From contig JAKIUF010000020.1 in the NCBI GenBank assembly GCA_021647705.1, positions 1 to 64,000 of the forward strand: a stretch of DNA of 64,000 bases. The letters are read 5' to 3'. A program made the translations under genes and the position numbers. Positions 1-64,000 of the stretch are shown here, piece after piece. The stretch is from Gammaproteobacteria bacterium (GTDB taxonomy: Bacteria > Pseudomonadota > Gammaproteobacteria > SZUA-152). The stretch's first letter is position 1. Each line of letters begins with the position of its first letter. The notes under the pieces are model-generated. The model had not been told where the DNA came from, searched no databases, and saw only the letters and a list, made by a program, of their open reading frames with translations.

Positions 1-1128
1 GGTGTGCTTGGCACGCTGGGTAATGGCGTGTTTGGCCAACTGGAAAAAAGCGGTTTTACCACACCGGATGCGATTACCTTGCATACCCTGCTGGATGATT
101 TGCGCCACGAAAATGTGCAGCGGGTGGTGATGGAAGCTTCTTCGCACGGCCTTGAGCAGGGGCGGGTGGCAGGCGTGGCATTTGATGTGGCGGTGTTTAC
201 CAACCTCAGTCACGAGCATCTGGATTATCACGGTACGATGGAAAATTACGCTCAGGCTAAGCGACGTCTGTTCGAGACCAAAGGTCTGAAATATGCAGTG
301 ATCAATATCGATGATGATTATGGTCGGAAAATGCTGACCTCGATGCCGGGTGCGGTGGGAACGGTGAGTTATGGTTTTGGTGGCGGCAAGGGGCGTGGTG
401 CTGTGTTGCCTTCTTTGCTGGGTTCCAATTTGCAGTTAGATCGTAACGGCCTGCGCATGCATGTGGAAAGCGACTGGGGTAAAGGTGATTTACAGGTACC
501 GCTGCTGGGTGCGTTTAATGCGTTCAATCTGTTAGCGGCGCTGGGCGCGCTATTGGCCAGCGGTATTGCCTTTGATGACGCATTGCAGCGTCTGTCCGAT
601 GTGCAGCCGGTGCCGGGGCGTATGCAGGGTTATGGTGGCGTAAACCGACAACCACTGGTGGTGGTGGATTATGCACACACCCCGGATGCTTTGCAGCAGG
701 TACTGGTTGCTGTGCGGGCACATACCGCTGCACAGGCCGGTGTCGTAATGGCACCCGATCTGTGGTGTGTATTGGGCTGCGGAGGTGACCGGGATCGCAG
801 CAAGCGCCCATTAATGGCGGCAGCAGCGGAGCAGTTGGCGGATAAAGTGATTGTGACCGACGACAACCCGCGTGCGGAAAATGCGCAGGTAATTGTCGCC
901 GATATTCTTCAGGGGTTTACCTGGGTGGATGATGTGCTGGTGATTGCGGATCGTGCCAGTGCTATTGAAAAAGCGATTCTTTCCGCAGCGGAAGATGATG
1001 TGGTGCTGATTGCTGGCAAGGGACACGAGGAAGTACAGATTGTCGGTGATGAGCGTTTGCCATTCAGTGACGCTCATGAAGTTGAGCGGGTGCTGGCCCT
1101 GCGCAAATCCGCTGGAGGGTTATCGTGA
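1..1128 (+). CDS. murE: UDP-MurNAc-tripeptide synthetase MurE, 5' partial
   Basis: Cytoplasmic Mur ligase that adds the third stem-peptide residue to UDP-MurNAc-L-Ala-D-Glu. The frame is open from base 1 and 375 residues are visible, so about 120 N-terminal residues, including the ATP-binding GTNGKT loop, lie outside the window. Visible family blocks are TTPDAITLHTLLDDL, MEASSHGLEQGRVAG and NLSHEHLDYHGTMENYAQAK, whose lysine is the one usually carbamylated. VVDYAHTPDAL and GCGGDRDRSKRP follow. The DNPR motif at bases 862-873 is, in the family, the signature for meso-diaminopimelate rather than lysine, as expected for a Gram-negative wall. The stop overlaps the murF start as TGATG, so the two are translationally coupled at the head of this dcw segment. 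Confidence 0.97.
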   Translation, partial: GVLGTLGNGVFGQLEKSGFTTPDAITLHTLLDDLRHENVQRVVMEASSHGLEQGRVAGVAFDVAVFTNLSHEHLDYHGTMENYAQAKRRLFETKGLKYAVINIDDDYGRKMLTSMPGAVGTVSYGFGGGKGRGAVLPSLLGSNLQLDRNGLRMHVESDWGKGDLQVPLLGAFNAFNLLAALGALLASGIAFDDALQRLSDVQPVPGRMQGYGGVNRQPLVVVDYAHTPDALQQVLVAVRAHTAAQAGVVMAPDLWCVLGCGGDRDRSKRPLMAAAAEQLADKVIVTDDNPRAENAQVIVADILQGFTWVDDVLVIADRASAIEKAILSAAEDDVVLIAGKGHEEVQIVGDERLPFSDAHEVERVLALRKSAGGLS

Positions 1129-2519
1129 TGAATACCCGTCAGATTCCACCTGGCATTAATACCGTGGAAGCCGTTTGCGAACTGTTGCAGGGCGAACTGC
1201 GGGGCGATGTAAAAATACGATCCTTTTCCGGTATCAGTACAGACACCCGTGAAGTGGTACCGGGCCAGTTGTTTGTGGCATTGAGTGGACCGCATTTTGA
1301 TGGCCATGATTTTGTCGCTTATGCCGTACAAAAAGGTGCAGTAGCGGTTGTCGTCGCGCAGCCTGTTGATATATCTGTTCCGCAGATTATTGTCAGTGAC
1401 CCCCAGCGTGCCTATGCACAACTGGCGGCCAACTGGCGACAGCAGTTTGCGATTCCACTGATTGCGGTGACCGGCAGCAATGGCAAAACTACCGTCAAGG
1501 AAATGCTTGCAGCGATTATGTCGTGCAAGGGCAGCGTATTGGCCACTCAGGCTAATTTTAATAATGAAGTGGGTGTGCCACGGACCTTGTTAGGTTTGCG
1601 TGCGGAACATGTTGCGGCGGTGGTTGAAGAAGGGGCCAGCGGCCCGGGTGATATCGCTTACCTGACCGCATTTGTGCAACCCACTGTGGCCATTGTCACC
1701 AATGCAGCAGGCGCGCATCTGGAAGGTTTTGGTTCAGTGGATGTGGTGGCAAAAACCAAGGGTGAGATTTTTGAAAACCTGCCTGCAAATGGGGTGGCCA
1801 TTATTAATGCCGATGATGCCTTTGCCGGGCTATGGCAGAAGCAGGCGGAGCCGCGTTCAATGGTGCGTTTTTCCCTGTCTGCGGAAAGCGATGTTGATGC
1901 CGAAGTGCGTGGCACATTAACTGCCGATGGCAGCCTGCAAATGGTGACTCCGGCGGGTGAGGTGCAAGTGAGTCTGCCATTGGAAGGTCGCCATAACGCC
2001 GCCAATGCATTGGCGGCTACGGCGGCGGCGTTGGCCGCAGGTGCCAGTATTGCGGATGTAAAAACCGGTCTGGAATCCATGCAGACGGTGCCGGGCCGCT
2101 TGCAACGCAAAGCGGGCATTCGTGGCGCACAGATTATTGATGATACTTACAACGCCAATCCGGCATCGTTACATGCTGCGCTGGATGTATTGACGCAGTG
2201 TCACGGTGATCGCTATCTCGCATTAGGCGACATGGCGGAACTGGGTGAAAAGGCAGAGGAATATCATCAGCAAGCGGGCCAGCAGGCACGTAAGGCGGGT
2301 GTCAGTCGTTTGTACGCAGTGGGTGAGTGCTCACAATATGCTGCACAGGCTTTTGGTCAACATGGTCAGCACTTTGCCGCACAGGATGAATTGATTTCTT
2401 GCCTGCAAGACGATTTGCACAAAGACGTAACTCTATTGGTGAAAGGCTCACGCTCGGCACACATGGAAAATGTGGTGGCTGCGCTGTCTGTGGCTGGGAC
2501 TGTGGAGGGGATGAGCTGA
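1128..2519 (+). CDS. murF: UDP-MurNAc-tripeptide:D-Ala-D-Ala ligase MurF
   Basis: Adds the D-Ala-D-Ala dipeptide (made by Ddl, encoded later in the same cluster) to the UDP-MurNAc-tripeptide, completing the soluble wall precursor. About 463 residues, normal for the family. The ATP loop TGSNGKTT lies near residues 115-122, followed by [13 protein letters not shown] and the C-terminal block [18 protein letters not shown]. The start is the ATG at 1128, which overlaps the murE stop (TGATG). A GTG at 1125 in the same frame is an alternative, and GGAGGG at 1114-1119 could serve either. The gene ends in another TGATG overlap with mraY, so murE, murF and mraY form a coupled run. Confidence 0.97.
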
Positions 2520-3601
2520 TGCTGCTTTATCTTGCCGATTATCTGGCCCAGTTTCACAGCGGCTTTGGTGTGTTTCAGTATTTGACCCTGCGCGCCATTC
2601 TTGGTGCATTAACGGCGTTGCTGATTTCGTTTGTGGTGGGTCCGGCGATGATCCGCCGACTCAATCATTATCAGATTGGCCAGACTGTGCGTGACGACGG
2701 CCCGGAAAGCCATTTGCAAAAAGCCGGTACACCCACCATGGGTGGCGCATTGATTCTGGTGGCGATTTCGATCAGCACATTGCTGTGGTCAGACTTGAGT
2801 AATTCCTACATGTGGGTGGTGTTGTCGGTCACCATTTTGTTTGGTGTGGTTGGCTGGGTGGATGACTATAAAAAGTTAGTCAAAAAAGATTCACGCGGAC
2901 TGATTGCGCGCTATAAATATTTTTGGCAGTCGGTGATTGCATTGGGGGCTGCCTGGTTTTTATATGATGCTGTCACCATTCCGGCGCAGACACAATTGTT
3001 TGTCCCGTTTTTCAAAGACGTGGCTATTGTGCTGGGGCCGATGTTTATCGTGCTGGCGTATCTGACCATTGTGGGTTCCAGTAATGCGGTGAATCTTACT
3101 GATGGTCTTGATGGTTTAGCCATTTTGCCCACGGTGATGGTGGCCGGTGCTCTTGGCATCTTTGCCTATGTCACGGGGCACATGAAATTTGCAGAATATC
3201 TTGCCATTCCTTACATCCCCGGCGTGGGTGAAGTGGTGGTTTTTTGCGGCGCTCTGGTGGGTGCCGGTCTGGGATTTCTCTGGTTTAACACTTATCCCGC
3301 CATGGTGTTTATGGGGGATATCGGCGCGCTGGCGCTGGGTGCGGCACTGGGTATTGTTGCCGTGGTTACACGTCAGGAGCTGGTGCTGGTGATTATGGGC
3401 GGGGTGTTTGTGATTGAAACCCTGTCGGTGATCATGCAGGTGACATCATACAAATTAACCGGCAAACGCATTTTTCGCATGGCCCCGTTGCATCATCATT
3501 TTGAATTAAAAGGCTGGCCGGAACCACGGGTGATTGTGCGTTTCTGGATCATCACCGTCATTCTGGTTTTGGTCGGTTTGGCCACGTTAAAAATACGTTA
3601 A
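2519..3601 (+). CDS. mraY: Phospho-N-acetylmuramoyl-pentapeptide transferase MraY
   Basis: Integral membrane enzyme that transfers phospho-MurNAc-pentapeptide to undecaprenyl phosphate, forming lipid I. 360 residues, the usual length, with about ten hydrophobic segments. Key residues are where the family predicts: the DDYKK motif with Asp115/Asp116, NLTDGLDGL at 192-200, GDIGALALG with Asp267, and the APLHHHFEL loop with three histidines at 325-327. The start is the ATG overlapping the murF stop. Earlier in-frame codons extend back to 2399 inside murF but would add a sequence foreign to the family. It is followed by murD after 14 bases. Confidence 0.97.
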
Positions 3602-3615
3602 TTACTTACTTTGCA

Positions 3616-5079
3616 ATGAACGCAACTTTGAACTCAGCCCTGAACATGATAAATGTCACAGCACATAACAACGGTTTAGTCCCCGTGCCGACTCTGGTGA
3701 TCGGTCTGGGACACAGCGGTTTGTCTTGTGCGCGTTTTCTGGCGCAACAGGGCGTGCCGTTTGCGGTGACGGACAGTCGCGAACAGCCGTCGGGTATTGT
3801 CGCCTTGCGTGCCGAATGTCCCACAGTGAAAATTGGCCTGGGTGGTTTTGATGAAAAGCTGTTTACCTGGGCGCAGCGTCTGATTGTCAGTCCAGGTGTT
3901 TCATTGCGCGAGCCGTTGATTGTCGATGCGCAACGTCGTGGTGTGGAAGTGATTGGCGATATCGAAGTTTTTGCACGCATGGCGCAGGCACCCATTGTGG
4001 CCATTACCGGTTCTAACGGGAAAAGTACCGTCACTTCACTGTTGAGTGAAATGGCAAAAACCGCTGGCCGGGATGTGCGCACGGGCGGCAACATCGGCAC
4101 ACCTGCGCTGGAATTGCTCACGGAAAACGAGCCGGATTTTTACCTGCTGGAATTGTCGAGCTTTCAACTGGACAGTACACATGCCCTGCATGCCGCAGCG
4201 ACGGTGGTGCTGAACATCAGTGCGGATCATCTGGATCGTTATGACGATCTGGCCCATTACGTGGCGAGCAAGCAGCGTATTTACAGTGATGCCGGACTGG
4301 CTGCACAGGGTGTGGCGGTGTTTAACCGTGATGATTCACAGGTGGTGGCAATGCTGGCGGGTAATGTGCAACAGCAAAAAATCAGCTTTGGTCTGGGTGT
4401 TCCCGCTGAAGATCAATTTGGGCGCATCAGCCTGAATAACGAAAGCCTGAATAATAAAAACAATGAATTATGGTTAGCGCGCGGTACAGAAGCCTTGCTG
4501 CCGGTTGCGCAGATACGCATGGCAGGTGAACAGGCTCAGGCCAATGCGCTGGCAGCACTGGCGCTGGGCGAGGTGATGGGGCTGCCCATGGCAGACATGT
4601 TAGCCACGCTGAAAACTTTTCCCGGTCTTCCGCATCGTACGCAGTTTGTTGCTGAAATTGATGGCGTGCGCTGGATCAATGATTCCAAGGGTACCAATGT
4701 GGGAGCCACGCTTTCTGCGGTACAGGGTTTGGCTGGGCCGCTGGTATTAATTGCAGGCGGGCAGGGCAAGGGTGCTGATTTTTCACCGCTGGCGGATGCC
4801 ATAAAAGACAAGGTACGTGTTGTTATTTTGCTGGGTGAAGATGCGGCACTGATGGAAAAAGCCCTGGCAGATGTTGTGTCGGTGGTGCGCATGTCTTCTG
4901 TGAAGGGTTCCATGGAAGCAGCCGTGGCTCAAGCGCAGTCGCTTGCACAACCTGGCGATACGGTGCTGTTGTCACCGGCTTGCGCCAGTTTCGATATGTT
5001 TTCCGGTTTTGTTGCGCGGGGTGAGGCCTTCATGGCAGCCGTACGCGCATTGCCAGCGGTTGAAGGGGATGGGTCATGA
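3616..5079 (+). CDS. murD: UDP-MurNAc-L-alanine:D-glutamate ligase MurD
   Basis: Cytoplasmic ligase adding D-Glu to UDP-MurNAc-L-Ala. 487 residues, slightly long because of an N-terminal extension of about 20 residues before the nucleotide-fold motif VIGLGHSG. The ATP loop ITGSNGKST is near residues 130-138, followed by GGNIGTPALELL, LELSSFQLD, NISADHLDRY and NDSKGTNVGAT, all typical of MurD. No clear Shine-Dalgarno precedes 3616; an internal ATG at 3646 is an alternative start and would give a more usual N-terminus. The end overlaps ftsW by four bases (ATGA), so ftsW translation probably depends on murD. Confidence 0.95.
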   Translation: MNATLNSALNMINVTAHNNGLVPVPTLVIGLGHSGLSCARFLAQQGVPFAVTDSREQPSGIVALRAECPTVKIGLGGFDEKLFTWAQRLIVSPGVSLREPLIVDAQRRGVEVIGDIEVFARMAQAPIVAITGSNGKSTVTSLLSEMAKTAGRDVRTGGNIGTPALELLTENEPDFYLLELSSFQLDSTHALHAAATVVLNISADHLDRYDDLAHYVASKQRIYSDAGLAAQGVAVFNRDDSQVVAMLAGNVQQQKISFGLGVPAEDQFGRISLNNESLNNKNNELWLARGTEALLPVAQIRMAGEQAQANALAALALGEVMGLPMADMLATLKTFPGLPHRTQFVAEIDGVRWINDSKGTNVGATLSAVQGLAGPLVLIAGGQGKGADFSPLADAIKDKVRVVILLGEDAALMEKALADVVSVVRMSSVKGSMEAAVAQAQSLAQPGDTVLLSPACASFDMFSGFVARGEAFMAAVRALPAVEGDGS

Positions 5080-6326
5080 GTGCTGATACGATTCCCGTGC
5101 TGCGTAATTTTATCCATACTGCGAATGTGACAGCGAATCAGCGTCATGGGCGCTTCCCGCTGGATGCAAGCCTGCTGGCAGCTGCCATTATGTTGCTGGC
5201 CTTGGGGTTGGTGATGGTGGCGTCGGCCTCGGTGTCCATTGCCGAACGTCAGATGGATGACCCGCTCTTTTATTTATGGCGACAGAGCGCTTTTGTGGTG
5301 CTGGGTTTGCTGGTGGGTTTTGCGGTGTTGAATGTGCGCCTGGTGTACTGGGAACGCCTCGGCCCCTGGTTTTTGCTGCTGGGCATGAGTTTGCTGGTGG
5401 CGGTGTTGCTACTGGGGCGTGAAATTAATGGCAGCGTGCGTTGGTTATCGCTGGGGCCGGTGAATTTTCAGCCGTCGGAAATGATGAAGTTGTTTATCGT
5501 GATTTATCTGGCGGGTTATCTGGTGCGGCGTGGTGACGAAGTCCGCGAATCCGTGAAGGGTTTTCTCAAACCCATGCTACTGGTAGGTCTGATCGGTGTG
5601 TTGCTATTGCTGGAACCTGATTTTGGTGCTGCCGCTGTTATTACTGCCACAGTACTGGGCATGATGTTTTTAGGAGGAGTACGGCTGTGGCAATTTGCTG
5701 TGTTGTTCCTCAGCATGTCCGCCGTGGTGGCTGCGGTGGCAGTGTCTTCCCCTTACCGGGTAGAACGTCTGACGTCATTTGTGAACCCCTGGGCAGACCC
5801 GTTTGACAGTGGTTTTCAGCTCACTCAGGCATTGATTGCCTTTGGTCGCGGTGAGTGGATGGGTGTAGGCCTGGGGAGCAGCGTGCAGAAACTGTTTTAC
5901 CTGCCCGAAGCACATACAGACTTTTTGTTTGCCGTACTGGCCGAAGAGCTGGGCCTGATCGGTGTGGTGCTGGTGATTGGTTTGTTTGTGCTGATTGTGT
6001 GGCGTGCCTTTGTGGTAGGGCAGTCAGCGGCACAGGGCGGTGATCGTTTTGGTGCTTATACCGCTTATGGTATTGGCATATGGCTGGGTTTGCAGGCGTT
6101 TATTAATCTCGGTGTGAACATGGGTATGCTGCCCACCAAGGGGCTGACCCTGCCACTGATGAGTTATGGCGGCTCCAGCATTGTGATGAGTTGTGTGGCA
6201 GTGGCGTTGTTATTGCGGATCTCCCATGAGTATCCGGTGGATAAGCAACCAGCGGCACGACGGACGGTGCCGACCTTACAAAAAACAGCACAAAAAACGG
6301 CGACCAAGCGGAGGCGCAGTTCGTGA
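5076..6326 (+). CDS. ftsW: SEDS-family peptidoglycan polymerase FtsW
   Basis: Polytopic inner-membrane glycosyltransferase of the SEDS family, which polymerises lipid II at the septum with its cognate transpeptidase FtsI. 416 residues with about ten transmembrane stretches. SEDS signatures visible include LGREINGSVRWLSLG, NFQPSEMMKLF, LLEPDFGAA, LPEAHTDFLFAVLAEELG and the late block LPLMSYGGSS. A short basic, Ala/Lys-rich cytoplasmic tail follows. The ATG overlaps the murD stop. The stop at 6324-6326 overlaps another ATG (TGATG), the same junction type as at murE/murF and murF/mraY, but here that ATG opens into repeat sequence rather than murG. A GGAGG lies at 6311-6315 upstream of it. Confidence 0.95.
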   Translation: MSADTIPVLRNFIHTANVTANQRHGRFPLDASLLAAAIMLLALGLVMVASASVSIAERQMDDPLFYLWRQSAFVVLGLLVGFAVLNVRLVYWERLGPWFLLLGMSLLVAVLLLGREINGSVRWLSLGPVNFQPSEMMKLFIVIYLAGYLVRRGDEVRESVKGFLKPMLLVGLIGVLLLLEPDFGAAAVITATVLGMMFLGGVRLWQFAVLFLSMSAVVAAVAVSSPYRVERLTSFVNPWADPFDSGFQLTQALIAFGRGEWMGVGLGSSVQKLFYLPEAHTDFLFAVLAEELGLIGVVLVIGLFVLIVWRAFVVGQSAAQGGDRFGAYTAYGIGIWLGLQAFINLGVNMGMLPTKGLTLPLMSYGGSSIVMSCVAVALLLRISHEYPVDKQPAARRTVPTLQKTAQKTATKRRRSS

Positions 6327-6553
6327 TGGTCAAGTGTGAAAAAATCCAACGCAGAGACGCAAAGGCGCAGAGAACGCAGAGGTTTTTGGAGGTAATGAAA
6401 ACCTTCCTGCTTTTTCTTTGCGTTCTTCGCGCCTCTGCGCCTTTGCGTTGGATATTGTCTTTTGGCAAAAGCCACAAACAATTTGATTTTTCTTTGCGTT
6501 CTTCGCGCCTTTGCGTCTCTGCGTTGGATGTTGCTTTTGGGAGGCAGCCATGA
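6326..6553 (+). CDS. Repeat-borne bridging ORF between ftsW and murG (doubtful protein)
   Basis: 75-codon open frame lying entirely in the inserted repeat. Its ATG overlaps the ftsW stop (TGATG) with GGAGG about 10 bases upstream, and its TGA overlaps the murG ATG (ATGA). It resembles only the similar frame between murC and murB: both begin with a basic, QR-rich stretch (EKIQRRDAKAQRTQRFL) followed by a hydrophobic FLCVLRASAPLRWI. Composition follows the repeat, not protein constraint, and I doubt a functional product. Its plausible role is to carry ribosomes across the insertion so that murG stays coupled to ftsW. Confidence refers to translation, not function. Confidence 0.3.
   Translation: MVKCEKIQRRDAKAQRTQRFLEVMKTFLLFLCVLRASAPLRWILSFGKSHKQFDFSLRSSRLCVSALDVAFGRQP
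6343..6529. repeat. Dispersed CGCAGAG-type hairpin repeat, ftsW|murG copy
   Basis: Left arm 6343-6382 (purine-rich strand, CAACGCAGAGACGCAAAGG...) and two right arms, 6416-6453 and 6492-6529 (CTTTGCGTTCTTCGCGCC...GTTGGAT). The reverse complement of the left arm matches the second right arm almost base for base over about 39 positions, so a strong hairpin is possible in DNA or mRNA. The second right arm looks like a duplication of the first. The murG ribosome site GGGAGG at 6539-6544 follows directly. Related copies are at 9141-9281, 9370-9483 and 10441-10478. Confidence 0.85.
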
Positions 6554-7662
6554 GCAGCCAGCAACCACTACGCATTATGGTCATGGCCGGTGGTACCGGT
6601 GGTCATGTGTTCCCCGCATTGGCTGTGGCTGATGAACTGCGTGCGCGCGGCGTGGAAGTCAGCTGGCTGGGCACACGTCAGGGACTGGAAGCCGAAGTGG
6701 TGCCGCATGCCGGTTTCCCCATTGATTATGTACAGGTGTCCGGTTTGCGCGGCAAGGGTGTGCTGAGTCTGCTGATGGCACCGGTGAAACTACTGCTGGC
6801 TTTGTCGCAAAGTTTGAAAATTATTTCCCGACGCCAACCTGCGGCAGTGCTGGGCATGGGTGGTTTTGTGACCGGCCCCGGCGGGCTGGCGGCATGGCTG
6901 AAGCGGAAGCCATTGCTGATTCACGAACAGAATGCCCATGCCGGGTTGACCAATCGTTTGTTGGCACCGCTGGCGCGACGAGTGATGGAAGCATTCCCTG
7001 GCACGTTTGCAGTTTCCAAAAAAGTGCTGCACACCGGCAATCCCTTGCGCAAAACATTCATTGATGCGGTGCCTGATAATGCGAGCGTCAATTCAGACAA
7101 ACAGACACTGCGCCTGCTGGTGGTGGGCGGCAGTCTCGGTGCGGCGCGACTTAATGAAGTGGTGCCACAGGCGCTGGCAGCACTGGATGCTGCCGCTCGT
7201 CCCGAAGTTTGGCATCAGGCAGGCAAACGCAACATTGACGATGCACGTTCTGCCTATGCGGCAGCGGGTATTGATGCACGACTGGAACCGTTTATTGATG
7301 ACATGGCAGCTGCTTATGCCTGGGCTGACGTGGTGTTATGTCGTGCCGGTGCCATGACCATTGCCGAAGTGGCGGCTGCCGGTGTGCCGTCCATTCTGGT
7401 GCCTTTTCCTTTTGCCGTGGATGACCATCAGACAGCCAATGCGCGTTATCTGGCAGATGCACAGGCCGCCGTGTTACTGCCGCAAACGCAGCTGACAGCC
7501 GAACGTTTGGGTGAGCTTTTATTATCGCTTAATGCCGACAAATTAACGGCCATGGCCACAGCCGCACGCAAACTGGCATTGCTGGACGCCACCACGCAAG
7601 TGGTCGAGCAATGTCTGGCGGTGGCGCGGGGCGACGATAAACAGGAGGTGGCCCATGGCTAA
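6550..7662 (+). CDS. murG: UDP-GlcNAc:lipid I N-acetylglucosamine transferase MurG
   Basis: Peripheral inner-membrane glycosyltransferase that adds GlcNAc to lipid I, giving lipid II for FtsW and the PBPs. 370 residues, two Rossmann-like halves. The N-terminal glycine loop [12 protein letters not shown] is at residues 14-25, then [21 protein letters not shown] and [15 protein letters not shown]; the C-terminal half has [27 protein letters not shown] and [14 protein letters not shown]. The start at 6550 is fixed by GGGAGG at 6539-6544 and by the family N-terminus; reading further upstream only adds repeat-derived sequence. The last eight bases overlap murC. Confidence 0.97.
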
Positions 7663-9124
7663 GCAAAAAGTCAAACAAAGGGTCGAGCGCAGAGGACAAG
7701 ACCTCAAGGGTGAATCACATCCGGCCTGGGGACGAATTCATCGTGTGCATTTTGTCGGCATCGGTGGTGCGGGCATGGGTGGCATTGCCGAAGTGTTATC
7801 TAATTTAGGTTATGCCGTATCCGGTTCGGATCTGCGGGAAAATGCCGTAACCCGTCGTCTGGCTAAGCTGGGTGCCAAAATATTTACAGGGCATGATGCA
7901 ACGAACGTGCAGGACTGCGATGTGGTGGTTACGTCCACTGCTGTGTCGGCAGATAACCCGGAAGTCGTGGCCGCGCGTGAAGCGCGTATTCCGGTAGTGC
8001 CGCGCGCTGAAATGCTGGCTGAACTGATGCGTTTTCGTTTTGGCATTGCCATTGCGGGAACGCATGGCAAGACCACGACTACCAGCCTGACGGCGAGCCT
8101 GCTGGCCGAAGACGGACTGGACCCCACCTTTGTTATTGGCGGTCTGCTCAACAGCGCCGGTTCCCACGCACGCCTTGGCGAGAGTCGTTATCTGGTGGCC
8201 GAGGCCGACGAAAGTGATGCCTCGTTTTTGTACCTTGCACCGATGATGGCCGTGGTCACCAATATTGATGCTGACCATATGGAAACCTACGGCGGTGATT
8301 TCGCTAATCTGCGTCAGGCCTTTCTCGAATTTTTACATCACCTGCCTTTTTATGGTCTGGCAGTGATGTGCATTGATGATCCGGTGGTGCGCGAACTGCT
8401 GCCGGAAATTTCCAAACCGGTGCTGACCTACGGATTTGAATCCACAGACGCCGATGTGCGCGGACTGGATTTGCAGCAACAAGGACCACACACCCTCTTT
8501 CGGGTGCAACGCAAGGATCATGAAACCGAACTGGCAGTGACGCTGAACATGCCCGGTGCGCATAACGCACTGAATGCATTGGCGGCCATTGCCGTGGCCA
8601 CCGAACTGGGTGTCAGTGACGAAGCCATTCAAAACGGGCTGGCCGGTTTTGAAGGTATTGGCCGACGTTTTCAGGTTTATGGTGAATTGCAAACCACCGC
8701 AGGTAACGTGCTGTTGGTAGATGACTATGGTCATCACCCGCGTGAAGTGGAGGCCACTCTGGAAGCAGCCCGCAAGGCTTGGCCGGACCGGCGTTTGGTG
8801 CTGGCCTTTCAGCCACATCGTTTTTCACGCACCCGTGATCTGTTTGAAGACTTTGCCAAAGTGCTTGGTGAAGCGGATGTCTTATTGTTGCTGGAAGTTT
8901 TTGCAGCGGGAGAGCAGTCGCAGGGCGGTGATGATGGCCGTGCCTTGTGTCGTGCGATACGCACCCGTGGGCAACTGGACCCGGTATTTGTGGAAAATGT
9001 GGATGATCTTGCAACGACGCTGCAAGGCGTGTTGCGTGAAGGTGATGTGTTGCTGACGCTGGGTGCGGGTTCCATTGGTGTGGCGGCAGCGCAGTTGCCG
9101 GAACAGCTGAAGGAAGGTGCGTGA
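7655..9124 (+). CDS. murC: UDP-N-acetylmuramate:L-alanine ligase MurC
   Basis: First Mur ligase, joining L-Ala to UDP-MurNAc in the cytoplasm. 489 residues. After a basic N-terminal stretch of about 28 residues come the nucleotide-fold motif [17 protein letters not shown], the ATP loop AGTHGKTTT near residues 134-142, [34 protein letters not shown] and [13 protein letters not shown], all standard for MurC. The ATG has a strong AGGAGGTG at 7642-7649 inside murG. The stop (9122-9124) overlaps an ATG as TGATG, but this start again opens into repeat DNA rather than into murB. Confidence 0.97.
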
Positions 9125-9507
9125 TGATCCAGTTTGAAAAAATCCAACGCAAAGGCGCAAAGACGCAGAGAACGCAGAGGTTTTTGATGTTGACTGTGCA
9201 AGCGCTGCAAGTTTTGGATGTAACGAAAATCATTCTGATCTTTCTTTGCGTTCTTCGCGCCTCCGCGCCTTTGCGTTGGATGTTGTCTTTTGGCCGTGGT
9301 TACAAACAGTTAACAACCTCAAACAGCGATAAAATGAGGGCAAAGTCTGTGATGGCTTGGTGTGAAAAAACCCAATACAAAGACGCAAAGACGCAGAGAA
9401 CGCAAAGGTTTTTGAGGCTGGCTGTATGTGAATCAGTTGGGTTTTCTTTGCGTTCTTTGCTCCTCTGCGTCTCTGCGTTGGATTTTAAAATGCGGAGGCA
9501 CGCATGA
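9124..9507 (+). CDS. Repeat-borne bridging ORF between murC and murB (doubtful protein)
   Basis: 127-codon open frame filling the whole murC-murB gap. Its ATG overlaps the murC stop (TGATG), its TGA overlaps the murB ATG (ATGA). It contains two successive copies of the repeat-encoded pattern: FEKIQRKGAKTQRTQRFL then FLCVLRASAPLRWML, and later CEKTQYKDAKTQRTQRFL then LLLCVSALDF. There is no domain resemblance and composition is that of the repeat. Similarity to the ftsW|murG frame argues that the same element inserted at the same type of stop/start junction. A coupling role is inferred; a functional protein is unlikely. Confidence 0.3.
   Translation: MIQFEKIQRKGAKTQRTQRFLMLTVQALQVLDVTKIILIFLCVLRASAPLRWMLSFGRGYKQLTTSNSDKMRAKSVMAWCEKTQYKDAKTQRTQRFLRLAVCESVGFSLRSLLLCVSALDFKMRRHA
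9141..9281. repeat. Dispersed CGCAGAG-type hairpin repeat, first copy in murC|murB
   Basis: Left arm 9141-9180 (AATCCAACGCAAAGGCGC...) and right arm 9244-9281 (CTTTGCGTTCTTCGCGCC...) are near-complementary and enclose about 63 bases of unrelated spacer. The left-arm flank (GAAAAAATCC) and right-arm flank (GTTGGATGTTGTCTTTTGG) match the ftsW|murG copy, so the mobile or copied unit extends a little beyond the arms. Confidence 0.85.
9370..9483. repeat. Dispersed CGCAGAG-type hairpin repeat, second copy in murC|murB
   Basis: Left arm 9370-9408 (begins CCCAATACAAAGACGC) and right arm 9446-9483 (ends CTCTGCGTTGGAT), with about 37 bases between. More diverged from the other copies, especially in the left arm. 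Preceded by GTGTGAAAAAA, as at ftsW|murG (6334-6344). The right arm is followed by the murB ribosome site GGAGG at 9493-9497. The 379-base murC-murB gap holds these two repeats and about 85 bases of unassigned sequence between them. Confidence 0.8.
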
Positions 9508-10406
9508 ACGCACGGCCTCTGATGACCGAATTGCGTGGCAACTTGTTGTTAGACGAGCCCATGTCAAAACACACAAGCTGGCGTATTGGCGGCCCGGCAG
9601 ACCGCTATTACCAGCCTGCGGATATTGTAGATTTGTCACTGTTTTTATCGCAGTTGCCGGAAAACGAGCCGGTTTACTGGCTGGGTCTGGGCAGCAATCT
9701 GCTGGTGCGTGACGGTGGTATTCGCGGCACGGTAATTGCAACCAGTGGCGTGGTGGATGGATTGGAACAAATTGATGAAAAAACAGTGCGCGCCGAGGCT
9801 GGCGTGGCCTGCGCCAAAGTGGCCCGTTTTTGCGCGCGCGCAGGTCTTTCGGGTGCGGAGTTTCTGGCCGGTATTCCCGGCACCATGGGCGGCGCGCTGG
9901 CAATGAATGCAGGAGCCTTCGGCGGTGAAACCTGGGAGGTAATAACCGCTGTTGAAACGCTGGATCAACAGGGTCAATGCCAGCATCGCCAGCCTGAAGA
10001 CTTTGAAATTGCCTACCGCCATGTGACCGGTCCAAAGGGCGAATGGTTTGTAGCTGCACAATTACAGTTAGAACCGGGCGGTGAGCCAGAAGCATTGCAG
10101 GCACGTATTAAAGCACTGCTTGCCAAACGTGGTGACAGTCAGCCCACATCGCTGCCCAACGCCGGTTCGGTGTTTCGTAATCCCGAAGGTGATTTTGCGG
10201 CACGCCTGATTGAAGCTTGTGGTTTAAAAGGACAATGCGAAGGTGCGGCCTGTGTTTCGGATAAACACGCCAACTTTATTATCAATACAGGTGGCGCGAC
10301 AGCATATGACGTTGAAACCCTGATCGAACGAATCATGCAAGAGGTTGAAGAAAAACAGGCGGTGCAGTTACAGCGTGAAATACACATCGTAGGTGAGGCA
10401 GCATGA
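9504..10406 (+). CDS. murB: UDP-N-acetylenolpyruvoylglucosamine reductase MurB
   Basis: FAD-dependent, NADPH-using reductase producing UDP-MurNAc. 300 residues, about 40 shorter than the E. coli/Pseudomonas type I enzyme, with the motif set of the shorter type II-like forms: GLGSNLLVRDGGIRGTVI, AGIPGTMGGALAMNAGAFGG and NAGSVFRNP. In that last motif Ser222 is the expected proton donor. The C-terminus carries SDKHANFIINTGGA. The start follows GGAGG at 9493-9497. In the dcw cluster it sits between murC and ddl as usual, but is bounded on both sides by CGCAGAG-type repeat sequence. Confidence 0.95.
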   Translation: MNARPLMTELRGNLLLDEPMSKHTSWRIGGPADRYYQPADIVDLSLFLSQLPENEPVYWLGLGSNLLVRDGGIRGTVIATSGVVDGLEQIDEKTVRAEAGVACAKVARFCARAGLSGAEFLAGIPGTMGGALAMNAGAFGGETWEVITAVETLDQQGQCQHRQPEDFEIAYRHVTGPKGEWFVAAQLQLEPGGEPEALQARIKALLAKRGDSQPTSLPNAGSVFRNPEGDFAARLIEACGLKGQCEGAACVSDKHANFIINTGGATAYDVETLIERIMQEVEEKQAVQLQREIHIVGEAA

Positions 10407-10498
10407 CACTCTTCACAACGATTTTTTTAACAATATTTTCCTTTGCGTTCTCTGCGTCTCCGCGTCTTTGCGTTGGATTTTCCGGAGGTCGTTTATGA
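10403..10498 (+). CDS. Short bridging ORF between murB and ddl (doubtful protein)
   Basis: 31-codon open frame too short for routine listing. Its ATG overlaps the murB stop (ATGA, 10403-10406) and its TGA overlaps the ddl ATG (ATGA, 10495-10498). The second half is the solitary repeat arm read in a different frame from the other two bridging ORFs (SPRLCVGFSGG). A GAGG at 10394-10397 could load ribosomes. It makes the murB-ddl junction continuous for translation, the third such case in the cluster. A functional peptide is unlikely. Confidence 0.25.
   Translation: MTLFTTIFLTIFSFAFSASPRLCVGFSGGRL
10441..10478. repeat. Solitary right arm of the CGCAGAG-type repeat, murB|ddl
   Basis: CTTTGCGTTCTCTGCGTC...GTTGGAT matches the right arms at 6416, 6492, 9244 and 9446, but no left arm is present in the 88-base murB-ddl gap, so no hairpin can form here. 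The arm is followed by CGGAGG at 10483-10488, the ddl ribosome site, so the arm-then-Shine-Dalgarno layout of the other copies is kept. Confidence 0.8.
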
Positions 10499-11451
10499 GC
10501 AGCTTTGGCAAAGTTGCCGTACTCATGGGCGGACTGTCAGCGGAACGTGAAGTTTCCTTGCGTAGCGGTGCAGCGGTGTTGACCGCGTTACAACGACAAA
10601 ATATTGATGCACACGGTGTGGATGTGGGACACGACATTGTTTCGGTTTTACTGGATGGCCAGTTTGACTGTGCGTTTATCGCCCTGCACGGACGGCGTGG
10701 TGAAGATGGTGTGATTCAGGGTGTACTGGAAACGCTGAATATTCCCTATACCGGTTCCGGCGTATTAGGTAGCGCACTGTCCATGGACAAGATACGCAGC
10801 AAACAGGTATGGCAGGCAGCAGGTTTGCCGACTCCGGCTTTTGCCGTGTTGAATGATGACAGTGACTGGTCTGCTGTGGTTGATGAGCTGGGTTTGCCGC
10901 TGGCGGTAAAGCCGGTGCATGAAGGCTCCAGTCTGGGTGCGACACGGGTGGAGCATTTGAAAAATCTGGAACCGGCCTGGCGTAATGCGGCGGAATTTGA
11001 TGCAACGGTAATGGCCGAGCCCTGGATCATTGGTGAAGAATACACGGTCGGTATTTTGGACGGTGAAGCTCTGCCGGTGATTCGTTTGGAAACACCGCGT
11101 GAGTTTTACGATTACGAAGCCAAATATAACACCGACGATACACGCTATCATTGTCCCAGTGGTTTGTCTGCGACTGACGAACAACAATTTCAGGCATTGG
11201 CACTGAATGCATTTACAGCACTGGGTGCGACGGGCTGGGGGCGTATCGATTTCATGTTAGACAAAAACGGTGCCCCTTGGTTACTGGAAAACAATACTGT
11301 ACCAGGGCTGACGAATCACAGTCTGGTACCCATGGCTGCGCAGGCGGCGGGTATTGATTTTGATGAATTGATTTTGCGTGTTTTATCAGCAGCAAGGGTA
11401 TCGGCAGTAACGGTGCCGGACAGTGAAGGGGAAGTCGGCAATGGGTGCTAA
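10495..11451 (+). CDS. ddl: D-alanine:D-alanine ligase
   Basis: ATP-grasp enzyme making the D-Ala-D-Ala dipeptide used by MurF. 318 residues. N-terminal AVLMGGLSAEREVSLRSG, then ALHGRRGEDGVIQGVLE, the PYTGSGVLGSALSMDK block, the ATP-grasp region KPVHEGSSLGATRV and the metal-binding end GAPWLLENNTVPGLTNHS. That last motif is slightly unusual, as many Ddl enzymes read VNTSPGMT there. The start is the ATG after CGGAGG. The same frame is open upstream through the repeat arm into murB, but that is not family sequence. It overlaps ftsQ by 11 bases. In this context it is the DdlB-type gene. Confidence 0.95.
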   Translation: MSSFGKVAVLMGGLSAEREVSLRSGAAVLTALQRQNIDAHGVDVGHDIVSVLLDGQFDCAFIALHGRRGEDGVIQGVLETLNIPYTGSGVLGSALSMDKIRSKQVWQAAGLPTPAFAVLNDDSDWSAVVDELGLPLAVKPVHEGSSLGATRVEHLKNLEPAWRNAAEFDATVMAEPWIIGEEYTVGILDGEALPVIRLETPREFYDYEAKYNTDDTRYHCPSGLSATDEQQFQALALNAFTALGATGWGRIDFMLDKNGAPWLLENNTVPGLTNHSLVPMAAQAAGIDFDELILRVLSAARVSAVTVPDSEGEVGNGC

Positions 11452-12232
11452 ACGCATTGTGAAAAAAACCAGCGTGAAAAAGCCCCGCTCACCCGCAAAG
11501 CCGATGTTCGAGCGTTGGCTGACACGCCGTTTGCTGGGCGGCGTATTACTGTTCGGCGGGTTGGGTAGTCTGTTGGGCTTTACCGTGTGGCAGCTGGCCC
11601 AGCCGGATACTCTGCCGATTCAGCAGGTACAGGTGAAGGGTGAGTTTGTTTATCTCGACAAAAAGGATTTGTACAAAGCTATTGGTGATTTGGCGAATGC
11701 CGGATTTTTTAATGTGGATGTGCGAGCGGTGAAACAGGCTGCTGAAACGATGCCCTGGGTAGACAGTGCATCGGTGCGGCGGATCTGGCCGGATACTTTG
11801 CATATTGATATTCGTGAGCAAATACCACTGGCTCGCTGGCAGGATGGCGGCATGGTTAATCGATATGGTGATGTTGTGTTGTTAGCAACAACAGATGCGC
11901 TGGGTGATTTGCCGGTTTTTAACGGGCCGAAAGGCACCGCAAAAATACTCGCTGAACGTTATCAGTTGTTATCGGTGCCTCTGGCAAAAATGGAGTTGGC
12001 GGTGGTGGCGTTAACCTTGAGCGAACGACGCGCATGGCAGGTGTCATTGGATAACGGCATGCACTTATTGTTTGGACGGGCGATGGCAGATACACAGTTG
12101 TCACGTTTTGCCAATGCGTACAACAGCATGCCCATTGAAAAATTGGAAAACATTCAGTCAGTGGATTTACGGTACACCAACGGTTTTGCAGTGCGCTGGA
12201 AAACGCCTGTGAATAAATCAAAGCTTGGTTGA
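11441..12232 (+). CDS. ftsQ: Cell division protein FtsQ
   Basis: Bitopic inner-membrane divisome protein that links early and late division proteins through FtsB/FtsL. 263 residues: a basic cytoplasmic head, one membrane span near residues 33-53 (LLGGVLLFGGLGSLLGFTVW), a POTRA domain beginning QQVQVKGEFVYL, then the FtsQ domain with PWVDSASVRRIWPDTL and the C-terminal DLRYTNGFAVRWK. The ATG at 11441 has GAAGGGGAAG upstream; a GTG at 11423 is a weaker choice. Overlaps ddl; its stop lies about 50 bases before ftsA. Confidence 0.93.
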   Translation: MGAKRIVKKTSVKKPRSPAKPMFERWLTRRLLGGVLLFGGLGSLLGFTVWQLAQPDTLPIQQVQVKGEFVYLDKKDLYKAIGDLANAGFFNVDVRAVKQAAETMPWVDSASVRRIWPDTLHIDIREQIPLARWQDGGMVNRYGDVVLLATTDALGDLPVFNGPKGTAKILAERYQLLSVPLAKMELAVVALTLSERRAWQVSLDNGMHLLFGRAMADTQLSRFANAYNSMPIEKLENIQSVDLRYTNGFAVRWKTPVNKSKLG

Positions 12233-12282
12233 AACAAGAAAATGACAAAGCAAAAACAGTTATTGGTCCGGGGAATGCGGTG

Positions 12283-13518
12283 ATGAGCAAAAAGTCTGAT
12301 CAAAATTTATTGGTAGGCCTGGATATCGGTACCTCAAAGGTGGTGGCGATTGTGGCGGACTTAACGCCGGAGGGTGAAATCGACATTATCGGTATTGGTA
12401 CACATCCTTCCCGTGGTCTGAAAAAGGGTGTGGTGGTGAATATCGAATCCACGGTGTTATCCATTCAGCGCGCAGTGGAAGAAGCAGAGCTGATGGCCGG
12501 GTGCCAGATTGACTCAGTGTACGCCGGTATTGCCGGTAGCCATATCCGCAGTTTGAATTCTCACGGGATTGTAGCAATACGCGACAAAGAGGTGATGCAG
12601 GCCGATGTGGAGCGGGTGATTGATGCCGCGCGAGCGGTGGCCATTCCGGCGGATCAAAAAGTGCTGCATATTTTGCCGCAGGAGTTTTTGATCGACGACC
12701 AGGAAGGCATACGTGAGCCGGTGGGTATGTCCGGTGTGCGTCTTGAAGCTAAAGTACACATGGTGACCGGTGCGGTGAGTGCAGCACAAAATATTATCAA
12801 ATGTGTGCGTCGTTGCGGACTGGAAGTGGACGATGTGATTCTTGAACAACTGGCATCCAGTTATGCGGTATTGACCGAAGATGAAAAAGAACTGGGTGTG
12901 TGTCTGGTGGACATGGGTGGAGGTACTACCGACATCGCGGTATTTACCGATGGCTCGATTCGTCATACCGCCGTGATTCCCATTGCTGGTGATCAGGTGA
13001 CCAATGACATTGCCGTGGCGCTGCGCACGCCGACGCAATACGCAGAAGAAATCAAAATTAAATATGCCTGTGCGTTAACGCAATTGGCCAGCCCGGAAGA
13101 AAGCATCGAAGTGCCCAGTGTGGGTGACCGGCCGCCACGGCGTTTAGCACGGCAAACGCTGGCTGAAGTCATTGAGCCGCGTTACGAAGAATTATTAATC
13201 CTGGTGCAAAACGAATTGCGCCGCAGTGGTTTTGAAGAAATGTGTGCTGCCGGCATTGTACTTACCGGCGGCTGTTCAAAAATGGAGGGCGTGATTGAGC
13301 TGGCGGAAGAAGTTTTCCATATGCCGGTGCGTCTGGGGATGCCACAGCACGTTTCAGGGCTGGTGGATGTTGTGCGAAATCCGATTCATGCAACGGGTGT
13401 GGGTTTGTTGTTGTATGGACATAAACACCATGGTGAAAGCCATAGAGAACGTAAGAGTGAATGGAACGGCAAAGGTTTGTGGACACGAATGAAGAGCTGG
13501 TTTCAAGGAAATTTTTAA
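12283..13518 (+). CDS. ftsA: Cell division protein FtsA
   Basis: Actin-fold, membrane-tethered ATPase that anchors FtsZ filaments and recruits late divisome proteins. 411 residues, close to the 420 of E. coli. Visible blocks are LLVGLDIGTSKVVAIV (phosphate 1), the 1C-domain region, VDMGGGTTDIAVF (phosphate 2), LTGGCSKMEGV (adenosine motif) and the C-terminal basic amphipathic tail ending WTRMKSWFQGNF, the membrane-targeting helix. The ATG at 12283 follows GGGGAA and matches the family start; a TTG at 12229 overlapping the ftsQ stop would add an unneeded 18 residues. Confidence 0.96.
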   Translation: MSKKSDQNLLVGLDIGTSKVVAIVADLTPEGEIDIIGIGTHPSRGLKKGVVVNIESTVLSIQRAVEEAELMAGCQIDSVYAGIAGSHIRSLNSHGIVAIRDKEVMQADVERVIDAARAVAIPADQKVLHILPQEFLIDDQEGIREPVGMSGVRLEAKVHMVTGAVSAAQNIIKCVRRCGLEVDDVILEQLASSYAVLTEDEKELGVCLVDMGGGTTDIAVFTDGSIRHTAVIPIAGDQVTNDIAVALRTPTQYAEEIKIKYACALTQLASPEESIEVPSVGDRPPRRLARQTLAEVIEPRYEELLILVQNELRRSGFEEMCAAGIVLTGGCSKMEGVIELAEEVFHMPVRLGMPQHVSGLVDVVRNPIHATGVGLLLYGHKHHGESHRERKSEWNGKGLWTRMKSWFQGNF

Positions 13519-13580
13519 ATGATTTTTGAAAAAAGATATCAACAATTGAAAACTGAATTATTCAACAGGAGGGCAATACA

Positions 13581-14729
13581 ATGTTCGAACTGATGGAAAC
13601 CAATATTGCAGGTGCAGTTATTAAGGTCATCGGAGTCGGTGGTGGTGGCGGAAATGCGGTTGAGCACATGGTGGCGCAAAACATCGATGGTGTTGAGTTT
13701 ATTTGCACCAACACTGATGCGCAGGCGTTGAAAAATTCTGCGGCGCGCACTGTGCTGCAAATGGGCAACAACGTCACCAAGGGACTGGGTGCAGGTGCCA
13801 ATCCTGATGTGGGGCGACAAGCGGCACTGGAAGATCGTGATCGTATCGTCGAATTGGTGGAAGGCGCTGATATGGTCTTTATTACCGCTGGTATGGGTGG
13901 TGGTACGGGTACCGGTGGTGCGCCAGTGGTCGCGCAAATTGCCAAAGACCTGGGGGTGTTGACGGTGGCGGTAGTTACCAAGCCTTTCCCCTTTGAAGGC
14001 AAAAAACGTATGGCCATTGCGGATCAGGGCATCAAGGAATTATCCGAGTATGTTGATTCGCTGATCACTATCCCTAACGAAAAGTTGATGGATGTATTAG
14101 GCAAAGATGTTTCTTTGCTGGATGCGTTCAAAGCAGCCAACGATGTGTTGCTGGGCGCGGTGCAGGGGATTGCAGACTTGATTACCCGCCCGGGCCTGAT
14201 CAACGTTGACTTTGCGGACGTGCGCACAGTGATGTCTGAAATGGGTATGGCGATGATGGGCACCGGTTTTGCGACCGGCGAAGGGCGTGCTCGGGCGGCG
14301 GCGGCATCGGCAGTGGCCAGTCCTCTGTTGGAAAGCGTCGATCTGGCCGGTGCGCGCGGCATCTTGGTGAATGTGACAGCAGGTCTGGACATGTCTATTG
14401 GTGAATTTGACGAAGTCGGCAGCACCATCAAGGAATTTGCCTCCGACAATGCCACCGTGGTAGTGGGTACGGTCATCGACCCGGAAATGTCCGAAGGGCT
14501 GCGGGTAACCGTGGTGGCTACTGGCTTGGGACAAAAAGTGCAGGGCAGTGTGGAAAAGCCGACAGTGCTGCTGGCTCCCGAAGGCCCGGATGGTACTGTG
14601 GATTATGGTCAGCTGGATCGACCCACGGTAATTCGTAACAAGGTGGCCGGTGAACGTTATGCCACAGACACCGGCGGGAATCTGGATTATCTGGATATTC
14701 CGGCATTCCTGCGGCGTCAGGCGGACTAA
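13581..14729 (+). CDS. ftsZ: Cell division GTPase FtsZ
   Basis: Tubulin-like GTPase forming the Z ring. 382 residues. [16 protein letters not shown] is the first nucleotide loop and the tubulin signature [14 protein letters not shown] is near residues 107-120. The T7-loop region [11 protein letters not shown] carries the catalytic Asp pair contacting the next subunit. The C-terminal conserved peptide [12 protein letters not shown] binds FtsA and ZipA/ZapD; zapD is also in this window. The linker is fairly short. The ATG follows a strong AGGAGGG at 13567-13573. It is the last gene of the dcw block, and lpxC follows after a 138-base gap. Confidence 0.98.
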
Positions 14730-14867
14730 ATGTCTCCGGCTGAAATATGTCGGATACTTGGAGAATTGTGAGCTTGCTCACTAGGTAGAATCAGGGGGGG
14801 TGTGGTACCATCCCCGGTTCTGCGCGCCTGATTTGGGCGATAGCAGGGGTTAATTGTGATTGGTCAG

Positions 14868-15779
14868 ATGATTCGACAGCGGACACTAAAAAATATTATT
14901 CGTGCAACGGGCATCGGCCTGCATACGGGCGATAAGGTCTATTTGACTTTGCGTCCTGCGGCTGTGGATACCGGAATCGTATTTCGTCGGGTGGATCTGG
15001 ACGAACCTGTGGAGATTGCGGCGACCCCGGATAACGTGGGTGATACACGTCTTTCCACCACGCTGATTCACAATAATGTGCGGGTTTCCACCGTCGAACA
15101 CCTACTTTCCGCCATGGCTGGGCTGGGGATCGACAATGCCTACATTGATGTCAGTGCTCCCGAAGTACCCATCATGGACGGTAGTGCGGGACCATTTGTA
15201 TTCCTGATTCAGTCCGCAGGTATCGAAGAGCAGAATGCCGCCAAGCGTTTTATCCGCATTAAAAAAACAGTCATCGTGGAAGATGGCGATAAATGGGCGC
15301 GCTTTGATCCCTTCGAAGGTTTCAAGGTTTCGTTCAATATTGATTTCCAACATCCGGTGTTTCAGTCTCAGTCACAAACCACCACCGTGGATTTTTCCAG
15401 CACTTCTTTTGTAAAAGAAGTCAGCCGGGCACGCACCTTTGGGTTCATGCGCGATATTGAGCAATTGCGTGAAAATAATCTGGTGCTGGGTGGCAGTCTC
15501 GATAATGCTATCGTGATGGACGATTACCGTGTGCTTAATGAAGACGGCCTGCGTTATCGTGATGAGTTTGTTAAACATAAAGTGCTGGATGCCATTGGTG
15601 ACCTGTATTTGCTGGGTTGCAGTCTGATTGGCGAATTCAGTGGTTACAAATCAGGTCATGAACTCAATAATCGTCTGTTGCGGAGCCTGCTGGCCAACGA
15701 AGATGCTTGGGAGTCGGCCACTTTTGATGATCCCAAACTGGCCCCCATTTCTTATACCCACCCTCTCTTAGCCAATTAA
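14868..15779 (+). CDS. lpxC: UDP-3-O-acyl-N-acetylglucosamine deacetylase LpxC
   Basis: Zinc enzyme for the committed step of lipid A synthesis, so the cell has an LPS-type outer membrane. 303 residues from the chosen ATG. Zinc-site motifs: [16 protein letters not shown] with the first His, and [15 protein letters not shown] with His and Asp; [13 protein letters not shown] is near the C-terminus. The ATG gives [15 protein letters not shown], which matches the family N-terminus exactly; a GTG four codons upstream (14856) has the better ribosome site (AGGGG at 14845-14849) and may be the real start. The upstream gap contains GTGAGC-TT-GCTCAC (14769-14782), a small palindrome of unknown role. 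Confidence 0.97.
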
Positions 15780-16020
15780 TCACGAAACTGTTGTTTTCAT
15801 GATCATTGTTTTGCATGTCACCATTACAGGGATGGCTGCATTGTTCGTTAATTGTCCATATTTCCCCCAAAAAAACGACATTTGTCGCTCCTGACCTGAA
15901 ATATACTTTTCCTGCTTGTCAGCTCGGGTGCTTGTTGGTACCTTTGGCGACCCGTTTTGCGTCCCCTTCACAATGGTTGCCACGAAAATATGGCAGCAAA
16001 GTGTGCTCGTCCAGGCCAAC

Positions 16021-16470
16021 TTATTGTTTATTGGTGTGTTTGTGTTGGGATAGGCGATAAAGGGCTTCGGCAAGCTCGGGGTCTTCTATGCCAGAGGCGG
16101 CGCTTTCCAATAGATGCGCGCTGGTGACGGACAGATTGGCGCGACGCGAGGGCGGTGTCGGCGAGCTGAAACTGACAGGTTGTATTTTAAGTTGTACTTT
16201 TTGCAATTTTTGCAGACCGGGCAGCGTTTTGAGTAAACGCAGGATTGTGGGTGCCTGATAACGTAATTGGGTTAACCAAGCGGGTGTGTCGGTGACGACG
16301 ACGATCGTTTGCTCGCGCAGATTGGCCACGGTAACGTGTGCCGCGAGGTGCTCGTCAAGGCTGTCGCGTAGCGCCTGTGTCAGTTGTTGCAGGTATTGGG
16401 CGCGTTCAAGCAGTGGGTGTAGCGCACTGTCTCGGCGTGAAAGAATTCTAGCGACGGGTTTGGATGACAT
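16021..16470 (-). CDS. dciA: DUF721 protein, DciA-like replicative helicase operator
   Basis: Small, basic, mostly helical-plus-KH-like protein of the DUF721 family. DciA proteins of this family load or operate DnaB in bacteria that lack DnaC/DnaI. About 149 residues from the ATG chosen; a TTG at 16521 would give 166. Recognisable features are the N-terminal RILSRRDSALHPLLERAQ, the VTVANLREQTIVVVTDTPAW block with the conserved Trp, and RYQAPTILRLLK. The gene opposes lpxC, ending 241 bases from its stop, and diverges from the M23 gene. The location between lpxC and secA is common in gammaproteobacteria. The C-terminal tail is low complexity. Confidence 0.8.
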   Translation of the reverse strand: MSSKPVARILSRRDSALHPLLERAQYLQQLTQALRDSLDEHLAAHVTVANLREQTIVVVTDTPAWLTQLRYQAPTILRLLKTLPGLQKLQKVQLKIQPVSFSSPTPPSRRANLSVTSAHLLESAASGIEDPELAEALYRLSQHKHTNKQ

Positions 16471-16606
16471 AGCTTGGCATTGTGGCAGTAATCCACTGAA
16501 TTGTCTGGACTTTGGTGGCAAATGTTGTAGTTATCAGCAAAAAAGCCGATATACATTGACAATGTGTAATTATTCGAAGTTTCGAAGTATAAGGGTTGTT
16601 TAAACG

Positions 16607-17533
16607 ATGAACATCATTTTTATCGGTAAGCGTGGGCGACAGACCAGAACCCTTAAACTGGGTTCTCCCCGCGTTATTTTGGGCGCAACACTGGCGCTGA
16701 CCATTATCCCCTCCCTCATGTTTTATGGGGGTTATTTCACGGCTACGCAGGCCACACCGAATCAGGAAAAAGCGTTATTGACTGTTTGGCAGGGTGAAAT
16801 GGACGTGCAGCGTGAAGAAATTGCCACCGCCCGTCAAAAAGTTGATGCAGATATAGATGCGTTGGCACTGCGCCTGGGTGAATTGCAGGCCAGGGTGATC
16901 CGTCTGGATGCCCTGGGTGGGCGTCTTACCGAGATTGCCAAACTGGATCGTGGAGAATTTGATTTTTCCAGTGTACCTGCTGTGGGTGGGCCTGAAAGCA
17001 CGGCGGCTGTGGATTCCATTAGCGTACCGGGCTTTGTTGCGTCGCTGGAGTCACTTTCGAAACAGGTGGATGACCGTAGTGCCCAGCTGGGTCTGCTGGA
17101 AACCATGCTGATGAGTCGTAATCTTGAAGATGAAGTGAGTCCTGCGGGACGTCCCATCAAACGTGGGTGGATTTCTTCCTACTATGGTATGCGTACTGAT
17201 CCTTTTACGGGGCGTCGTGAGCACCATAAAGGGATGGATCTGGCAGGTAAGGAAGGCAGTGAGGTGATTTCTGTGGGTGCCGGTGTGGTGACCTGGGCAG
17301 GTGATCGTTATGGTTACGGTAAGCTGGTGGAGGTGAATCACGGTAACGGCTATGCCACACGTTATGGTCACAGCAAGGAGGTGCTGGTGCAGGTGGGTGA
17401 TGCTGTGAAAAAAGGCCAGACGTTAGCGTTGATGGGTTCTACAGGCCGTTCTACGGGCCCTCATGTGCATTTTGAGGTGTTGTACAAAGGCAAGGCGGTT
17501 GACCCCAAAAAGTATATTTTGGCGGCGCGTTAG
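16607..17533 (+). CDS. M23/LytM-family peptidoglycan endopeptidase, membrane-anchored
   Basis: 308 residues: basic head, one membrane span near residues 26-48, a helical, probably coiled-coil region to about residue 175 (EEIATARQKVDADIDALALR), then an M23 domain. The zinc-site pattern is complete: YYGMRTDPFTGRREHHKGMD gives the H-x3-D set and GPHVHFEVLYKG the HxH. An active metal-dependent cross-link hydrolase acting in the periplasm is therefore likely, as opposed to a catalytically dead activator such as EnvC or NlpD. An M23 gene just upstream of secA also occurs in Pseudomonas. No TTGACA-type promoter with good spacing was found, although TTGACA occurs at 16556-16561. Confidence 0.88.
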   Translation: MNIIFIGKRGRQTRTLKLGSPRVILGATLALTIIPSLMFYGGYFTATQATPNQEKALLTVWQGEMDVQREEIATARQKVDADIDALALRLGELQARVIRLDALGGRLTEIAKLDRGEFDFSSVPAVGGPESTAAVDSISVPGFVASLESLSKQVDDRSAQLGLLETMLMSRNLEDEVSPAGRPIKRGWISSYYGMRTDPFTGRREHHKGMDLAGKEGSEVISVGAGVVTWAGDRYGYGKLVEVNHGNGYATRYGHSKEVLVQVGDAVKKGQTLALMGSTGRSTGPHVHFEVLYKGKAVDPKKYILAAR

Positions 17534-17611
17534 GCATCTGTTTTTCGTTTAACTGATCACTTAGGCCATGCCGAATCCGGCGTGGCCATTCTCTAAAGCC
17601 CGGATCCCCGC

Positions 17612-17617
17612 TATAAT
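17612..17617 (+). promoter_or_regulatory. Candidate -10 box of a secA promoter
   Basis: Perfect TATAAT 146 bases upstream of secA, with only a poor -35 (TTCTCT) at 17-base spacing. A 10-bp imperfect hairpin (GGCCATGCCG/CGGCGTGGCC, 17563-17586) lies just before it with no T-run. There is no SecM-like ORF upstream of secA, so SecA must be controlled otherwise, possibly through the long leader. Confidence 0.4.
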
Positions 17618-17757
17618 CCCCAAGCTTTGACTGGGACGGGTGTTGCCGTCGCCGACATATTTTCCGTATTTTGCACAGACAGGCACAAAAGTATTAGCTT
17701 GAAATTACCGCAAAACACACAATAAAAACTGACAATAAAGACGCATAATCCAAAACT

Positions 17758-20487
17758 ATGGCAAGTAACTTTCTGAATAAAATTTTCGGCAGCCGCAACG
17801 CTCGGTTGCTTAAACGTCTCAACAAAGTGGTGGCAAAAATCACCTCAATGGAAGCCGAAGTCGAGCCGCTTTCAGATGAGGAATTGCGTGCCAAAACCGA
17901 TGAGTTTCGTGAACGTGTCGCCAATGGCACAAGTATTAATGACTTGCTGCCCGAGGCTTTTACCGTGGTGCGGGAGGCAGGTAAGCGTGCATTGAGCATG
18001 CGTCACTTTGATGTGCAGCTGATCGGCGGCATGGTGCTCAATGATGGCAAAATTGCAGAGATGCGCACGGGTGAAGGTAAAACCCTGGTGGCGACGCTGG
18101 CGGTGTATCTTAATGCCTTGTCCGGCAAAGGCGTACACCTGGTGACGGTCAACGATTACCTGGCAAAACGTGACGCCGAATGGATGGGGAAGCTGTACAA
18201 CTTCCTTGGGCTTTCCGTCGGGGTGATTCTTTCCGGTCAGGATGCTGAACAAAAACGCGAAGCCTATGCGGCAGATATCACCTACGGTACCAACAATGAG
18301 TTTGGTTTCGATTATCTGCGTGACAATATGGCCTTCAGCACTGAAGACAAGGTGCAGCGTGATTTGCACTTTGCCATTGTTGATGAGGTGGACTCCATTC
18401 TCATTGATGAGGCGCGTACCCCGCTGATAATTTCCGGTCCTGCGGAAGACAGCTCCGAGTTGTATGAAAAAATCGATGCGATTGCACCCAAACTGGTGCC
18501 TCAAGCGGGCGAGAAGCTCGAAGAGGGTGAAGAAGAAGGCGATTATTACCTCGAAGAGAAGAGCAAGCAGGTTTTTCTCACCGAGCTGGGGCATCAGCAT
18601 GTGGAGGAGTTTCTGGTTGAGGTGGGTTTGCTAGGCGAAGACGAAAGTCTTTACGATGCTGCCAACATCAAGCTGATGCACCATGCCACGGCCGCGTTGC
18701 GTGCGCACACGCTGTTTCAGCGCAATGTGGATTACATCGTTAAAGATAATGAGGTGATCATCGTTGATGAATTCACCGGTCGTACCATGCCGGGGCGTCG
18801 CTGGTCTGATGGTTTGCATCAGGCGGTAGAAGCCAAAGAAGGTGTGCAGGTGCAAAATGAAAATCAAACCCTAGCTGCAATTACCTTTCAGAATTTTTTC
18901 CGTCTCTACGACAAGTTGGCGGGCATGACCGGTACTGCCGATACCGAGGCCTTTGAGTTTCAGCAGATTTACAGTTTAGAAGTGATCGTCATTCCTACCT
19001 CCAAAGCCGTTGCGCGAAAGGATCATGCGGATCTGGTATTTCTTACGCCGGAAGAAAAATTTGCCGCCATTGTGGAAGATGTCAAAGACTGTCGTCAGCG
19101 CCAGCAACCGGTGTTGGTGGGTACGGCGTCCATTGAAACTTCCGAGTATCTTTCCGATTTACTGGACAAGCAAAATATTAAACATAATGTGTTAAATGCC
19201 AAGTTCCATCAGAAAGAAGCGCAGATTATTGCCCAGGCCGGTGCGCCGGGAGCCATTACCATTGCCACTAACATGGCTGGCCGTGGTACCGACATTGTAT
19301 TGGGTGGCAACCTTGAGGTTGAGCTGGCCGAAGCGGGAGATATCAGCGAGGACAAACGTCAACAGATGACGGCTGACTGGCAGAAACACCACGATACGGT
19401 GCTGGCCGCAGGTGGTTTGCATGTAGTGGGTACCGAGCGCCACGAGTCGCGGCGCGTAGATAACCAGCTGCGTGGTCGCTCCGGTCGTCAGGGTGACCCC
19501 GGCTCCAGTCGGTTTTATTTGTCTCTGAAAGATAATCTGATGCGTATTTTCGCCTCGGATCGTGTCTCCGGGTTAATGCAAAAACTGGGTATGGAAAAAG
19601 GTGAAGCCATTGAGCATCCGTGGGTTAATAAAGCGATTGAAAATGCCCAGCGTAAAGTAGAGGGTCACAACTTCGATATCCGCAAAAATCTGCTGGAATA
19701 CGATGATGTTGCCAATGATCAACGTAAAGTGATTTACGGTCAGCGTGCAGAATTGATGGAAACAGATGATGTGTCTGAATCTATTGCCGCGATGCGTGAG
19801 GCTGTTGTTAATGAAGTCATCAGCACTTACATTCCGCCAGAAAGTCTGGAGGAAATGTGGGATGTCGCTGGCCTGGAAAAGGCAATGGCTGATGAATTCA
19901 TGCTTTCCATTCCCATTCAGCAGTGGTTGGATGATGATGATGACCTGCATGAAGAGACGTTGCGCACACGTATTCTGGAAGCGATGGAACAAAGCTATTT
20001 TGAAAAAGAAGCCATGGTGGGCAAGAGCGTGTTGCGTCATTTTGAAAAGGCCGTGATGCTCAAGGTGCTGGATGAACAGTGGAAAGATCATCTGGGCATG
20101 ATGGATCACTTGCGTCAGGGCATTCACCTGCGCGGTTATGCACAGAAAAACCCCAAGCAGGAATACAAGCGTGAAGCGTTTGAATTGTTTTCGCAGATGC
20201 TGGAACGGGTCAAACGGGAAGTGGTGGAGATGCTGTCCAAAATACAGATTCAGGCCGAAGAGGATGTGGTGGCCATTGACGAACAGCGTCGGAGTACGGC
20301 ACCGGTTTCTTATCGTCATGACGAAATAGCCTCACCAACGGCGGGCGAAGCACCGGATGAGGCGAAAGCTGCTGCAGAAGACGCCGAGAAACCCTTTGTG
20401 CGCGAAGGTCGTAAAGTGGGGCGCAATGAGCCCTGTCCTTGTGGTTCCGGTAAAAAATACAAACAGTGCCATGGCCGGTTGGCGTAA
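17758..20487 (+). CDS. secA: Preprotein translocase ATPase SecA
   Basis: Motor ATPase that drives unfolded precursors through SecYEG. 909 residues, full length. N-terminal [17 protein letters not shown], Walker [16 protein letters not shown] (residues 102-116), [19 protein letters not shown] as Walker B, a preprotein cross-linking domain, then the second nucleotide domain with [14 protein letters not shown] and the [13 protein letters not shown] block. An acidic insertion ([15 protein letters not shown]) is near residue 260. The C-terminal zinc/SecB-binding tail [14 protein letters not shown] is intact, implying SecB or lipid interaction. The start has no strong Shine-Dalgarno. Monocistronic by position, with 224 bases before it and 421 after. 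Confidence 0.98.
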
Positions 20488-20587
20488 AAGCAAAGTAAAA
20501 TAGAATTATAAAGTGTGAATTAAGGGCTAAATCGTTTTGTTAGCACTTTGTTGTTAACAATACCGTTATTCCGGCATGTTTTTCTGG

Positions 20588-20617
20588 GTAGGGTGGAACA
20601 AGCGTAGCGGTTCCACC
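20588..20617 (+). repeat. REP-like hairpin, GGTGGAAC type, secA|argJ
   Basis: Starts GTAGG, then GGTGGAAC-AAGCGTAGCG-GTTCCACC, an 8-bp stem with a 10-base loop. GTAG followed by a palindrome is the layout of REP elements moved by RAYT transposases. The same unit occurs at 45922-45951, 46117-46146 (reverse) and 56762-56788 (reverse, degenerate). The 421-base secA-argJ gap holds this unit, the composite repeat and the argJ promoter region; the first 100 bases after secA contain nothing I can assign. Confidence 0.75.
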
Positions 20618-20651
20618 AAACGGGAAAGAGACATAGGTAGCAGTGCTGTCA

Positions 20652-20806
20652 ACGAGTGACGTGTTATAAACGCAGAGGCCGCAGAGGCCGCAGAGGCCGC
20701 AGAGACGCAGAGACGCAGAGACGCAGAGACGCAGAGAAAAACATTAAAAAACTTTACGTCCTCTGCGTGAAATACCCGGTGATTCTTTAAAAACAGGTAT
20801 TTTTAG
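20652..20806. repeat. Composite CGCAGAG repeat with expanded tandem array, secA|argJ copy
   Basis: A unit shared with 56893-57003. Both read ACGAGTG-C-GTTATAAACGCAGA, then a purine-rich array, AGAAAAACA, CCTCTG(C/T)GT and CGGTGATT, ending in a T-run. This copy has expanded: three 9-base CGCAGAGGC units (20671-20697) are followed by four 8-base CGCAGAGA units (20698-20729) and a last CGCAGAGAAAAAC. The other copy has only about three irregular units. Left CGCAGAG arrays can pair with CCTCTGCGT at 20759-20767. Related in sequence to the arms in the dcw operon. Confidence 0.8.
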
Positions 20807-20809
20807 CGC

Positions 20810-20837
20810 TTGATTCACATCAAAACGGGGCTATAAC
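20810..20837 (+). promoter_or_regulatory. Candidate argJ promoter overlapping an FNR/Anr-type box
   Basis: TTGATT (20810-20815), 16-base spacer, TATAAC (20832-20837), 71 bases upstream of argJ. The -35 half coincides with TTGATTCACATCAA (20810-20823), a perfect match to the FNR/Anr consensus TTGAT-N4-ATCAA. With this -10, a protein bound there would cover the -35 and so repress rather than activate. The role in arginine synthesis is unexplained. Confidence 0.45.
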
Positions 20838-20908
20838 GAAAGCCTCCCGTAGATGATTGTCAGCTTTTTATCTTTCTTCTGCTCTTTCTCTCTTGTATCT
20901 TTCCCGCT

Positions 20909-22126
20909 ATGACTTCAAATATTCATACACTTCCTGTTTTGCATCCCGTCGCAGGCCTGCGCCTGGGCACGACCTGTGCTGGCATCAAACAACCAGATCG
21001 CCGTGATTTAGTGGTGATGGAGCTGTGCGACGGCGCTACCGTGGCTGCGGTATTCACGCGCAATGCTTTTTGTGCCGCGCCAGTGATTGTGGCCCGTGAG
21101 CACCGAGCACAAACCTCTCCCCGATATTTGTTGATCAATACGGGTAATGCCAACGCAGGCACGGGCGAGCAGGGCATGACAGACGCTCTGGCTTGTTGTG
21201 ATGCTGTGGCGCAAGCCGCAGGTTGCGCGCGTGAAGCGGTGTTGCCTTTTTCTACGGGGGTTATTAGCGAGCCTCTGCAAGTCACCGCCATTTGTGACGC
21301 GGTGCCCGCTGCGCTGGCAGCACTGGATGAAAATGGCTGGGCCGATGCCGCCCACGGTATTCTCACCACTGACACCGTGCCCAAGGGTGTTTCCCGAGAA
21401 CTGGAAATAGATGGCCACAGGGTCACCATTACCGGCATTGCCAAGGGCTCAGGCATGATCCGGCCCGACATGGCGACGATGCTTGCCTATGTCGCCACAG
21501 ATGCCAATGTGCCACAAAACGTATTGCAGGCCTGTCTGGCCCGTGCGATGAATAAATCTTTTAATCGCATTACTGTGGATGGCGATACCTCCACTAATGA
21601 TGCTTGTTTGCTGATGGCGACCGGGCAGTCGGTAGCAACGGTTGATCAAACTGAAGGCGATACTTTTGATGCGCTGTGTGCAGCAGTGACCGATGTGTGC
21701 GAGCAACTGGCACTGGCCGTTGTGCGCGATGGTGAGGGTGCCACCAAACTCATCACCGTGGCGGTGGAAGGTGGCCGTGACGCGGCTGAGTGTCTGCAAG
21801 TGGCGTATACCATTGCCCATTCACCGTTGGTAAAGACAGCCTTTTTCGCCAGTGATCCGAACTGGGGGCGTATTCTTGCGGCGGTGGGGCGAGCCGGGTT
21901 GGTGGATTTGGATATCAATGCCATTGAGCTATATCTGGATGATGTCTGCCTCGCATGCGACGGTGGGCGTGCCCCTGATTATCGTGAGGAACTGGGTCAG
22001 CAGGTGATGGATAAGACTGAAATTACCGTGCGCGTGGTACTGAGCCGTGGCGATGCCACGGCTCAGATATGGACCTGTGACTTGTCCTACGATTATGTAC
22101 GCATCAATGCTGAATATCGGAGCTGA
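20909..22126 (+). CDS. argJ: Glutamate N-acetyltransferase / N-acetylglutamate synthase ArgJ
   Basis: Moves acetyl from N-acetylornithine to glutamate, recycling acetyl in arginine synthesis; bifunctional forms also use acetyl-CoA. 405 residues. The self-cleavage site is plain: [17 protein letters not shown], where the precursor is cut between Ala189 and Thr190 and Thr190 becomes the nucleophile. Also visible are TTDTVPKG, the oxyanion-region TGVIGEPL-like block (here STGVISEPL), [11 protein letters not shown], and the C-terminal [15 protein letters not shown]. The start ATG has weak ribosome-site support. It overlaps the following Nudix-ThiE gene by 20 bases, so the two are probably co-transcribed. 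Confidence 0.96.
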
Positions 22127-23102
22127 TTCCCGACCATCTGAATCTGTGTTGCATGTTGCTGCTGCTGCAATATTTGATGAACGTGGTCGTGTATTAATTG
22201 CTCGGCGGCCAACGCATGTGCATCAGGGAGGCTTGTGGGAGTTTCCCGGTGGTAAAGTGGAGACGAGTGAATCTGTACGTGAAGCATTGGCCCGCGAGTT
22301 ACACGAGGAACTGGGTATTGATGTGCAACAGGCGCGACCGTTAATTCGCGTACGTCACGATTATTCCGATAAATCAGTATTGCTGGATGTGTGGCGCGTG
22401 GATGATTTTAGCGGCGAAACGCTTTCTGTTTCGCTTTTTGTTGCCAAGAAAGGACGCGAAGGCCAGCCACTGGTCTGGGTGCAGCCGCATGAGTTGTCTG
22501 GCTACGATTTTCCTGCGGCCAATATTCCCATCGTCACCTCAGTACAGTTACCGGATTATTATCTTGTTACCCCGAACCCTGGCGACGATTTTCCGGCTTT
22601 TTTTGCGCAACTGGAAACCCGCCTGCGCGATGGTATTCGGCTGGTACAGTTACGCGCCAAAACACTTTCCGATATTGATTATTTGGCATTGGCCAAACAA
22701 TGCCAGAGTTTATGTGAGCAACATGATGCCGCTCTGATGTTAAATGCTGATCCGGGATTAGTGGCTGAAGTGGGTGCGGTGGGTGTGCATCTCGATAGCG
22801 GACGGCTTGCGTCTCTGTTTAAGCGGCCTGACGTTAAATGGGTATCAGCATCCTGTCATTCGCCAGAGCAATTGCGTCAGGCGGAGAAACTGGGGGCGGA
22901 CTTTGTGATGTTGTCCCCGGTGGCAGCTACGGCGAGTCATCCTGACATTATACCGTTGGGTTGGGAACAGTTTCAGGTACTAGCGGATCTGGCGCATTGC
23001 CCTGTTTATGCGCTGGGCGGGATGACACCCGCTGATTTACAACAGGCGTTTGTCCATGGTGCGCAGGGAGTGGCAGCGATCCGGGCGTTGTGGGATGTTT
23101 AG
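22107..23102 (+). CDS. Nudix hydrolase fused to a thiamine-phosphate-synthase-like domain
   Basis: 331 residues in two domains. The N-terminal half is a MutT-type Nudix hydrolase: the box [20 protein letters not shown] is followed by ELGI, so the REx2EE metal-binding core is complete, and [12 protein letters not shown] precedes it. The C-terminal half is a ThiE/TenI-like TIM barrel: [26 protein letters not shown] and [10 protein letters not shown]. The pairing is widespread in gammaproteobacteria and the N-terminal half probably cleans oxidised nucleotides. The ThiE half lacks an obvious full set of thiamine-phosphate-synthase residues, so its reaction is uncertain. The ATG lies inside the end of argJ; the 3' end overlaps yacG (opposite strand) by four bases. 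Confidence 0.9.
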
Positions 23103-23299
23103 TGCAGTTCGTCGTTTTGTTGCGGGGTATGCTCGGTAAAATCCTGTGCCGGAACATCGGGAATACGGTGACTTTCATCGGCCCAGGCTCCCAGGTCAAT
23201 CAGCTTGCAGCGTTCGCTGCAAAAAGGGCGGTAGGCATTTTCCGGTTTCCATTCGACGGGTTTTTCACAGGTGGGACATTTTACCGTTTTTGATTTCAT
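23099..23299 (-). CDS. yacG: DNA gyrase inhibitor YacG, zinc protein
   Basis: 66-residue zinc protein that in E. coli binds GyrB and blocks DNA binding by gyrase. Zinc ligands are clear: CPTC near residues 8-11 and CSERC near 27-31, with the family block [18 protein letters not shown]. The tail is acidic and glutamine-rich ([14 protein letters not shown]). It lies downstream of zapD and coaE on the same strand, the classic coaE-zapD-yacG order, and converges with the Nudix-ThiE gene. Confidence 0.93.
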
Positions 23300-23331
23300 G
23301 TTCTTACTCGCAAAGAAAGTGTCGCGCGTTT

Positions 23332-24108
23332 TTATAGTGCGCAGCAGCTGATGTGGAATTCCACATCAGCGTCGGTTTGGGTGGGGCGTATGGAGTCGCT
23401 GGCATTCAGAAAACGTGCGGTGAAGCGATGTTTACCTGCACTGATTTCCACAAAGTGTGGTGAGTCGGCTGGTAACCAGATACGAATCAGTTGGTACGGC
23501 GTGCCGGTGTCCAGGTTTTGCTGGTAGTTTCCACCAGTGGCCATTTGCGGTACGGCGGTGGCGCTTTCACGAATCAGTTTTAACATTAGCTCCACCGACA
23601 GACGCAGGGTGTCCAGTGTGCCCAACCAGTAGCGTAATTTTTCGATACGCACTTCGGCCGGTTGCTTTAACCAATGACGATAGGGCGGCAGGTCAAAGTC
23701 ACACAGGCCGCCGGGGATACCACTACGCTGGATTACCAGTTTGAAGAGTTCATTTTCGCGCAGCTCCTGTGCCAGTTGGCCATCCATGTTGTGCAGCTGA
23801 GTTTTGAAACCCCCCAGGGTAGTGAGCAACTGACTGAGGGTATCAGTATTGACGCCAGGGGTTTGTGTGAGCGCGGTGAGGGTGTTGTTGATGCGATCGA
23901 GTTCTTTGATGACCTCGGTTTTCATGTCAATGCGGCTGACGATATTGAGGATTTCCAGCAGCGCAGTGAGACTGTTGTGGCTGTCCCACACGGCGTCACC
24001 ACGCAAACTGTGGCGGGCAAGGCGAAACAGAAATTCCAGACGCAGGAAAAAACGCAGGCGCTCATTGAGTGGGTGTTCGTAGATGGTGGCGGTGCTTACA
24101 TTAGGCAT
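23332..24108 (-). CDS. zapD: Cell division protein ZapD
   Basis: FtsZ-binding protein that bundles protofilaments by contacting the FtsZ C-terminal peptide. 258 residues, all-helical N-terminal half followed by a beta-rich half, as in the family. Recognised from [20 protein letters not shown] at the N-terminus, [15 protein letters not shown], and [20 protein letters not shown] in the second half. Sits between coaE and yacG. Formerly called YacF. Confidence 0.92.
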
Positions 24109-24165
24109 GCTGGTTTTGCAGGCTCGGATCTGTAGAGTGGTTAATGGGTCGCCATTCTCCCTGAG

Positions 24166-24780
24166 TTAGCGAGGGTGGGCAAGTTGTTGGTATTGTTGGT
24201 GCAGGGAGGTTACCTGGGATTGCAGAGCCGGAAGGTCAGTGTTGTTGTGGATGATGTCATCCGCAATAGCGAGTCGGGTGTCCCTGTCAGTTTGGCTGTG
24301 AATTACGGTGTTGATTTGTGCAGTGCTGAGCCCATCGCGCTGACTGGCGCGCTGCTGCTGTTGTGCCGGGGAGGTATCGACTACCAGTACACGATCCACC
24401 AGATCGGTCCAGCCACTTTCGATGAGCAGTGGTACGCTGAGTATCACATAGGTTGGTGGACACACACTTTTGCGTAACGCAATGAGCTGTTGTAGTGCAG
24501 CTTCACGGGCAAGCGGATGCAGGATAGCTTCGAGTATTTGGCGTTGCTCGGGGTGGGTGAAGATGCGCTTGCGTAATTGAGGACGGTCAAGTTTGCCATC
24601 CGTGGTGAGTAAGTCGGCACCCAGTTGCTCGACAATTTCTTTCAGGGCAGGCTGTCCGGGGGCAACCAGCTCTCGCGTGAGCTGATCGGCATCAATCACC
24701 GGGACGCCAAGTTTTTCAAAATATTGGCTGACAGTAGTCTTGCCGCTACCGATGCCACCAGTGAGACCAATAATGAGCAT
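24166..24780 (-). CDS. coaE: Dephospho-CoA kinase CoaE
   Basis: Last step of coenzyme A synthesis, phosphorylating the 3'-hydroxyl of dephospho-CoA. 204 residues, typical. P-loop GLTGGIGSGKTT at residues 5-16, then the substrate-binding IDADQLTRELV, HPLAREAALQQL, and VLSVPLLIESGW. CoaE next to pilD and zapD is conserved across many gammaproteobacteria. About 57 bases separate it from pilD on one side and from zapD on the other. Confidence 0.96.
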   Translation of the reverse strand: MLIIGLTGGIGSGKTTVSQYFEKLGVPVIDADQLTRELVAPGQPALKEIVEQLGADLLTTDGKLDRPQLRKRIFTHPEQRQILEAILHPLAREAALQQLIALRKSVCPPTYVILSVPLLIESGWTDLVDRVLVVDTSPAQQQQRASQRDGLSTAQINTVIHSQTDRDTRLAIADDIIHNNTDLPALQSQVTSLHQQYQQLAHPR

Positions 24781-24836
24781 GCGTGGAAGATACCTGAGCA
24801 GGGAGGAAACGCCAAACTACGCTTTGTCAGCCTATT

Positions 24837-25715
24837 TTATTGTAGACCGGAGAAACGTAGGTAGGCGTTGCTGATATCGTGTCCCCATAACAGGGCAATC
24901 CAGCCAGCGGCGGCGAGGTAAGGTCCAAAGGGGATGGGGATGTTACGGTTCCGGCCGCGTAGCAGAATGAGCGTAATGCCTACCACAGCACCCACGGCAG
25001 ACGATAAAAGAATAATCACTGGTAACATTTGCCAGCCCATCCAGGCACCGAGCAGGGCTAATAGTTTGAAATCGCCATAACCCATGCCTTCTTTGCCGGT
25101 AATGAGCTTGAAGGCCCAGTAAACAATCCACAGGCTGAGGTAGCCAGTGATAGCGCCGATAATGGCAGTGGGGCTGTCAACGAAAACGGGCCAGAGGCTT
25201 AATGCCAGACCTAACCATAAAAAGGGTAGTGTGATGCTGTCGGGTAATAATTGGTGGTCGAAGTCGATCATGGTTAGGGCAATGAGCGCCCAGGTGAAGA
25301 ATAATGCAGCGAGTGCGGGCCAGGTGAAACCAAAATGCCAGGCGACCACGATTGAAAGCACGGCAGTGATGAATTCGATGAGGGGATAACGGATGGAAAT
25401 TTTTTCACCGCAGGCAGAGCAACGGCCGCGTAACCAGAGATAGCTGAGCACGGGGATGTTTTCCAAAACGGTGATGGCGTGCCCGCACTGAGGACAACGG
25501 GAACGGGGAGTGGAGAGGGTGAGTTTTTCCTTTGTATCTGGGGGTGGAGTGTTGCTTTCGGCTAGCTCGGCGCAATGCGCTCGCCATTCGTGCTCCATCA
25601 TCATCGGCAAGCGATGAATAACCACGTTGAGAAAGCTGCCTACCGTTAGTCCCAGCAGCCCGACAACAGAAAAGTAGAACGCCGGGCTAGCGCTTAATAG
25701 CTCAATGATGGCCAT
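24837..25715 (-). CDS. pilD: Prepilin peptidase / N-methyltransferase PilD
   Basis: Inner-membrane aspartyl protease that cuts the PilA leader (and type II secretion pseudopilins) and methylates the new N-terminus. 292 residues with about eight membrane spans. The cytoplasmic zinc-type loop CPQCGHAITVL...GRCSACG is complete, marking the bifunctional form. Catalytic aspartates are in IDFDHQLLPDSITLP and in GYGDFKLLALLGAWMG (the GxGD motif). It probably also serves the Gsp system whose L, M and N genes are in this window. Last pil gene of the reverse-strand pilB-pilC-pilD run. Confidence 0.96.
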   Translation of the reverse strand: MAIIELLSASPAFYFSVVGLLGLTVGSFLNVVIHRLPMMMEHEWRAHCAELAESNTPPPDTKEKLTLSTPRSRCPQCGHAITVLENIPVLSYLWLRGRCSACGEKISIRYPLIEFITAVLSIVVAWHFGFTWPALAALFFTWALIALTMIDFDHQLLPDSITLPFLWLGLALSLWPVFVDSPTAIIGAITGYLSLWIVYWAFKLITGKEGMGYGDFKLLALLGAWMGWQMLPVIILLSSAVGAVVGITLILLRGRNRNIPIPFGPYLAAAGWIALLWGHDISNAYLRFSGLQ

Positions 25716-25762
25716 AAATCAGTGATTTAAAACTTGTGATTAATTAAGTGTGACAGCAGCTT

Positions 25763-26980
25763 TTAAACCACAGCACCCATTTTGAAGATCGGCAGATACA
25801 TAGCGATAACCAGACCACCGATAAGCACACCAAGCACGGCCATAATCAAAGGTTCCAGCAAACTGCTGAGACCATCAACCATGTTGTCCACTTCTTCCTC
25901 GTAGAAATCGGCAACCTTGGCCAGCATGCTGTCTACAGAGCCGGTTTCTTCACCGATAGCGAGCATTTGCACCACCATATTGGGGAACAGCCCGGTCTCT
26001 CTCATACAGACATTAATCATCTGACCCGTCGCTACCTCATCTTTCATACCCATGATGGCGTCAGTGTAAACGGCGTTGCCAGCCGCTTTGGCCACGGTTT
26101 CCATGGCTTCCACTAGGGGCATGCCTGCTGCAAACATGGTAGACAGAGTGCGGGCAAAACGGGCGATAGTGGCCTTGGTGATAATATCACCGATGATGGG
26201 CATCTTGAGGATGGCTCGATCCATGAGGACGTTGAATTTTTTTGAGCGTTTTTTGAGCTGCATGATGCCATAGATAGCGCCACCCAAGGCACCAAAAATG
26301 GCCCACCACCATTCCTGGAATATTTTTGAGAGTTCAACGACAAATTTTGTCATGGCAGGAAGGTCACCGCCAAAACTGGTGAACATGGATTCAAACTGGG
26401 GGATAACAAAAATTAGCAAAATGGCAGTGATGATAAAAGACACCACAACAATGGCGGCAGGATAAAACAGTGCTTTTTTGATTTTGCCCTTAATGGCCTC
26501 CACTTTTTCCTTGTAGGTAGCGATTTTGTCCAGCAGGGTTTCGAGGATACCGGCTTGCTCACCGGCATGCACTAGGCTGCAATAAAGATCATCAAAATGG
26601 AAAGGGTGCTTGGCCAGTGCTTCGGCCAGTGATGATCCACCCTCCACCGTATTTTTAACGTCCATGATGAGGTCTTGCATCGATGGGTTTTCATGGCCTT
26701 TGCCGACAATCTCGAAAGCCTGTACCAATGGGACACCTGCGGACATCATGGTGGCCAACTGGCGACTGAACACAGAGATATCACTCGCGGTGATTTTTTT
26801 CTTTGGGGTACCAAACAGCGGCTTAGATTTTTTCTTTACTTTAAGCGGGGTTATACCCTGGCGTCGCAGGTCAGCCTTCACTAGGGCAATGGTGGAGCCG
26901 GCAAGTTCGCCCTTGGCGCGTTTGCCTTGTTTGTTCATGCCCTCCCAAGTATAGAGACCAGCAGTTGCTTGTTTAGCCAT
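25763..26980 (-). CDS. pilC: Type IV pilus inner-membrane platform protein PilC
   Basis: Polytopic GspF-family protein that couples the PilB and PilT motors to pilus growth. 405 residues with two repeated T2SSF domains, each helical and ending in membrane spans. The first contains FSRQLATMMSAGVPLVQAFE, the second FARTLSTMFAAGMPLVEAME, an internal duplication visible by eye. Spans include YPAAIVVVSFIITAILLIFV and the C-terminal PLIMAVLGVLIGGLVIAMY. It starts 43 bases downstream of pilB. Confidence 0.97.
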   Translation of the reverse strand: MAKQATAGLYTWEGMNKQGKRAKGELAGSTIALVKADLRRQGITPLKVKKKSKPLFGTPKKKITASDISVFSRQLATMMSAGVPLVQAFEIVGKGHENPSMQDLIMDVKNTVEGGSSLAEALAKHPFHFDDLYCSLVHAGEQAGILETLLDKIATYKEKVEAIKGKIKKALFYPAAIVVVSFIITAILLIFVIPQFESMFTSFGGDLPAMTKFVVELSKIFQEWWWAIFGALGGAIYGIMQLKKRSKKFNVLMDRAILKMPIIGDIITKATIARFARTLSTMFAAGMPLVEAMETVAKAAGNAVYTDAIMGMKDEVATGQMINVCMRETGLFPNMVVQMLAIGEETGSVDSMLAKVADFYEEEVDNMVDGLSSLLEPLIMAVLGVLIGGLVIAMYLPIFKMGAVV

Positions 26981-27023
26981 AGTTTATTCCTAGGTTTTGT
27001 TCTGTATTTTATACTACGAGTTG

Positions 27024-28739
27024 CTATTCTTTGGTGACACGGTTGACATCTTCGAGACTGGTAATGCCTTGTTTGACCTTAATCAGCCCAGATTGCCGGA
27101 GATCGTTAATACCTTCTTTCCGGGCTTGGTCCGCCAACTGGATGGCGTTACCCTCGGCCATGATGATACGGGACATTTCGTCCGAGATGGGCATGACCTG
27201 ATAGATACCAACACGTCCTTTATAACCACTGTCGCATTGGTCACAGCCTACCGCCTTGTAAATTTTAAGCCCAGGCAGGTCTTCTTTTTTAAAGCCTTCG
27301 GCAAGCAAGGCTTCTTCGGGGATATCGGTCGGCTTTTTGCAGCTATTACACAAGCGGCGCGCTAGGCGCTGGGCGATAATCAGAGAGACCGATGAGGCGA
27401 TATTAAATGGTGCAATACCCATGTTGATCATCCGGCTTAGAGTCTGCGGAGCGTCATTGGTATGCAGGGTGGAGAGCACCAAATGACCTGTTTGTGCGGC
27501 TTTGATGGCAATTTCACCCGTTTCGATGTCACGAATTTCACCTACCATGATGATGTCTGGATCCTGGCGCAGGAAGGCTTTGAGGGCAGAAGAAAAGGTC
27601 AGTCCCACCTTGGGCTCCACGTTTACCTGATTGATGCCCGCTAAGTTAATTTCCACCGGGTCTTCCGCTGTGGAGATGTTTTTATCTTCCGTATTGAGGA
27701 TATTCAGGCCCGTGTACAGTGAAACGGTTTTACCACTACCTGTAGGGCCGGTGACTAGAATCATACCTTGAGGTTGTTGCAAGGCATCCATGTAAAGTTG
27801 TTTTTGATCTTCGTCATAGCCCAGGGCATCGATACCTAGTTGCGCGCTAGCTGGGTCAAGAATACGCAGTACGATTTTTTCACCGTACAGGGTGGGGCAA
27901 GTGTTAACACGAAAGTCGATAGCTCGGTTTTTGGAGAGCTTCATTTTCATGCGACCATCCTGAGGCACTCGGCGTTCAGAGATATCCAGTCGTGACAACA
28001 CTTTTAGGCGGGCAGAGATACGACGATTGAGAGCCACAGGTGGCGTGGCGATCTCCTTGAGCACACCATCGCGACGGTAGCGTACACGATAGGTTTTTTC
28101 ATAGGGCTCGAAATGCACATCCGAGGCACCGGTGTTGATGGCATCCAGTAATATTTTGTTCACAAAACGTACTACAGGAGCATCATCAACATCGGTGTCG
28201 CTGGTTGAATTATCTTCGATTTCATCACCGCCGCCGATATCCAGATCATCAAGGTCTCCATCTCCGGACATATCAGCAAGCGAGGTATCCGCTCCCGCCA
28301 TGGCTTTTTCAATAACATCCTTGAGCTTGTTCTCTTCAACCAGAATGGCCTCGGTATTGGCCCCTACATGGAATTTTATTTCATCCAGTGCCGTTAGGTT
28401 GGCGGGGTCGGAAACTGCTACAAACAGTCGGTTGCCACGTTTGTAGAGGGGCAGGGCACGGTGTTTGCGTACCAGTTTTTCATCTACCAGCTTGGTGATC
28501 TCAGTTTCCAGCTCAATAGCTTCGATATCAAATACTGGGATACCAAACTCCTCTGAGGCCGCAGTGGCAATAATTTTTCCATCCAGCAGTTTTTTTTCCA
28601 CCAGATGGCTGACCAGCGGCAATTTTTTTTTGTCGCTTTCCTCTTGGGCCTTCAGGGCATCTGCTTCAGCGAGGTGGCCGTCGCTCACCAGTCTGCGAGC
28701 CAGGCCATTGAGAGTCATTTGTGCGCTTGGTGTTGCCAT
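27024..28739 (-). CDS. pilB: Type IV pilus extension ATPase PilB
   Basis: Hexameric cytoplasmic ATPase that powers pilin polymerisation. 571 residues: a MshEN-type N-terminal domain (the family site for c-di-GMP in some relatives), an acidic linker rich in Asp (GDGDLDDLDIGGGDEIEDN), then the motor core. Walker A is GPTGSGKTVSLYTGL, followed by the Asp box and Walker B IMVGEIRDIETGEIA. A zinc-binding tetracysteine follows (CNSCKKP and CDQCDSGYKGR). It heads the pilB-pilC-pilD run; its promoter must lie in the AT-rich 28740-29090 region. Confidence 0.97.
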   Translation of the reverse strand: MATPSAQMTLNGLARRLVSDGHLAEADALKAQEESDKKKLPLVSHLVEKKLLDGKIIATAASEEFGIPVFDIEAIELETEITKLVDEKLVRKHRALPLYKRGNRLFVAVSDPANLTALDEIKFHVGANTEAILVEENKLKDVIEKAMAGADTSLADMSGDGDLDDLDIGGGDEIEDNSTSDTDVDDAPVVRFVNKILLDAINTGASDVHFEPYEKTYRVRYRRDGVLKEIATPPVALNRRISARLKVLSRLDISERRVPQDGRMKMKLSKNRAIDFRVNTCPTLYGEKIVLRILDPASAQLGIDALGYDEDQKQLYMDALQQPQGMILVTGPTGSGKTVSLYTGLNILNTEDKNISTAEDPVEINLAGINQVNVEPKVGLTFSSALKAFLRQDPDIIMVGEIRDIETGEIAIKAAQTGHLVLSTLHTNDAPQTLSRMINMGIAPFNIASSVSLIIAQRLARRLCNSCKKPTDIPEEALLAEGFKKEDLPGLKIYKAVGCDQCDSGYKGRVGIYQVMPISDEMSRIIMAEGNAIQLADQARKEGINDLRQSGLIKVKQGITSLEDVNRVTKE

Positions 28740-29091
28740 AGTTTATAGGTAAGTAGTTTGTGTGTAATGATTTGTTTTATCTATAACGTTCGTCATGGTA
28801 ATGCATATTAAGCTTAATGCTTATGATGGTTCACAGTGAACGGCATTATTAGAGTGCTTTTATTTAATAATCAACATGTTAAATATAAACTCCTATAGTA
28901 CGCAAAGCAAAATTGTTATGTTTGTATTCGTTTAACAATACAAGCAGCGGCCAATAGCGAGAATTGTTTAGCTCAATAAGTTGGTGATGGTGTTTTACGT
29001 AGAAGGATGTGTTGATGGGGCTGATGATTAACAATGCTTGCAGTTTAAGGCGTTATTTTACGTGTGTAATCGAGGAATGTGAGCCAGATCG
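28740..29091. other. AT-rich non-coding region between pilA and pilB
   Basis: No plausible gene. Two palindromes sit close upstream of pilB: GCATATTAAGCTTAATGC (28803-28820, one-base bulge) and GTTCACAGTGAAC (28830-28842). They may be operators for pilB or small hairpins; I cannot place a confident -35/-10 pair on the reverse strand. Confidence 0.4.
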
Positions 29092-29122
29092 AAAAAAGGA
29101 GACTCAAAGAGTCCCCTTTTTT
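29092..29122 (-). terminator. Rho-independent terminator after pilA
   Basis: AAAAAAGGAGACTC-AAA-GAGTCCCCTTTTTT forms a stem of 11-13 pairs with one A/C mismatch, and has T-runs on both strands, so it could work in both directions. It begins 23 bases past the pilA stop and would separate the abundant pilA transcript from pilB. Confidence 0.88.
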
Positions 29123-29144
29123 GCCTCATATTACTCGAAGAGTA

Positions 29145-29618
29145 TTAGCGGCAGTTCGCAGGTAAGAAATTATCAGGAATGGTCGTGGCGGCAGTGTTAC
29201 AAACCCAAACAATACTACCGGTTGAATTGGCATCGGTTATGGGGTTGCCGTTTATTTCAGGAACATAGGCCAGAACGTTAGTGGCACCCAACTGGGCGAT
29301 GCCACCCAATGTGATGCTAATCGCTCCAGTAGCGGCGTCTGTTGCCACTGCGGTGATCTGATTCGTGAGCAGATTAGCCTGGTCTGCAAGAATCGTTGCA
29401 TTATATGTAGCAAGACCCGCTACGCCGTTATCAGCAAACATTTCGGTTACGCCAATTTTCAAGGCGCTGGCAGCGATTGCACCCTCAGAGACTTTGGCGC
29501 GAACGGTGTAATCCTGATAAGCCGGAATCGCGATGGCGGCCAAAATGCCGATAATGGCAACCACAATCATCAGCTCGATGAGTGTGAAACCCTTTTGTAG
29601 TGTTTTTACATGTTGCAT
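29145..29618 (-). CDS. pilA: Type IV major pilin PilA
   Basis: Structural pilus subunit. 157 residues: a 10-residue leader ([10 protein letters not shown]), the PilD cut site G/FTLIE with the mature Phe1 and Glu5, then the hydrophobic assembly helix ending [18 protein letters not shown]. The globular part has one C-terminal cysteine pair (VCNTAATT and ANCR) forming the usual D-loop. The start is the ATG with GGAGGA at 29624-29629 (reverse). The same frame is open another 20 codons upstream but without family sequence. It is transcribed away from pilR, with its own leader and promoter. Confidence 0.96.
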
Positions 29619-29654
29619 GGATAAATCCTCCACAGTGTTCAAATTTAAAGTTAT

Positions 29655-29783
29655 TGCGTATTTCCCGGTTTTGACCATTTTCTGTTCAAACCCGTGATGC
29701 CATTCGGTGACGTCTTCGCCTTTTCGTTCAGTTACACAAAAACTTTAGTTTTGTGGTGACTGGTCAAAACGGGGAAATCCGCA
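29655..29783 (-). promoter_or_regulatory. Foldable pilA leader: 23-bp long-range inverted repeat with inner hairpin
   Basis: ATTTCCCGGTTTTGACCA (29660-29677) is the reverse complement of TGGTCAAAACGGGGAAAT (29761-29778) at 17 of 18 positions, and pairing continues to 29655/29783 with one more mismatch. The arms enclose 83 bases that include a second hairpin, CACAAAAAC-TTTA-GTTTTGTG (29735-29755). In the pilA mRNA the outer stem would end about 25 bases before the ribosome site. A stabilising or regulatory leader is inferred. Confidence 0.55.
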
Positions 29784-29799
29784 CTCGCATCCAGGTGTA

Positions 29800-29815
29800 A
29801 GCATGAGGCATGCCA
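29800..29815 (-). promoter_or_regulatory. Sigma-54 promoter candidate for pilA
   Basis: On the reverse strand the sequence reads TGGCATGCCTCATGCT, with GG and GC ten bases apart as sigma-54 (RpoN) requires. It differs from TGGCACG-N4-TTGCT at two positions. It predicts a start near 29789, giving a leader of about 170 bases that begins just before the long inverted repeat. PilR, a sigma-54 activator, is encoded next door, as in Pseudomonas pilA control. Confidence 0.65.
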
Positions 29816-29985
29816 AATTCTGTTAGCCTTTTACGGCAGATGGTTTTTTGGGTGTTGTGATAATCTTAAAACAATTAAATAACAATGGATTGCAGGTTTT
29901 TAGCGGAAGGTAATGTTTTCGGGTTTGTGATTAATACCTTGTCTTGATGGTGTCGCCGGGAGGATTGTAGACATCCGTGTGGTGT

Positions 29986-30014
29986 CATAAAGTGACAATT
30001 CTGGTCACTTTATG
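29986..30014. promoter_or_regulatory. Perfect 11-bp inverted repeat between pilR and pilA
   Basis: CATAAAGTGAC-AATTCTG-GTCACTTTATG, no T-run, about 170-200 bases upstream of the predicted pilA sigma-54 promoter. The position suits an enhancer-binding site, for PilR or another dimeric regulator. The rest of 29816-30256 shows no gene or clear site. Confidence 0.45.
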
Positions 30015-30256
30015 TATGGCGGAGTGATAGCGGAGGGCGTGTTTTTCCGGAGCGGTGGAATAACGTGCGGTAAAACTGCATTCAGGCTTATTTTATACAA
30101 TCCGTTCAATGCGCCGGTATTTGTCCTTGCCAGCAGTAAACTGGAAACAGAGGTGGTTTACTGGTTGATACGAATGCGGTGTTGCCCCTTGTGGCTGTTT
30201 TGCAAGCGATGTTTTGTGCGTCGATGCTTTACGCTTCGGGGCAGAGCAGTCGCGGC

Positions 30257-31609
30257 TTACTCCAGGCCTAACTTTTTCAGCCGATACCGCAGCGCCCGAA
30301 AACTCAGCCCCAGCAGTTTGGCCGCAGCGGTTTTATTGTATTTGGTTTGTTCCAGGGCTTGCAAAATAGCGGTTTTTTCGATTTCGCCGAGATGTGCTTC
30401 GAGGTGGATTTTACCGGAGTCCAGCGGGCCGGGCATGGGCGGGATAAAAGTGTTATCGGTGGTTTCAGGCAAGTGCAGGTCACGTTGGCGAATGGTGTTG
30501 TCTTCGCACAGAGTCATGGCGCGTTCGAGGATGTTTTCCAGTTCGCGCACGTTGCCGGGGAAGCTGTAGTGGTTGAGGGCGTTTGCGGCATCCGGGGCGA
30601 GACTGGGTTTTTCCAGGCCCATTTGCCTGGCAAGTTTGCTTAAGGTGTGTTTGGTGAGTTGGGGGATGTCTTCGTTGCGCTCACGCAGGGAAGGTATCGG
30701 TAGCTGGATGACGTTGATGCGGTAAAACAAGTCCTGCCGGAAGCGTCCATTTTCTACCAGTTTGCTCAGATTTTTGTGGGTAGCGCTGAGGATGCGCACG
30801 TCGATGCTGATTTCTCTGGCCTCGCCTACAGGACGGATGGCCTTTTCCTGAATGGCGCGCAGTAGTTTGACTTGCATATGCAGCGGCAGGTCAGCCACTT
30901 CGTCGAGGAACAAGGTGCCTCCGTCGGCGGCCTGAAACAGGCCTTTTTTGTCAGCGATAGCGCCAGTGAAGCTGCCTTTTTTGTGGCCAAAAAACTCGCT
31001 TTCCATGAGTTCGTCAGGAATGGCTCCGCAGTTGACGGGTATGAAAGCGCTGTTGGCGCGGGGTCCTTTGTTGTGGATGAGTTTGGCCACCAGTTCTTTG
31101 CCAGTGCCGGATTCGCCGCTGATGTAAATGGGTGCCTGGCTGCGGGCGACTTTGGCGATGGTGGCCCGGGTATGCTGCATGAGCTTGGAATCACCGAGTA
31201 ATTCGTCACGCGAGCGGCGGTCCAGTCGCGGGCTGTTTTCCGAGACACGCAACGCGGTATTGACCAGATTGCGCAGGATTTGCAGGTCCACGGGCTTGGA
31301 GACGAAATCAAAAGCGCCCGCCTTGAGTGCTTTGATGGCCCATTCCATACTGCCGTGGGCGGTGATCATCGCCACCGGGGTTTTGGGGTAGTGCTGCTGG
31401 ATGTGTTCCACCAGTTCCACACCATTGCCGTCGGGCAGTTTCATGTCGGTGAGACAGAGGTCAAAACGATACTGTGCCAGTAATCCGCGTGCCTGTGCCA
31501 GGTTGGTGGCGGCACGGGTTTCGATATTCATGCGTCCCAGGGTCAGTTCCAACAATTCACAGATGTCGGGTTCGTCGTCAACAATGAGGGCGTGGGAAGG
31601 TGGTGTCAT
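30257..31609 (-). CDS. pilR: Sigma-54-dependent response regulator PilR
   Basis: NtrC-type activator of pilin transcription. 450 residues: receiver domain (VDDEPDICELLE, phospho-acceptor Asp55 in LTDMKLPDG), AAA+ domain with Walker A GESGTGKE and the sigma-54-contacting loop GSFTGA, and a C-terminal Fis-type helix-turn-helix (YNKTAAAKLLGLSFRALRYR). The ATG at 31609 lies 10 bases after the pilS stop; an upstream GTG frame would overlap pilS and adds no domain sequence. Neighbours pilS and pilA make the identity firm. Confidence 0.95.
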   Translation of the reverse strand: MTPPSHALIVDDEPDICELLELTLGRMNIETRAATNLAQARGLLAQYRFDLCLTDMKLPDGNGVELVEHIQQHYPKTPVAMITAHGSMEWAIKALKAGAFDFVSKPVDLQILRNLVNTALRVSENSPRLDRRSRDELLGDSKLMQHTRATIAKVARSQAPIYISGESGTGKELVAKLIHNKGPRANSAFIPVNCGAIPDELMESEFFGHKKGSFTGAIADKKGLFQAADGGTLFLDEVADLPLHMQVKLLRAIQEKAIRPVGEAREISIDVRILSATHKNLSKLVENGRFRQDLFYRINVIQLPIPSLRERNEDIPQLTKHTLSKLARQMGLEKPSLAPDAANALNHYSFPGNVRELENILERAMTLCEDNTIRQRDLHLPETTDNTFIPPMPGPLDSGKIHLEAHLGEIEKTAILQALEQTKYNKTAAAKLLGLSFRALRYRLKKLGLE

Positions 31610-31619
31610 GGAGTCTCGG

Positions 31620-33272
31620 TTACGCTGTTGGTTGGTTTGTCGTGTTTTGATTCTGTTCGGCAAAGTCTAACCGAAAACAGGCTCCACCGGTGGGGATGGC
31701 CACATAACTGAGTCGGGCCCGATTGCCTTCACACAATTCACGGGCGATATACAGCCCCAGCCCGGAACCTTTGCTTTCGGTGGTGAAAAAAGGCTCAAAA
31801 ATATTGCCTATTGCATCGGGTGGTACGCCCGGTCCGTGATCGATGACATCCAGAAAGGGTCTGCGTGAGTCATCTTCGATACCACCGTGTAGTTCCAGCT
31901 TGGGTTGTCCCGGATAATATTGACTATGGCGCAGGCCATTTTGGCACAGATTCCACAGCACCTGATGCAATTGGGTAGCATCCATGTGTACGGTGGTGTT
32001 GTCGGGTGAGATGTGCAGGCTGATGTCGGCCAGGTCGCAACCTTGGCTTTGCACAAATTCCTGGAGAAAATTCTCCAGCCAGTATTTCAGTGGTAAATCT
32101 TCAGGCATGGAACGGTCGCGCCGACTCAGTTGTAACACGTTTTCGATAATGTCGTTTACGCGCGCGGTGTTGGTGTGAATAATTTCCAGCAGGCGGTTGT
32201 CGGAGGCGTTGTTGCTGCCGCCTTCGGCCAGCAGCTGTTCGGCGTGGCTGATGGCGCCCAGTGGATTTCGAATTTCGTGGGCAATACTGGCGGTGAGCCG
32301 ACCCAGTGAGGCCAGTTTCAGCTGTTGGGCCTGCTGTGCCATGCGTGCGGTGTCTTCGAGAAAAATCAATGTACCGGCACGCGCTTCACTACCCAGGGCC
32401 GTCATGCTTGGCAGTAATTCGACATTACTGCCACCGGGGCGAAACATGCGAGGCTCAGAGAGGCCGCCACGACGCCAGTCGATCAGTTGTTCGGCCAGTT
32501 CCGGGGAGATCAGTTTGAGATTTTTGTTTTGCATGTTACCCAGCGATGGCAGACCCAGCATGTACCAGGCAGACTCATTCATCAGGCGTATATGCTGGTC
32601 GGCATCTACTACCACGATGCCGGACTGCATACGCTGTAATACATGTTGATTGAGTTGTGCCAGATTGGCCAGATCCACACCACGTTGTGCCGCGAGCGCT
32701 TCACTTTCACGCACCCGCGTGGATAGCACATGGGCGAGAAAGGCTGTGGCAAACAGTGCAGCACCCAAAATACCGGCCTGGGTAAAGTTAGCGGTTAACC
32801 CGGTGTCCTGTTGTGCAAAAACCTGTTCGGTAAGAACGGCAATGGCGGCAATGGCGGCAAATAAATTGGCTGCCCGACTGGTGAGTAACAGGCTGCTGCC
32901 GGCAATAGCAACGACCAGCAACATGCCCAGACCGGTTTCGATGCCGCCGCTGGCACGCATAATCAATGTCAATGCGAGGATGTCCAGTATCACCAGACTG
33001 TAGGTAAGCAAGCGAAAATTCAACCAGCGAAAGTGAATGACAAAACTGGTGGTCAGCGCGATACCCAGATAAATGAAACTGATTATCTGAAAAAGGCTGA
33101 AATTGTGACTGCCTAATACCGGCAGATTACCTTTAAAAAAAATGGCACTGACAAACAATGCTGCCAGAGTAATGCGGTAGAGATTCAGAAAGTGCAGTGG
33201 TCGCCACGCTCGTTTGCTGGTGAGGTTTGGCAGAGTGCTGGTTTCAGTGTTGGAAAAGGTAGATGAGGGCAC
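31620..33272 (-). CDS. pilS: Membrane sensor histidine kinase PilS
   Basis: Partner of PilR. 550 residues: an N-terminal sensor of about six membrane spans (residues 30-185), a PAS domain (GIVVVDADQHIRLMNESAWYM), and a HisKA domain with His332 in the H-box (SIAHEIRNPLGAISHAEQ). The HATPase region carries LWNLCQNGLRHS (N box), VIDHGPGV (G1) and GSGLGLYIAR (G2). In Pseudomonas PilS senses PilA in the membrane; the same is likely here. Forms an operon with pilR. The 208 bases between pilS and the divergent response-regulator gene hold CCTGA-TACATATG-TCAGG (33419-33436), a possible operator. Confidence 0.94.
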   Translation of the reverse strand: MPSSTFSNTETSTLPNLTSKRAWRPLHFLNLYRITLAALFVSAIFFKGNLPVLGSHNFSLFQIISFIYLGIALTTSFVIHFRWLNFRLLTYSLVILDILALTLIMRASGGIETGLGMLLVVAIAGSSLLLTSRAANLFAAIAAIAVLTEQVFAQQDTGLTANFTQAGILGAALFATAFLAHVLSTRVRESEALAAQRGVDLANLAQLNQHVLQRMQSGIVVVDADQHIRLMNESAWYMLGLPSLGNMQNKNLKLISPELAEQLIDWRRGGLSEPRMFRPGGSNVELLPSMTALGSEARAGTLIFLEDTARMAQQAQQLKLASLGRLTASIAHEIRNPLGAISHAEQLLAEGGSNNASDNRLLEIIHTNTARVNDIIENVLQLSRRDRSMPEDLPLKYWLENFLQEFVQSQGCDLADISLHISPDNTTVHMDATQLHQVLWNLCQNGLRHSQYYPGQPKLELHGGIEDDSRRPFLDVIDHGPGVPPDAIGNIFEPFFTTESKGSGLGLYIARELCEGNRARLSYVAIPTGGACFRLDFAEQNQNTTNQPTA

Positions 33273-33480
33273 GTTTCAGGTTTTTACAGTATTTTTTAGT
33301 GTGTTCTTTAAATAGCAGAGGGTGTGGTGAATGTCATTTGTGAATCACAGTAAAAATAGCGGCATTTCTGTGAATTGTTTCAGTTTTTTGATGGTCTTGC
33401 CGACAGGTGTTGCGGTGTCCTGATACATATGTCAGGTGGCAAAGTATACGGGGTTGCTGCATTGAAAGGTGGAAAAAACG

Positions 33481-34650
33481 GTGAGTGAAAAAATATTAAA
33501 AATTCTTGCGGTGGATGATACGGAAATGAATCTCAATTTGCTGGCGCGTTTTTTCAGCAGAAAAGGCCATGAAATGATCACCGCGACCAATGGGCAGGAA
33601 GCCATCGAACGTTTTGAAAGCGAACAACCGGATTTGATTCTGATGGACGTGATGATGCCGGTGATGGATGGTTACGAAGCCACCCGCGAAATTCGCCAAC
33701 GCAGTGGTGAAAAATGGATCCCGATTATTTTTATGAGCGCGAAGGTTGCGGTTGAAGATCAGGTGGCTGGCCTGGATGCCGGTGGTGATGATTATCTTAC
33801 CAAACCCGTCAACATGCGTATTTTTGATGCCAAAATCAAAGCCATGCAGCGTATCGCTGACATGAGTGATGCGCTGAGTTCACAGACCAACGAGTTGGAA
33901 AAGTATCGAGCCACCGCAGAAGAGGAGAAATACCTTGGCAATGCGCTGATGGAACGCATGACTCGTGCGGGTAAAATGTCAGATGAACTGCTGGATAGAT
34001 GGTTGTTGCCCGCAGAACACATGAGCGGTGATCTGGTGGCTGCGTGCCGCGGTGGTGATGACCGCTTCTATGTAATGGTGGCCGATGCCACTGGCCATGG
34101 ATTACTGGCCGCGATGATGCAAATACCTGTGTCACAAACCTTTTATCACATGACCAGCCGGGATTATTCAGTGAGCCGTATCGTCAGATCCATAAACAGC
34201 CAACTGCGGGTGCTGGTGCCGCGTGACCGTTTTGTCGCTGCTACGCTGATCATGGTGGATGTACGCAATCAATTGATTGAAGTCTGGAATGGCGGCGGTC
34301 CCGAAGCTCTGTTTGTTGATGAGCAGCGCAATATTGTACACCGCTTTGCATCCAATGCTGCGCCTTTGGGGATTGTTTCGGATGAAGAATTTGAGTCGCA
34401 TACGCAAGTGTACCAATGGCAGGTTGCTGGCGAATTGCTAGCTTGTTCTGACGGTGCCATTGATGCGCTGAATGATGATGGAGAACCTTTCGGTGAAGAG
34501 CGGCTGGAACAATCTATTGCCCGTTGGCCGGATAAAACAGTGTGTACTGCTGTGGCTGATGCATTACGTGATTACCTGAAAAATGAGCGTGCGCAGGATG
34601 ATGTTAGCGTGGTCGGTGTGACTTGTCCGTTGCAGGAGAATAACCCATGA
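33481..34650 (+). CDS. Response regulator with PP2C-type (SpoIIE/RsbU) phosphatase output
   Basis: 389 residues: receiver ([15 protein letters not shown], Asp56 in [13 protein letters not shown], Lys in YLTKPVN), a coiled linker ([18 protein letters not shown]), then a PP2C-like Ser/Thr phosphatase with metal-site blocks [24 protein letters not shown] and a final [10 protein letters not shown]. Such proteins usually dephosphorylate an anti-sigma antagonist (STAS) protein; none is encoded beside it. The GTG at 33481 is preferred because AGGTGG at 33467-33472 is well spaced; GTG 33469 is the other option. Function in this cell is unknown; proximity to pilS suggests, but does not prove, a link to surface behaviour. 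Confidence 0.88.
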
Positions 34651-34655
34651 AGCAG

Positions 34656-34732
<77 letters not shown>

Positions 34733-34764
34733 AATAATTTTGTCGGTCATTACGCTAATGGTAA

Positions 34765-35802
34765 TTAGTAGGTACGACTGACGGAGAAATCAGCGAGGGT
34801 TTTCAAGGCGTCAGTGTAATTGGAAGCGGGGATGTTTTGTAGTTGTGCAATGGCTAAATCGGCCTCCTCCCGTGCTTTGCGCGCAGTGTACTCGATGGCA
34901 TCTGTGGATTCAATGGCGGCCATAACCTCGGTAATATTGTCGCGCCCACCAGTTTCGATGGCTTTGCGGATCAATGCCGATTGTGTCTTTGTTCCCTGTC
35001 GCATGGCGCGAATCAGTGGCAAGGTTGGCTTGCCTTCAGCGAGATCATCACCGACGTTTTTACCCATGGTTTCTGACGAGGCACTGTAGTCCAACACGTC
35101 ATCCACCAATTGAAATGCCGTACCCAGGTGCATCCCGTATTTGGCCATGGCCTGTTCTTGTTCAGGTGTTGCATCGCAGAGTATTGCACCCAGTTGTGCA
35201 GCGGCCTCGAACAGTTTGGCAGTTTTGCAATGGATGACATCGAGATAGCGTTGTTCAGTGGTATCCGGGTCATTGCAGTTGAGCAGCTGCAACACTTCGC
35301 CTTCGGCGATTACGTTGGTGGCGTGGGCGAGAATGTCCATCACTCGCATGCGCTGAACGTCCACCATCATTTGGAAGGCGCGGGAATAAAGGAAGTCTCC
35401 CACCAGGACGGCCGCTTCGTTGCCCCACAGAGCGTTGGCTGTTTCCCGGCCGCGACGACGGTCGGAGGCGTCTACGACATCATCGTGCAGCAGAGTGGCA
35501 GTGTGGATAAATTCCACGATGGCAGCCAGGTTGAAATGCTGCTCACCGGTATAGCCAAAGGCTCGTGCTGAGAGCAGCACTAGCATTGGCCGCAGGCGCT
35601 TACCACCGCTGTGAATAATGTAACCACTGACCTGATTGACCAAAACCACTTCGGATTGCAGTCGTGTTTCAATGAGCTGGTTCACGGCAGCCATATCAGC
35701 GGCTACAAGCTCGTTGACGTGCTCGATGGTTTGCGGTGCTGGTACCCCGGCCGGTGTTTCGGTCAAGGCTTCGGCATTGTTGTTAAATGTGGAACTGAGC
35801 AT
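34765..35802 (-). CDS. ispB: Octaprenyl/polyprenyl diphosphate synthase IspB
   Basis: Trans-polyprenyl synthase making the long side chain of ubiquinone. 345 residues from the ATG chosen, with an N-terminal extension of about 30 residues before the core ([20 protein letters not shown]). First aspartate-rich motif [15 protein letters not shown], preceded by GGKRLRPML; second motif [11 protein letters not shown]; also [14 protein letters not shown]. Chain length cannot be read from sequence. The start is uncertain because no Shine-Dalgarno is visible; upstream codons extend to 35919. Diverges from rplU, the usual gammaproteobacterial arrangement. Confidence 0.93.
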
Positions 35803-35863
35803 GGCAATACAACGGTCAGTGGACGAACCTCTATAATGGCAGAAAAGTTGACCATTATGGAGT

Positions 35864-35892
35864 TTGACGTGCCGTTCTGTAAACGCTAAAAT
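35864..35892 (+). promoter_or_regulatory. Sigma-70 promoter of rplU-rpmA
   Basis: TTGACG (35864-35869), exactly 17 bases, TAAAAT (35887-35892). Five of six bases match at each box. The predicted start near 35899 leaves a leader of about 130 bases before rplU, long enough for control, though no clear fold was identified. Confidence 0.75.
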
Positions 35893-36027
35893 TCGCGGCC
35901 TTTGTCTGGTCAGGGTCAATCCTGTTCGGGGCGTTCTGTGTTCGACGGGTTTCGTACTCAGTGTGAGAGCAGAGCGGCGAGAACAAAACGAATTTTTAGC
36001 GTAGCAATTTATTTGGAGAATACAGCC

Positions 36028-36339
36028 ATGTACGCGGTAATTAAAACCGGTGGCAAGCAGTACAAAGTTTCAGAAGGTGCAACCCTCAAAGTCGAAAAAA
36101 TCGACGCCGATGAAGGTGCCACGGTCGAACTCGATCAGGTGCTGATGGTGGTTGATGGGGATAATGTTAACGTGGGCTCGCCATTAGTGGCCGGCGGGAA
36201 AGTGACAGCAACCGTCAAATCTCACGGTCGTGGTAAAAAAATCGAGATCATCAAGTTTCGCCGTCGTAAGCACCATCGTAAGCAAATGGGGCATCGTCAG
36301 AGCTATACCGAATTACAGATTACGGGCATTCAGGCCTGA
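36028..36339 (+). CDS. rplU: 50S ribosomal protein L21
   Basis: Early-assembly 23S rRNA-binding protein. 103 residues, normal length: [17 protein letters not shown] at the start, [11 protein letters not shown] in the middle, then the basic [22 protein letters not shown]. The ATG has TTGGAGA (36013-36019) upstream. First gene of rplU-rpmA, with rpmA 44 bases on. Confidence 0.98.
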
Positions 36340-36383
36340 TTATCTGGTATCTGAGATAAAAGAAAAGTCAGAGGAATAGAAAA

Positions 36384-36641
36384 ATGGCACATAAAAAGGC
36401 AGCGGGCAGTACCCGCAATGGTCGCGATTCAGAATCCAAACGTCTGGGCGTTAAACGCTATGGCGGTGAAGTGGTTAAGGCGGGTAACATTCTCGTGCGC
36501 CAGCGCGGCACCAAATTTCACCCTGGAAACAATGTGGGCTGCGGTAAAGACCACACTCTGTTTGCCAAGATGGATGGTAAGGTGCTTTTTGCGGTGAAGG
36601 GGCCAAAGAATCGTACTTTCATCAACGTGGTGCCTGCGTAA
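36384..36641 (+). CDS. rpmA: 50S ribosomal protein L27
   Basis: 85-residue protein whose flexible N-terminus reaches the peptidyl-transferase centre. Starts [20 protein letters not shown], with no N-terminal cleavage extension of the Firmicute type. Also [20 protein letters not shown] and [24 protein letters not shown] lies nine to twelve bases before the ATG. Followed after 30 bases by a strong terminator. Confidence 0.98.
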
Positions 36642-36671
36642 GGGCATTTCGTTGGGAAAACAGCGTTATGG

Positions 36672-36700
36672 AAAGGCCTCGTAGATCGAGGCCTTTTTTT
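36672..36700 (+). terminator. Rho-independent terminator after rpmA
   Basis: AAAGGCCTCG (36672-36681), a 5-base loop TAGAT, CGAGGCCTTT (36687-36696) and a T-run to 36700. A perfect 10-bp stem. It separates rplU-rpmA from obgE, which must have its own promoter or depend on read-through. Confidence 0.95.
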
Positions 36701-36788
36701 ATGTCGCCCCCTAATATGACGAGTAGCAATGGGTAAGTTTCCAAGGGTTTTCCCTTCTGGCTCCTCGATACCGTTTTCTTAATACTAG

Positions 36789-37871
<1,083 letters not shown>

Positions 37872-37971
37872 ATTGTCCGCAGGACGGAAGGCACTTTACT
37901 CTTTGATATTACCCTGGGTTTTGTTAACAGGCAGCAGACCAATGTCATGTAAGTTAACAAAAACAGTGTAC

Positions 37972-38050
37972 TGTAGGTTGGTGGTGAGCTTGCGAACCCC
38001 AACGTTATGCACTGGTCTGTTGGGGTTCGCAAGCTCACCACCAACCTACA
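37972..38050. repeat. Perfect 32-bp inverted REP pair upstream of gspL
   Basis: TGTAGGTTGGTGGTGAGCTT... (37972-38003) and its exact reverse complement (38019-38050) flank a 15-base loop, GTTATGCACTGGTCT. Each arm starts (T)GTAGG and can itself fold weakly (GTTGG...CCAAC), as REP units do. The set is therefore a two-unit BIME of a type different from the GGTGGAAC and GTGGGCAC kinds elsewhere in this window. No single mismatch suggests a recent origin or gene conversion. The obgE-gspL gap contains nothing else clear. Confidence 0.85.
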
Positions 38051-38132
38051 CCAAGTAGAGGTTTTGGCTTGACTTAATGGCATTGGACAGTCAATTTAAA
38101 ATAAATGGAATATGACATCGTGAAATACAATC

Positions 38133-39440
38133 GTGCGTAAACAGCTCTTCATTCAACTCTTTGAACAGCAGACAGGGCACGTCAGTGAGGGTGGTGAAGC
38201 GGCTGTGTTGCCTGCCAGTTGGGTGCTGCGTGATGACCAGCGACCCGCTGGTGCGTTGTTTCACGGTAATCTGCAAGAGGCTGCTGCGCAGGCTGCCGGG
38301 GCACGGGTCAGTGTGCTGGTGCCTGGTGTTGATGTGGTGCTGGCACAAGTCGAGCTGCCCGCGATGAAGGCACAACGTCTGGCCAGAGCCGTGCCTTTTG
38401 CACTGGAAGAGCAGTTGGCCGGGGATGTGGATGACTTGCATGTGGCCATTGGTCAGCGTGATGCACAAGGCCGGGTGGCGAATGCCGTGGTCTCGCGTCA
38501 GCGACTGGATGACTGGTTGGAACAGCTCAAAGCTGTTGGCTTGCAAGCTGATGTGATGACACCTGAAATGTTCGGTCTCCAGTGGGAGGTCGAGGATGCA
38601 CCGGGATACAATCGTTGGTCTATGCTCATCGACGGACGGCTTGGTTTGCTGCGCACCGGCGCGCAAACCGGGCTGGCTTTTGAGACGGAGAGTCTGCTGC
38701 CTGTGTTGCAGGCCTGTGTCGATGATGCGGGTGACACGCCACCAGCGAGTTTGCAGTTAACCGTTTGCGGGGATGATGCCTTTGCTGATTCTGACGAATA
38801 TCGTGTGCTGTCTGCATCGTGCGCTGAGCAGGGTATCGAATTATCGTTAGAGACAAAAAATGAAGTGCGCAGCGTGATGTTGGCGCAGGGTTTTGATGAG
38901 CAGCGTGCTATTAATCTGTTGCAGGGTGATTACAGTCGTAAGCAACAATTGGAGAAACTGCTACGACCGTGGCGTCCGGCGTTGATGCTGGGTGGGTTGT
39001 GGTTGTTGTTGCAAGCGGGGGTGTTTGTAATGGAGTACAACCGTCTGGCAACGCAGGACAGTGAATTGAAAGAACAGATCGAAACGGTATACCGTGAAGC
39101 TTTTCCAGAGTCGCGTAATATCGTGAATCCCAAAGTACAAATGCAACGGGGTCTGGAAAAATTGCGAGGTAGTGGGGGGCAAAGTGACGGCTTGCTGGCA
39201 CTCCTGGCACAAGCAGGAGCAGTGCTGAAAGACACCCCAGGGGCTTCGTTGCGCACTTTGCGTTTTAAGGGCAGCAAACTGGATGTGGATGTGAATATGC
39301 CAGACCTGCAAAGCCTGGATAAACTGAAGCAGCGTCTGAGCGAGGAAGCCAAGCTCAACGTTGAAATTGTTTCCGCCTCATCGCGTGATGGCAAAGTGGA
39401 AAGCCGCCTGTCACTGCAAACGGCCGGAGGTGGTCAATGA
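38133..39440 (+). CDS. gspL: Type II secretion assembly protein GspL
   Basis: Bitopic inner-membrane protein whose cytoplasmic actin-like domain recruits the GspE ATPase. 435 residues: N-terminal ASKHA-like region including the GspL block RLARAVPFALEEQLAGDVDD, a membrane span near residues 281-300 (LMLGGLWLLLQAGVFVM), then a periplasmic ferredoxin-like domain. The start is a GTG at 38133 with no convincing ribosome site. It overlaps gspM by four bases. The core gsp genes C to K are not in the window. Confidence 0.9.
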   Translation: MRKQLFIQLFEQQTGHVSEGGEAAVLPASWVLRDDQRPAGALFHGNLQEAAAQAAGARVSVLVPGVDVVLAQVELPAMKAQRLARAVPFALEEQLAGDVDDLHVAIGQRDAQGRVANAVVSRQRLDDWLEQLKAVGLQADVMTPEMFGLQWEVEDAPGYNRWSMLIDGRLGLLRTGAQTGLAFETESLLPVLQACVDDAGDTPPASLQLTVCGDDAFADSDEYRVLSASCAEQGIELSLETKNEVRSVMLAQGFDEQRAINLLQGDYSRKQQLEKLLRPWRPALMLGGLWLLLQAGVFVMEYNRLATQDSELKEQIETVYREAFPESRNIVNPKVQMQRGLEKLRGSGGQSDGLLALLAQAGAVLKDTPGASLRTLRFKGSKLDVDVNMPDLQSLDKLKQRLSEEAKLNVEIVSASSRDGKVESRLSLQTAGGGQ

Positions 39441-39925
39441 AGGCTTGGTTTAGTGGTCTCGAAGTCAATGAACGTCGTATGCTGATTGTTGGTGGCGGGC
39501 TATTACTGGTTATGTTGTTGTACATCGGTATCTGGGAGCCATTGACCAACAAAGTTGAAACGCTACGGGTCAGCACCGCCGAACAGACCGCCCTGCTGAC
39601 TTGGATGCGTAGCACAGCGCAAGAAGTCAAACAATTGCGTGGTCGCGGAAGTCAGCAGATTAAACCTGCCAGCGGTCAATCATTATTGACTCTGGTGGAT
39701 CGTACTGCCAAATCAGGCCGTTTGGGTACTGCACTCAAACGTGTGCAGCCTGATGGCAGCGAAAAAGTCGGTGTGTGGTTGGAGGCAGCAAATTTTGATG
39801 ACCTGGTGCGTTGGCTTGCTGTGCTGGAAACCCGCCATAGTGTGCGTGTGGTGAGTAGCGTGTTTCAGTCGTTGGAAACCTCTGGACGTGTGGATGCGCG
39901 ACTGGTTTTTACAACGGGTGTTTGA
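39437..39925 (+). CDS. gspM: Type II secretion assembly protein GspM
   Basis: Small bitopic partner of GspL. 162 residues: a short head, a span near residues 17-36 (MLIVGGGLLLVMLLYIGIWE), then a periplasmic region with the family-typical block SLLTLVDRTAKSGRLGTALK and WLEAANFDDLVRWLAVLE. The ATG overlaps the gspL stop (ATGA). Identity rests on position after gspL, topology and these blocks. Confidence 0.87.
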   Translation: MKAWFSGLEVNERRMLIVGGGLLLVMLLYIGIWEPLTNKVETLRVSTAEQTALLTWMRSTAQEVKQLRGRGSQQIKPASGQSLLTLVDRTAKSGRLGTALKRVQPDGSEKVGVWLEAANFDDLVRWLAVLETRHSVRVVSSVFQSLETSGRVDARLVFTTGV

Positions 39926-40021
39926 GTTGTCCCTAAATCCTGTAGGTGATCGCATTCACTCAGCACATCAACAGTCGGCACTTCCCGTCCAATATTTGAC
40001 TTTGAGTACGATGTTCTGGTT

Positions 40022-40840
40022 ATGAAATTGATTACCCGTTTTCAATATTTACCCCTGCTGGCATTCGGCCTGTTGGCCTATTTTGTGGCGCTGGTGCTCA
40101 GTTTTCCCGCCGAGCGAGCCTATTCACACTGGCAGGCGAGTGAAAATGCCCCCAATAATATTGCTTTGTCCGGCATTAGCGGCAGTGTCTGGTCTGGTAA
40201 AGCCGCCATGGCAATGATTCAGGGGCAGCCGTTGGAAAAAGTGGAATGGTCACTGCGGCCCTGGTCATTGTTATTGGGTCAGGTAGGCTTGAATTGGGGT
40301 TTTCAGCTACCTCCCGAAAATGAAAAAAAAGCTCAAGGTGGTTACGGAAAGGGTAGCACGGCACTGGGGCTGGATGGCAGTGTGGCTTTTTCAACACTGG
40401 AAGCACGCTTGCCGGCCAAAGTGGTTGCCCGTGTTGCCAAGGCGGATGCCTTGCGGCCCACGGGGTCGGTGGGGCTGAATCTGTATGATGTGCTATGGGA
40501 TGGACAAAATCTGCGCTCGGTAGAGGGGAAAATAGTCTGGAATGGTGCGGGTATCAGTCTGCTCAAGCCCATTTCGCTGGGTGATCAGGCGATCGTACTT
40601 GAAACCAGTGATGATGGCGTAAAGGGTGTGCTGAGTGATGGCGGTGGCCCGTTGTCTTTGGACGGACTACTGACCTTGAGCCCTGAAGGCCAATACGAAT
40701 TCAGCGGCAGCCTTGCTGCACGCAATGCACCAGATCTCGAAAGAGCGTTGAGTTCCCTGGGTAGGCCCGGTGTAGACGGCCGGATCAAACTCAAGCGCTC
40801 GGGCAGTCTGGCGAGTCTGGGTTTGGCAGCAGGAGGGTAG
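40022..40840 (+). CDS. gspN: Type II secretion protein GspN
   Basis: 272 residues with one N-terminal membrane span (LPLLAFGLLAYFVALVLSFP) and a beta-rich periplasmic part. Recognised by ISGSVWSGKAAMAMIQGQPL, KVEWSLRPWSLLLGQ and the final GRIKLKRSGSLASLGL, typical of GspN. The role of GspN is poorly defined and it is dispensable in several systems. A gap of 96 bases follows gspM. The set L-M-N without C-K implies the rest of the secreton is encoded elsewhere. Confidence 0.85.
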   Translation: MKLITRFQYLPLLAFGLLAYFVALVLSFPAERAYSHWQASENAPNNIALSGISGSVWSGKAAMAMIQGQPLEKVEWSLRPWSLLLGQVGLNWGFQLPPENEKKAQGGYGKGSTALGLDGSVAFSTLEARLPAKVVARVAKADALRPTGSVGLNLYDVLWDGQNLRSVEGKIVWNGAGISLLKPISLGDQAIVLETSDDGVKGVLSDGGGPLSLDGLLTLSPEGQYEFSGSLAARNAPDLERALSSLGRPGVDGRIKLKRSGSLASLGLAAGG

Positions 40841-40975
40841 TTTTTGGTGCGCCGCCCAATTCACAATATGCTAATATTAGCTTTGTTTTTTAGCGCTTTC
40901 TGACAGCGCGCCGGGTCTGTTTTTTTGGGTCCTGTCCGCACATTGATGTCAATCACTACACACACTGGAGTTTTC

Positions 40976-42229
40976 ATGAGTTTCGATAAAATCACTGTCC
41001 CTGCTGGCAAAAAAATTACCGTTAACGCCGACAATAGCCTGAATGTGCCTAACCGACCGGTAGTGCCCTTCATTGAAGGGGACGGTATTGGCGTGGACGT
41101 GACCCCGGCGATGAAAACGGTGGTGGATGCGGCGGTGAATAAGGCTTACGGCGGAGATAAGTCTATTGCGTGGATGGAAGTGTTTGCGGGCGAGAAAGCC
41201 AATAATCTTTATGGCGGTGATGTGTGGCTGCCGGAGGAAACCTTGCAGGCGGTGAAGGACTATGTAGTTTCCATTAAGGGGCCGTTGACCACACCCGTAG
41301 GCGGCGGCATTCGTTCGCTGAACGTGGCGCTACGCCAGCAACTGGATTTGTATGTGTGCTTGCGTCCGGTGCGCTATTACGAGGGGACGCCCAGCCCACT
41401 GAAACAGCCGGAGCTGACCGATATGGTCATTTTCCGTGAAAATTCCGAGGATATTTACGCCGGTATCGAATATGCCGAGGGTACGCCTGAGGTGAAAAAA
41501 CTCATCGATTTCCTGCAAAATGAAATGGGGGCCACTAAAATTCGTTTTCCAGAGTGTTCGGGTATTGGTATTAAACCCGTATCCCGTGATGGTACCCAGC
41601 GCTTGGTGCGCAAGGCCATTCAGTACACTATTGACAATGATCGAGCCTCGTTGACCCTGGTGCATAAAGGTAACATCATGAAGTTTACCGAGGGTGCCTT
41701 TAAGGAATGGGGTTACGAATTGGCCAAGTCTGAATTCGGTGCGGAGGAAATAGATGGCGGGCCGTGGTGCAGCTTCAAAAACCCCAATACCGGTAAAGAA
41801 ATTGTGGTTAAGGATGTGATTGCCGATGCCTTTTTACAACAAATTTTGTTGCGTCCAGCGGAATACGATGTGATTGCCACGCTGAACCTCAACGGCGATT
41901 ATGTGTCCGATGCCCTGGCGGCTCAGGTGGGAGGTATCGGTATTGCTCCGGGGGCGAATCTTTCGGATACCGTGGCAATGTTTGAGGCCACTCATGGTAC
42001 GGCACCCAAGTATGCTGGTAAGGATCAGGTAAATCCTGGTTCGCTGATTCTTTCTGCGGAAATGATGTTGCGTCATATGGGCTGGCTTGAAGCGGCTGAC
42101 TTGATCATCAAGGGAGTGTCTGGTGCGATCCAGGCTGGGACGGTGACTTACGATTTGGAGCGCCTGATGAGTGGCGCGACACTGGTGAGCTGTTCCGGTT
42201 TTGCTGATGCAGTCGTGGAAAACATGTAA
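40976..42229 (+). CDS. icd: NADP-dependent isocitrate dehydrogenase
   Basis: TCA-cycle enzyme turning isocitrate to 2-oxoglutarate. 417 residues, very close to the E. coli homodimeric enzyme. Visible are [16 protein letters not shown], the serine loop [19 protein letters not shown] (the serine phosphorylated by AceK in enterics), [35 protein letters not shown] and [17 protein letters not shown]. The NADP-selecting region [16 protein letters not shown] is present. The ATG follows CTGGAG at 40965-40970. It is next to clpS, as in Pseudomonas. Confidence 0.97.
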
Positions 42230-42329
42230 CGGGTCCCGTTGTTAAATGGGTGTTGAGGGCTTGTTTTAAAGTATTTTTGCCCTCATGTTGGGGGAAGGGT
42301 TATTTTTTGCCTGAGCTGGAATTGAGTCT

Positions 42330-42650
42330 ATGGGAAACAAGGAAATACATCGTGACGATGGCCTGGCAGTACAGGAATCACGTCCAAAACTGAAAAAGCC
42401 TCCTATGTATCAGGTGGTGTTGATGAATGACGATTTTACGCCGATGGAATTTGTGGTGCTGGTGCTGGAGCGATTTTTTTCCAAAGATCGTGCCCAGGCC
42501 ACGCGCATCATGTTACAGGTACATACCAACGGCAAAGGGCTGTGCGGTGTCTTCGTGCGAGAGATCGCCGAAACCAAAGTCGCGCAGGTTAATGAGTATG
42601 CGCGCAGCAATAACCACCCCCTTCTGTGCGAGATGGAACAAGCCGGTTAA
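42330..42650 (+). CDS. clpS: ClpAP adaptor ClpS
   Basis: Adaptor that recognises N-degrons (Leu, Phe, Tyr, Trp) and delivers them to ClpAP. 106 residues: a flexible acidic/basic N-terminal arm, then the folded domain with [18 protein letters not shown] (the NDD substrate pocket), [12 protein letters not shown] with the pocket His, and [20 protein letters not shown]. It lies 80 bases upstream of clpA. Bpt and Aat, which create the N-degrons, are encoded 4 kb away. Confidence 0.97.
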
Positions 42651-42730
42651 AATGGCCCTAAAGTGAGCCTGATTTAGACCGAAGAGAGAGGTAGGGCTAT
42701 ATTCCCCCACCCGAAAATTTGAGGTAGCTT

Positions 42731-44998
42731 ATGTTAAGCCACGAACTGGAAGTAACCCTCAATCTCGCTTTTAAAGAAGCGCGTGATCTGCGTCATGAGT
42801 TTATGACGGTTGAGCACCTGCTGCTTGCCTTGATTGATAACCCCACCAGCAATAGCGCCTTGCAGGCCTGCGGCGCTGATATTGACGAGCTGAAACGCGA
42901 CCTCACTGAATTTTTACACGAGACTACGCCATTATTGCCAGAAGGTGATGAACGCGAAATTCAACCAACATTGGGTTTTCAGCGAGTGTTGCAACGCGCG
43001 GTTTTTCAGGTGCAATCCTCGGGAAGCAAGGAAGTGACCGGGGCTAATGTGCTGGTGGCCATTTATAGCGAGCAGGAGTCCCAGGCTGTTTATTTTCTCA
43101 GCAAGCAAAATGTCGCGCGACTCGACGTGGTGAATTACATTGCCCATGGTATTTCTAAAATCGACGAGGGTGATACCGAATCACTTTCTGGTCCCGATGA
43201 TGAGCATGATGGTGAAGCGCCCGCTAAAAGCCCGCTGGAAAACTATGCGACTAACTTGAATCAGCTAGCCGTACAGGGAAAAATTGATCCGCTGATCGGC
43301 CGTAAGGATGAAATTCAACGTACCTTGCAGGTTCTGTGTCGTCGTCGCAAAAATAATCCGCTGTTTGTGGGTGAAGCGGGTGTGGGTAAAACGGCCTTGG
43401 CGGAAGGTCTGGCCAAACAGATCGTCGATGGTGAAGTGCCGGAAATACTGGCCAATGGCGTTATTTATTCGCTGGATTTGGGGGCGCTGCTGGCAGGCAC
43501 CAAATACCGGGGTGATTTTGAAAAACGCCTGAAAGCGGTGTTGGCACAATTGAAAAAAGAAGAAGGTGCCATTCTCTTCATTGACGAGATTCATACCATT
43601 ATCGGTGCCGGTGCTGCTTCCGGGGGTGCCATGGATGCCTCAAACCTGATCAAGCCGGTATTGGCCTCGGGTGAGTTGAAATGTATTGGTTCTACGACCT
43701 ATCAGGAATATCGTGGCATCTTCGAAAAAGATCGTGCTCTGGCACGTCGTTTTCAGAAAATTGATTTACCTGAGCCTTCCATGGAAGAAACCGTACAGAT
43801 TCTCGAAGGGCTTAAATCCCGTTTTGAAGCGCATCATGAAGTACGCTTTACACATCAAGCGTTGCGCACGGCTTCAGAGTTGGCGACACGCTATATTAAT
43901 GAGCGTCATCTGCCTGATAAGGCCATTGATGTTATTGACGAAGCCGGTGCTATTCAACGTTTAAACCCACCGTCCAGACGCAAAAAAACCGTGGGTGTGA
44001 AGGATATTGAAGCAGTGGTGGCGAAAATGGCACGCATTCCACCCAAGCAAGTTTCCAGTTCAGATAAAGAAGGTTTGCGTAATCTGGATCGCGATCTCAA
44101 ACTGGTGGTCTACGGACAAAATGATGCTGTGGACACACTCGCAGCGGCTATCAAAATGTCGCGTGCAGGCTTGGGTACTGAAGACAAGCCCATCGGCAGT
44201 TTTCTGTTTGCCGGGCCTACCGGTGTGGGTAAAACGGAAGTCACCCGCCAGTTGGCGAAAATCATGGGCATCGAACTGCTTCGTTTTGATATGTCCGAAT
44301 ACATGGAGCGACACACTGTGTCACGGCTCATTGGTGCGCCTCCCGGTTATGTGGGGTTTGATCAGGGTGGTCTGTTGACGGAAGAAATTAACAAACACCC
44401 TCACTCGGTGGTGTTGCTGGACGAAATCGAAAAAGCGCATCCAGATGTGTTTAATCTGTTATTGCAGGTGATGGATCACGGCTCGCTGACCGATACCAAC
44501 GGTCGCAAGGCAGATTTTCGTAACGTGATCCTGATCATGACCACCAACGCCGGAGCTGATGCCATGAGTCGGCCGAGTATTGGTTTTACTCAGCAGGATC
44601 ATTCCACGGATAGTCTGGAAGCCATCAAACGCACATTTACGCCGGAGTTCCGCAACAGGCTGGACGCAGTCATTCCTTTCAAACCGCTGGATCACGTGAC
44701 TATTTCACATGTGGTCGATAAATTCTTGTTTGAACTGGAAACCCAGCTGGAAGATAAAAAAGTGGAACTGGTGGTGGATTCTGCCGCGCGTGTCTGGTTG
44801 GCCGAAAATGGTTACGACGAAAAAATGGGTGCCCGGCCTATGGCCCGGGTGATTCAGGAGCGGATCAAAAAGCCGCTGGCCGAAGAGTTGTTATTTGGTC
44901 GTTTGGCCAATGGCGGTTTGGTCAAGGTCTCGACCGACGAAAAAGGTCTGACCTTCACTATTAACGAAGACGAGTCTGTTACCGAAGAGGTGTTGTAA
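42731..44998 (+). CDS. clpA: ClpAP protease ATPase subunit ClpA
   Basis: Double-AAA+ unfoldase of ClpAP. 755 residues: N-domain that docks ClpS ([20 protein letters not shown]), a linker, D1 with Walker [19 protein letters not shown]2 with [14 protein letters not shown]. The ClpP-docking loop reads SIGFTQQ, i.e. IGF rather than the IGL of E. coli ClpA; both forms are known to bind ClpP. The ATG follows GAGGTAG at 42721-42727. No terminator was seen after it; infA follows on the opposite strand. Confidence 0.97.
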
Positions 44999-45069
44999 AG
45001 CAGTTTAGGGACATCGTTTTGTGTGCGCCCCTTACTGCTCGAATCTCTGTGGCTTTGTTGACGCGGGGT

Positions 45070-45288
45070 TTAACGGGCGCGGAAAGTGATGCGGCCCTTG
45101 GATAAGTCATAAGGAGTCAGCTGTACAGTGACCTTGTCGCCAGTGAGAATGCGGATATAGTGCTTACGCATTTTTCCGGAGATGTGTGCAGTGACTACGT
45201 GACCGTTCTCCAGCTCCACGCGGAACATGGTATTGGGTAAGGTCTCCGTTACCGTGCCTTCCATTTCAATGCTTTCTTCTTTTGCCAT
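45070..45288 (-). CDS. infA: Translation initiation factor IF-1
   Basis: 72-residue OB-fold protein blocking the ribosomal A site during initiation. [40 protein letters not shown] and KGRITFRAR are almost identical to the gammaproteobacterial family. Convergent with clpA. Between bpt and clpA, as in E. coli and Pseudomonas relatives. Confidence 0.98.
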
Positions 45289-45425
45289 TTTTGTTGCAAT
45301 ACTCTTGATGATCTTACGGGTTGAGTCGATGGATTAGGGGGCAGATGCCGAGGTGCGTCAAATCCACGCGGCATAATGCCCTAAAACGGGCCAAGTTTCA
45401 AAAATAAACGCGGTAAGCGGGGCAT

Positions 45426-45459
45426 AAAAAAAACAGAGGCCATATTGCCTCTGTTTTTT
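45426..45459 (-). terminator. Bidirectional-looking terminator after the 78-residue gene
   Basis: AAAACAGAGGC-CATATT-GCCTCTGTTTT, a perfect 11-bp stem with A- and T-runs on both sides, 23 bases past the stop of the reverse-strand 78-residue gene. It marks that gene as its own transcript end, upstream of infA. Confidence 0.92.
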
Positions 45460-45481
45460 GTTTACCTTTTATCTCTGCCGT

Positions 45482-45718
45482 TCAGGAATTAACGGCTTGT
45501 TTCCAGGGCTCGGAGAACCAAGCTACCGACGGGTGGACAGCGTCTTGCGAAATGACCAGCTCCATACCTAGCAGGGAGGTGACGGCTTCGAAGTCGTTGG
45601 GATTGTCCAGCTGTTGTTTCAGGCATTCAAGGTGGGCGTAATTCATGTGTAGAGTATTCGGACTGTATCCGTGTTCTTTTTCAAACTGCTGGCTGACGTT
45701 ATAGATAAAACTCAACAT
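45482..45718 (-). CDS. Small conserved-looking hypothetical protein
   Basis: 78 residues, no recognised domain. It starts MLSFIYNVSQQFEKEHGYSP and contains LHMNYAHLECLKQQLDNPND, then LLGMELVISQDAVHPSVAWF. Predicted soluble, mixed helix and strand. It looks real because it has AAAAAGGGGCA just upstream of its ATG (reverse strand) and ends at a strong terminator. It sits between infA and the bpt-aat pair on the same strand. I do not recall a function for this family. Confidence 0.75.
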   Translation of the reverse strand: MLSFIYNVSQQFEKEHGYSPNTLHMNYAHLECLKQQLDNPNDFEAVTSLLGMELVISQDAVHPSVAWFSEPWKQAVNS

Positions 45719-45921
45719 GATGTGCCCCTTTTTGTTTAAGGAACCGCTACGACTAGCCCCGGTTTTATTGGCCTCTGCGTCAGTAAAAAAGGTGTTTTCA
45801 CGCAGCGGTTGCTCTTACTTGGGGTTATCGTCCAGCATAGAAATCGCTGAATAGTTTATTTGTGTCGAGGATTTAAGGCGGGGGAGGGGGGTATGGTCAT
45901 CAGGCTAAACCGGGTCGCCGG

Positions 45922-45951
45922 GTAGGGTGGAACAAGCGCAGCGGTTCCACC
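45922..45951 (+). repeat. REP-like hairpin, GGTGGAAC type, forward unit
   Basis: GTAGG then GGTGGAAC-AAGCGCAGCG-GTTCCACC. Pairs with the reverse unit at 46117-46146 to make a widely spaced inverted pair. The remainder of 45719-45921 has a 10-base exact match of opposite sense around CGCTG (no clear element) and no gene. Confidence 0.75.
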
Positions 45952-45988
45952 AAGCGGGATAAGGGACATACTCAAGGTCCAACCTAAA

Positions 45989-46108
45989 TCAATCATCGAA
46001 ATCTATCTTGACTCGCCGTTTGCCAATGAGTCGTTGTTGTATGAGGGCTTTTTTATTCTGTTTCAGTTTTTTTGTTAGCGGCATAGAGGCGATTTGTTGT
46101 TTCTTCAT
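45989..46108 (-). CDS. 39-residue basic ORF between two REP units
   Basis: An open frame too short for routine calling: MKKQQIASMPLTKKLKQNKK then ALIQQRLIGKRRVKIDFDD. Eleven Lys and three Arg; no recognised domain. It lies wholly between the inverted REP units and runs on the strand of bpt. Ribosome-site support is weak (CAGG). It could be the cargo of a REP-bounded cassette, the end of a decayed gene, or chance; I lean to the last two. Confidence 0.22.
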   Translation of the reverse strand: MKKQQIASMPLTKKLKQNKKALIQQRLIGKRRVKIDFDD

Positions 46109-46116
46109 AGCCTGCT

Positions 46117-46146
46117 GGTGGAACCGCTGCGCTTGTTTCACCCTAC
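46117..46146 (-). repeat. REP-like hairpin, GGTGGAAC type, reverse unit
   Basis: Reverse complement reads GTAGGGTGAAACAAGCGCAG then CGGTTCCACC, one base different from the forward unit in the stem. The intervening 165 bases carry the small basic ORF. Bases 46147-46254, downstream of bpt, show no terminator or gene. Confidence 0.72.
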
Positions 46147-46254
46147 GGGGGGGTACTCTGAATAGAAAACAAAAAAATCGATAAACACCGTAATTCTACC
46201 TGCTTTCCAGGTAGAGCTTAGCCTGATGACTATGGAGAGAAAGGGAGAGGAGGG

Positions 46255-47028
46255 TTATGAGGAAGGCAGAATTTGTGATTTGTCATAACGCTGCCAGCAT
46301 CCCTTCTGGAAGAGTTCGATAGGCCGGTATTCCTGTTTATACAACATTTTCTGACAATCACCTATCCAGTAACCGAGAAATAACCAGGGTAGTTGTCGGC
46401 GTCGGGCTTCCGCTATTTGCCACAGTAGGGTGTAGCGCCCGAGGCTGATGCTGGAAAAGTCCGGATCAAAAAAAGTGTACACCGAGGACAGGCCACGAGT
46501 GAGCACATCCTGCACGGCGACAGCGATGAGTTGGTCCTCCCAGCGGAATTGCACAAATTCGGTGTGTGACCAATCACAACTGAGAAATTCCAGATATTTT
46601 TCTGGGCTGGGGTTGTCCATGCTGCCACCAGCGTGACGGTGGCTGATGTATTTCTGGTACAGCACGAAAGCCTCATCATCAAAAACAGCTTCCCCGATGT
46701 TGATGGAAAAACCCACCGCTCTGTTCAGTGTGCGGCGCTGATTGCGATTGGGCTGAAAAGATGCCACTGGCACTCGCGTCGGCACACAAGCCTGGCAGGC
46801 AGGGCAATGTGGGGTGTAGACGTGGCTGCCGCTACGACGAAAACCGATTTCTGCCAGCGCACTATAGGCGCTGACATCCATGGCTGCTTCGGGGTCGGCA
46901 AACACGGTGACTGCCGATTGTCCATTGAGATAAGCACAGTCATGTGCGGTGCTGGCAAAAAAGGTCAGACCAGCTGGAGGTTGAGGAGGTGATAGCGGAG
47001 CTGTTTGAGCGGGTTTATCGGCGTTCAT
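46255..47028 (-). CDS. bpt: Aspartate/glutamate leucyltransferase Bpt
   Basis: Puts leucine from Leu-tRNA on proteins starting with Asp or Glu, making primary N-degrons for ClpS. 257 residues. N-terminal cysteine motif CPACQACVPTRVPVASF, the RNQRRTLNRA block, YQKYISHRHAGGSM, DVLTRGLSSVYTFFDP, and the C-terminal WLFLGYWIGDCQKMLYKQEY RPIELF segment are all family-specific. Older annotations call it ate or arginyltransferase; the bacterial enzyme uses leucine. The ATG overlaps the aat stop by four bases, so aat-bpt is a coupled pair. Confidence 0.95.
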   Translation of the reverse strand: MNADKPAQTAPLSPPQPPAGLTFFASTAHDCAYLNGQSAVTVFADPEAAMDVSAYSALAEIGFRRSGSHVYTPHCPACQACVPTRVPVASFQPNRNQRRTLNRAVGFSINIGEAVFDDEAFVLYQKYISHRHAGGSMDNPSPEKYLEFLSCDWSHTEFVQFRWEDQLIAVAVQDVLTRGLSSVYTFFDPDFSSISLGRYTLLWQIAEARRRQLPWLFLGYWIGDCQKMLYKQEYRPIELFQKGCWQRYDKSQILPSS

Positions 47029-47750
47029 ATTTGAGTATTGTTTATCGGCTCAAACTGCCATGTTGGTCCTGGTTGGTGACAAAATGTGTTGAGCAGATCT
47101 GTAAACCGTTCGCGCTGGATAGTTTCTGCTCCCAGGCTTTCGAGATGCAGGGAGTGGATTTGACAATCGATAACACCAAACCCCCAGTGTGCCAATTGTT
47201 GTGTCAACGTAATAAAGGCGACCTTGGAAGCATCACTACGGCGTGTGAACATGGATTCACCAAAAAATACCCGGCCAATGGCGACACCGTACAGGCCGCC
47301 CACTAATTGTCCTTCATGCCAGCATTCTACAGAGTGTGCATGCCCTTGATCATGTAACTGTTGATAGGCCCGTTTCATGTCGCGGGTGATCCAGGTGCCG
47401 GGTTGTGTTTCATAGTCGCGTGGATGGCTACAGGCTTTGATGACATCAGCAAAGGCTTGGTCGAGAGTAATCGTGAAGGATTGTTTGCGCAGCGTTTTAC
47501 GCAGACTGCGGGAAATTTTGAGGTGTTGTGGAAACAGGACTGCACGCGGGTTGGGTGCCCACCATAAAATCGGCTGCCCTTCATTGTACCAGGGGAAAAT
47601 ACCCATCCGGTAGGCTGCAAGTAATCGTTGAGGTTTGAGATCCCCGCCGATGGCGAGCAGGCCGTCGGGCTCATCCAGTGCGAGGTTAACGTCCGGAAAA
47701 TCAAGGTTGTTGCTTCGGGAATCGATCCAGTAGGGGGCCAGACCGCGCAT
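47025..47750 (-). CDS. aat: Leucyl/phenylalanyl-tRNA--protein transferase Aat
   Basis: Adds Leu or Phe to proteins starting with Lys or Arg, again for ClpS/ClpAP. 241 residues. FPDVNLALDEPDGLLAIGGD, MGIFPWYNEGQPILWWAPNP and SVECWHEGQLVGGLYGVAIG followed by RVFFGESMF are the characteristic blocks. Coupled to bpt. With clpS and clpA 4 kb away, this cell encodes the full L/F and D/E bacterial N-degron pathway except clpP in one region. Confidence 0.96.
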   Translation of the reverse strand: MRGLAPYWIDSRSNNLDFPDVNLALDEPDGLLAIGGDLKPQRLLAAYRMGIFPWYNEGQPILWWAPNPRAVLFPQHLKISRSLRKTLRKQSFTITLDQAFADVIKACSHPRDYETQPGTWITRDMKRAYQQLHDQGHAHSVECWHEGQLVGGLYGVAIGRVFFGESMFTRRSDASKVAFITLTQQLAHWGFGVIDCQIHSLHLESLGAETIQRERFTDLLNTFCHQPGPTWQFEPINNTQI

Positions 47751-47837
47751 GATTGCTCCTAGTTATTCGTTGATGAGACGTTAATGTGGGACAAAATTGT
47801 GAGACAGAGTGTAGCTTGTTGTTGTTCCGTTGCCGAG

Positions 47838-48977
47838 TCATTTGAAGGGCGAGTGTTTGTGCAAGCCGTTGATGTAATGCTGAACACCCTGGGTTTCTTC
47901 CTGTAAAAAATCTGCGATGGCTGCACGAAACCGGGGGTCGGCGATCCAGTGGGCTGACCAAGTGGCAGTGGGCAGAAAACCGCGACTGATTTTATGTTCG
48001 CCCTGGGCTCCGGGGTCAAAGCATTGCAGGTGATGCTCAATGCAGTATTCCAGTCCTTGGTAATAACAAGCCTCAAAATGCAGGTTTTGAAAATGGGTAT
48101 CGCAGCCCCAGTGGCGACCATAAAGCGTAGTGTCATCACGAAAACAAATGGCACTGGCTACCGCATTGCCCTGATGTTCGGCGAGAATAACGATAAGTTG
48201 TTGTGGCAATGTGCGGCTGATTTCACGAAAAAAATCCAGGCTTAAGGTGGCGTAACCGCTGAGCCGGTCAAAGGTGGAGCAATAATGCCGATGCACGGTT
48301 CGCCATTGCTCGTCGCTGAGCTCATTACCATACAAGCGTTGTACAGTGATGCCAGCTTCCGTTACTGCTCGTCGTTCACGACGAATTTTTTTGCGTTTAC
48401 TGGAAGTGAAACGGTCGAGGTAATCGTCAAAATCGCGGTAGTTTTCAGTGTCGGGAAGGTTATGCCAGTGAAACTGGTAACCTAATCGTGGTAGTAATCC
48501 CTGCTGGGTGAGTTGTTGTAAATCATCCTGATGTGGAAACAGGAAGTGCAGGGAAGACACCTTTTTTTGTCTGGCGTGCTCCAGCGCGCACTGGATCAAT
48601 TGCGCAGAAACTTTGTCGCGATCTGCGTGTGGTGCGATTAACAGGCGTGGCCCGCTGGCGGGTGTGTAAGGAATGGCAACGACCAGCTTGGGGTAATAAT
48701 CTAGCCCGTTGCGTTGGTAAGCCTCGGCCCAGGCCCAGTCAAAAACCAGTTCGCCGTATGCGTTGGTTTTTAAATATTGTGGCACTGCGCCGAGCAGTGT
48801 TTTATCTTCATAAAGCAAAATGTGCTGTGGAATCCAGCCTGTCGCTTTGCCGACGCAATGATGTTTTTCCAGGGCACTGAGAAATTCGTGCCGCAAAAAA
48901 GGCACTTGTGTTCCGTGTAATGCATTCCATTTGTTACTTGAAACTTCGTTTAGGTTGCCGATAATAGTGCTGTGCAT
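47838..48977 (-). CDS. Peptidogalycan-type / GNAT-fold acyltransferase (COG3146-like)
   Basis: 379 residues from the ATG chosen; a GTG five codons upstream is possible. It belongs to the family with WNALHGTQVPFLRHEFLSAL at the start, VFDWAWAEAYQRNGLDYYPK, PYTPASGPRLL, SSLHFLFPHQDD, and GCDTHFQNLHFEACYYQGLE near the end, followed by FDPGAQGEHKISRGF. These proteins have a doubled GNAT/FemAB-like fold; substrate and reaction are not established. It often neighbours aat in proteobacteria, so a link to the aminoacyl-tRNA-using enzymes beside it is conceivable but unproven. Confidence 0.82.
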   Translation of the reverse strand: MHSTIIGNLNEVSSNKWNALHGTQVPFLRHEFLSALEKHHCVGKATGWIPQHILLYEDKTLLGAVPQYLKTNAYGELVFDWAWAEAYQRNGLDYYPKLVVAIPYTPASGPRLLIAPHADRDKVSAQLIQCALEHARQKKVSSLHFLFPHQDDLQQLTQQGLLPRLGYQFHWHNLPDTENYRDFDDYLDRFTSSKRKKIRRERRAVTEAGITVQRLYGNELSDEQWRTVHRHYCSTFDRLSGYATLSLDFFREISRTLPQQLIVILAEHQGNAVASAICFRDDTTLYGRHWGCDTHFQNLHFEACYYQGLEYCIEHHLQCFDPGAQGEHKISRGFLPTATWSAHWIADPRFRAAIADFLQEETQGVQHYINGLHKHSPFK

Positions 48978-49026
48978 GGCTGTACTGTACACGAGGCTAA
49001 ATCATTTATGGATCATAGGTGAGGAA

Positions 49027-49704
49027 ATGACGGCAAAAGAACTGGCGCTAGAGATAGGTGATAACCTGCAGTTACAGTTTGCGGGTGATGATGAAACTCG
49101 TTATTTCGCCAGAGTGATCGGGTATTTGCCTGGGCAGAGTTTGGTTGTCAGTACGCCGAAAGTGGATGGGCATACGATACCGGTCAGTGAGGGCAAAAAA
49201 GCAGTTGTGCGCTTGATGTCGGGCAATAAAATTGTTGGCTTCAACGTCAGGGTGATTATGGTCAGCGTGCGTCCGTACGCGCATTTGCATTTGAGTTTCC
49301 CACAAAATGTACAGGTCGTCACTGTGCGCAAGGCATTGCGGGTAATGCTCAATATGACAGCTTCAGTACGGTCCTGCTTGCTCGACTCAGCCGAGATTGA
49401 TCCCGCATTGGAGCCACGGGCGGTGACCATTCAGGATATGAGCACCAGTGGCGCTTTGCTGATTGCGGATAAACCGCTGGCGGAAGAAGGACAATACATC
49501 TCCATCGCTTTGCGATTGGATGTGGCGGATAGTACAGAGGATATTTCTTTGCCCGCTATCGTGCGTAATATCCGCATCGAACGTGGTGAAAAGGCGGGGC
49601 AGCGCCATTTTCACCACGGTGTTGAATTACGGGTAGTGGATCGTGCGCAGTCGATACTGGTGCATGCGTTTGTGTATCAATGCATTGCCCGCGGGGAAGC
49701 CTGA
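49027..49704 (+). CDS. PilZ-domain c-di-GMP receptor, YcgR-like
   Basis: 225 residues: an N-terminal YcgR-type beta domain (DNLQLQFAGDDETRYFARVI) and a C-terminal PilZ domain. The c-di-GMP signature is complete: RKALR at about residues 103-107 gives the RxxxR-like arginines, and DMSTSG gives D/NxSxxG. Such proteins slow flagellar motors or modulate pilus or exopolysaccharide output on c-di-GMP binding. The ATG follows GGTGAGGA at 49018-49025. An upstream frame reaches 48931 but without family sequence. Convergent with trxB, no gap. Confidence 0.88.
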   Translation: MTAKELALEIGDNLQLQFAGDDETRYFARVIGYLPGQSLVVSTPKVDGHTIPVSEGKKAVVRLMSGNKIVGFNVRVIMVSVRPYAHLHLSFPQNVQVVTVRKALRVMLNMTASVRSCLLDSAEIDPALEPRAVTIQDMSTSGALLIADKPLAEEGQYISIALRLDVADSTEDISLPAIVRNIRIERGEKAGQRHFHHGVELRVVDRAQSILVHAFVYQCIARGEA

Positions 49705-51424
<1,720 letters not shown>

Positions 51425-52207
51425 TTATTTCCCTTCAGCCAAATTGTGGTGATAATTTTCCAATATGGCTAGAGACTTTTCCAGATGGTTAGTTGTTACC
51501 GATACAATTAATGGGAGATCATTTTTTTCAACACCAAGATAAAACTCTTTGGCAATAGGCCAGTATTCAATGATTTTGCTGACAGCCCTTTGGGGTTCAG
51601 CAGGGTATTTGTAGGCTCGGATGGTTTTCAGGTGGACCTCGAAATCTTTGATTGATTTTTCCAGTTGTTTGACATTGTTGTGGTCGGCAAACCCATCTCG
51701 AAAGGCAATGTAGTATTTCGTTGCCCGCTCAAGAAGAAAGGTCATTTTTTTGGTAACAATGAGCATTTTTTCTTTTTTATCTTTTGTATGGGTATATTTT
51801 TTAGCTAATGATTCTGCACCTTCTAATAATGTTTCACTGTAATCCAGCATTAATGCACCACGCTCATTAGTATAGGGTTGGGCTGTGGTTTCTTTGATTT
51901 CATCCAGAGTGAAGGACATGAACTTCACCATGCGTTGTTGTTTTTTATCTTTGGTGTTGGTGAGTATATTGATGTTTTTTTCTATTGAATCCAGTCCGTT
52001 TTTCAGATCGCGCTCAGATTGTTCGACACGAATTTCCTGGTGCAGATAAAAGTAAGCCTTGGCGACTTGTTGGCTGGCTATTTCAATGTCTTCCGCAGCC
52101 TCCAATTGTTGCAGGCTACGGATGTCAGCCGAGGACTGGCTCGAAAAAAACAAGAAAATAAACGTTATAAAAAATCCTTTCGGGGTAAATAATATTTTCT
52201 TTTTCAT
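51425..52207 (-). CDS. Secreted helical protein, PilJ-domain-like (second of pair)
   Basis: 260 residues, signal peptide ending about FLFFSSQSSA/DIRS, no later membrane span. Almost wholly helical and rich in Lys, Glu and Asn. It contains IEIASQQVAKAYFYLHQEIR early and LERATKYYIAFRDGFADHNN in the middle, which resemble the paired helices of PilJ-type sensor domains (SQR-x3-K-x-Y-x3-G), but with more divergence than its neighbour. No catalytic motif. The gene overlaps the upstream one by four bases, so the two products are probably made together and may form a complex. Function unknown. Confidence 0.7.
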   Translation of the reverse strand: MKKKILFTPKGFFITFIFLFFSSQSSADIRSLQQLEAAEDIEIASQQVAKAYFYLHQEIRVEQSERDLKNGLDSIEKNINILTNTKDKKQQRMVKFMSFTLDEIKETTAQPYTNERGALMLDYSETLLEGAESLAKKYTHTKDKKEKMLIVTKKMTFLLERATKYYIAFRDGFADHNNVKQLEKSIKDFEVHLKTIRAYKYPAEPQRAVSKIIEYWPIAKEFYLGVEKNDLPLIVSVTTNHLEKSLAILENYHHNLAEGK

Positions 52208-53004
52208 TCGATCAGCTCCTGTTCCAATTTTAATATTTTACGAATTTTATGAAATATTTTGCTCGCATTTTTTTCGGCCATGGTTGGCACAAACCGGCCA
52301 GATTCACTTGCCACCATAAACTCAAATACCTGGAAGTGTTTTTGGGTGGCTTTTAATTTGGTTTTTATTTCGGGAGAAACAAATTTGTCACTTGCTTTCA
52401 TTAATGTGCGATAAATTTTTTCATATTCATCCACTATTTCTTGGACTTCTTCGTAATAATTGTTATCAGCAACACCCCAGGCTTTCATCATATAAATTGC
52501 CGCCAGCCGTTGGGAATTCATGCCCAATTCGGCGATTAGCACCATATTATGTTCACCCTCTATTTTAGAGTCTTCGGCTAAATCTTCCGCGAGCCTTTCG
52601 CAACGGCGGGAAAATATTTCTACTTCTCTACGCAGTTGGGCCATATGTTTTTGGGTGGGGTTTGCCAGTAGTTTTGGTTTGACTTTTTTCCAGAGACCTT
52701 CAAGCTCATGAATTTCGTCATCTAATCTTTTTTTAAGGTGACGGTTTTTCAGGTTGGTAATATATTGATCAATAACTTTCGTATTTTTTATCAGGTCGGC
52801 AGCAGGGTCGTGGTACGTCACTTTCATGCCGATGAGTGCGTAGTCCTTTAATATGCGTTGGGAATACATGCAGATATCTGCGATTTCATGAACATCCTGG
52901 GCGGATGCTGTCATCGCTGATGCATCATGAACCGGGTACATTACTTGCAGAGCAAGAACCAGCCCGACAAGTCCGTTTAGTACACCGCTGAAATGCTGTT
53001 TCAT
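52204..53004 (-). CDS. Secreted helical protein, PilJ-domain-like (first of pair)
   Basis: 266 residues with a signal peptide ending HDASA/MTASAQ. It carries two copies of a PilJ-type helix motif: ICMYSQRILKDYALIGM near residue 47 and LGMNSQRLAAIYMMKAWG near residue 163, each followed by about 80 residues of helix. Normally this domain is the periplasmic input module of PilJ-type chemoreceptors or kinases. Here there is no transmembrane helix after the domain and no signalling output, so it would be a free periplasmic or secreted two-domain protein. Low-GC codon use relative to neighbours suggests transfer. The ATG lies in a 265-base AT-rich leader with no clear promoter. Confidence 0.72.
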   Translation of the reverse strand: MKQHFSGVLNGLVGLVLALQVMYPVHDASAMTASAQDVHEIADICMYSQRILKDYALIGMKVTYHDPAADLIKNTKVIDQYITNLKNRHLKKRLDDEIHELEGLWKKVKPKLLANPTQKHMAQLRREVEIFSRRCERLAEDLAEDSKIEGEHNMVLIAELGMNSQRLAAIYMMKAWGVADNNYYEEVQEIVDEYEKIYRTLMKASDKFVSPEIKTKLKATQKHFQVFEFMVASESGRFVPTMAEKNASKIFHKIRKILKLEQELIE

Positions 53005-53269
53005 GATTCCCTTATAATGTTAATGGTTACGTGATGGCAAAAAATATCAGGACGTTTTCATTATTAGACCATCGAGATTCAATTATCGACCCGTGGAATA
53101 AAAGCTTAATTACTTATCTGTTATTTCCCCATTAACACTGTTGATAGCGATGTGTGCGAAAGCGGCATGGTTTGCTGTATGCAATGTTTTATTGAGGGTG
53201 TTGGTGATAACATGCGGCAAAATATTTTTTGATCGATTTTAATCAACAATAACAACGGACATTTTTATT

Positions 53270-54334
53270 ATGATCATCGGTATACCACGCGAAATCAGAG
53301 TATTGGAAGGTCGTGTCGGACTGACTCCCGCAGCAGCGGGTCAACTGGTGACACAGGGCCACGGAGTGCTAGTCGAACAGGGTGCCGGTGTGCTGAGTGG
53401 CTACTCCGACGATGCTTATCAGGCGGCAGGGGTGACGCTGGTGAAGGATGCAGCTGCGGTTTACGGCCAGGCTGAGATGGTTGTTAAAGTGAAAGAGCCG
53501 CAGCCGGAGGAAGTGGCGATGTTGCGCGAGGGACAGTTATTGTTCTCGTATTTGCATCTTGCTGCTGAGCCGGAATTGATGCGGAGTTTGCAAAAAAGCG
53601 GAGCCACTGCCGTGGCGTTTGAGACGGTGGAAACCGATCAACGGCAATTACCCTTGTTGGCACCCATGAGCGATATTGCCGGGCGGGTAGCCGTGCAGGT
53701 GGGTACACATCTGCTGCATCAGCCACAGGGTGGGCGTGGTATTTTACTGGGTGGTGTACCCGCGGCAGAACGCGGCAGCGTGGTGATATTGGGCGCGGGG
53801 GTGGCGGGCGGTAATGCGGCACTGCTGGCGGCGGCTATGGGTGCAGAGGTGAAGGTATTTGATCTTAATCGTGACAAATTGGCGCAGATGCGCGCGCTGG
53901 GTGACAACGTGACGGGCCTGCACCCATATCCTGATGCGCTGCATGAGGCGGCACTCAATGCTGATTTGCTCATTGGCGCGGTGCTGGTGACGGGCGAGCG
54001 TGCGCCGCACCTAGTGAGTGCTGGCACTGTCGCCGGGATGCGCGAGGGCAGTGTGATTATTGATATTTCCGTGGATCAGGGCGGTTGTATCGAGACCACA
54101 AAGCCCACGGACTACACTGATCCTGTGTTTGTGGTGGACGGAGTGGTCCATTTTGGTGTCACTAATATGCCCGGCGCAGTACCGCGTACGGCATCGCAGG
54201 CGCTGTCGGCGGCATTAACGCCCTGGGTTTCCCGTCTGGCGCAAGCAGATTGGCAACAAAATCCAGCGTTGGCGCGTGGTATCAATGTACAAAACGGAGA
54301 AGTAGTGCATCCAGCGCTGAAACAGGTAACATAA
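53270..54334 (+). CDS. ald: Alanine dehydrogenase
   Basis: NAD-dependent enzyme linking alanine and pyruvate/ammonia. 354 residues, slightly short of the usual 370. [44 protein letters not shown] (substrate His), the Rossmann motif [20 protein letters not shown], and [19 protein letters not shown] with [14 protein letters not shown] are typical of Ald. One contrast with enterics is that the spot before ftsK holds ald rather than lrp. The upstream region has TTGAT-N8-ATCAA (53230-53247), whose spacing fits no standard box. Confidence 0.93.
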
Positions 54335-54365
54335 CGCTTCCCGGATTTATCAGTGGACGGCGACC

Positions 54366-56681
54366 GTGGCACACGTAAAAACATCGATTTCAAAAAGTAA
54401 GCAAAAAAATAGCACTCCCCTCGCAGCGCATATGATTCGCGGTTTGCGTGAGGGTGCGTTGATCATTTTTGGTACTATGGCCTTGTACCTGTTGGCCTCG
54501 CTCGGCACCTACGATGCGCAGGATCCCGGCTGGTCGCACAGCGAAACGGGCAATACCATCGTTAATGCGGGTGGTGTAGCGGGTGCGTGGTTCGCGGATA
54601 TTTTCCTCTTTTTGTTTGGTTACCTCGCTTATCTGGTGCCGGTGGGGGTGGCTTATTTGGGCTGGTTGCTGTTTACAGGGCGTAAACAGTCGGAAGCGGC
54701 GTTTGATCTGCGCCACGGAGCATTGCGCACGGCAGGGTTTTTCCTCACTTTGGGGGCGGGAACAGGGCTGGCCGAACTGCATTTTGCTGATTTTGCACAT
54801 TTGCCGGTGGGCCCGGGCGGCGTATTGGGCGATGTGGTGGGCTCGGGGTTGGTGAGTGTGGTTAATCCCCTAGGGGGAACGCTGTTTTTGTTGGCGTTAT
54901 TTCTCACGGGAGTGACTCTGTTGACCAGTCTGTCGTGGTTATGGCTGATGGATGTCATCGGGCGCGCCACTTTGAATGTCATTGCCCGGGTGCGTGAAGG
55001 ATTCTTCAATTTGCGTGATGAAATTGCGGGTCGTCGTGCCCGCCAAAAACGTGAAGCCACCATCAAAATTGATCAGAGCAAGGCCGCCGTGCGCAAGCCC
55101 TTACGCATTGAGCCGGTGATTAAACCGGTGGTCAAGGTGTCGGTGCGGGAAGAAAAAGAACGTCAGGTACCACTGTTTGATATGCCTGTGGAAGGCGGGT
55201 TGCCCGCGTTATCTCTGCTGGACCCGGCTGAGGAACGCAAGACCAATGTGTCTACCTCGGCGCTGGAGGCTATCTCCCGGCAAGTGGAATTGAAGCTGGC
55301 AGATTTTGGTGTGGAAGCACAGGTGGTGGAAGTGCATCCCGGCCCGGTGGTGACACGTTACGAGCTGGATCTTGCGCCGGGCCTCAAAGTGAGCAAAATC
55401 ACGAATCTGGCCAAGGATCTGGCGCGCTCGTTATCGGCCATTAGCGTACGTGTGGTGGAGGTGATTCCCGGTAAATCCACCATCGGTCTGGAGTTGCCCA
55501 ATGAACACCGCGAAATGGTACGCCTGTCTGAAATTATTAAATCCGAACAATACGAAAACGCAAATTCACCGTTGACCCTGGCGCTGGGTGTGGATATTTC
55601 CGGTACTGCCGTGGTAGCAGATTTGGCCAAAATGCCCCATTTGCTGGTGGCAGGCACTACCGGCTCGGGCAAGTCCGTGGGCCTTAATGCCATGGTGTTG
55701 AGTGTGTTGTACAACGCTACGCCCGGTGAAGTGCGAATGATCATGATTGATCCCAAGATGCTGGAACTGTCGGTGTACGAAGGTATTCCACACCTGCTGG
55801 CCCCTGTGGTGACGGATATGAAAGAGGCGGCCAATGCACTGCGCTGGTGTGTGGCGGAAATGGAGCGACGTTATAAACTTATGGCGCACATGGGGGTGCG
55901 TAACGTGGCGGGTTTTAATCGTAAGGTGAACGATGCCATTGAAGCGGGTGAACCGCTCAAAGATCCTTTTTTCAAACCCATTATGGAAGGCGACGAAAAA
56001 CTCCTGGAAACCATGCCACAGATCGTGGTGGTGGTGGATGAGCTGGCCGACATGATGATGACTGTGGGCAAAAAGGTGGAAGAACTTATCGCCCGCCTCG
56101 CACAAAAAGCCCGTGCTGCCAGTATGCATCTGATCCTGGCGACGCAACGTCCTTCAGTGGATGTGCTCACTGGATTGATCAAGGCTAACATTCCCACGCG
56201 CATGGCCTTTCAGGTATCGGCCAAAGTGGACTCGCGCACCATTCTTGATCAGGGCGGTGCCGAGCAGTTGCTGGGTCATGGCGATATGCTTTATCTGCCA
56301 CCGGGCATTAGCATTCCCACCCGTGTACACGGTGCATTTGTGTCAGATGCCGAGGTACATCGCGTTGTAGCCGACTGGCGAAGCCGGGGTGAACCCCAAT
56401 ATATTGACGAAGTGCTGGAAGGTCCGGCTGTGGGTACCGACATGGGGGGGATGCCGGGCGAAACGGATGAGAATGCCGAGATGGATGCTCTCTACGACGA
56501 AGCCGTGCGCATTGTCACGGAGACGCGCAAGGCTTCTATTTCCAGTGTGCAGCGTCGTTTGCGTATTGGTTATAATCGTGCCGCGCGCATGGTGGAGGAA
56601 ATGGAACGTACCGGTGTAGTCGGGCCGGTGCAAACAAACGGTATGCGCGAGGTGATTGCGCCGCCACCGCCTGTGGATTGA
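54366..56681 (+). CDS. ftsK: DNA translocase FtsK
   Basis: Septal DNA pump that clears chromosomes and activates XerCD at dif. 771 residues, the short form without the very long Pro/Gln linker of E. coli. Four membrane spans lie in the first 195 residues, then a linker of about 120 residues. The motor follows, with Walker [19 protein letters not shown], Walker [15 protein letters not shown] and [20 protein letters not shown]. The C-terminal gamma winged helix is intact ([20 protein letters not shown]), so KOPS reading is expected. The start is a GTG at 54366; an ATG at 54432 is possible. Confidence 0.96.
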
Positions 56682-56761
56682 TGTTTTGCACAGGATTAAT
56701 AAGGTTTTGAAAATAATTTCTTTTGCTGTTAATAGGTAGCTACATAGCATTAGCCGGGTAA

Positions 56762-56788
56762 GGTGGAACCGCTGCGCTTGTTCCACCC
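56762..56788 (-). repeat. REP-like hairpin, GGTGGAAC type, degenerate, ftsK|lolA
   Basis: GGTGGAAC-CGCTGCGCTT-GTTCCACC. On the reverse strand it matches the other units, but the GTAGG head is reduced to AAGGG. The 390-base ftsK-lolA gap contains this unit and the composite CGCAGAG repeat (56893-57003). The 100 bases between them show nothing recognisable. Confidence 0.65.
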
Positions 56789-56892
56789 TTGTACGGTTTT
56801 ACGTTGTGTAAATCGAACGGAACAAAAAAACCTATAAACACTCCAACTTCACCATCTTTTCAGGCAAGCGTTCCGGTTATATAGTGACTTTG

Positions 56893-57003
56893 ACGAGTGG
56901 CGCGTTATAAACGCAGAAGTCGCAAAGACGCAGAGAAAAACACTAAAAACTTTTCATCCTCTGTGTTAAATACACGGTGATTTTTTAAAAGTAGGTGTTT
57001 TTC
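56893..57003. repeat. Composite CGCAGAG repeat, ftsK|lolA copy
   Basis: Same unit as 20652-20806: ACGAGTGGCGCGTTATAAAC, CGCAGAAGTCGCAAAGACGC, AGAGAAAAACACTAAAAAC, CCTCTGTGTTAAATAC, CGGTGATTTTTTAAAA. Only about three irregular repeat units here, against eight in the other copy. It ends about 70 bases before lolA and may place a hairpin in the lolA leader. Confidence 0.78.
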
Positions 57004-57071
57004 GTCGGAATCCAGATTGATGGTAAAGTGATGCACGTCAGTCAAACAGATTTGGAGCAAATTGAGGCAGA

Positions 57072-57776
57072 ATGATTATGTATGTTAGCAGAAAGTTTTT
57101 TCTAGGCCGGTTTTTTTGCTCAGGCATAAGCAAATGCCCGCATGTAAAAATATTGATAGTAATTTGTTTGTCGGCTTTGATATCAACTCCATTACTGGCT
57201 GATCCGGCCAGCGATCGCCTCAATGCTTTTTTTGCCACAAAAGGTGCTATGCGCGCTGATTTTATACAAACAGTGCAGGGCGCAGCTTTTGTTCAGCCGG
57301 AAGAATCACGCGGTACGTTGTTGATGCAACGTCCCGGCAAGTTTCGTTGGGACTACCGGCTGCCCTATGAGCAACAAATTATTGCCGATGGCAAACAGTT
57401 GTGGATTTATGATGTGGACCTGGAACAGGTCATCGTCAAGCCTTTGGACAAAGCGCTGGGAGATACTCCGGCGTTGTTGCTGAGTGGTGATGGAGGGGTG
57501 GAACAGCGCTTTGACATCAAGGCGTTGCCGGACCGGGATGATGGCCTGTTATGGATGCAGTTGTTACCCAAGCAGGCAGATGCCGGCTTTACCACCGTAA
57601 AACTCGGTTTTGATAAACAACACCTGCGCAGCATGGAACTGGTGGACGGCTTTGAACAGATTACAAAACTGGTTTTTAGTAATGTGGAAACCGGGATTAA
57701 GTTACCCGCTAATAGTTTCGACTTTGTACCACCCAAAGGCGTCGATATTATCGGTGGGGAAGCAGAGGGAAGATAA
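57072..57776 (+). CDS. lolA: Outer-membrane lipoprotein carrier LolA
   Basis: Periplasmic chaperone that takes lipoproteins from LolCDE to LolB. 234 residues with an unusually long N-terminal part before the signal-peptide core; hydrophobic ILIVICLSALISTPLLA/DPA is the likely signal and cut site. The mature protein has MRADFIQTVQGAA, RGTLLMQRPGKFRWDYRLPY (typical LolA) and LWIYDVDLEQVIVKPLDKAL. A later start is possible, e.g. inside the extension, but no ATG with a ribosome site was found between. Follows ftsK as in gammaproteobacteria. Confidence 0.93.
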   Translation: MIMYVSRKFFLGRFFCSGISKCPHVKILIVICLSALISTPLLADPASDRLNAFFATKGAMRADFIQTVQGAAFVQPEESRGTLLMQRPGKFRWDYRLPYEQQIIADGKQLWIYDVDLEQVIVKPLDKALGDTPALLLSGDGGVEQRFDIKALPDRDDGLLWMQLLPKQADAGFTTVKLGFDKQHLRSMELVDGFEQITKLVFSNVETGIKLPANSFDFVPPKGVDIIGGEAEGR

Positions 57777-57824
57777 AGGGGGGCGTATAGCGGTTCCTTT
57801 TTTGATCCCTATTTATAGTTATTT

Positions 57825-59162
57825 ATGCACGACCTCTTCTCCCAATCTGATGATCCACTGAGCCATCCACTGGCCGACCGTATGCGTCCGCGTGAGTTAT
57901 CGGAGTATTGCGGACAATCACACCTGTTAGCTGAGGGTAAGCCGTTACGCCTAGCCATTGAATCAGACAAGCTGCATTCCATGGTGTTTTGGGGGCCACC
58001 AGGCACTGGAAAAACGACGCTGGCGCGGATGATTGCACGGCGTGCTGCGGCGGAATTTATCAGCCTCTCGGCAGTGCTTTCAGGGGTGAAAGATATCCGT
58101 GCCGCTATCGACATGGCACAACGTCTACGCAATGAGCAAGGCCGGGCCACCGTGTTGTTTGTGGATGAAGTGCATCGTTTTAACAAATCCCAGCAAGATG
58201 CTTTTTTGCCCTTTGTGGAAGATGGCACGGTCACTTTTATCGGTGCCACCACAGAAAACCCTTCGTTTGAGTTAAACAATGCATTGCTGTCGCGGACACG
58301 GGTGTATGTACTCAAATCCCTGAGTGTCGAAGAAATTCGTGAGGTGGTTAATCGTGCATTAGCGGACACGGAACGTGGCCTGGGCAAGCGTCATTTGCAA
58401 GTGGATGATGCGATGCGCGACTTGCTGGCGCAGGCCGCTGATGGTGATGCACGACGTGCGCTCAATTTATTGGAGATCGCCGCTGATCTGACTGAGCCTG
58501 ATGAACAGGGTGAAGAACGTATCACACAAACCTTGTTGACCGAAGTGCTCGCGGGTGGCCTGCGGCGCTTTGATAAAGGAGGGGAGGCTTTTTACGACCA
58601 GATTTCTGCGATGCACAAATCCGTGCGCGGCTCCAATCCTGATGCTGCGTTATACTGGATGACCCGCATGCTGGATGGCGGCTGTGACCCTTTGTACGTC
58701 GCGCGCCGCATTGTGCGTATGGCGTCGGAAGATATTGGCAATGCGGACCCGCGTGGTTTGCAGTTAGCGCTTAATGCTTGGGATACGCAAGAGCGACTGG
58801 GTAGCCCTGAAGGTGAGTTGGCGCTGGCACAGGCCGTGGTGTATCTGGCCTGCGCACCCAAAAGCAATGCCGTGTATATGGCTTTCAATGCCGCCATGCG
58901 TGATGCCCGCAATGAAGGGTCTCAGGACGTGCCGTTGCACCTGCGCAACGCACCGACAAAATTAATGAAAGAGCTGGATTATGGTAAGGAATATCGTTAC
59001 TCCCATGATGAAGCCGACGGCTTTTCCGCAGGCGAGAAATACTTCCCGGAGGTTTTAGGGGAGAGGATATACTATCATCCTGTAGGGCGTGGGTTGGAAA
59101 TAAAGATTAGTGAACGTCTGAGTTATTTACGCAAGTTGAATCGAGAAGCAACAGACGAATGA
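57825..59162 (+). CDS. rarA: Replication-associated recombination protein RarA
   Basis: AAA+ clamp-loader-like ATPase (MgsA/WRNIP1 family) acting at stalled forks. 445 residues. [20 protein letters not shown], Walker [15 protein letters not shown] (residues 57-70), Walker [16 protein letters not shown], sensor I region [20 protein letters not shown], then the C-terminal tetramerisation domain with [20 protein letters not shown] and [19 protein letters not shown]. It lies 48 bases after lolA in the conserved order. Confidence 0.96.
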
Positions 59163-59196
59163 AATCAAACATGAATATACAGGGAGTTTTACACCC

Positions 59197-59568
59197 GTGC
59201 AGGCGCTAGCGATTGCTGCGGGTGGTGCGGTTGGTGCATTGCTGCGCTTCTGGATGTCTAACGGCATTTATACCCTGGTGGGACGTACTTTTCCTTACGG
59301 GACATTGGCGGTCAACGTGCTGGGCTCTTTGTTGATGGGACTGTTGTATGTATTGCTGGTGGACAAACTGGCTTTGGGGGCACACTGGCGAGCGGCACTG
59401 TTGGTGGGTTTATTGGGTGCTTTCACCACCTTTTCCACATTTTCTATCGAAACGCTTAATCTGATAGAAGAGGGTGAGCCTGTTAAAGCGTTATTGAATG
59501 TATTGCTCAGTGTGGTGTTATGTCTCGGTGCTGCCTGGGTGGGCATACTGGCGGGGAGATCGTTATGA
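59197..59568 (+). CDS. crcB: Fluoride channel CrcB/Fluc
   Basis: Small dual-topology membrane protein that exports fluoride. 123 residues with four spans. Signature blocks are GGAVGALLRFWMSNGIY, FPYGTLAVNVLGSLLMGLLY (with the conserved Asn) and GLLGAFTTFSTFSIETLNLI, the phenylalanine box. The start is GTG at 59197 with AGGGAG at 59181-59186. No fluoride riboswitch could be recognised in the short gap after rarA. It overlaps the DUF190 gene by four bases. Confidence 0.94.
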   Translation: MQALAIAAGGAVGALLRFWMSNGIYTLVGRTFPYGTLAVNVLGSLLMGLLYVLLVDKLALGAHWRAALLVGLLGAFTTFSTFSIETLNLIEEGEPVKALLNVLLSVVLCLGAAWVGILAGRSL

Positions 59569-59900
59569 CTCATGTTGAAATGAAGAATATTGAAGTGACG
59601 GTGGTGCGTGTTTACCTTACTGAAGCTGAGGCGCATTTACAGACCTTGCTCAAGCGGCTCAATGACTGGGGAAAGGTGCGTGGCGTAACAGTGTTTCGTG
59701 GCATTGCCGGGTTTGGTAAATCAGGCACCATTCATTCTTCATCTTTAATAGATTTATCGCTGGACCTGCCTGTCGTTATTGAGTTTTTTGATGAGCCGGA
59801 CAAAGCCGGTGAAATGATTGACTATCTTTACCAGGTGGTGGGGCCAGGACATATTGTGAGTTGGTCGGCAACACTGAATGTGGCTAAAAACGAAAAATAA
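59565..59900 (+). CDS. DUF190 family protein, CrcB partner
   Basis: 111 residues, PII-like fold family. Core blocks MKNIEVTVVRVYLTEAEAHL, GVTVFRGIAGFGKSG and DLPVVIEFFDEPDKAGEMID are typical. The gene is fused by ATGA overlap to crcB, a frequent pairing, so a regulatory or accessory role in fluoride export is likely; no direct activity is established. Its last codons (AKNEK) belong to the segment that is duplicated again upstream of serS at about 60112-60140. Confidence 0.85.
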   Translation: MTHVEMKNIEVTVVRVYLTEAEAHLQTLLKRLNDWGKVRGVTVFRGIAGFGKSGTIHSSSLIDLSLDLPVVIEFFDEPDKAGEMIDYLYQVVGPGHIVSWSATLNVAKNEK

Positions 59901-59924
59901 ACTATTTAAAAAATAGAAAATATT

Positions 59925-60017
59925 ATGCTGGACCCTAAATTAATACGCATGGAGCTGGATGTGGAACAGCTGGTGAGACTGGAAGAGCGGCGCAAAAAAA
60001 TACAAGTTCGCACATAG
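59925..60017 (+). pseudogene. Truncated second copy of the serS 5' end
   Basis: 30 codons then [23 protein letters not shown] then ERRKKIQVRT. It matches the start of the real serS 260 bases downstream ([12 protein letters not shown]...[18 protein letters not shown]) but lacks 16 codons between two TGGAT(A/G)TGG direct repeats. The upstream flank (CTATTTAAAAAAT..., end of DUF190) is also duplicated. The copy is broken exactly where the GTGGGCAC-type REP pair begins. No Shine-Dalgarno is left. A dead tandem duplication, not a functional gene. Confidence 0.85.
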
Positions 60018-60019
60018 CC

Positions 60020-60094
60020 GTAGGGTGGGCACGTAGTTTGTGCCCACGTGGTGATTCCGTATCCGCGTGGGCAAAAAAAACATGCCCACCCTAC
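60020..60094. repeat. Inverted REP pair, GTGGGCAC type, between serS' and serS
   Basis: Forward unit 60020-60048: GTAGGGTGGGCACGTAGTTT then GTGCCCAC, an 8-bp stem. Reverse unit ends at 60094: its complement starts GTAGGGTGGGCATG, has a run of eight T and GCCCACGCGG. About 15 bases lie between. GTAGGGTGGGCA pairs with TGCCCACCCTAC over 12 bases as an outer stem. It sits at the end of the broken serS copy. Confidence 0.82.
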
Positions 60095-60163
60095 AGCTAA
60101 GGAATGTGCACGAAATATCGCTAAAAATGAAAAATCACTAAAATAGACTATTTAAAAAATTAA

Positions 60164-61462
<1,299 letters not shown>

Positions 61463-61464
61463 CC

Positions 61465-61489
61465 GCAGGGTGGGCAATGCCCATCCTGC
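61465..61489. repeat. Palindrome between serS and cysG, probably a degenerate REP unit
   Basis: GCAGGGTGGGCA-A-TGCCCATCCTGC, 12-bp arms with one mismatch and almost no loop. It resembles the GTGGGCAC REP type with the GTAG head changed to GCAG. It begins two bases after the serS stop and ends 22 bases before cysG. There is no T-run, so it is not a standard terminator. Confidence 0.6.
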
Positions 61490-61511
61490 TAAAAGTCATA
61501 AAAGGGTTTTC

Positions 61512-62909
61512 ATGCAATATTTCCCCGTCTTTTTTGATCTTCATGGCAAACGTTGTTTAGTTGTGGGTGGCGGCGATGTGGCGGCACGCAAAGTGTCGTT
61601 ATTATTTCGTGCCGGTGCTGAAGTCAACGTGGTGTCGCCGAAGTTATGTGAGAGTCTGCAAAATCGTGTTGCCAACAACGAAATTTCTCACGTAGCGCGT
61701 GATTTTGAAGATGCGGACATTGAAGCTTGCGCATTGATCGTCGCAGGCACCGATGACCATGCTGTGAATAAACATGTTTCTGATTTGGCGCATGCTCGTT
61801 GCATTCCCGTTAACGTGGTGGATCAGCCCAAACTGAGCAGTTTTATTGTGCCGTCGATTATTGATCGCTCGCCGGTACAGGTCGCTGTATCTACCGGCGG
61901 AGCTTCACCAGTTTTAGCACGGTTGTTACGCGCACGTTTGGAAACATTAATTCCGTCTGCTTACGGTCGCCTTGCAGCACTGATGAATGAATTTCGTGGC
62001 AAAGTGAAAGATAAGCTGGCCGATGAAGGAAAGCGCCGGCATTTTTGGGAAGACGTGGCGCAGGGTTCCATTGCTGAACTGATTTTTGCAGGTAAAGAAG
62101 AAGCCGCGCGTGAAGCTATGCATACCGCTGTGGATGCTGCACAGGTTGCGGAAGACCGGGGTGAAGTTTATCTGGTGGGTGCCGGGCCAGGCGACCCGGA
62201 TCTACTGACTTTTCGTGCGTTGCGTTTATTACAGCAGGCTGATGTGATTGTTTACGACCGTCTGGTTTCTGCTGAAATTCTTGATATGGCGCGTCGTGAT
62301 GCTGACCTAGTCTATGTGGGTAAAAAGCGTGACCAACATACACTGCCGCAGGAAGATATCAATTTATTGTTAGCCCGCATTGCCAAACAAGGTAAACGTG
62401 TATTACGTCTGAAAGGAGGTGATCCATTTATTTTTGGCCGGGGTGGAGAAGAAATTGAAACACTGATGCAGGAAGGTATACGTTTCCAGATTGTGCCGGG
62501 TATTACGGCGGCTGCGGGCGCAGCCTCTTATGCCGGTATTCCGTTGACCCACCGTGACTATGCGCAATCTGTTACTTTTGTTACTGGCCACCTCAAAGAT
62601 GGCAGCATGAATCTCAACTGGGCTGCATTGGCGCAACCACATCAAACTCTAGTGGTATACATGGGCTTGTTGGGTGTTAAAACCTTGTGTGAAAAATTAG
62701 TAGAACACGGTCTGTCGGTGGATACACCCATGGCACTGGTGCAAAAAGCCACAACACGCGAACAAAAAGTGTTGTCGGGTACACTGGGTAGCATGCCTAG
62801 TTTGCTGGATAATGCCACCATCAAACCACCGACATTGATCATCGTTGGTGAAGTGGTGGCATTGCATAAAAAACTGGCCTGGTTTGGTGGTGTAAAAAGC
62901 GGTCGGTAA
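61512..62909 (+). CDS. cysG: Siroheme synthase CysG (trifunctional)
   Basis: Makes siroheme from uroporphyrinogen III: two methylations, oxidation, iron insertion. 465 residues. The N-terminal Met8p-like domain (residues 1-150) has FFDLHGKRCLVVGGGDVAAR and VVDQPKLSSFIVPSIIDRSP. The C-terminal methyltransferase domain has VYLVGAGPGDPDLLTFRALR, VYDRLVSAEIL, LKGGDPFIFGRGGEE and GITAAAGAASYAGIPLTHR. Siroheme serves sulfite and nitrite reductases. The ATG at 61512 matches the family start; codons upstream to 61470 read through the palindrome. After serS, as in Pseudomonas. Confidence 0.96.
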   Translation: MQYFPVFFDLHGKRCLVVGGGDVAARKVSLLFRAGAEVNVVSPKLCESLQNRVANNEISHVARDFEDADIEACALIVAGTDDHAVNKHVSDLAHARCIPVNVVDQPKLSSFIVPSIIDRSPVQVAVSTGGASPVLARLLRARLETLIPSAYGRLAALMNEFRGKVKDKLADEGKRRHFWEDVAQGSIAELIFAGKEEAAREAMHTAVDAAQVAEDRGEVYLVGAGPGDPDLLTFRALRLLQQADVIVYDRLVSAEILDMARRDADLVYVGKKRDQHTLPQEDINLLLARIAKQGKRVLRLKGGDPFIFGRGGEEIETLMQEGIRFQIVPGITAAAGAASYAGIPLTHRDYAQSVTFVTGHLKDGSMNLNWAALAQPHQTLVVYMGLLGVKTLCEKLVEHGLSVDTPMALVQKATTREQKVLSGTLGSMPSLLDNATIKPPTLIIVGEVVALHKKLAWFGGVKSGR

Positions 62910-62938
62910 TATTTACCCTTTATTTCAATCCTTCAAGT

Positions 62939-64000
62939 TTACTGAAGGACAGGGTCTTCGGCAGAGTCTTTATTGTTCAGCGCGCGTTTAATACCACCAA
63001 TAACTGAATCCAGTGCCCGGTCAAACAGTGGCACGTCATCCACAAAGCTGGCGCGACCTGATTCAAATTCCTCGATAAGTTTACGATTGGATAGATCGGC
63101 AACCACTTTGTATTTTCGATCCACAAAAGTGTATTCACCGGTGAAGTCACATTTCCAGGCCAGTTTTCCCCGACTGTGGGTTTCAGTTTCAACGTTGGTG
63201 AATTCCACCCAGGTACCTAGTGCCATGTCTTTAATTTCTTCAGCATACTGACTGGTATTGAGATCTTCGTTGTCCCAGGGCAGAGGTTGGGTCGAGGCGA
63301 GAATAATTTCTTCGATAAAGCTGTCTTTATCAGTTTGTGCGGTGTTTGTATTATCGGTTTCGGGTAGGGTGGACATGTCGATACCAAAATCATCATCGTT
63401 GAGATTGCTCGGCGTTACTGTGGTTGGTTTGACCTCTTGAGTTTGTGCATCCAGCCCACCACGCAAGCTGGCCAAGTGTAGGGCTTCGAGACCAGCAAAT
63501 AATTGCTCGGTGGCTTCATGATCAAATTGAATCAAGGTTAAACCATCACGCAGACCATTGAGTACTCGGGGGATGATTTTAACAAGACGCTGACGTTCAT
63601 TCACCGACAGTTTAGGTTGCACACTCCAGATCAGGTCGTCTGCTACCTGTAACGCAGTATTCCAGCCGGTACCTTCATCGCCATCACGTAGATAAAGATG
63701 GGTGAGTACATCTTTCCAGGCTTCAATCAAAATGATGCTGACCAGCGGTGGTACGCGATTATCGGTGACTCGGCGTTGGATTTCACTGGCCACCAAGTCT
63801 TTGGCATTTTCCAGCATTTCGCCCGCCAGCTTGTTGGACTCACGTTCTTTTTCAATGAAGTCCACAAACTCATCGTGTAGGGTGGAAAAAATGTCGGTAT
63901 TTTCTTCAAACTCTGCAAGGATGGAATCAACGACATAACTGACCATCTGAAAGACAGCATCTTCTTCCGGGTCCATTTCTTCCAGACCACTGCCAGCGTA
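62939..64000 (-). CDS. DUF1631 family protein, 5' partial
   Basis: The gene enters from the right edge; 353 C-terminal codons are visible and the true start is outside. The visible part is acidic and mostly helical (DEFVDFIEKERESNKLAGEM, LVSIILIEAWKDVLTHLYLR, LVKIIPRVLNGLRDGLTLIQ). A beta-rich end follows, ALGTWVEFTN then KLAWKCDFTGEYTFVDRKY, resembling the PilZ-like tail reported in this family. Such proteins are usually over 700 residues and were once misnamed thymidine phosphorylase. Function is not established; the PilZ-like end suggests c-di-GMP involvement, but I see no clean RxxxR/DxSxxG pair. Confidence 0.72.
   Translation of the reverse strand, partial: YAGSGLEEMDPEEDAVFQMVSYVVDSILAEFEENTDIFSTLHDEFVDFIEKERESNKLAGEMLENAKDLVASEIQRRVTDNRVPPLVSIILIEAWKDVLTHLYLRDGDEGTGWNTALQVADDLIWSVQPKLSVNERQRLVKIIPRVLNGLRDGLTLIQFDHEATEQLFAGLEALHLASLRGGLDAQTQEVKPTTVTPSNLNDDDFGIDMSTLPETDNTNTAQTDKDSFIEEIILASTQPLPWDNEDLNTSQYAEEIKDMALGTWVEFTNVETETHSRGKLAWKCDFTGEYTFVDRKYKVVADLSNRKLIEEFESGRASFVDDVPLFDRALDSVIGGIKRALNNKDSAEDPVLQ

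Follow-up and report, generated by a model that had tools for sequence, protein, structure and literature searches.

How do the essential cell-wall genes of a dcw operon stay coupled in translation when repeat DNA has come to lie between them? The usual argument for translational coupling comes from reporters. In the window, the whole stretch of 64,000 nucleotides analysed here (contig JAKIUF010000020.1 of a gammaproteobacterial assembly), inserts of repeat DNA separate ftsW from murG, murC from murB and murB from ddl. According to the available part of one study (PMC10666635), stop-start distances of ∼20-38 nt nearly abolish reinitiation, and unbridged inserts of 88-379 nt should therefore break coupling. 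The first-pass annotation had placed an open frame across each insert, and both these frames and the repeats proved to be real and located as described (Table 1). The upstream joints of the bridges are GTGA (ftsW-murG), GTGA (murC-murB) and ATGA (murB-ddl), and the downstream joint is ATGA in all three, the bridge stop lying on the start of the next gene. Repeat detection places two element copies in the murC-murB insert (9125-9503) and a half element, with its arm at 10440-10481, in the murB-ddl insert (10407-10494). The ftsW-murG insert is predicted to fold in the mRNA at -108.8 kcal/mol (z -7.4), with the murG AUG within a stem and GAGG in the 7-nt loop of the same stem. No Rfam RNA family matched across 6250-10600, and between 5076 and 11451 there were fewer promoter matches (2 vs 3.7) and fewer terminator matches (4 vs 9.6) than in shuffles. 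A weak promoter-like site lies at 10412-10439, within the murB-ddl insert, and a terminator-like site at 6388-6406, within the ftsW-murG insert.

Table 1. Genes, bridge ORFs and signals of the dcw stretch (window coordinates)
Feature	Coordinates	Strand	Basis and details
ftsW	5076..6326	+	NCBIfam TIGR02614; stop TGA 6324-6326
Old murG ribosome-binding site GGAGG, in ftsW 3' end	6310-6314	+	Empty sites G002, G003
Old murG start GTG, in ftsW 3' end	6323	+	Empty sites G002, G003
Bridge ORF 1	6323..6553	+	GTG 6323 or ATG 6326 to TGA 6551-6553; spans ftsW-murG insert 6327-6549
Inverted-repeat element, CGCAAAG-type octamers	6341..6532	+	Repeat detection, genome search
ftsW-murG element arms	left 6341-6381; right 6416-6459 and 6492-6532		Repeat detection
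murG new ribosome-binding site GGGAGG	6539..6544	+	Sequence
murG	6550..7662	+	TIGR01133; ATG 6550
murC	7655..9124	+	TIGR01082; stop 9122-9124
Bridge ORF 2	9121..9507	+	GTG 9121 or ATG 9124 to TGA 9505-9507; spans murC-murB insert 9125-9503
murB ribosome-binding site GGAGG	9494..9498	+	Sequence
murB	9504..10406	+	NF010480/TIGR00179; ATG 9504, stop 10404-10406
Bridge ORF 3	10403..10498	+	ATG 10403 to TGA 10496-10498; spans murB-ddl insert 10407-10494
ddl ribosome-binding site GGAGG	10484..10488	+	Sequence
ddl	10495..11451	+	NF002378/TIGR01205; ATG 10495

Stops are scarce in arms built of 8-base units, and luck might have put each bridge in frame. In this genome, 35% of the frames through other cores are open. 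When the 42 other complete cores of the sampled genome stretches were swapped in, each of them in either orientation (84 trials per junction), a bridge resulted in 9/84, 9/84 and 16/84 trials, giving a product of ∼0.002. The chance of one in three per bridge given by the first-pass annotation is thus higher than the core-swap rate, while its caution stands that the window alone is only suggestive of selected in-frame bridging; it is the comparative data that settle the matter. Alignment with relatives, proposed as a check on frame conservation and stop-codon avoidance, bore out both. An exact bridge from NTGA to ATGA spans 25 of the 26 junctions that carry an insert in two genera, and, when distinct insert lengths are counted separately for each junction and genus, 15 of 16 are divisible by 3 (binomial P 7.7e-7). 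Over the 4401 nt of the 25 bridged inserts there is not one stop in the bridge frame, compared with 82 in the other two (40 and 42), and inserts at the same junction vary in length and content yet remain in frame. In a third genus, examined last (G015), murB-ddl has its bridge (189 nt), and the murC-murB insert, which is split over two contigs, carries 0 stops in the bridge frame and 5 and 1 in the others on each piece. Together with the recurrence of bridging with other repeats, described below, these observations refute chance at the level of the family and leave luck exceedingly improbable as an account of the bridges. An orthologous insert that breaks the frame, named beforehand as evidence against bridging, does occur at ftsW-murG in G006 (357 nt), where two overlapping ORFs rather than a single bridge span the insert; it stands against the 25 that keep the exact bridge.

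The count of 26 excludes six repeat-free gaps of 14-68 nt, none of them bridged (ftsW-murG in G012 and G014; murB-ddl in G001, G010, G011 and G012), and includes the 19-nt murB-ddl gap of G003b as a remnant. In the family, no usable dcw match came from G005, G022 or G023, and match positions alone indicate no large insert at murC-murB or murB-ddl in G018. By eye, the inserts of G013 and G020 contain other repeat-like stretches. Those near relatives that are named come from metagenome assemblies, and one contig break falls inside an insert (G015), as might be seen if the inserts were assembly artefacts of repeat-rich bins. The probability of such an artefact is practically negligible, however, since homologous inserts that differ by point changes and clean indels are present in two separate genomes, G004 and G007, and the same pattern is found in Thiobacillus denitrificans strain RG, which is not labelled as a metagenome assembly.

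Relatives of the same genus also retain empty sites, at ftsW-murG in G002, G003 (two contigs), G010 and G011, and at murC-murB in G003 (two contigs), G010, G011 and G001. All are 4-nt RTGA overlaps (GTGA or ATGA), which rules out the TGATG that had been taken for the ancestral stop/start join; the ATG that follows GTGA is part of the insert. At murB-ddl in G001, G010 and G011 the ddl frame can be followed upstream without interruption as far as the murB stop, and these junctions therefore resemble empty sites with a longer Ddl N-terminus. Every joint, whether RTGA in empty sites or NTGA and ATGA in bridges, is a stop/start overlap of -4 or -1 nt. A target duplication of ∼15 nt copying the ribosome-binding site was not supported, the bases that precede NTGA at the two ends of an insert matching no better than those of mismatched pairs (12 inserts, permutation 0.87); a perfect 20-base duplication is present at a different insert, in L078.

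We consider it highly probable that selection for uninterrupted translation by termination-reinitiation has acted across the repeat inserts. Repeats would have entered the 4-nt RTGA stop/start overlaps of the operon, so placed that the signal from which the downstream gene formerly started (ribosome-binding site plus RTG inside the upstream gene) would now start a relay ORF, and this ORF would end in ATGA on the present start of the downstream gene, which has its own GGAGG. A ribosome finishing the upstream gene would reinitiate on the relay ORF, open the strong hairpin of the insert as it translates, stop at ATGA and then reinitiate on the downstream gene. The architecture, the empty sites, a frame kept through indels, stops absent in that frame only and an unconserved peptide are the observations behind this model. 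The comparative frame data support the earlier reading that ribosomes cross the inserts, and from them we infer the transit itself; actual reinitiation on the relay ORFs is likewise a probable reading of the joints. Insert DNA is apparently kept readable so that downstream genes keep their ribosome supply, and the gain would be ribosome delivery to these genes, perhaps plus protection from Rho-dependent polarity. That ribosomes are kept on the mRNA solely against Rho-dependent termination, exact reinitiation being irrelevant, is possible but doubtful: it would fit the G006 insert, covered by ORFs without an exact relay, and N-terminal extensions, which likewise avoid naked RNA, but all 25 bridges begin exactly on NTGA and end exactly on ATGA, and coverage requires neither. 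The two aims are mutually compatible.

If the relay model holds, the bridges are expected to be translated, as they would be if they encoded small functional proteins. This we judge very improbable. None of the three window bridges had an NCBIfam match at E 0.001, and among nine same-length bridge pairs, some of which share members, 81 differences are spread evenly over codon positions (27/28/26) and are mostly nonsynonymous (17 of 80 scored are synonymous; 25-28% expected). Judged by these differences, the bridge peptides are not conserved. From substitutions alone stop avoidance is not measurable, as the P of no stop is 0.45-0.95 per pair.

The frame might also be borne by the element. Mycobacterial interspersed repetitive units (MIRUs), reportedly treated by Supply et al. 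in 1997, offer the precedent: a fixed-frame ORF carried by the repeat, with NTGA duplicated on insertion, would make bridges immediate, without later selection, and NTGA does stand at both ends of every bridge. The window's repeat is dispersed (344 matches to a 17-mer with ≤3 mismatches; reversed control 34) and has terminal inverted repeats with arms of 41-44 nt that are 82-90% complementary. Core lengths of copies elsewhere in the genome fall in every residue class mod 3 (22/12/11), and this repeat family has no frame of its own. The copies come from 74 stretches, chosen from among the matches listed of 344, so the sample leans to near-consensus copies. In these stretches, 0/30 co-directional repeat-bearing gaps outside dcw are exactly bridged, with just 5/30 having NTGA, and 0/18 repeat-free NTGA gaps of 40-400 nt are bridged. 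None of the 5 repeat-bearing NTGA junctions among the 30 is bridged (0/5), which counts against the relay model. Because an exact bridge requires an NTGA stop at the upstream gene and no start codon overlaps other stops, junctions with such stops are an unfair control; the fair ones are the frame-shift null, the NTGA rows and a looser count that accepts starts lying up to 9-10 nt from the stop, under which 1/29 other repeat junctions reaches within 15 nt of the next start. For genes outside dcw, starts were taken from a simple purpose-written gene caller that misplaced some known window starts, including those of murD and murC. With core lengths in all residue classes, other copies unbridged, and same-junction inserts differing in length and content yet in frame, an element-borne frame is improbable for the window's repeat. 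A sequence-string search of the literature for the repeat found nothing relevant.

Bridging extends beyond the family, as Betaproteobacteria show the same relay architecture with other repeats. In T. denitrificans, 13/28 repeat-bearing NTGA junctions are bridged, where 2.15 are expected with a broken frame, and ten of the 13 bridges lie outside dcw; within dcw the species has bridges at mraY-murD, ftsW-murG and ddl-ftsQ. Strict bridges also span 3/17 repeat-free NTGA gaps, so that the contrast with 13/27 reaches only marginal significance (Fisher P 0.057). At NTGA junctions an excess of gaps has a length of 1 mod 3 (17/27, chi-square P 0.004), whereas non-NTGA junctions show no such skew (9/23, P 0.50). 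The repeat is strongly co-directional (58 co-directional, 4 convergent, 3 divergent), and NTGA is a frequent site for it, as an element-borne frame would predict. These copies occupy 40 stretches from among the matches listed of 257, again leaning to the near-consensus; the downstream start was allowed to lie ≤45 nt from the gene caller's choice, and a looser rule (18/54) was set aside, three dcw junctions having been counted twice.

Outside the family, 3/8 murG-murC junctions are bridged vs 1.8 expected, which is no excess, and one of the three (G019) is a family member; this test set aside as 'close' any junction where an in-frame start lies close to the stop of the upstream gene, the window's murB-ddl included, so its counts fall below those of the other surveys. 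Some murB-ddl inserts read as N-terminal extensions (L102, L105, L081 and L104), and the exact bridge is absent from murB-ddl in L065. Where genes are often separate, bridging is a minority even by a loose test (mraY-murD 6/17, ftsQ-ftsA 7/19, ddl-ftsQ 3/8, murE-murF 0/15). The surveys of loose bridging, murG-murC and extensions covered 76/80 named loci (L035 on), some without every junction, and one earlier comparison covered 15/80.

In the available part of its description, the MIRU is the nearest known case: a short dispersed mycobacterial repeat that sits at a start codon and has an ORF overlapping the downstream gene by 4 nt, an arrangement proposed to leave expression almost unaffected by the insertion (PMC12548453). 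The dcw repeats share the position and the -4 nt join downstream. Unlike MIRUs, this repeat family has no fixed-frame ORF, its coupled dcw copies being in frame and others not; indels change the length but leave the frame intact, the pattern is not confined to one repeat family, and essential cell-wall genes are affected. Prokaryotic MITEs such as Chunjie of Geobacter are also small inverted-repeat elements within operons, although the part of the account available describes no exact stop-to-start relay frame, and Rickettsia palindromic elements are repeats held in frame as translated sequence, but, as described there, lie inside genes and add protein residues, whereas here a separate ORF lies between genes (PMC10969869). 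Both bridge ends share the -4 nt joint of termination-reinitiation at NTGA overlaps, as far as the accounts available describe it (PMC6728339, PMC10666635), but in the dcw case two real genes are separated by a non-conserved ORF made from repeat DNA.

Our confidence is evenly divided on a general rule whereby a repeat can persist in a tightly coupled NTGA junction only in the form of an N-terminal extension or of a relay ORF whose product has no function, the T. denitrificans repeat being MIRU-like and using NTGA sites genome-wide. If repeats do survive only as relays, they would make up a class of ORFs, hidden so far, on which selection acts through their translation rather than through their product, and insert lengths would be a natural experiment measuring how far each gene pair depends on coupling. 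Evolution seems to have repeated the coupling test on essential genes, letting length and sequence drift while the joining frame is kept. Such a mark of selection on coupling could be searched for across genomes, and some short 'hypothetical' ORFs that lie between the genes of an operon may be relays whose product has no function.

The genome carrying the window measures 4.44 Mb. Its closest relatives with a name are metagenome assemblies of Gammaproteobacteria, among them 'Chromatiales bacterium 354-166' (loci L031 and L032) and 'Gammaproteobacteria bacterium D96SM.bin.23' (L033), whose MurC is 98% identical to that of the window. The dcw (cell-wall and division) operon of the window runs from murE through lpxC, and a dispersed inverted repeat of CGCAAAG-like octamers is present at three of its junctions. 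A re-reading of the sequence found the open frames across these inserts, or bridges, at exactly the positions reported in the first-pass annotation. Each bridge runs from the upstream stop (NTGA) to the downstream start (ATGA).

Junctions and features by position, with bridge lengths in the family and insert-free states in the window's genus
Feature	Position	Description	Bridge lengths (nt)	Empty site
ftsW/murG	window 6323-6553	one element plus one extra arm	231, 261, (365)	GTGA (G002, both contigs of G003); ATGA (G010, G011)
murC/murB	window 9121-9507	two elements	387, 159, 150; other genus 258, 186, 189, 318	ATGA (both contigs of G003, G010, G011, G001)
murB/ddl	window 10403-10498	half element	96, 87, 27 and 183, 189, 123	
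Octamer run	window 20696-20736	CGCAGAGA octamers head-to-tail, without inverted arm, between co-directional genes		
Near-bridge	L251 1985	ORF end 7 nt upstream of start		
ftsW/murG	L078 3650-3870	two inserts in series, both bridged		

A 17-mer of the repeat has 344 matches genome-wide, versus 34 for a reversed control, and 74 stretches around repeat copies among the matches listed were sampled (519 kb including the window, with some overlap). In these stretches, exact bridges cross all three repeat-bearing co-directional gaps of the dcw operon, as compared to 0/5 others with NTGA upstream and 0/25 with other stops, most of which by definition admit no exact bridge. Among gaps of 40-400 nt without a repeat, 0/18 with NTGA and 1/87 of the others are exactly bridged, and a looser rule adds a near-bridge at only one of 29 other repeat junctions. 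The lengths of complete repeat copies (cores) leave residues of 0, 1 and 2 modulo 3 in 22, 12 and 11 cases, and swapping other cores into the three window junctions gave a bridge in 9/84, 9/84 and 16/84 trials. The bridge frame is no property of the window's repeat.

Frame conservation at the junctions of relatives, to which the first-pass annotation had looked for a check, was borne out in 20 stretches of dcw sequence that came from 18 further genomes of the family. An NTGA-to-ATGA bridge is present at 25 of the 26 junctions with a repeat insert or remnant in two genera (six short repeat-free gaps, bridged 0/6, are excluded), and the 25 bridged inserts contain 0 stops in the bridge frame versus 40 and 42 in the other two. 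From the tabulated lengths, 15 of 16 distinct values are divisible by 3 (binomial P 7.7e-7), with net differences among relatives of 30 nt at ftsW/murG, 228 nt (one repeat period) at murC/murB, and 9 and 60 nt at murB/ddl. Two inserts of the second genus (G013, G020) contain extra repeat-like stretches, as judged by eye, and nevertheless retain the frame. Nine same-length pairs, which share members, hold 81 differences spread over codon positions 27/28/26, and synonymous changes make up 17 of the 80 that were scored, with 25-28% expected; hence the frame is conserved and the peptide is not. The probability of acquiring no stop from substitutions alone is 0.45-0.95 per pair, which is no proof of stop avoidance; the evidential weight lies in insert length and frame-specific stops. 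Judged across relatives, bridging is real and far beyond chance. At a contig end in G009 (L194), murG matches the window at 89% identity over its first 61 matched residues, compared with 54-84% for the preceding genes, and this end appears to be recombinant or chimeric.

The sole unbridged junction of the 26 is ftsW/murG of G006 (357 nt), where the first ORF stops 134 nt inside the insert. A second ORF, open from nt 14 with possible starts at 107 (TTG), 164 (GTG) and 176 (ATG), terminates on the murG ATGA; the insert is fully covered by ORFs, but the relay is inexact. In a third genus outside the first set (G015, examined last), the murB/ddl insert has a 189-nt bridge from ATGA to ATGA, and the murC/murB insert is interrupted by a contig end, each piece with 0 stops in the bridge frame and 5 and 1 in the others. 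The murG/murC gap of about 220 nt in this genome (L163) and in G019 (L197) has, by eye, what appear to be terminal inverted repeats some 20 bases long; it would be a different small element, alike across two genera.

Insert-free junctions within the window's genus are 4-nt overlaps; hence the old murG start, a GTG with GGAGG inside ftsW, now starts the bridge, and murG today has a GGAGG and ATG at the insert's far end. The earlier proposal of TGATG as the join before insertion does not hold, as empty sites read GTGA or ATGA and the ATG behind GTGA is insert-derived. One metagenome bin, G003, contains two dcw operons (L031 and L032) that differ in junction state, probably from two strains.

In 76 further dcw loci (L035 onward), chosen by MurC similarity alone, ten ftsW/murG junctions have NTGA upstream and at least 36 nt of extra sequence. 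An NTG-initiated ORF ends on a downstream start in seven of these (L080, L094, L100, L104, L106, L109, L110), although the true start is less certain in L094, L100 and L109 because the downstream frame is open too. A perfect 20-base duplication (SD plus ATGA) surrounds the first of the two serial inserts in L078, a clean example of how such a joint can double. In L102 and L105 the ftsW/murG insert instead reads as an extension of the N-terminus, and L082, with a TAA stop, is without an exact bridge. These 76 loci yielded no bridging excess at murG/murC (3/8 vs 1.8 expected), and at often-separate junctions a minority is loosely bridged (mraY/murD 6/17, ftsQ/ftsA 7/19, ddl/ftsQ 3/8, murE/murF 0/15). 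At mraY/murD of L104, L063 and L101, the bridging ORF ends in an apparent second MraY C-terminus (LKLR*), as if the end of mraY had been duplicated along with the insert.

Thiobacillus denitrificans RG (L106, G040) carries the ACCACAGAG repeat, with exact bridges at mraY/murD, ftsW/murG and ddl/ftsQ. In 314 kb around its repeats, sampled from the matches listed, 13/28 repeat-bearing NTGA junctions are bridged, ten of them outside dcw, as compared to 2.15 expected with a broken frame. Gap length is 1 modulo 3 at 17/27 NTGA junctions (P 0.004 vs even) and at 9/23 others (P 0.50). Repeat-free NTGA gaps are bridged in 3/17 cases, so the excess is only marginal against that control (13/27, Fisher P 0.057); under a looser rule, the proportions are 20/27 and 6/17 (P 0.015). 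The repeat lies between 58 co-directional, 4 convergent and 3 divergent gene pairs (L307-L346), often at NTGA, and may target coupled junctions across this genome.

In one study, reinitiation was almost abolished at stop-start spacings of about 20-38 nt (PMC10666635); a review gives an optimum of -4 to +3 nt and also cites synthetic constructs with weaker distance dependence (PMC12548453). Window inserts span 88-379 nt. The two that were folded form strong predicted structures, with energies of -108.8 kcal/mol (z -7.4) for the first and -154.9 (z -5.9) for the second, and the first is predicted to place the murG AUG within a stem and GAGG in its loop. That selection acts on the frame is established; for ribosome passage itself, we infer that a ribosome traversing the bridge would open the hairpin and terminate where stop and next start overlap by 4 nt. 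The bridges may also help to avoid Rho-dependent polarity, but this alone requires neither exact NTGA nor exact ATGA ends. The simplest explanation for them is selection that keeps translation uninterrupted between coupled genes.

Mycobacterial MIRUs, as described in the review, insert at start codons and provide their own ORF coupled at -4 nt (PMC12548453). The bridges share this principle of a coupled ORF in an inserted repeat; the window's repeat has no built-in frame, and the likeness drawn here is one of architecture. No other description of such bridges was found in a search of mostly open-access literature. The bridges appear to be a variation on the MIRU principle that is independent of any single repeat family.
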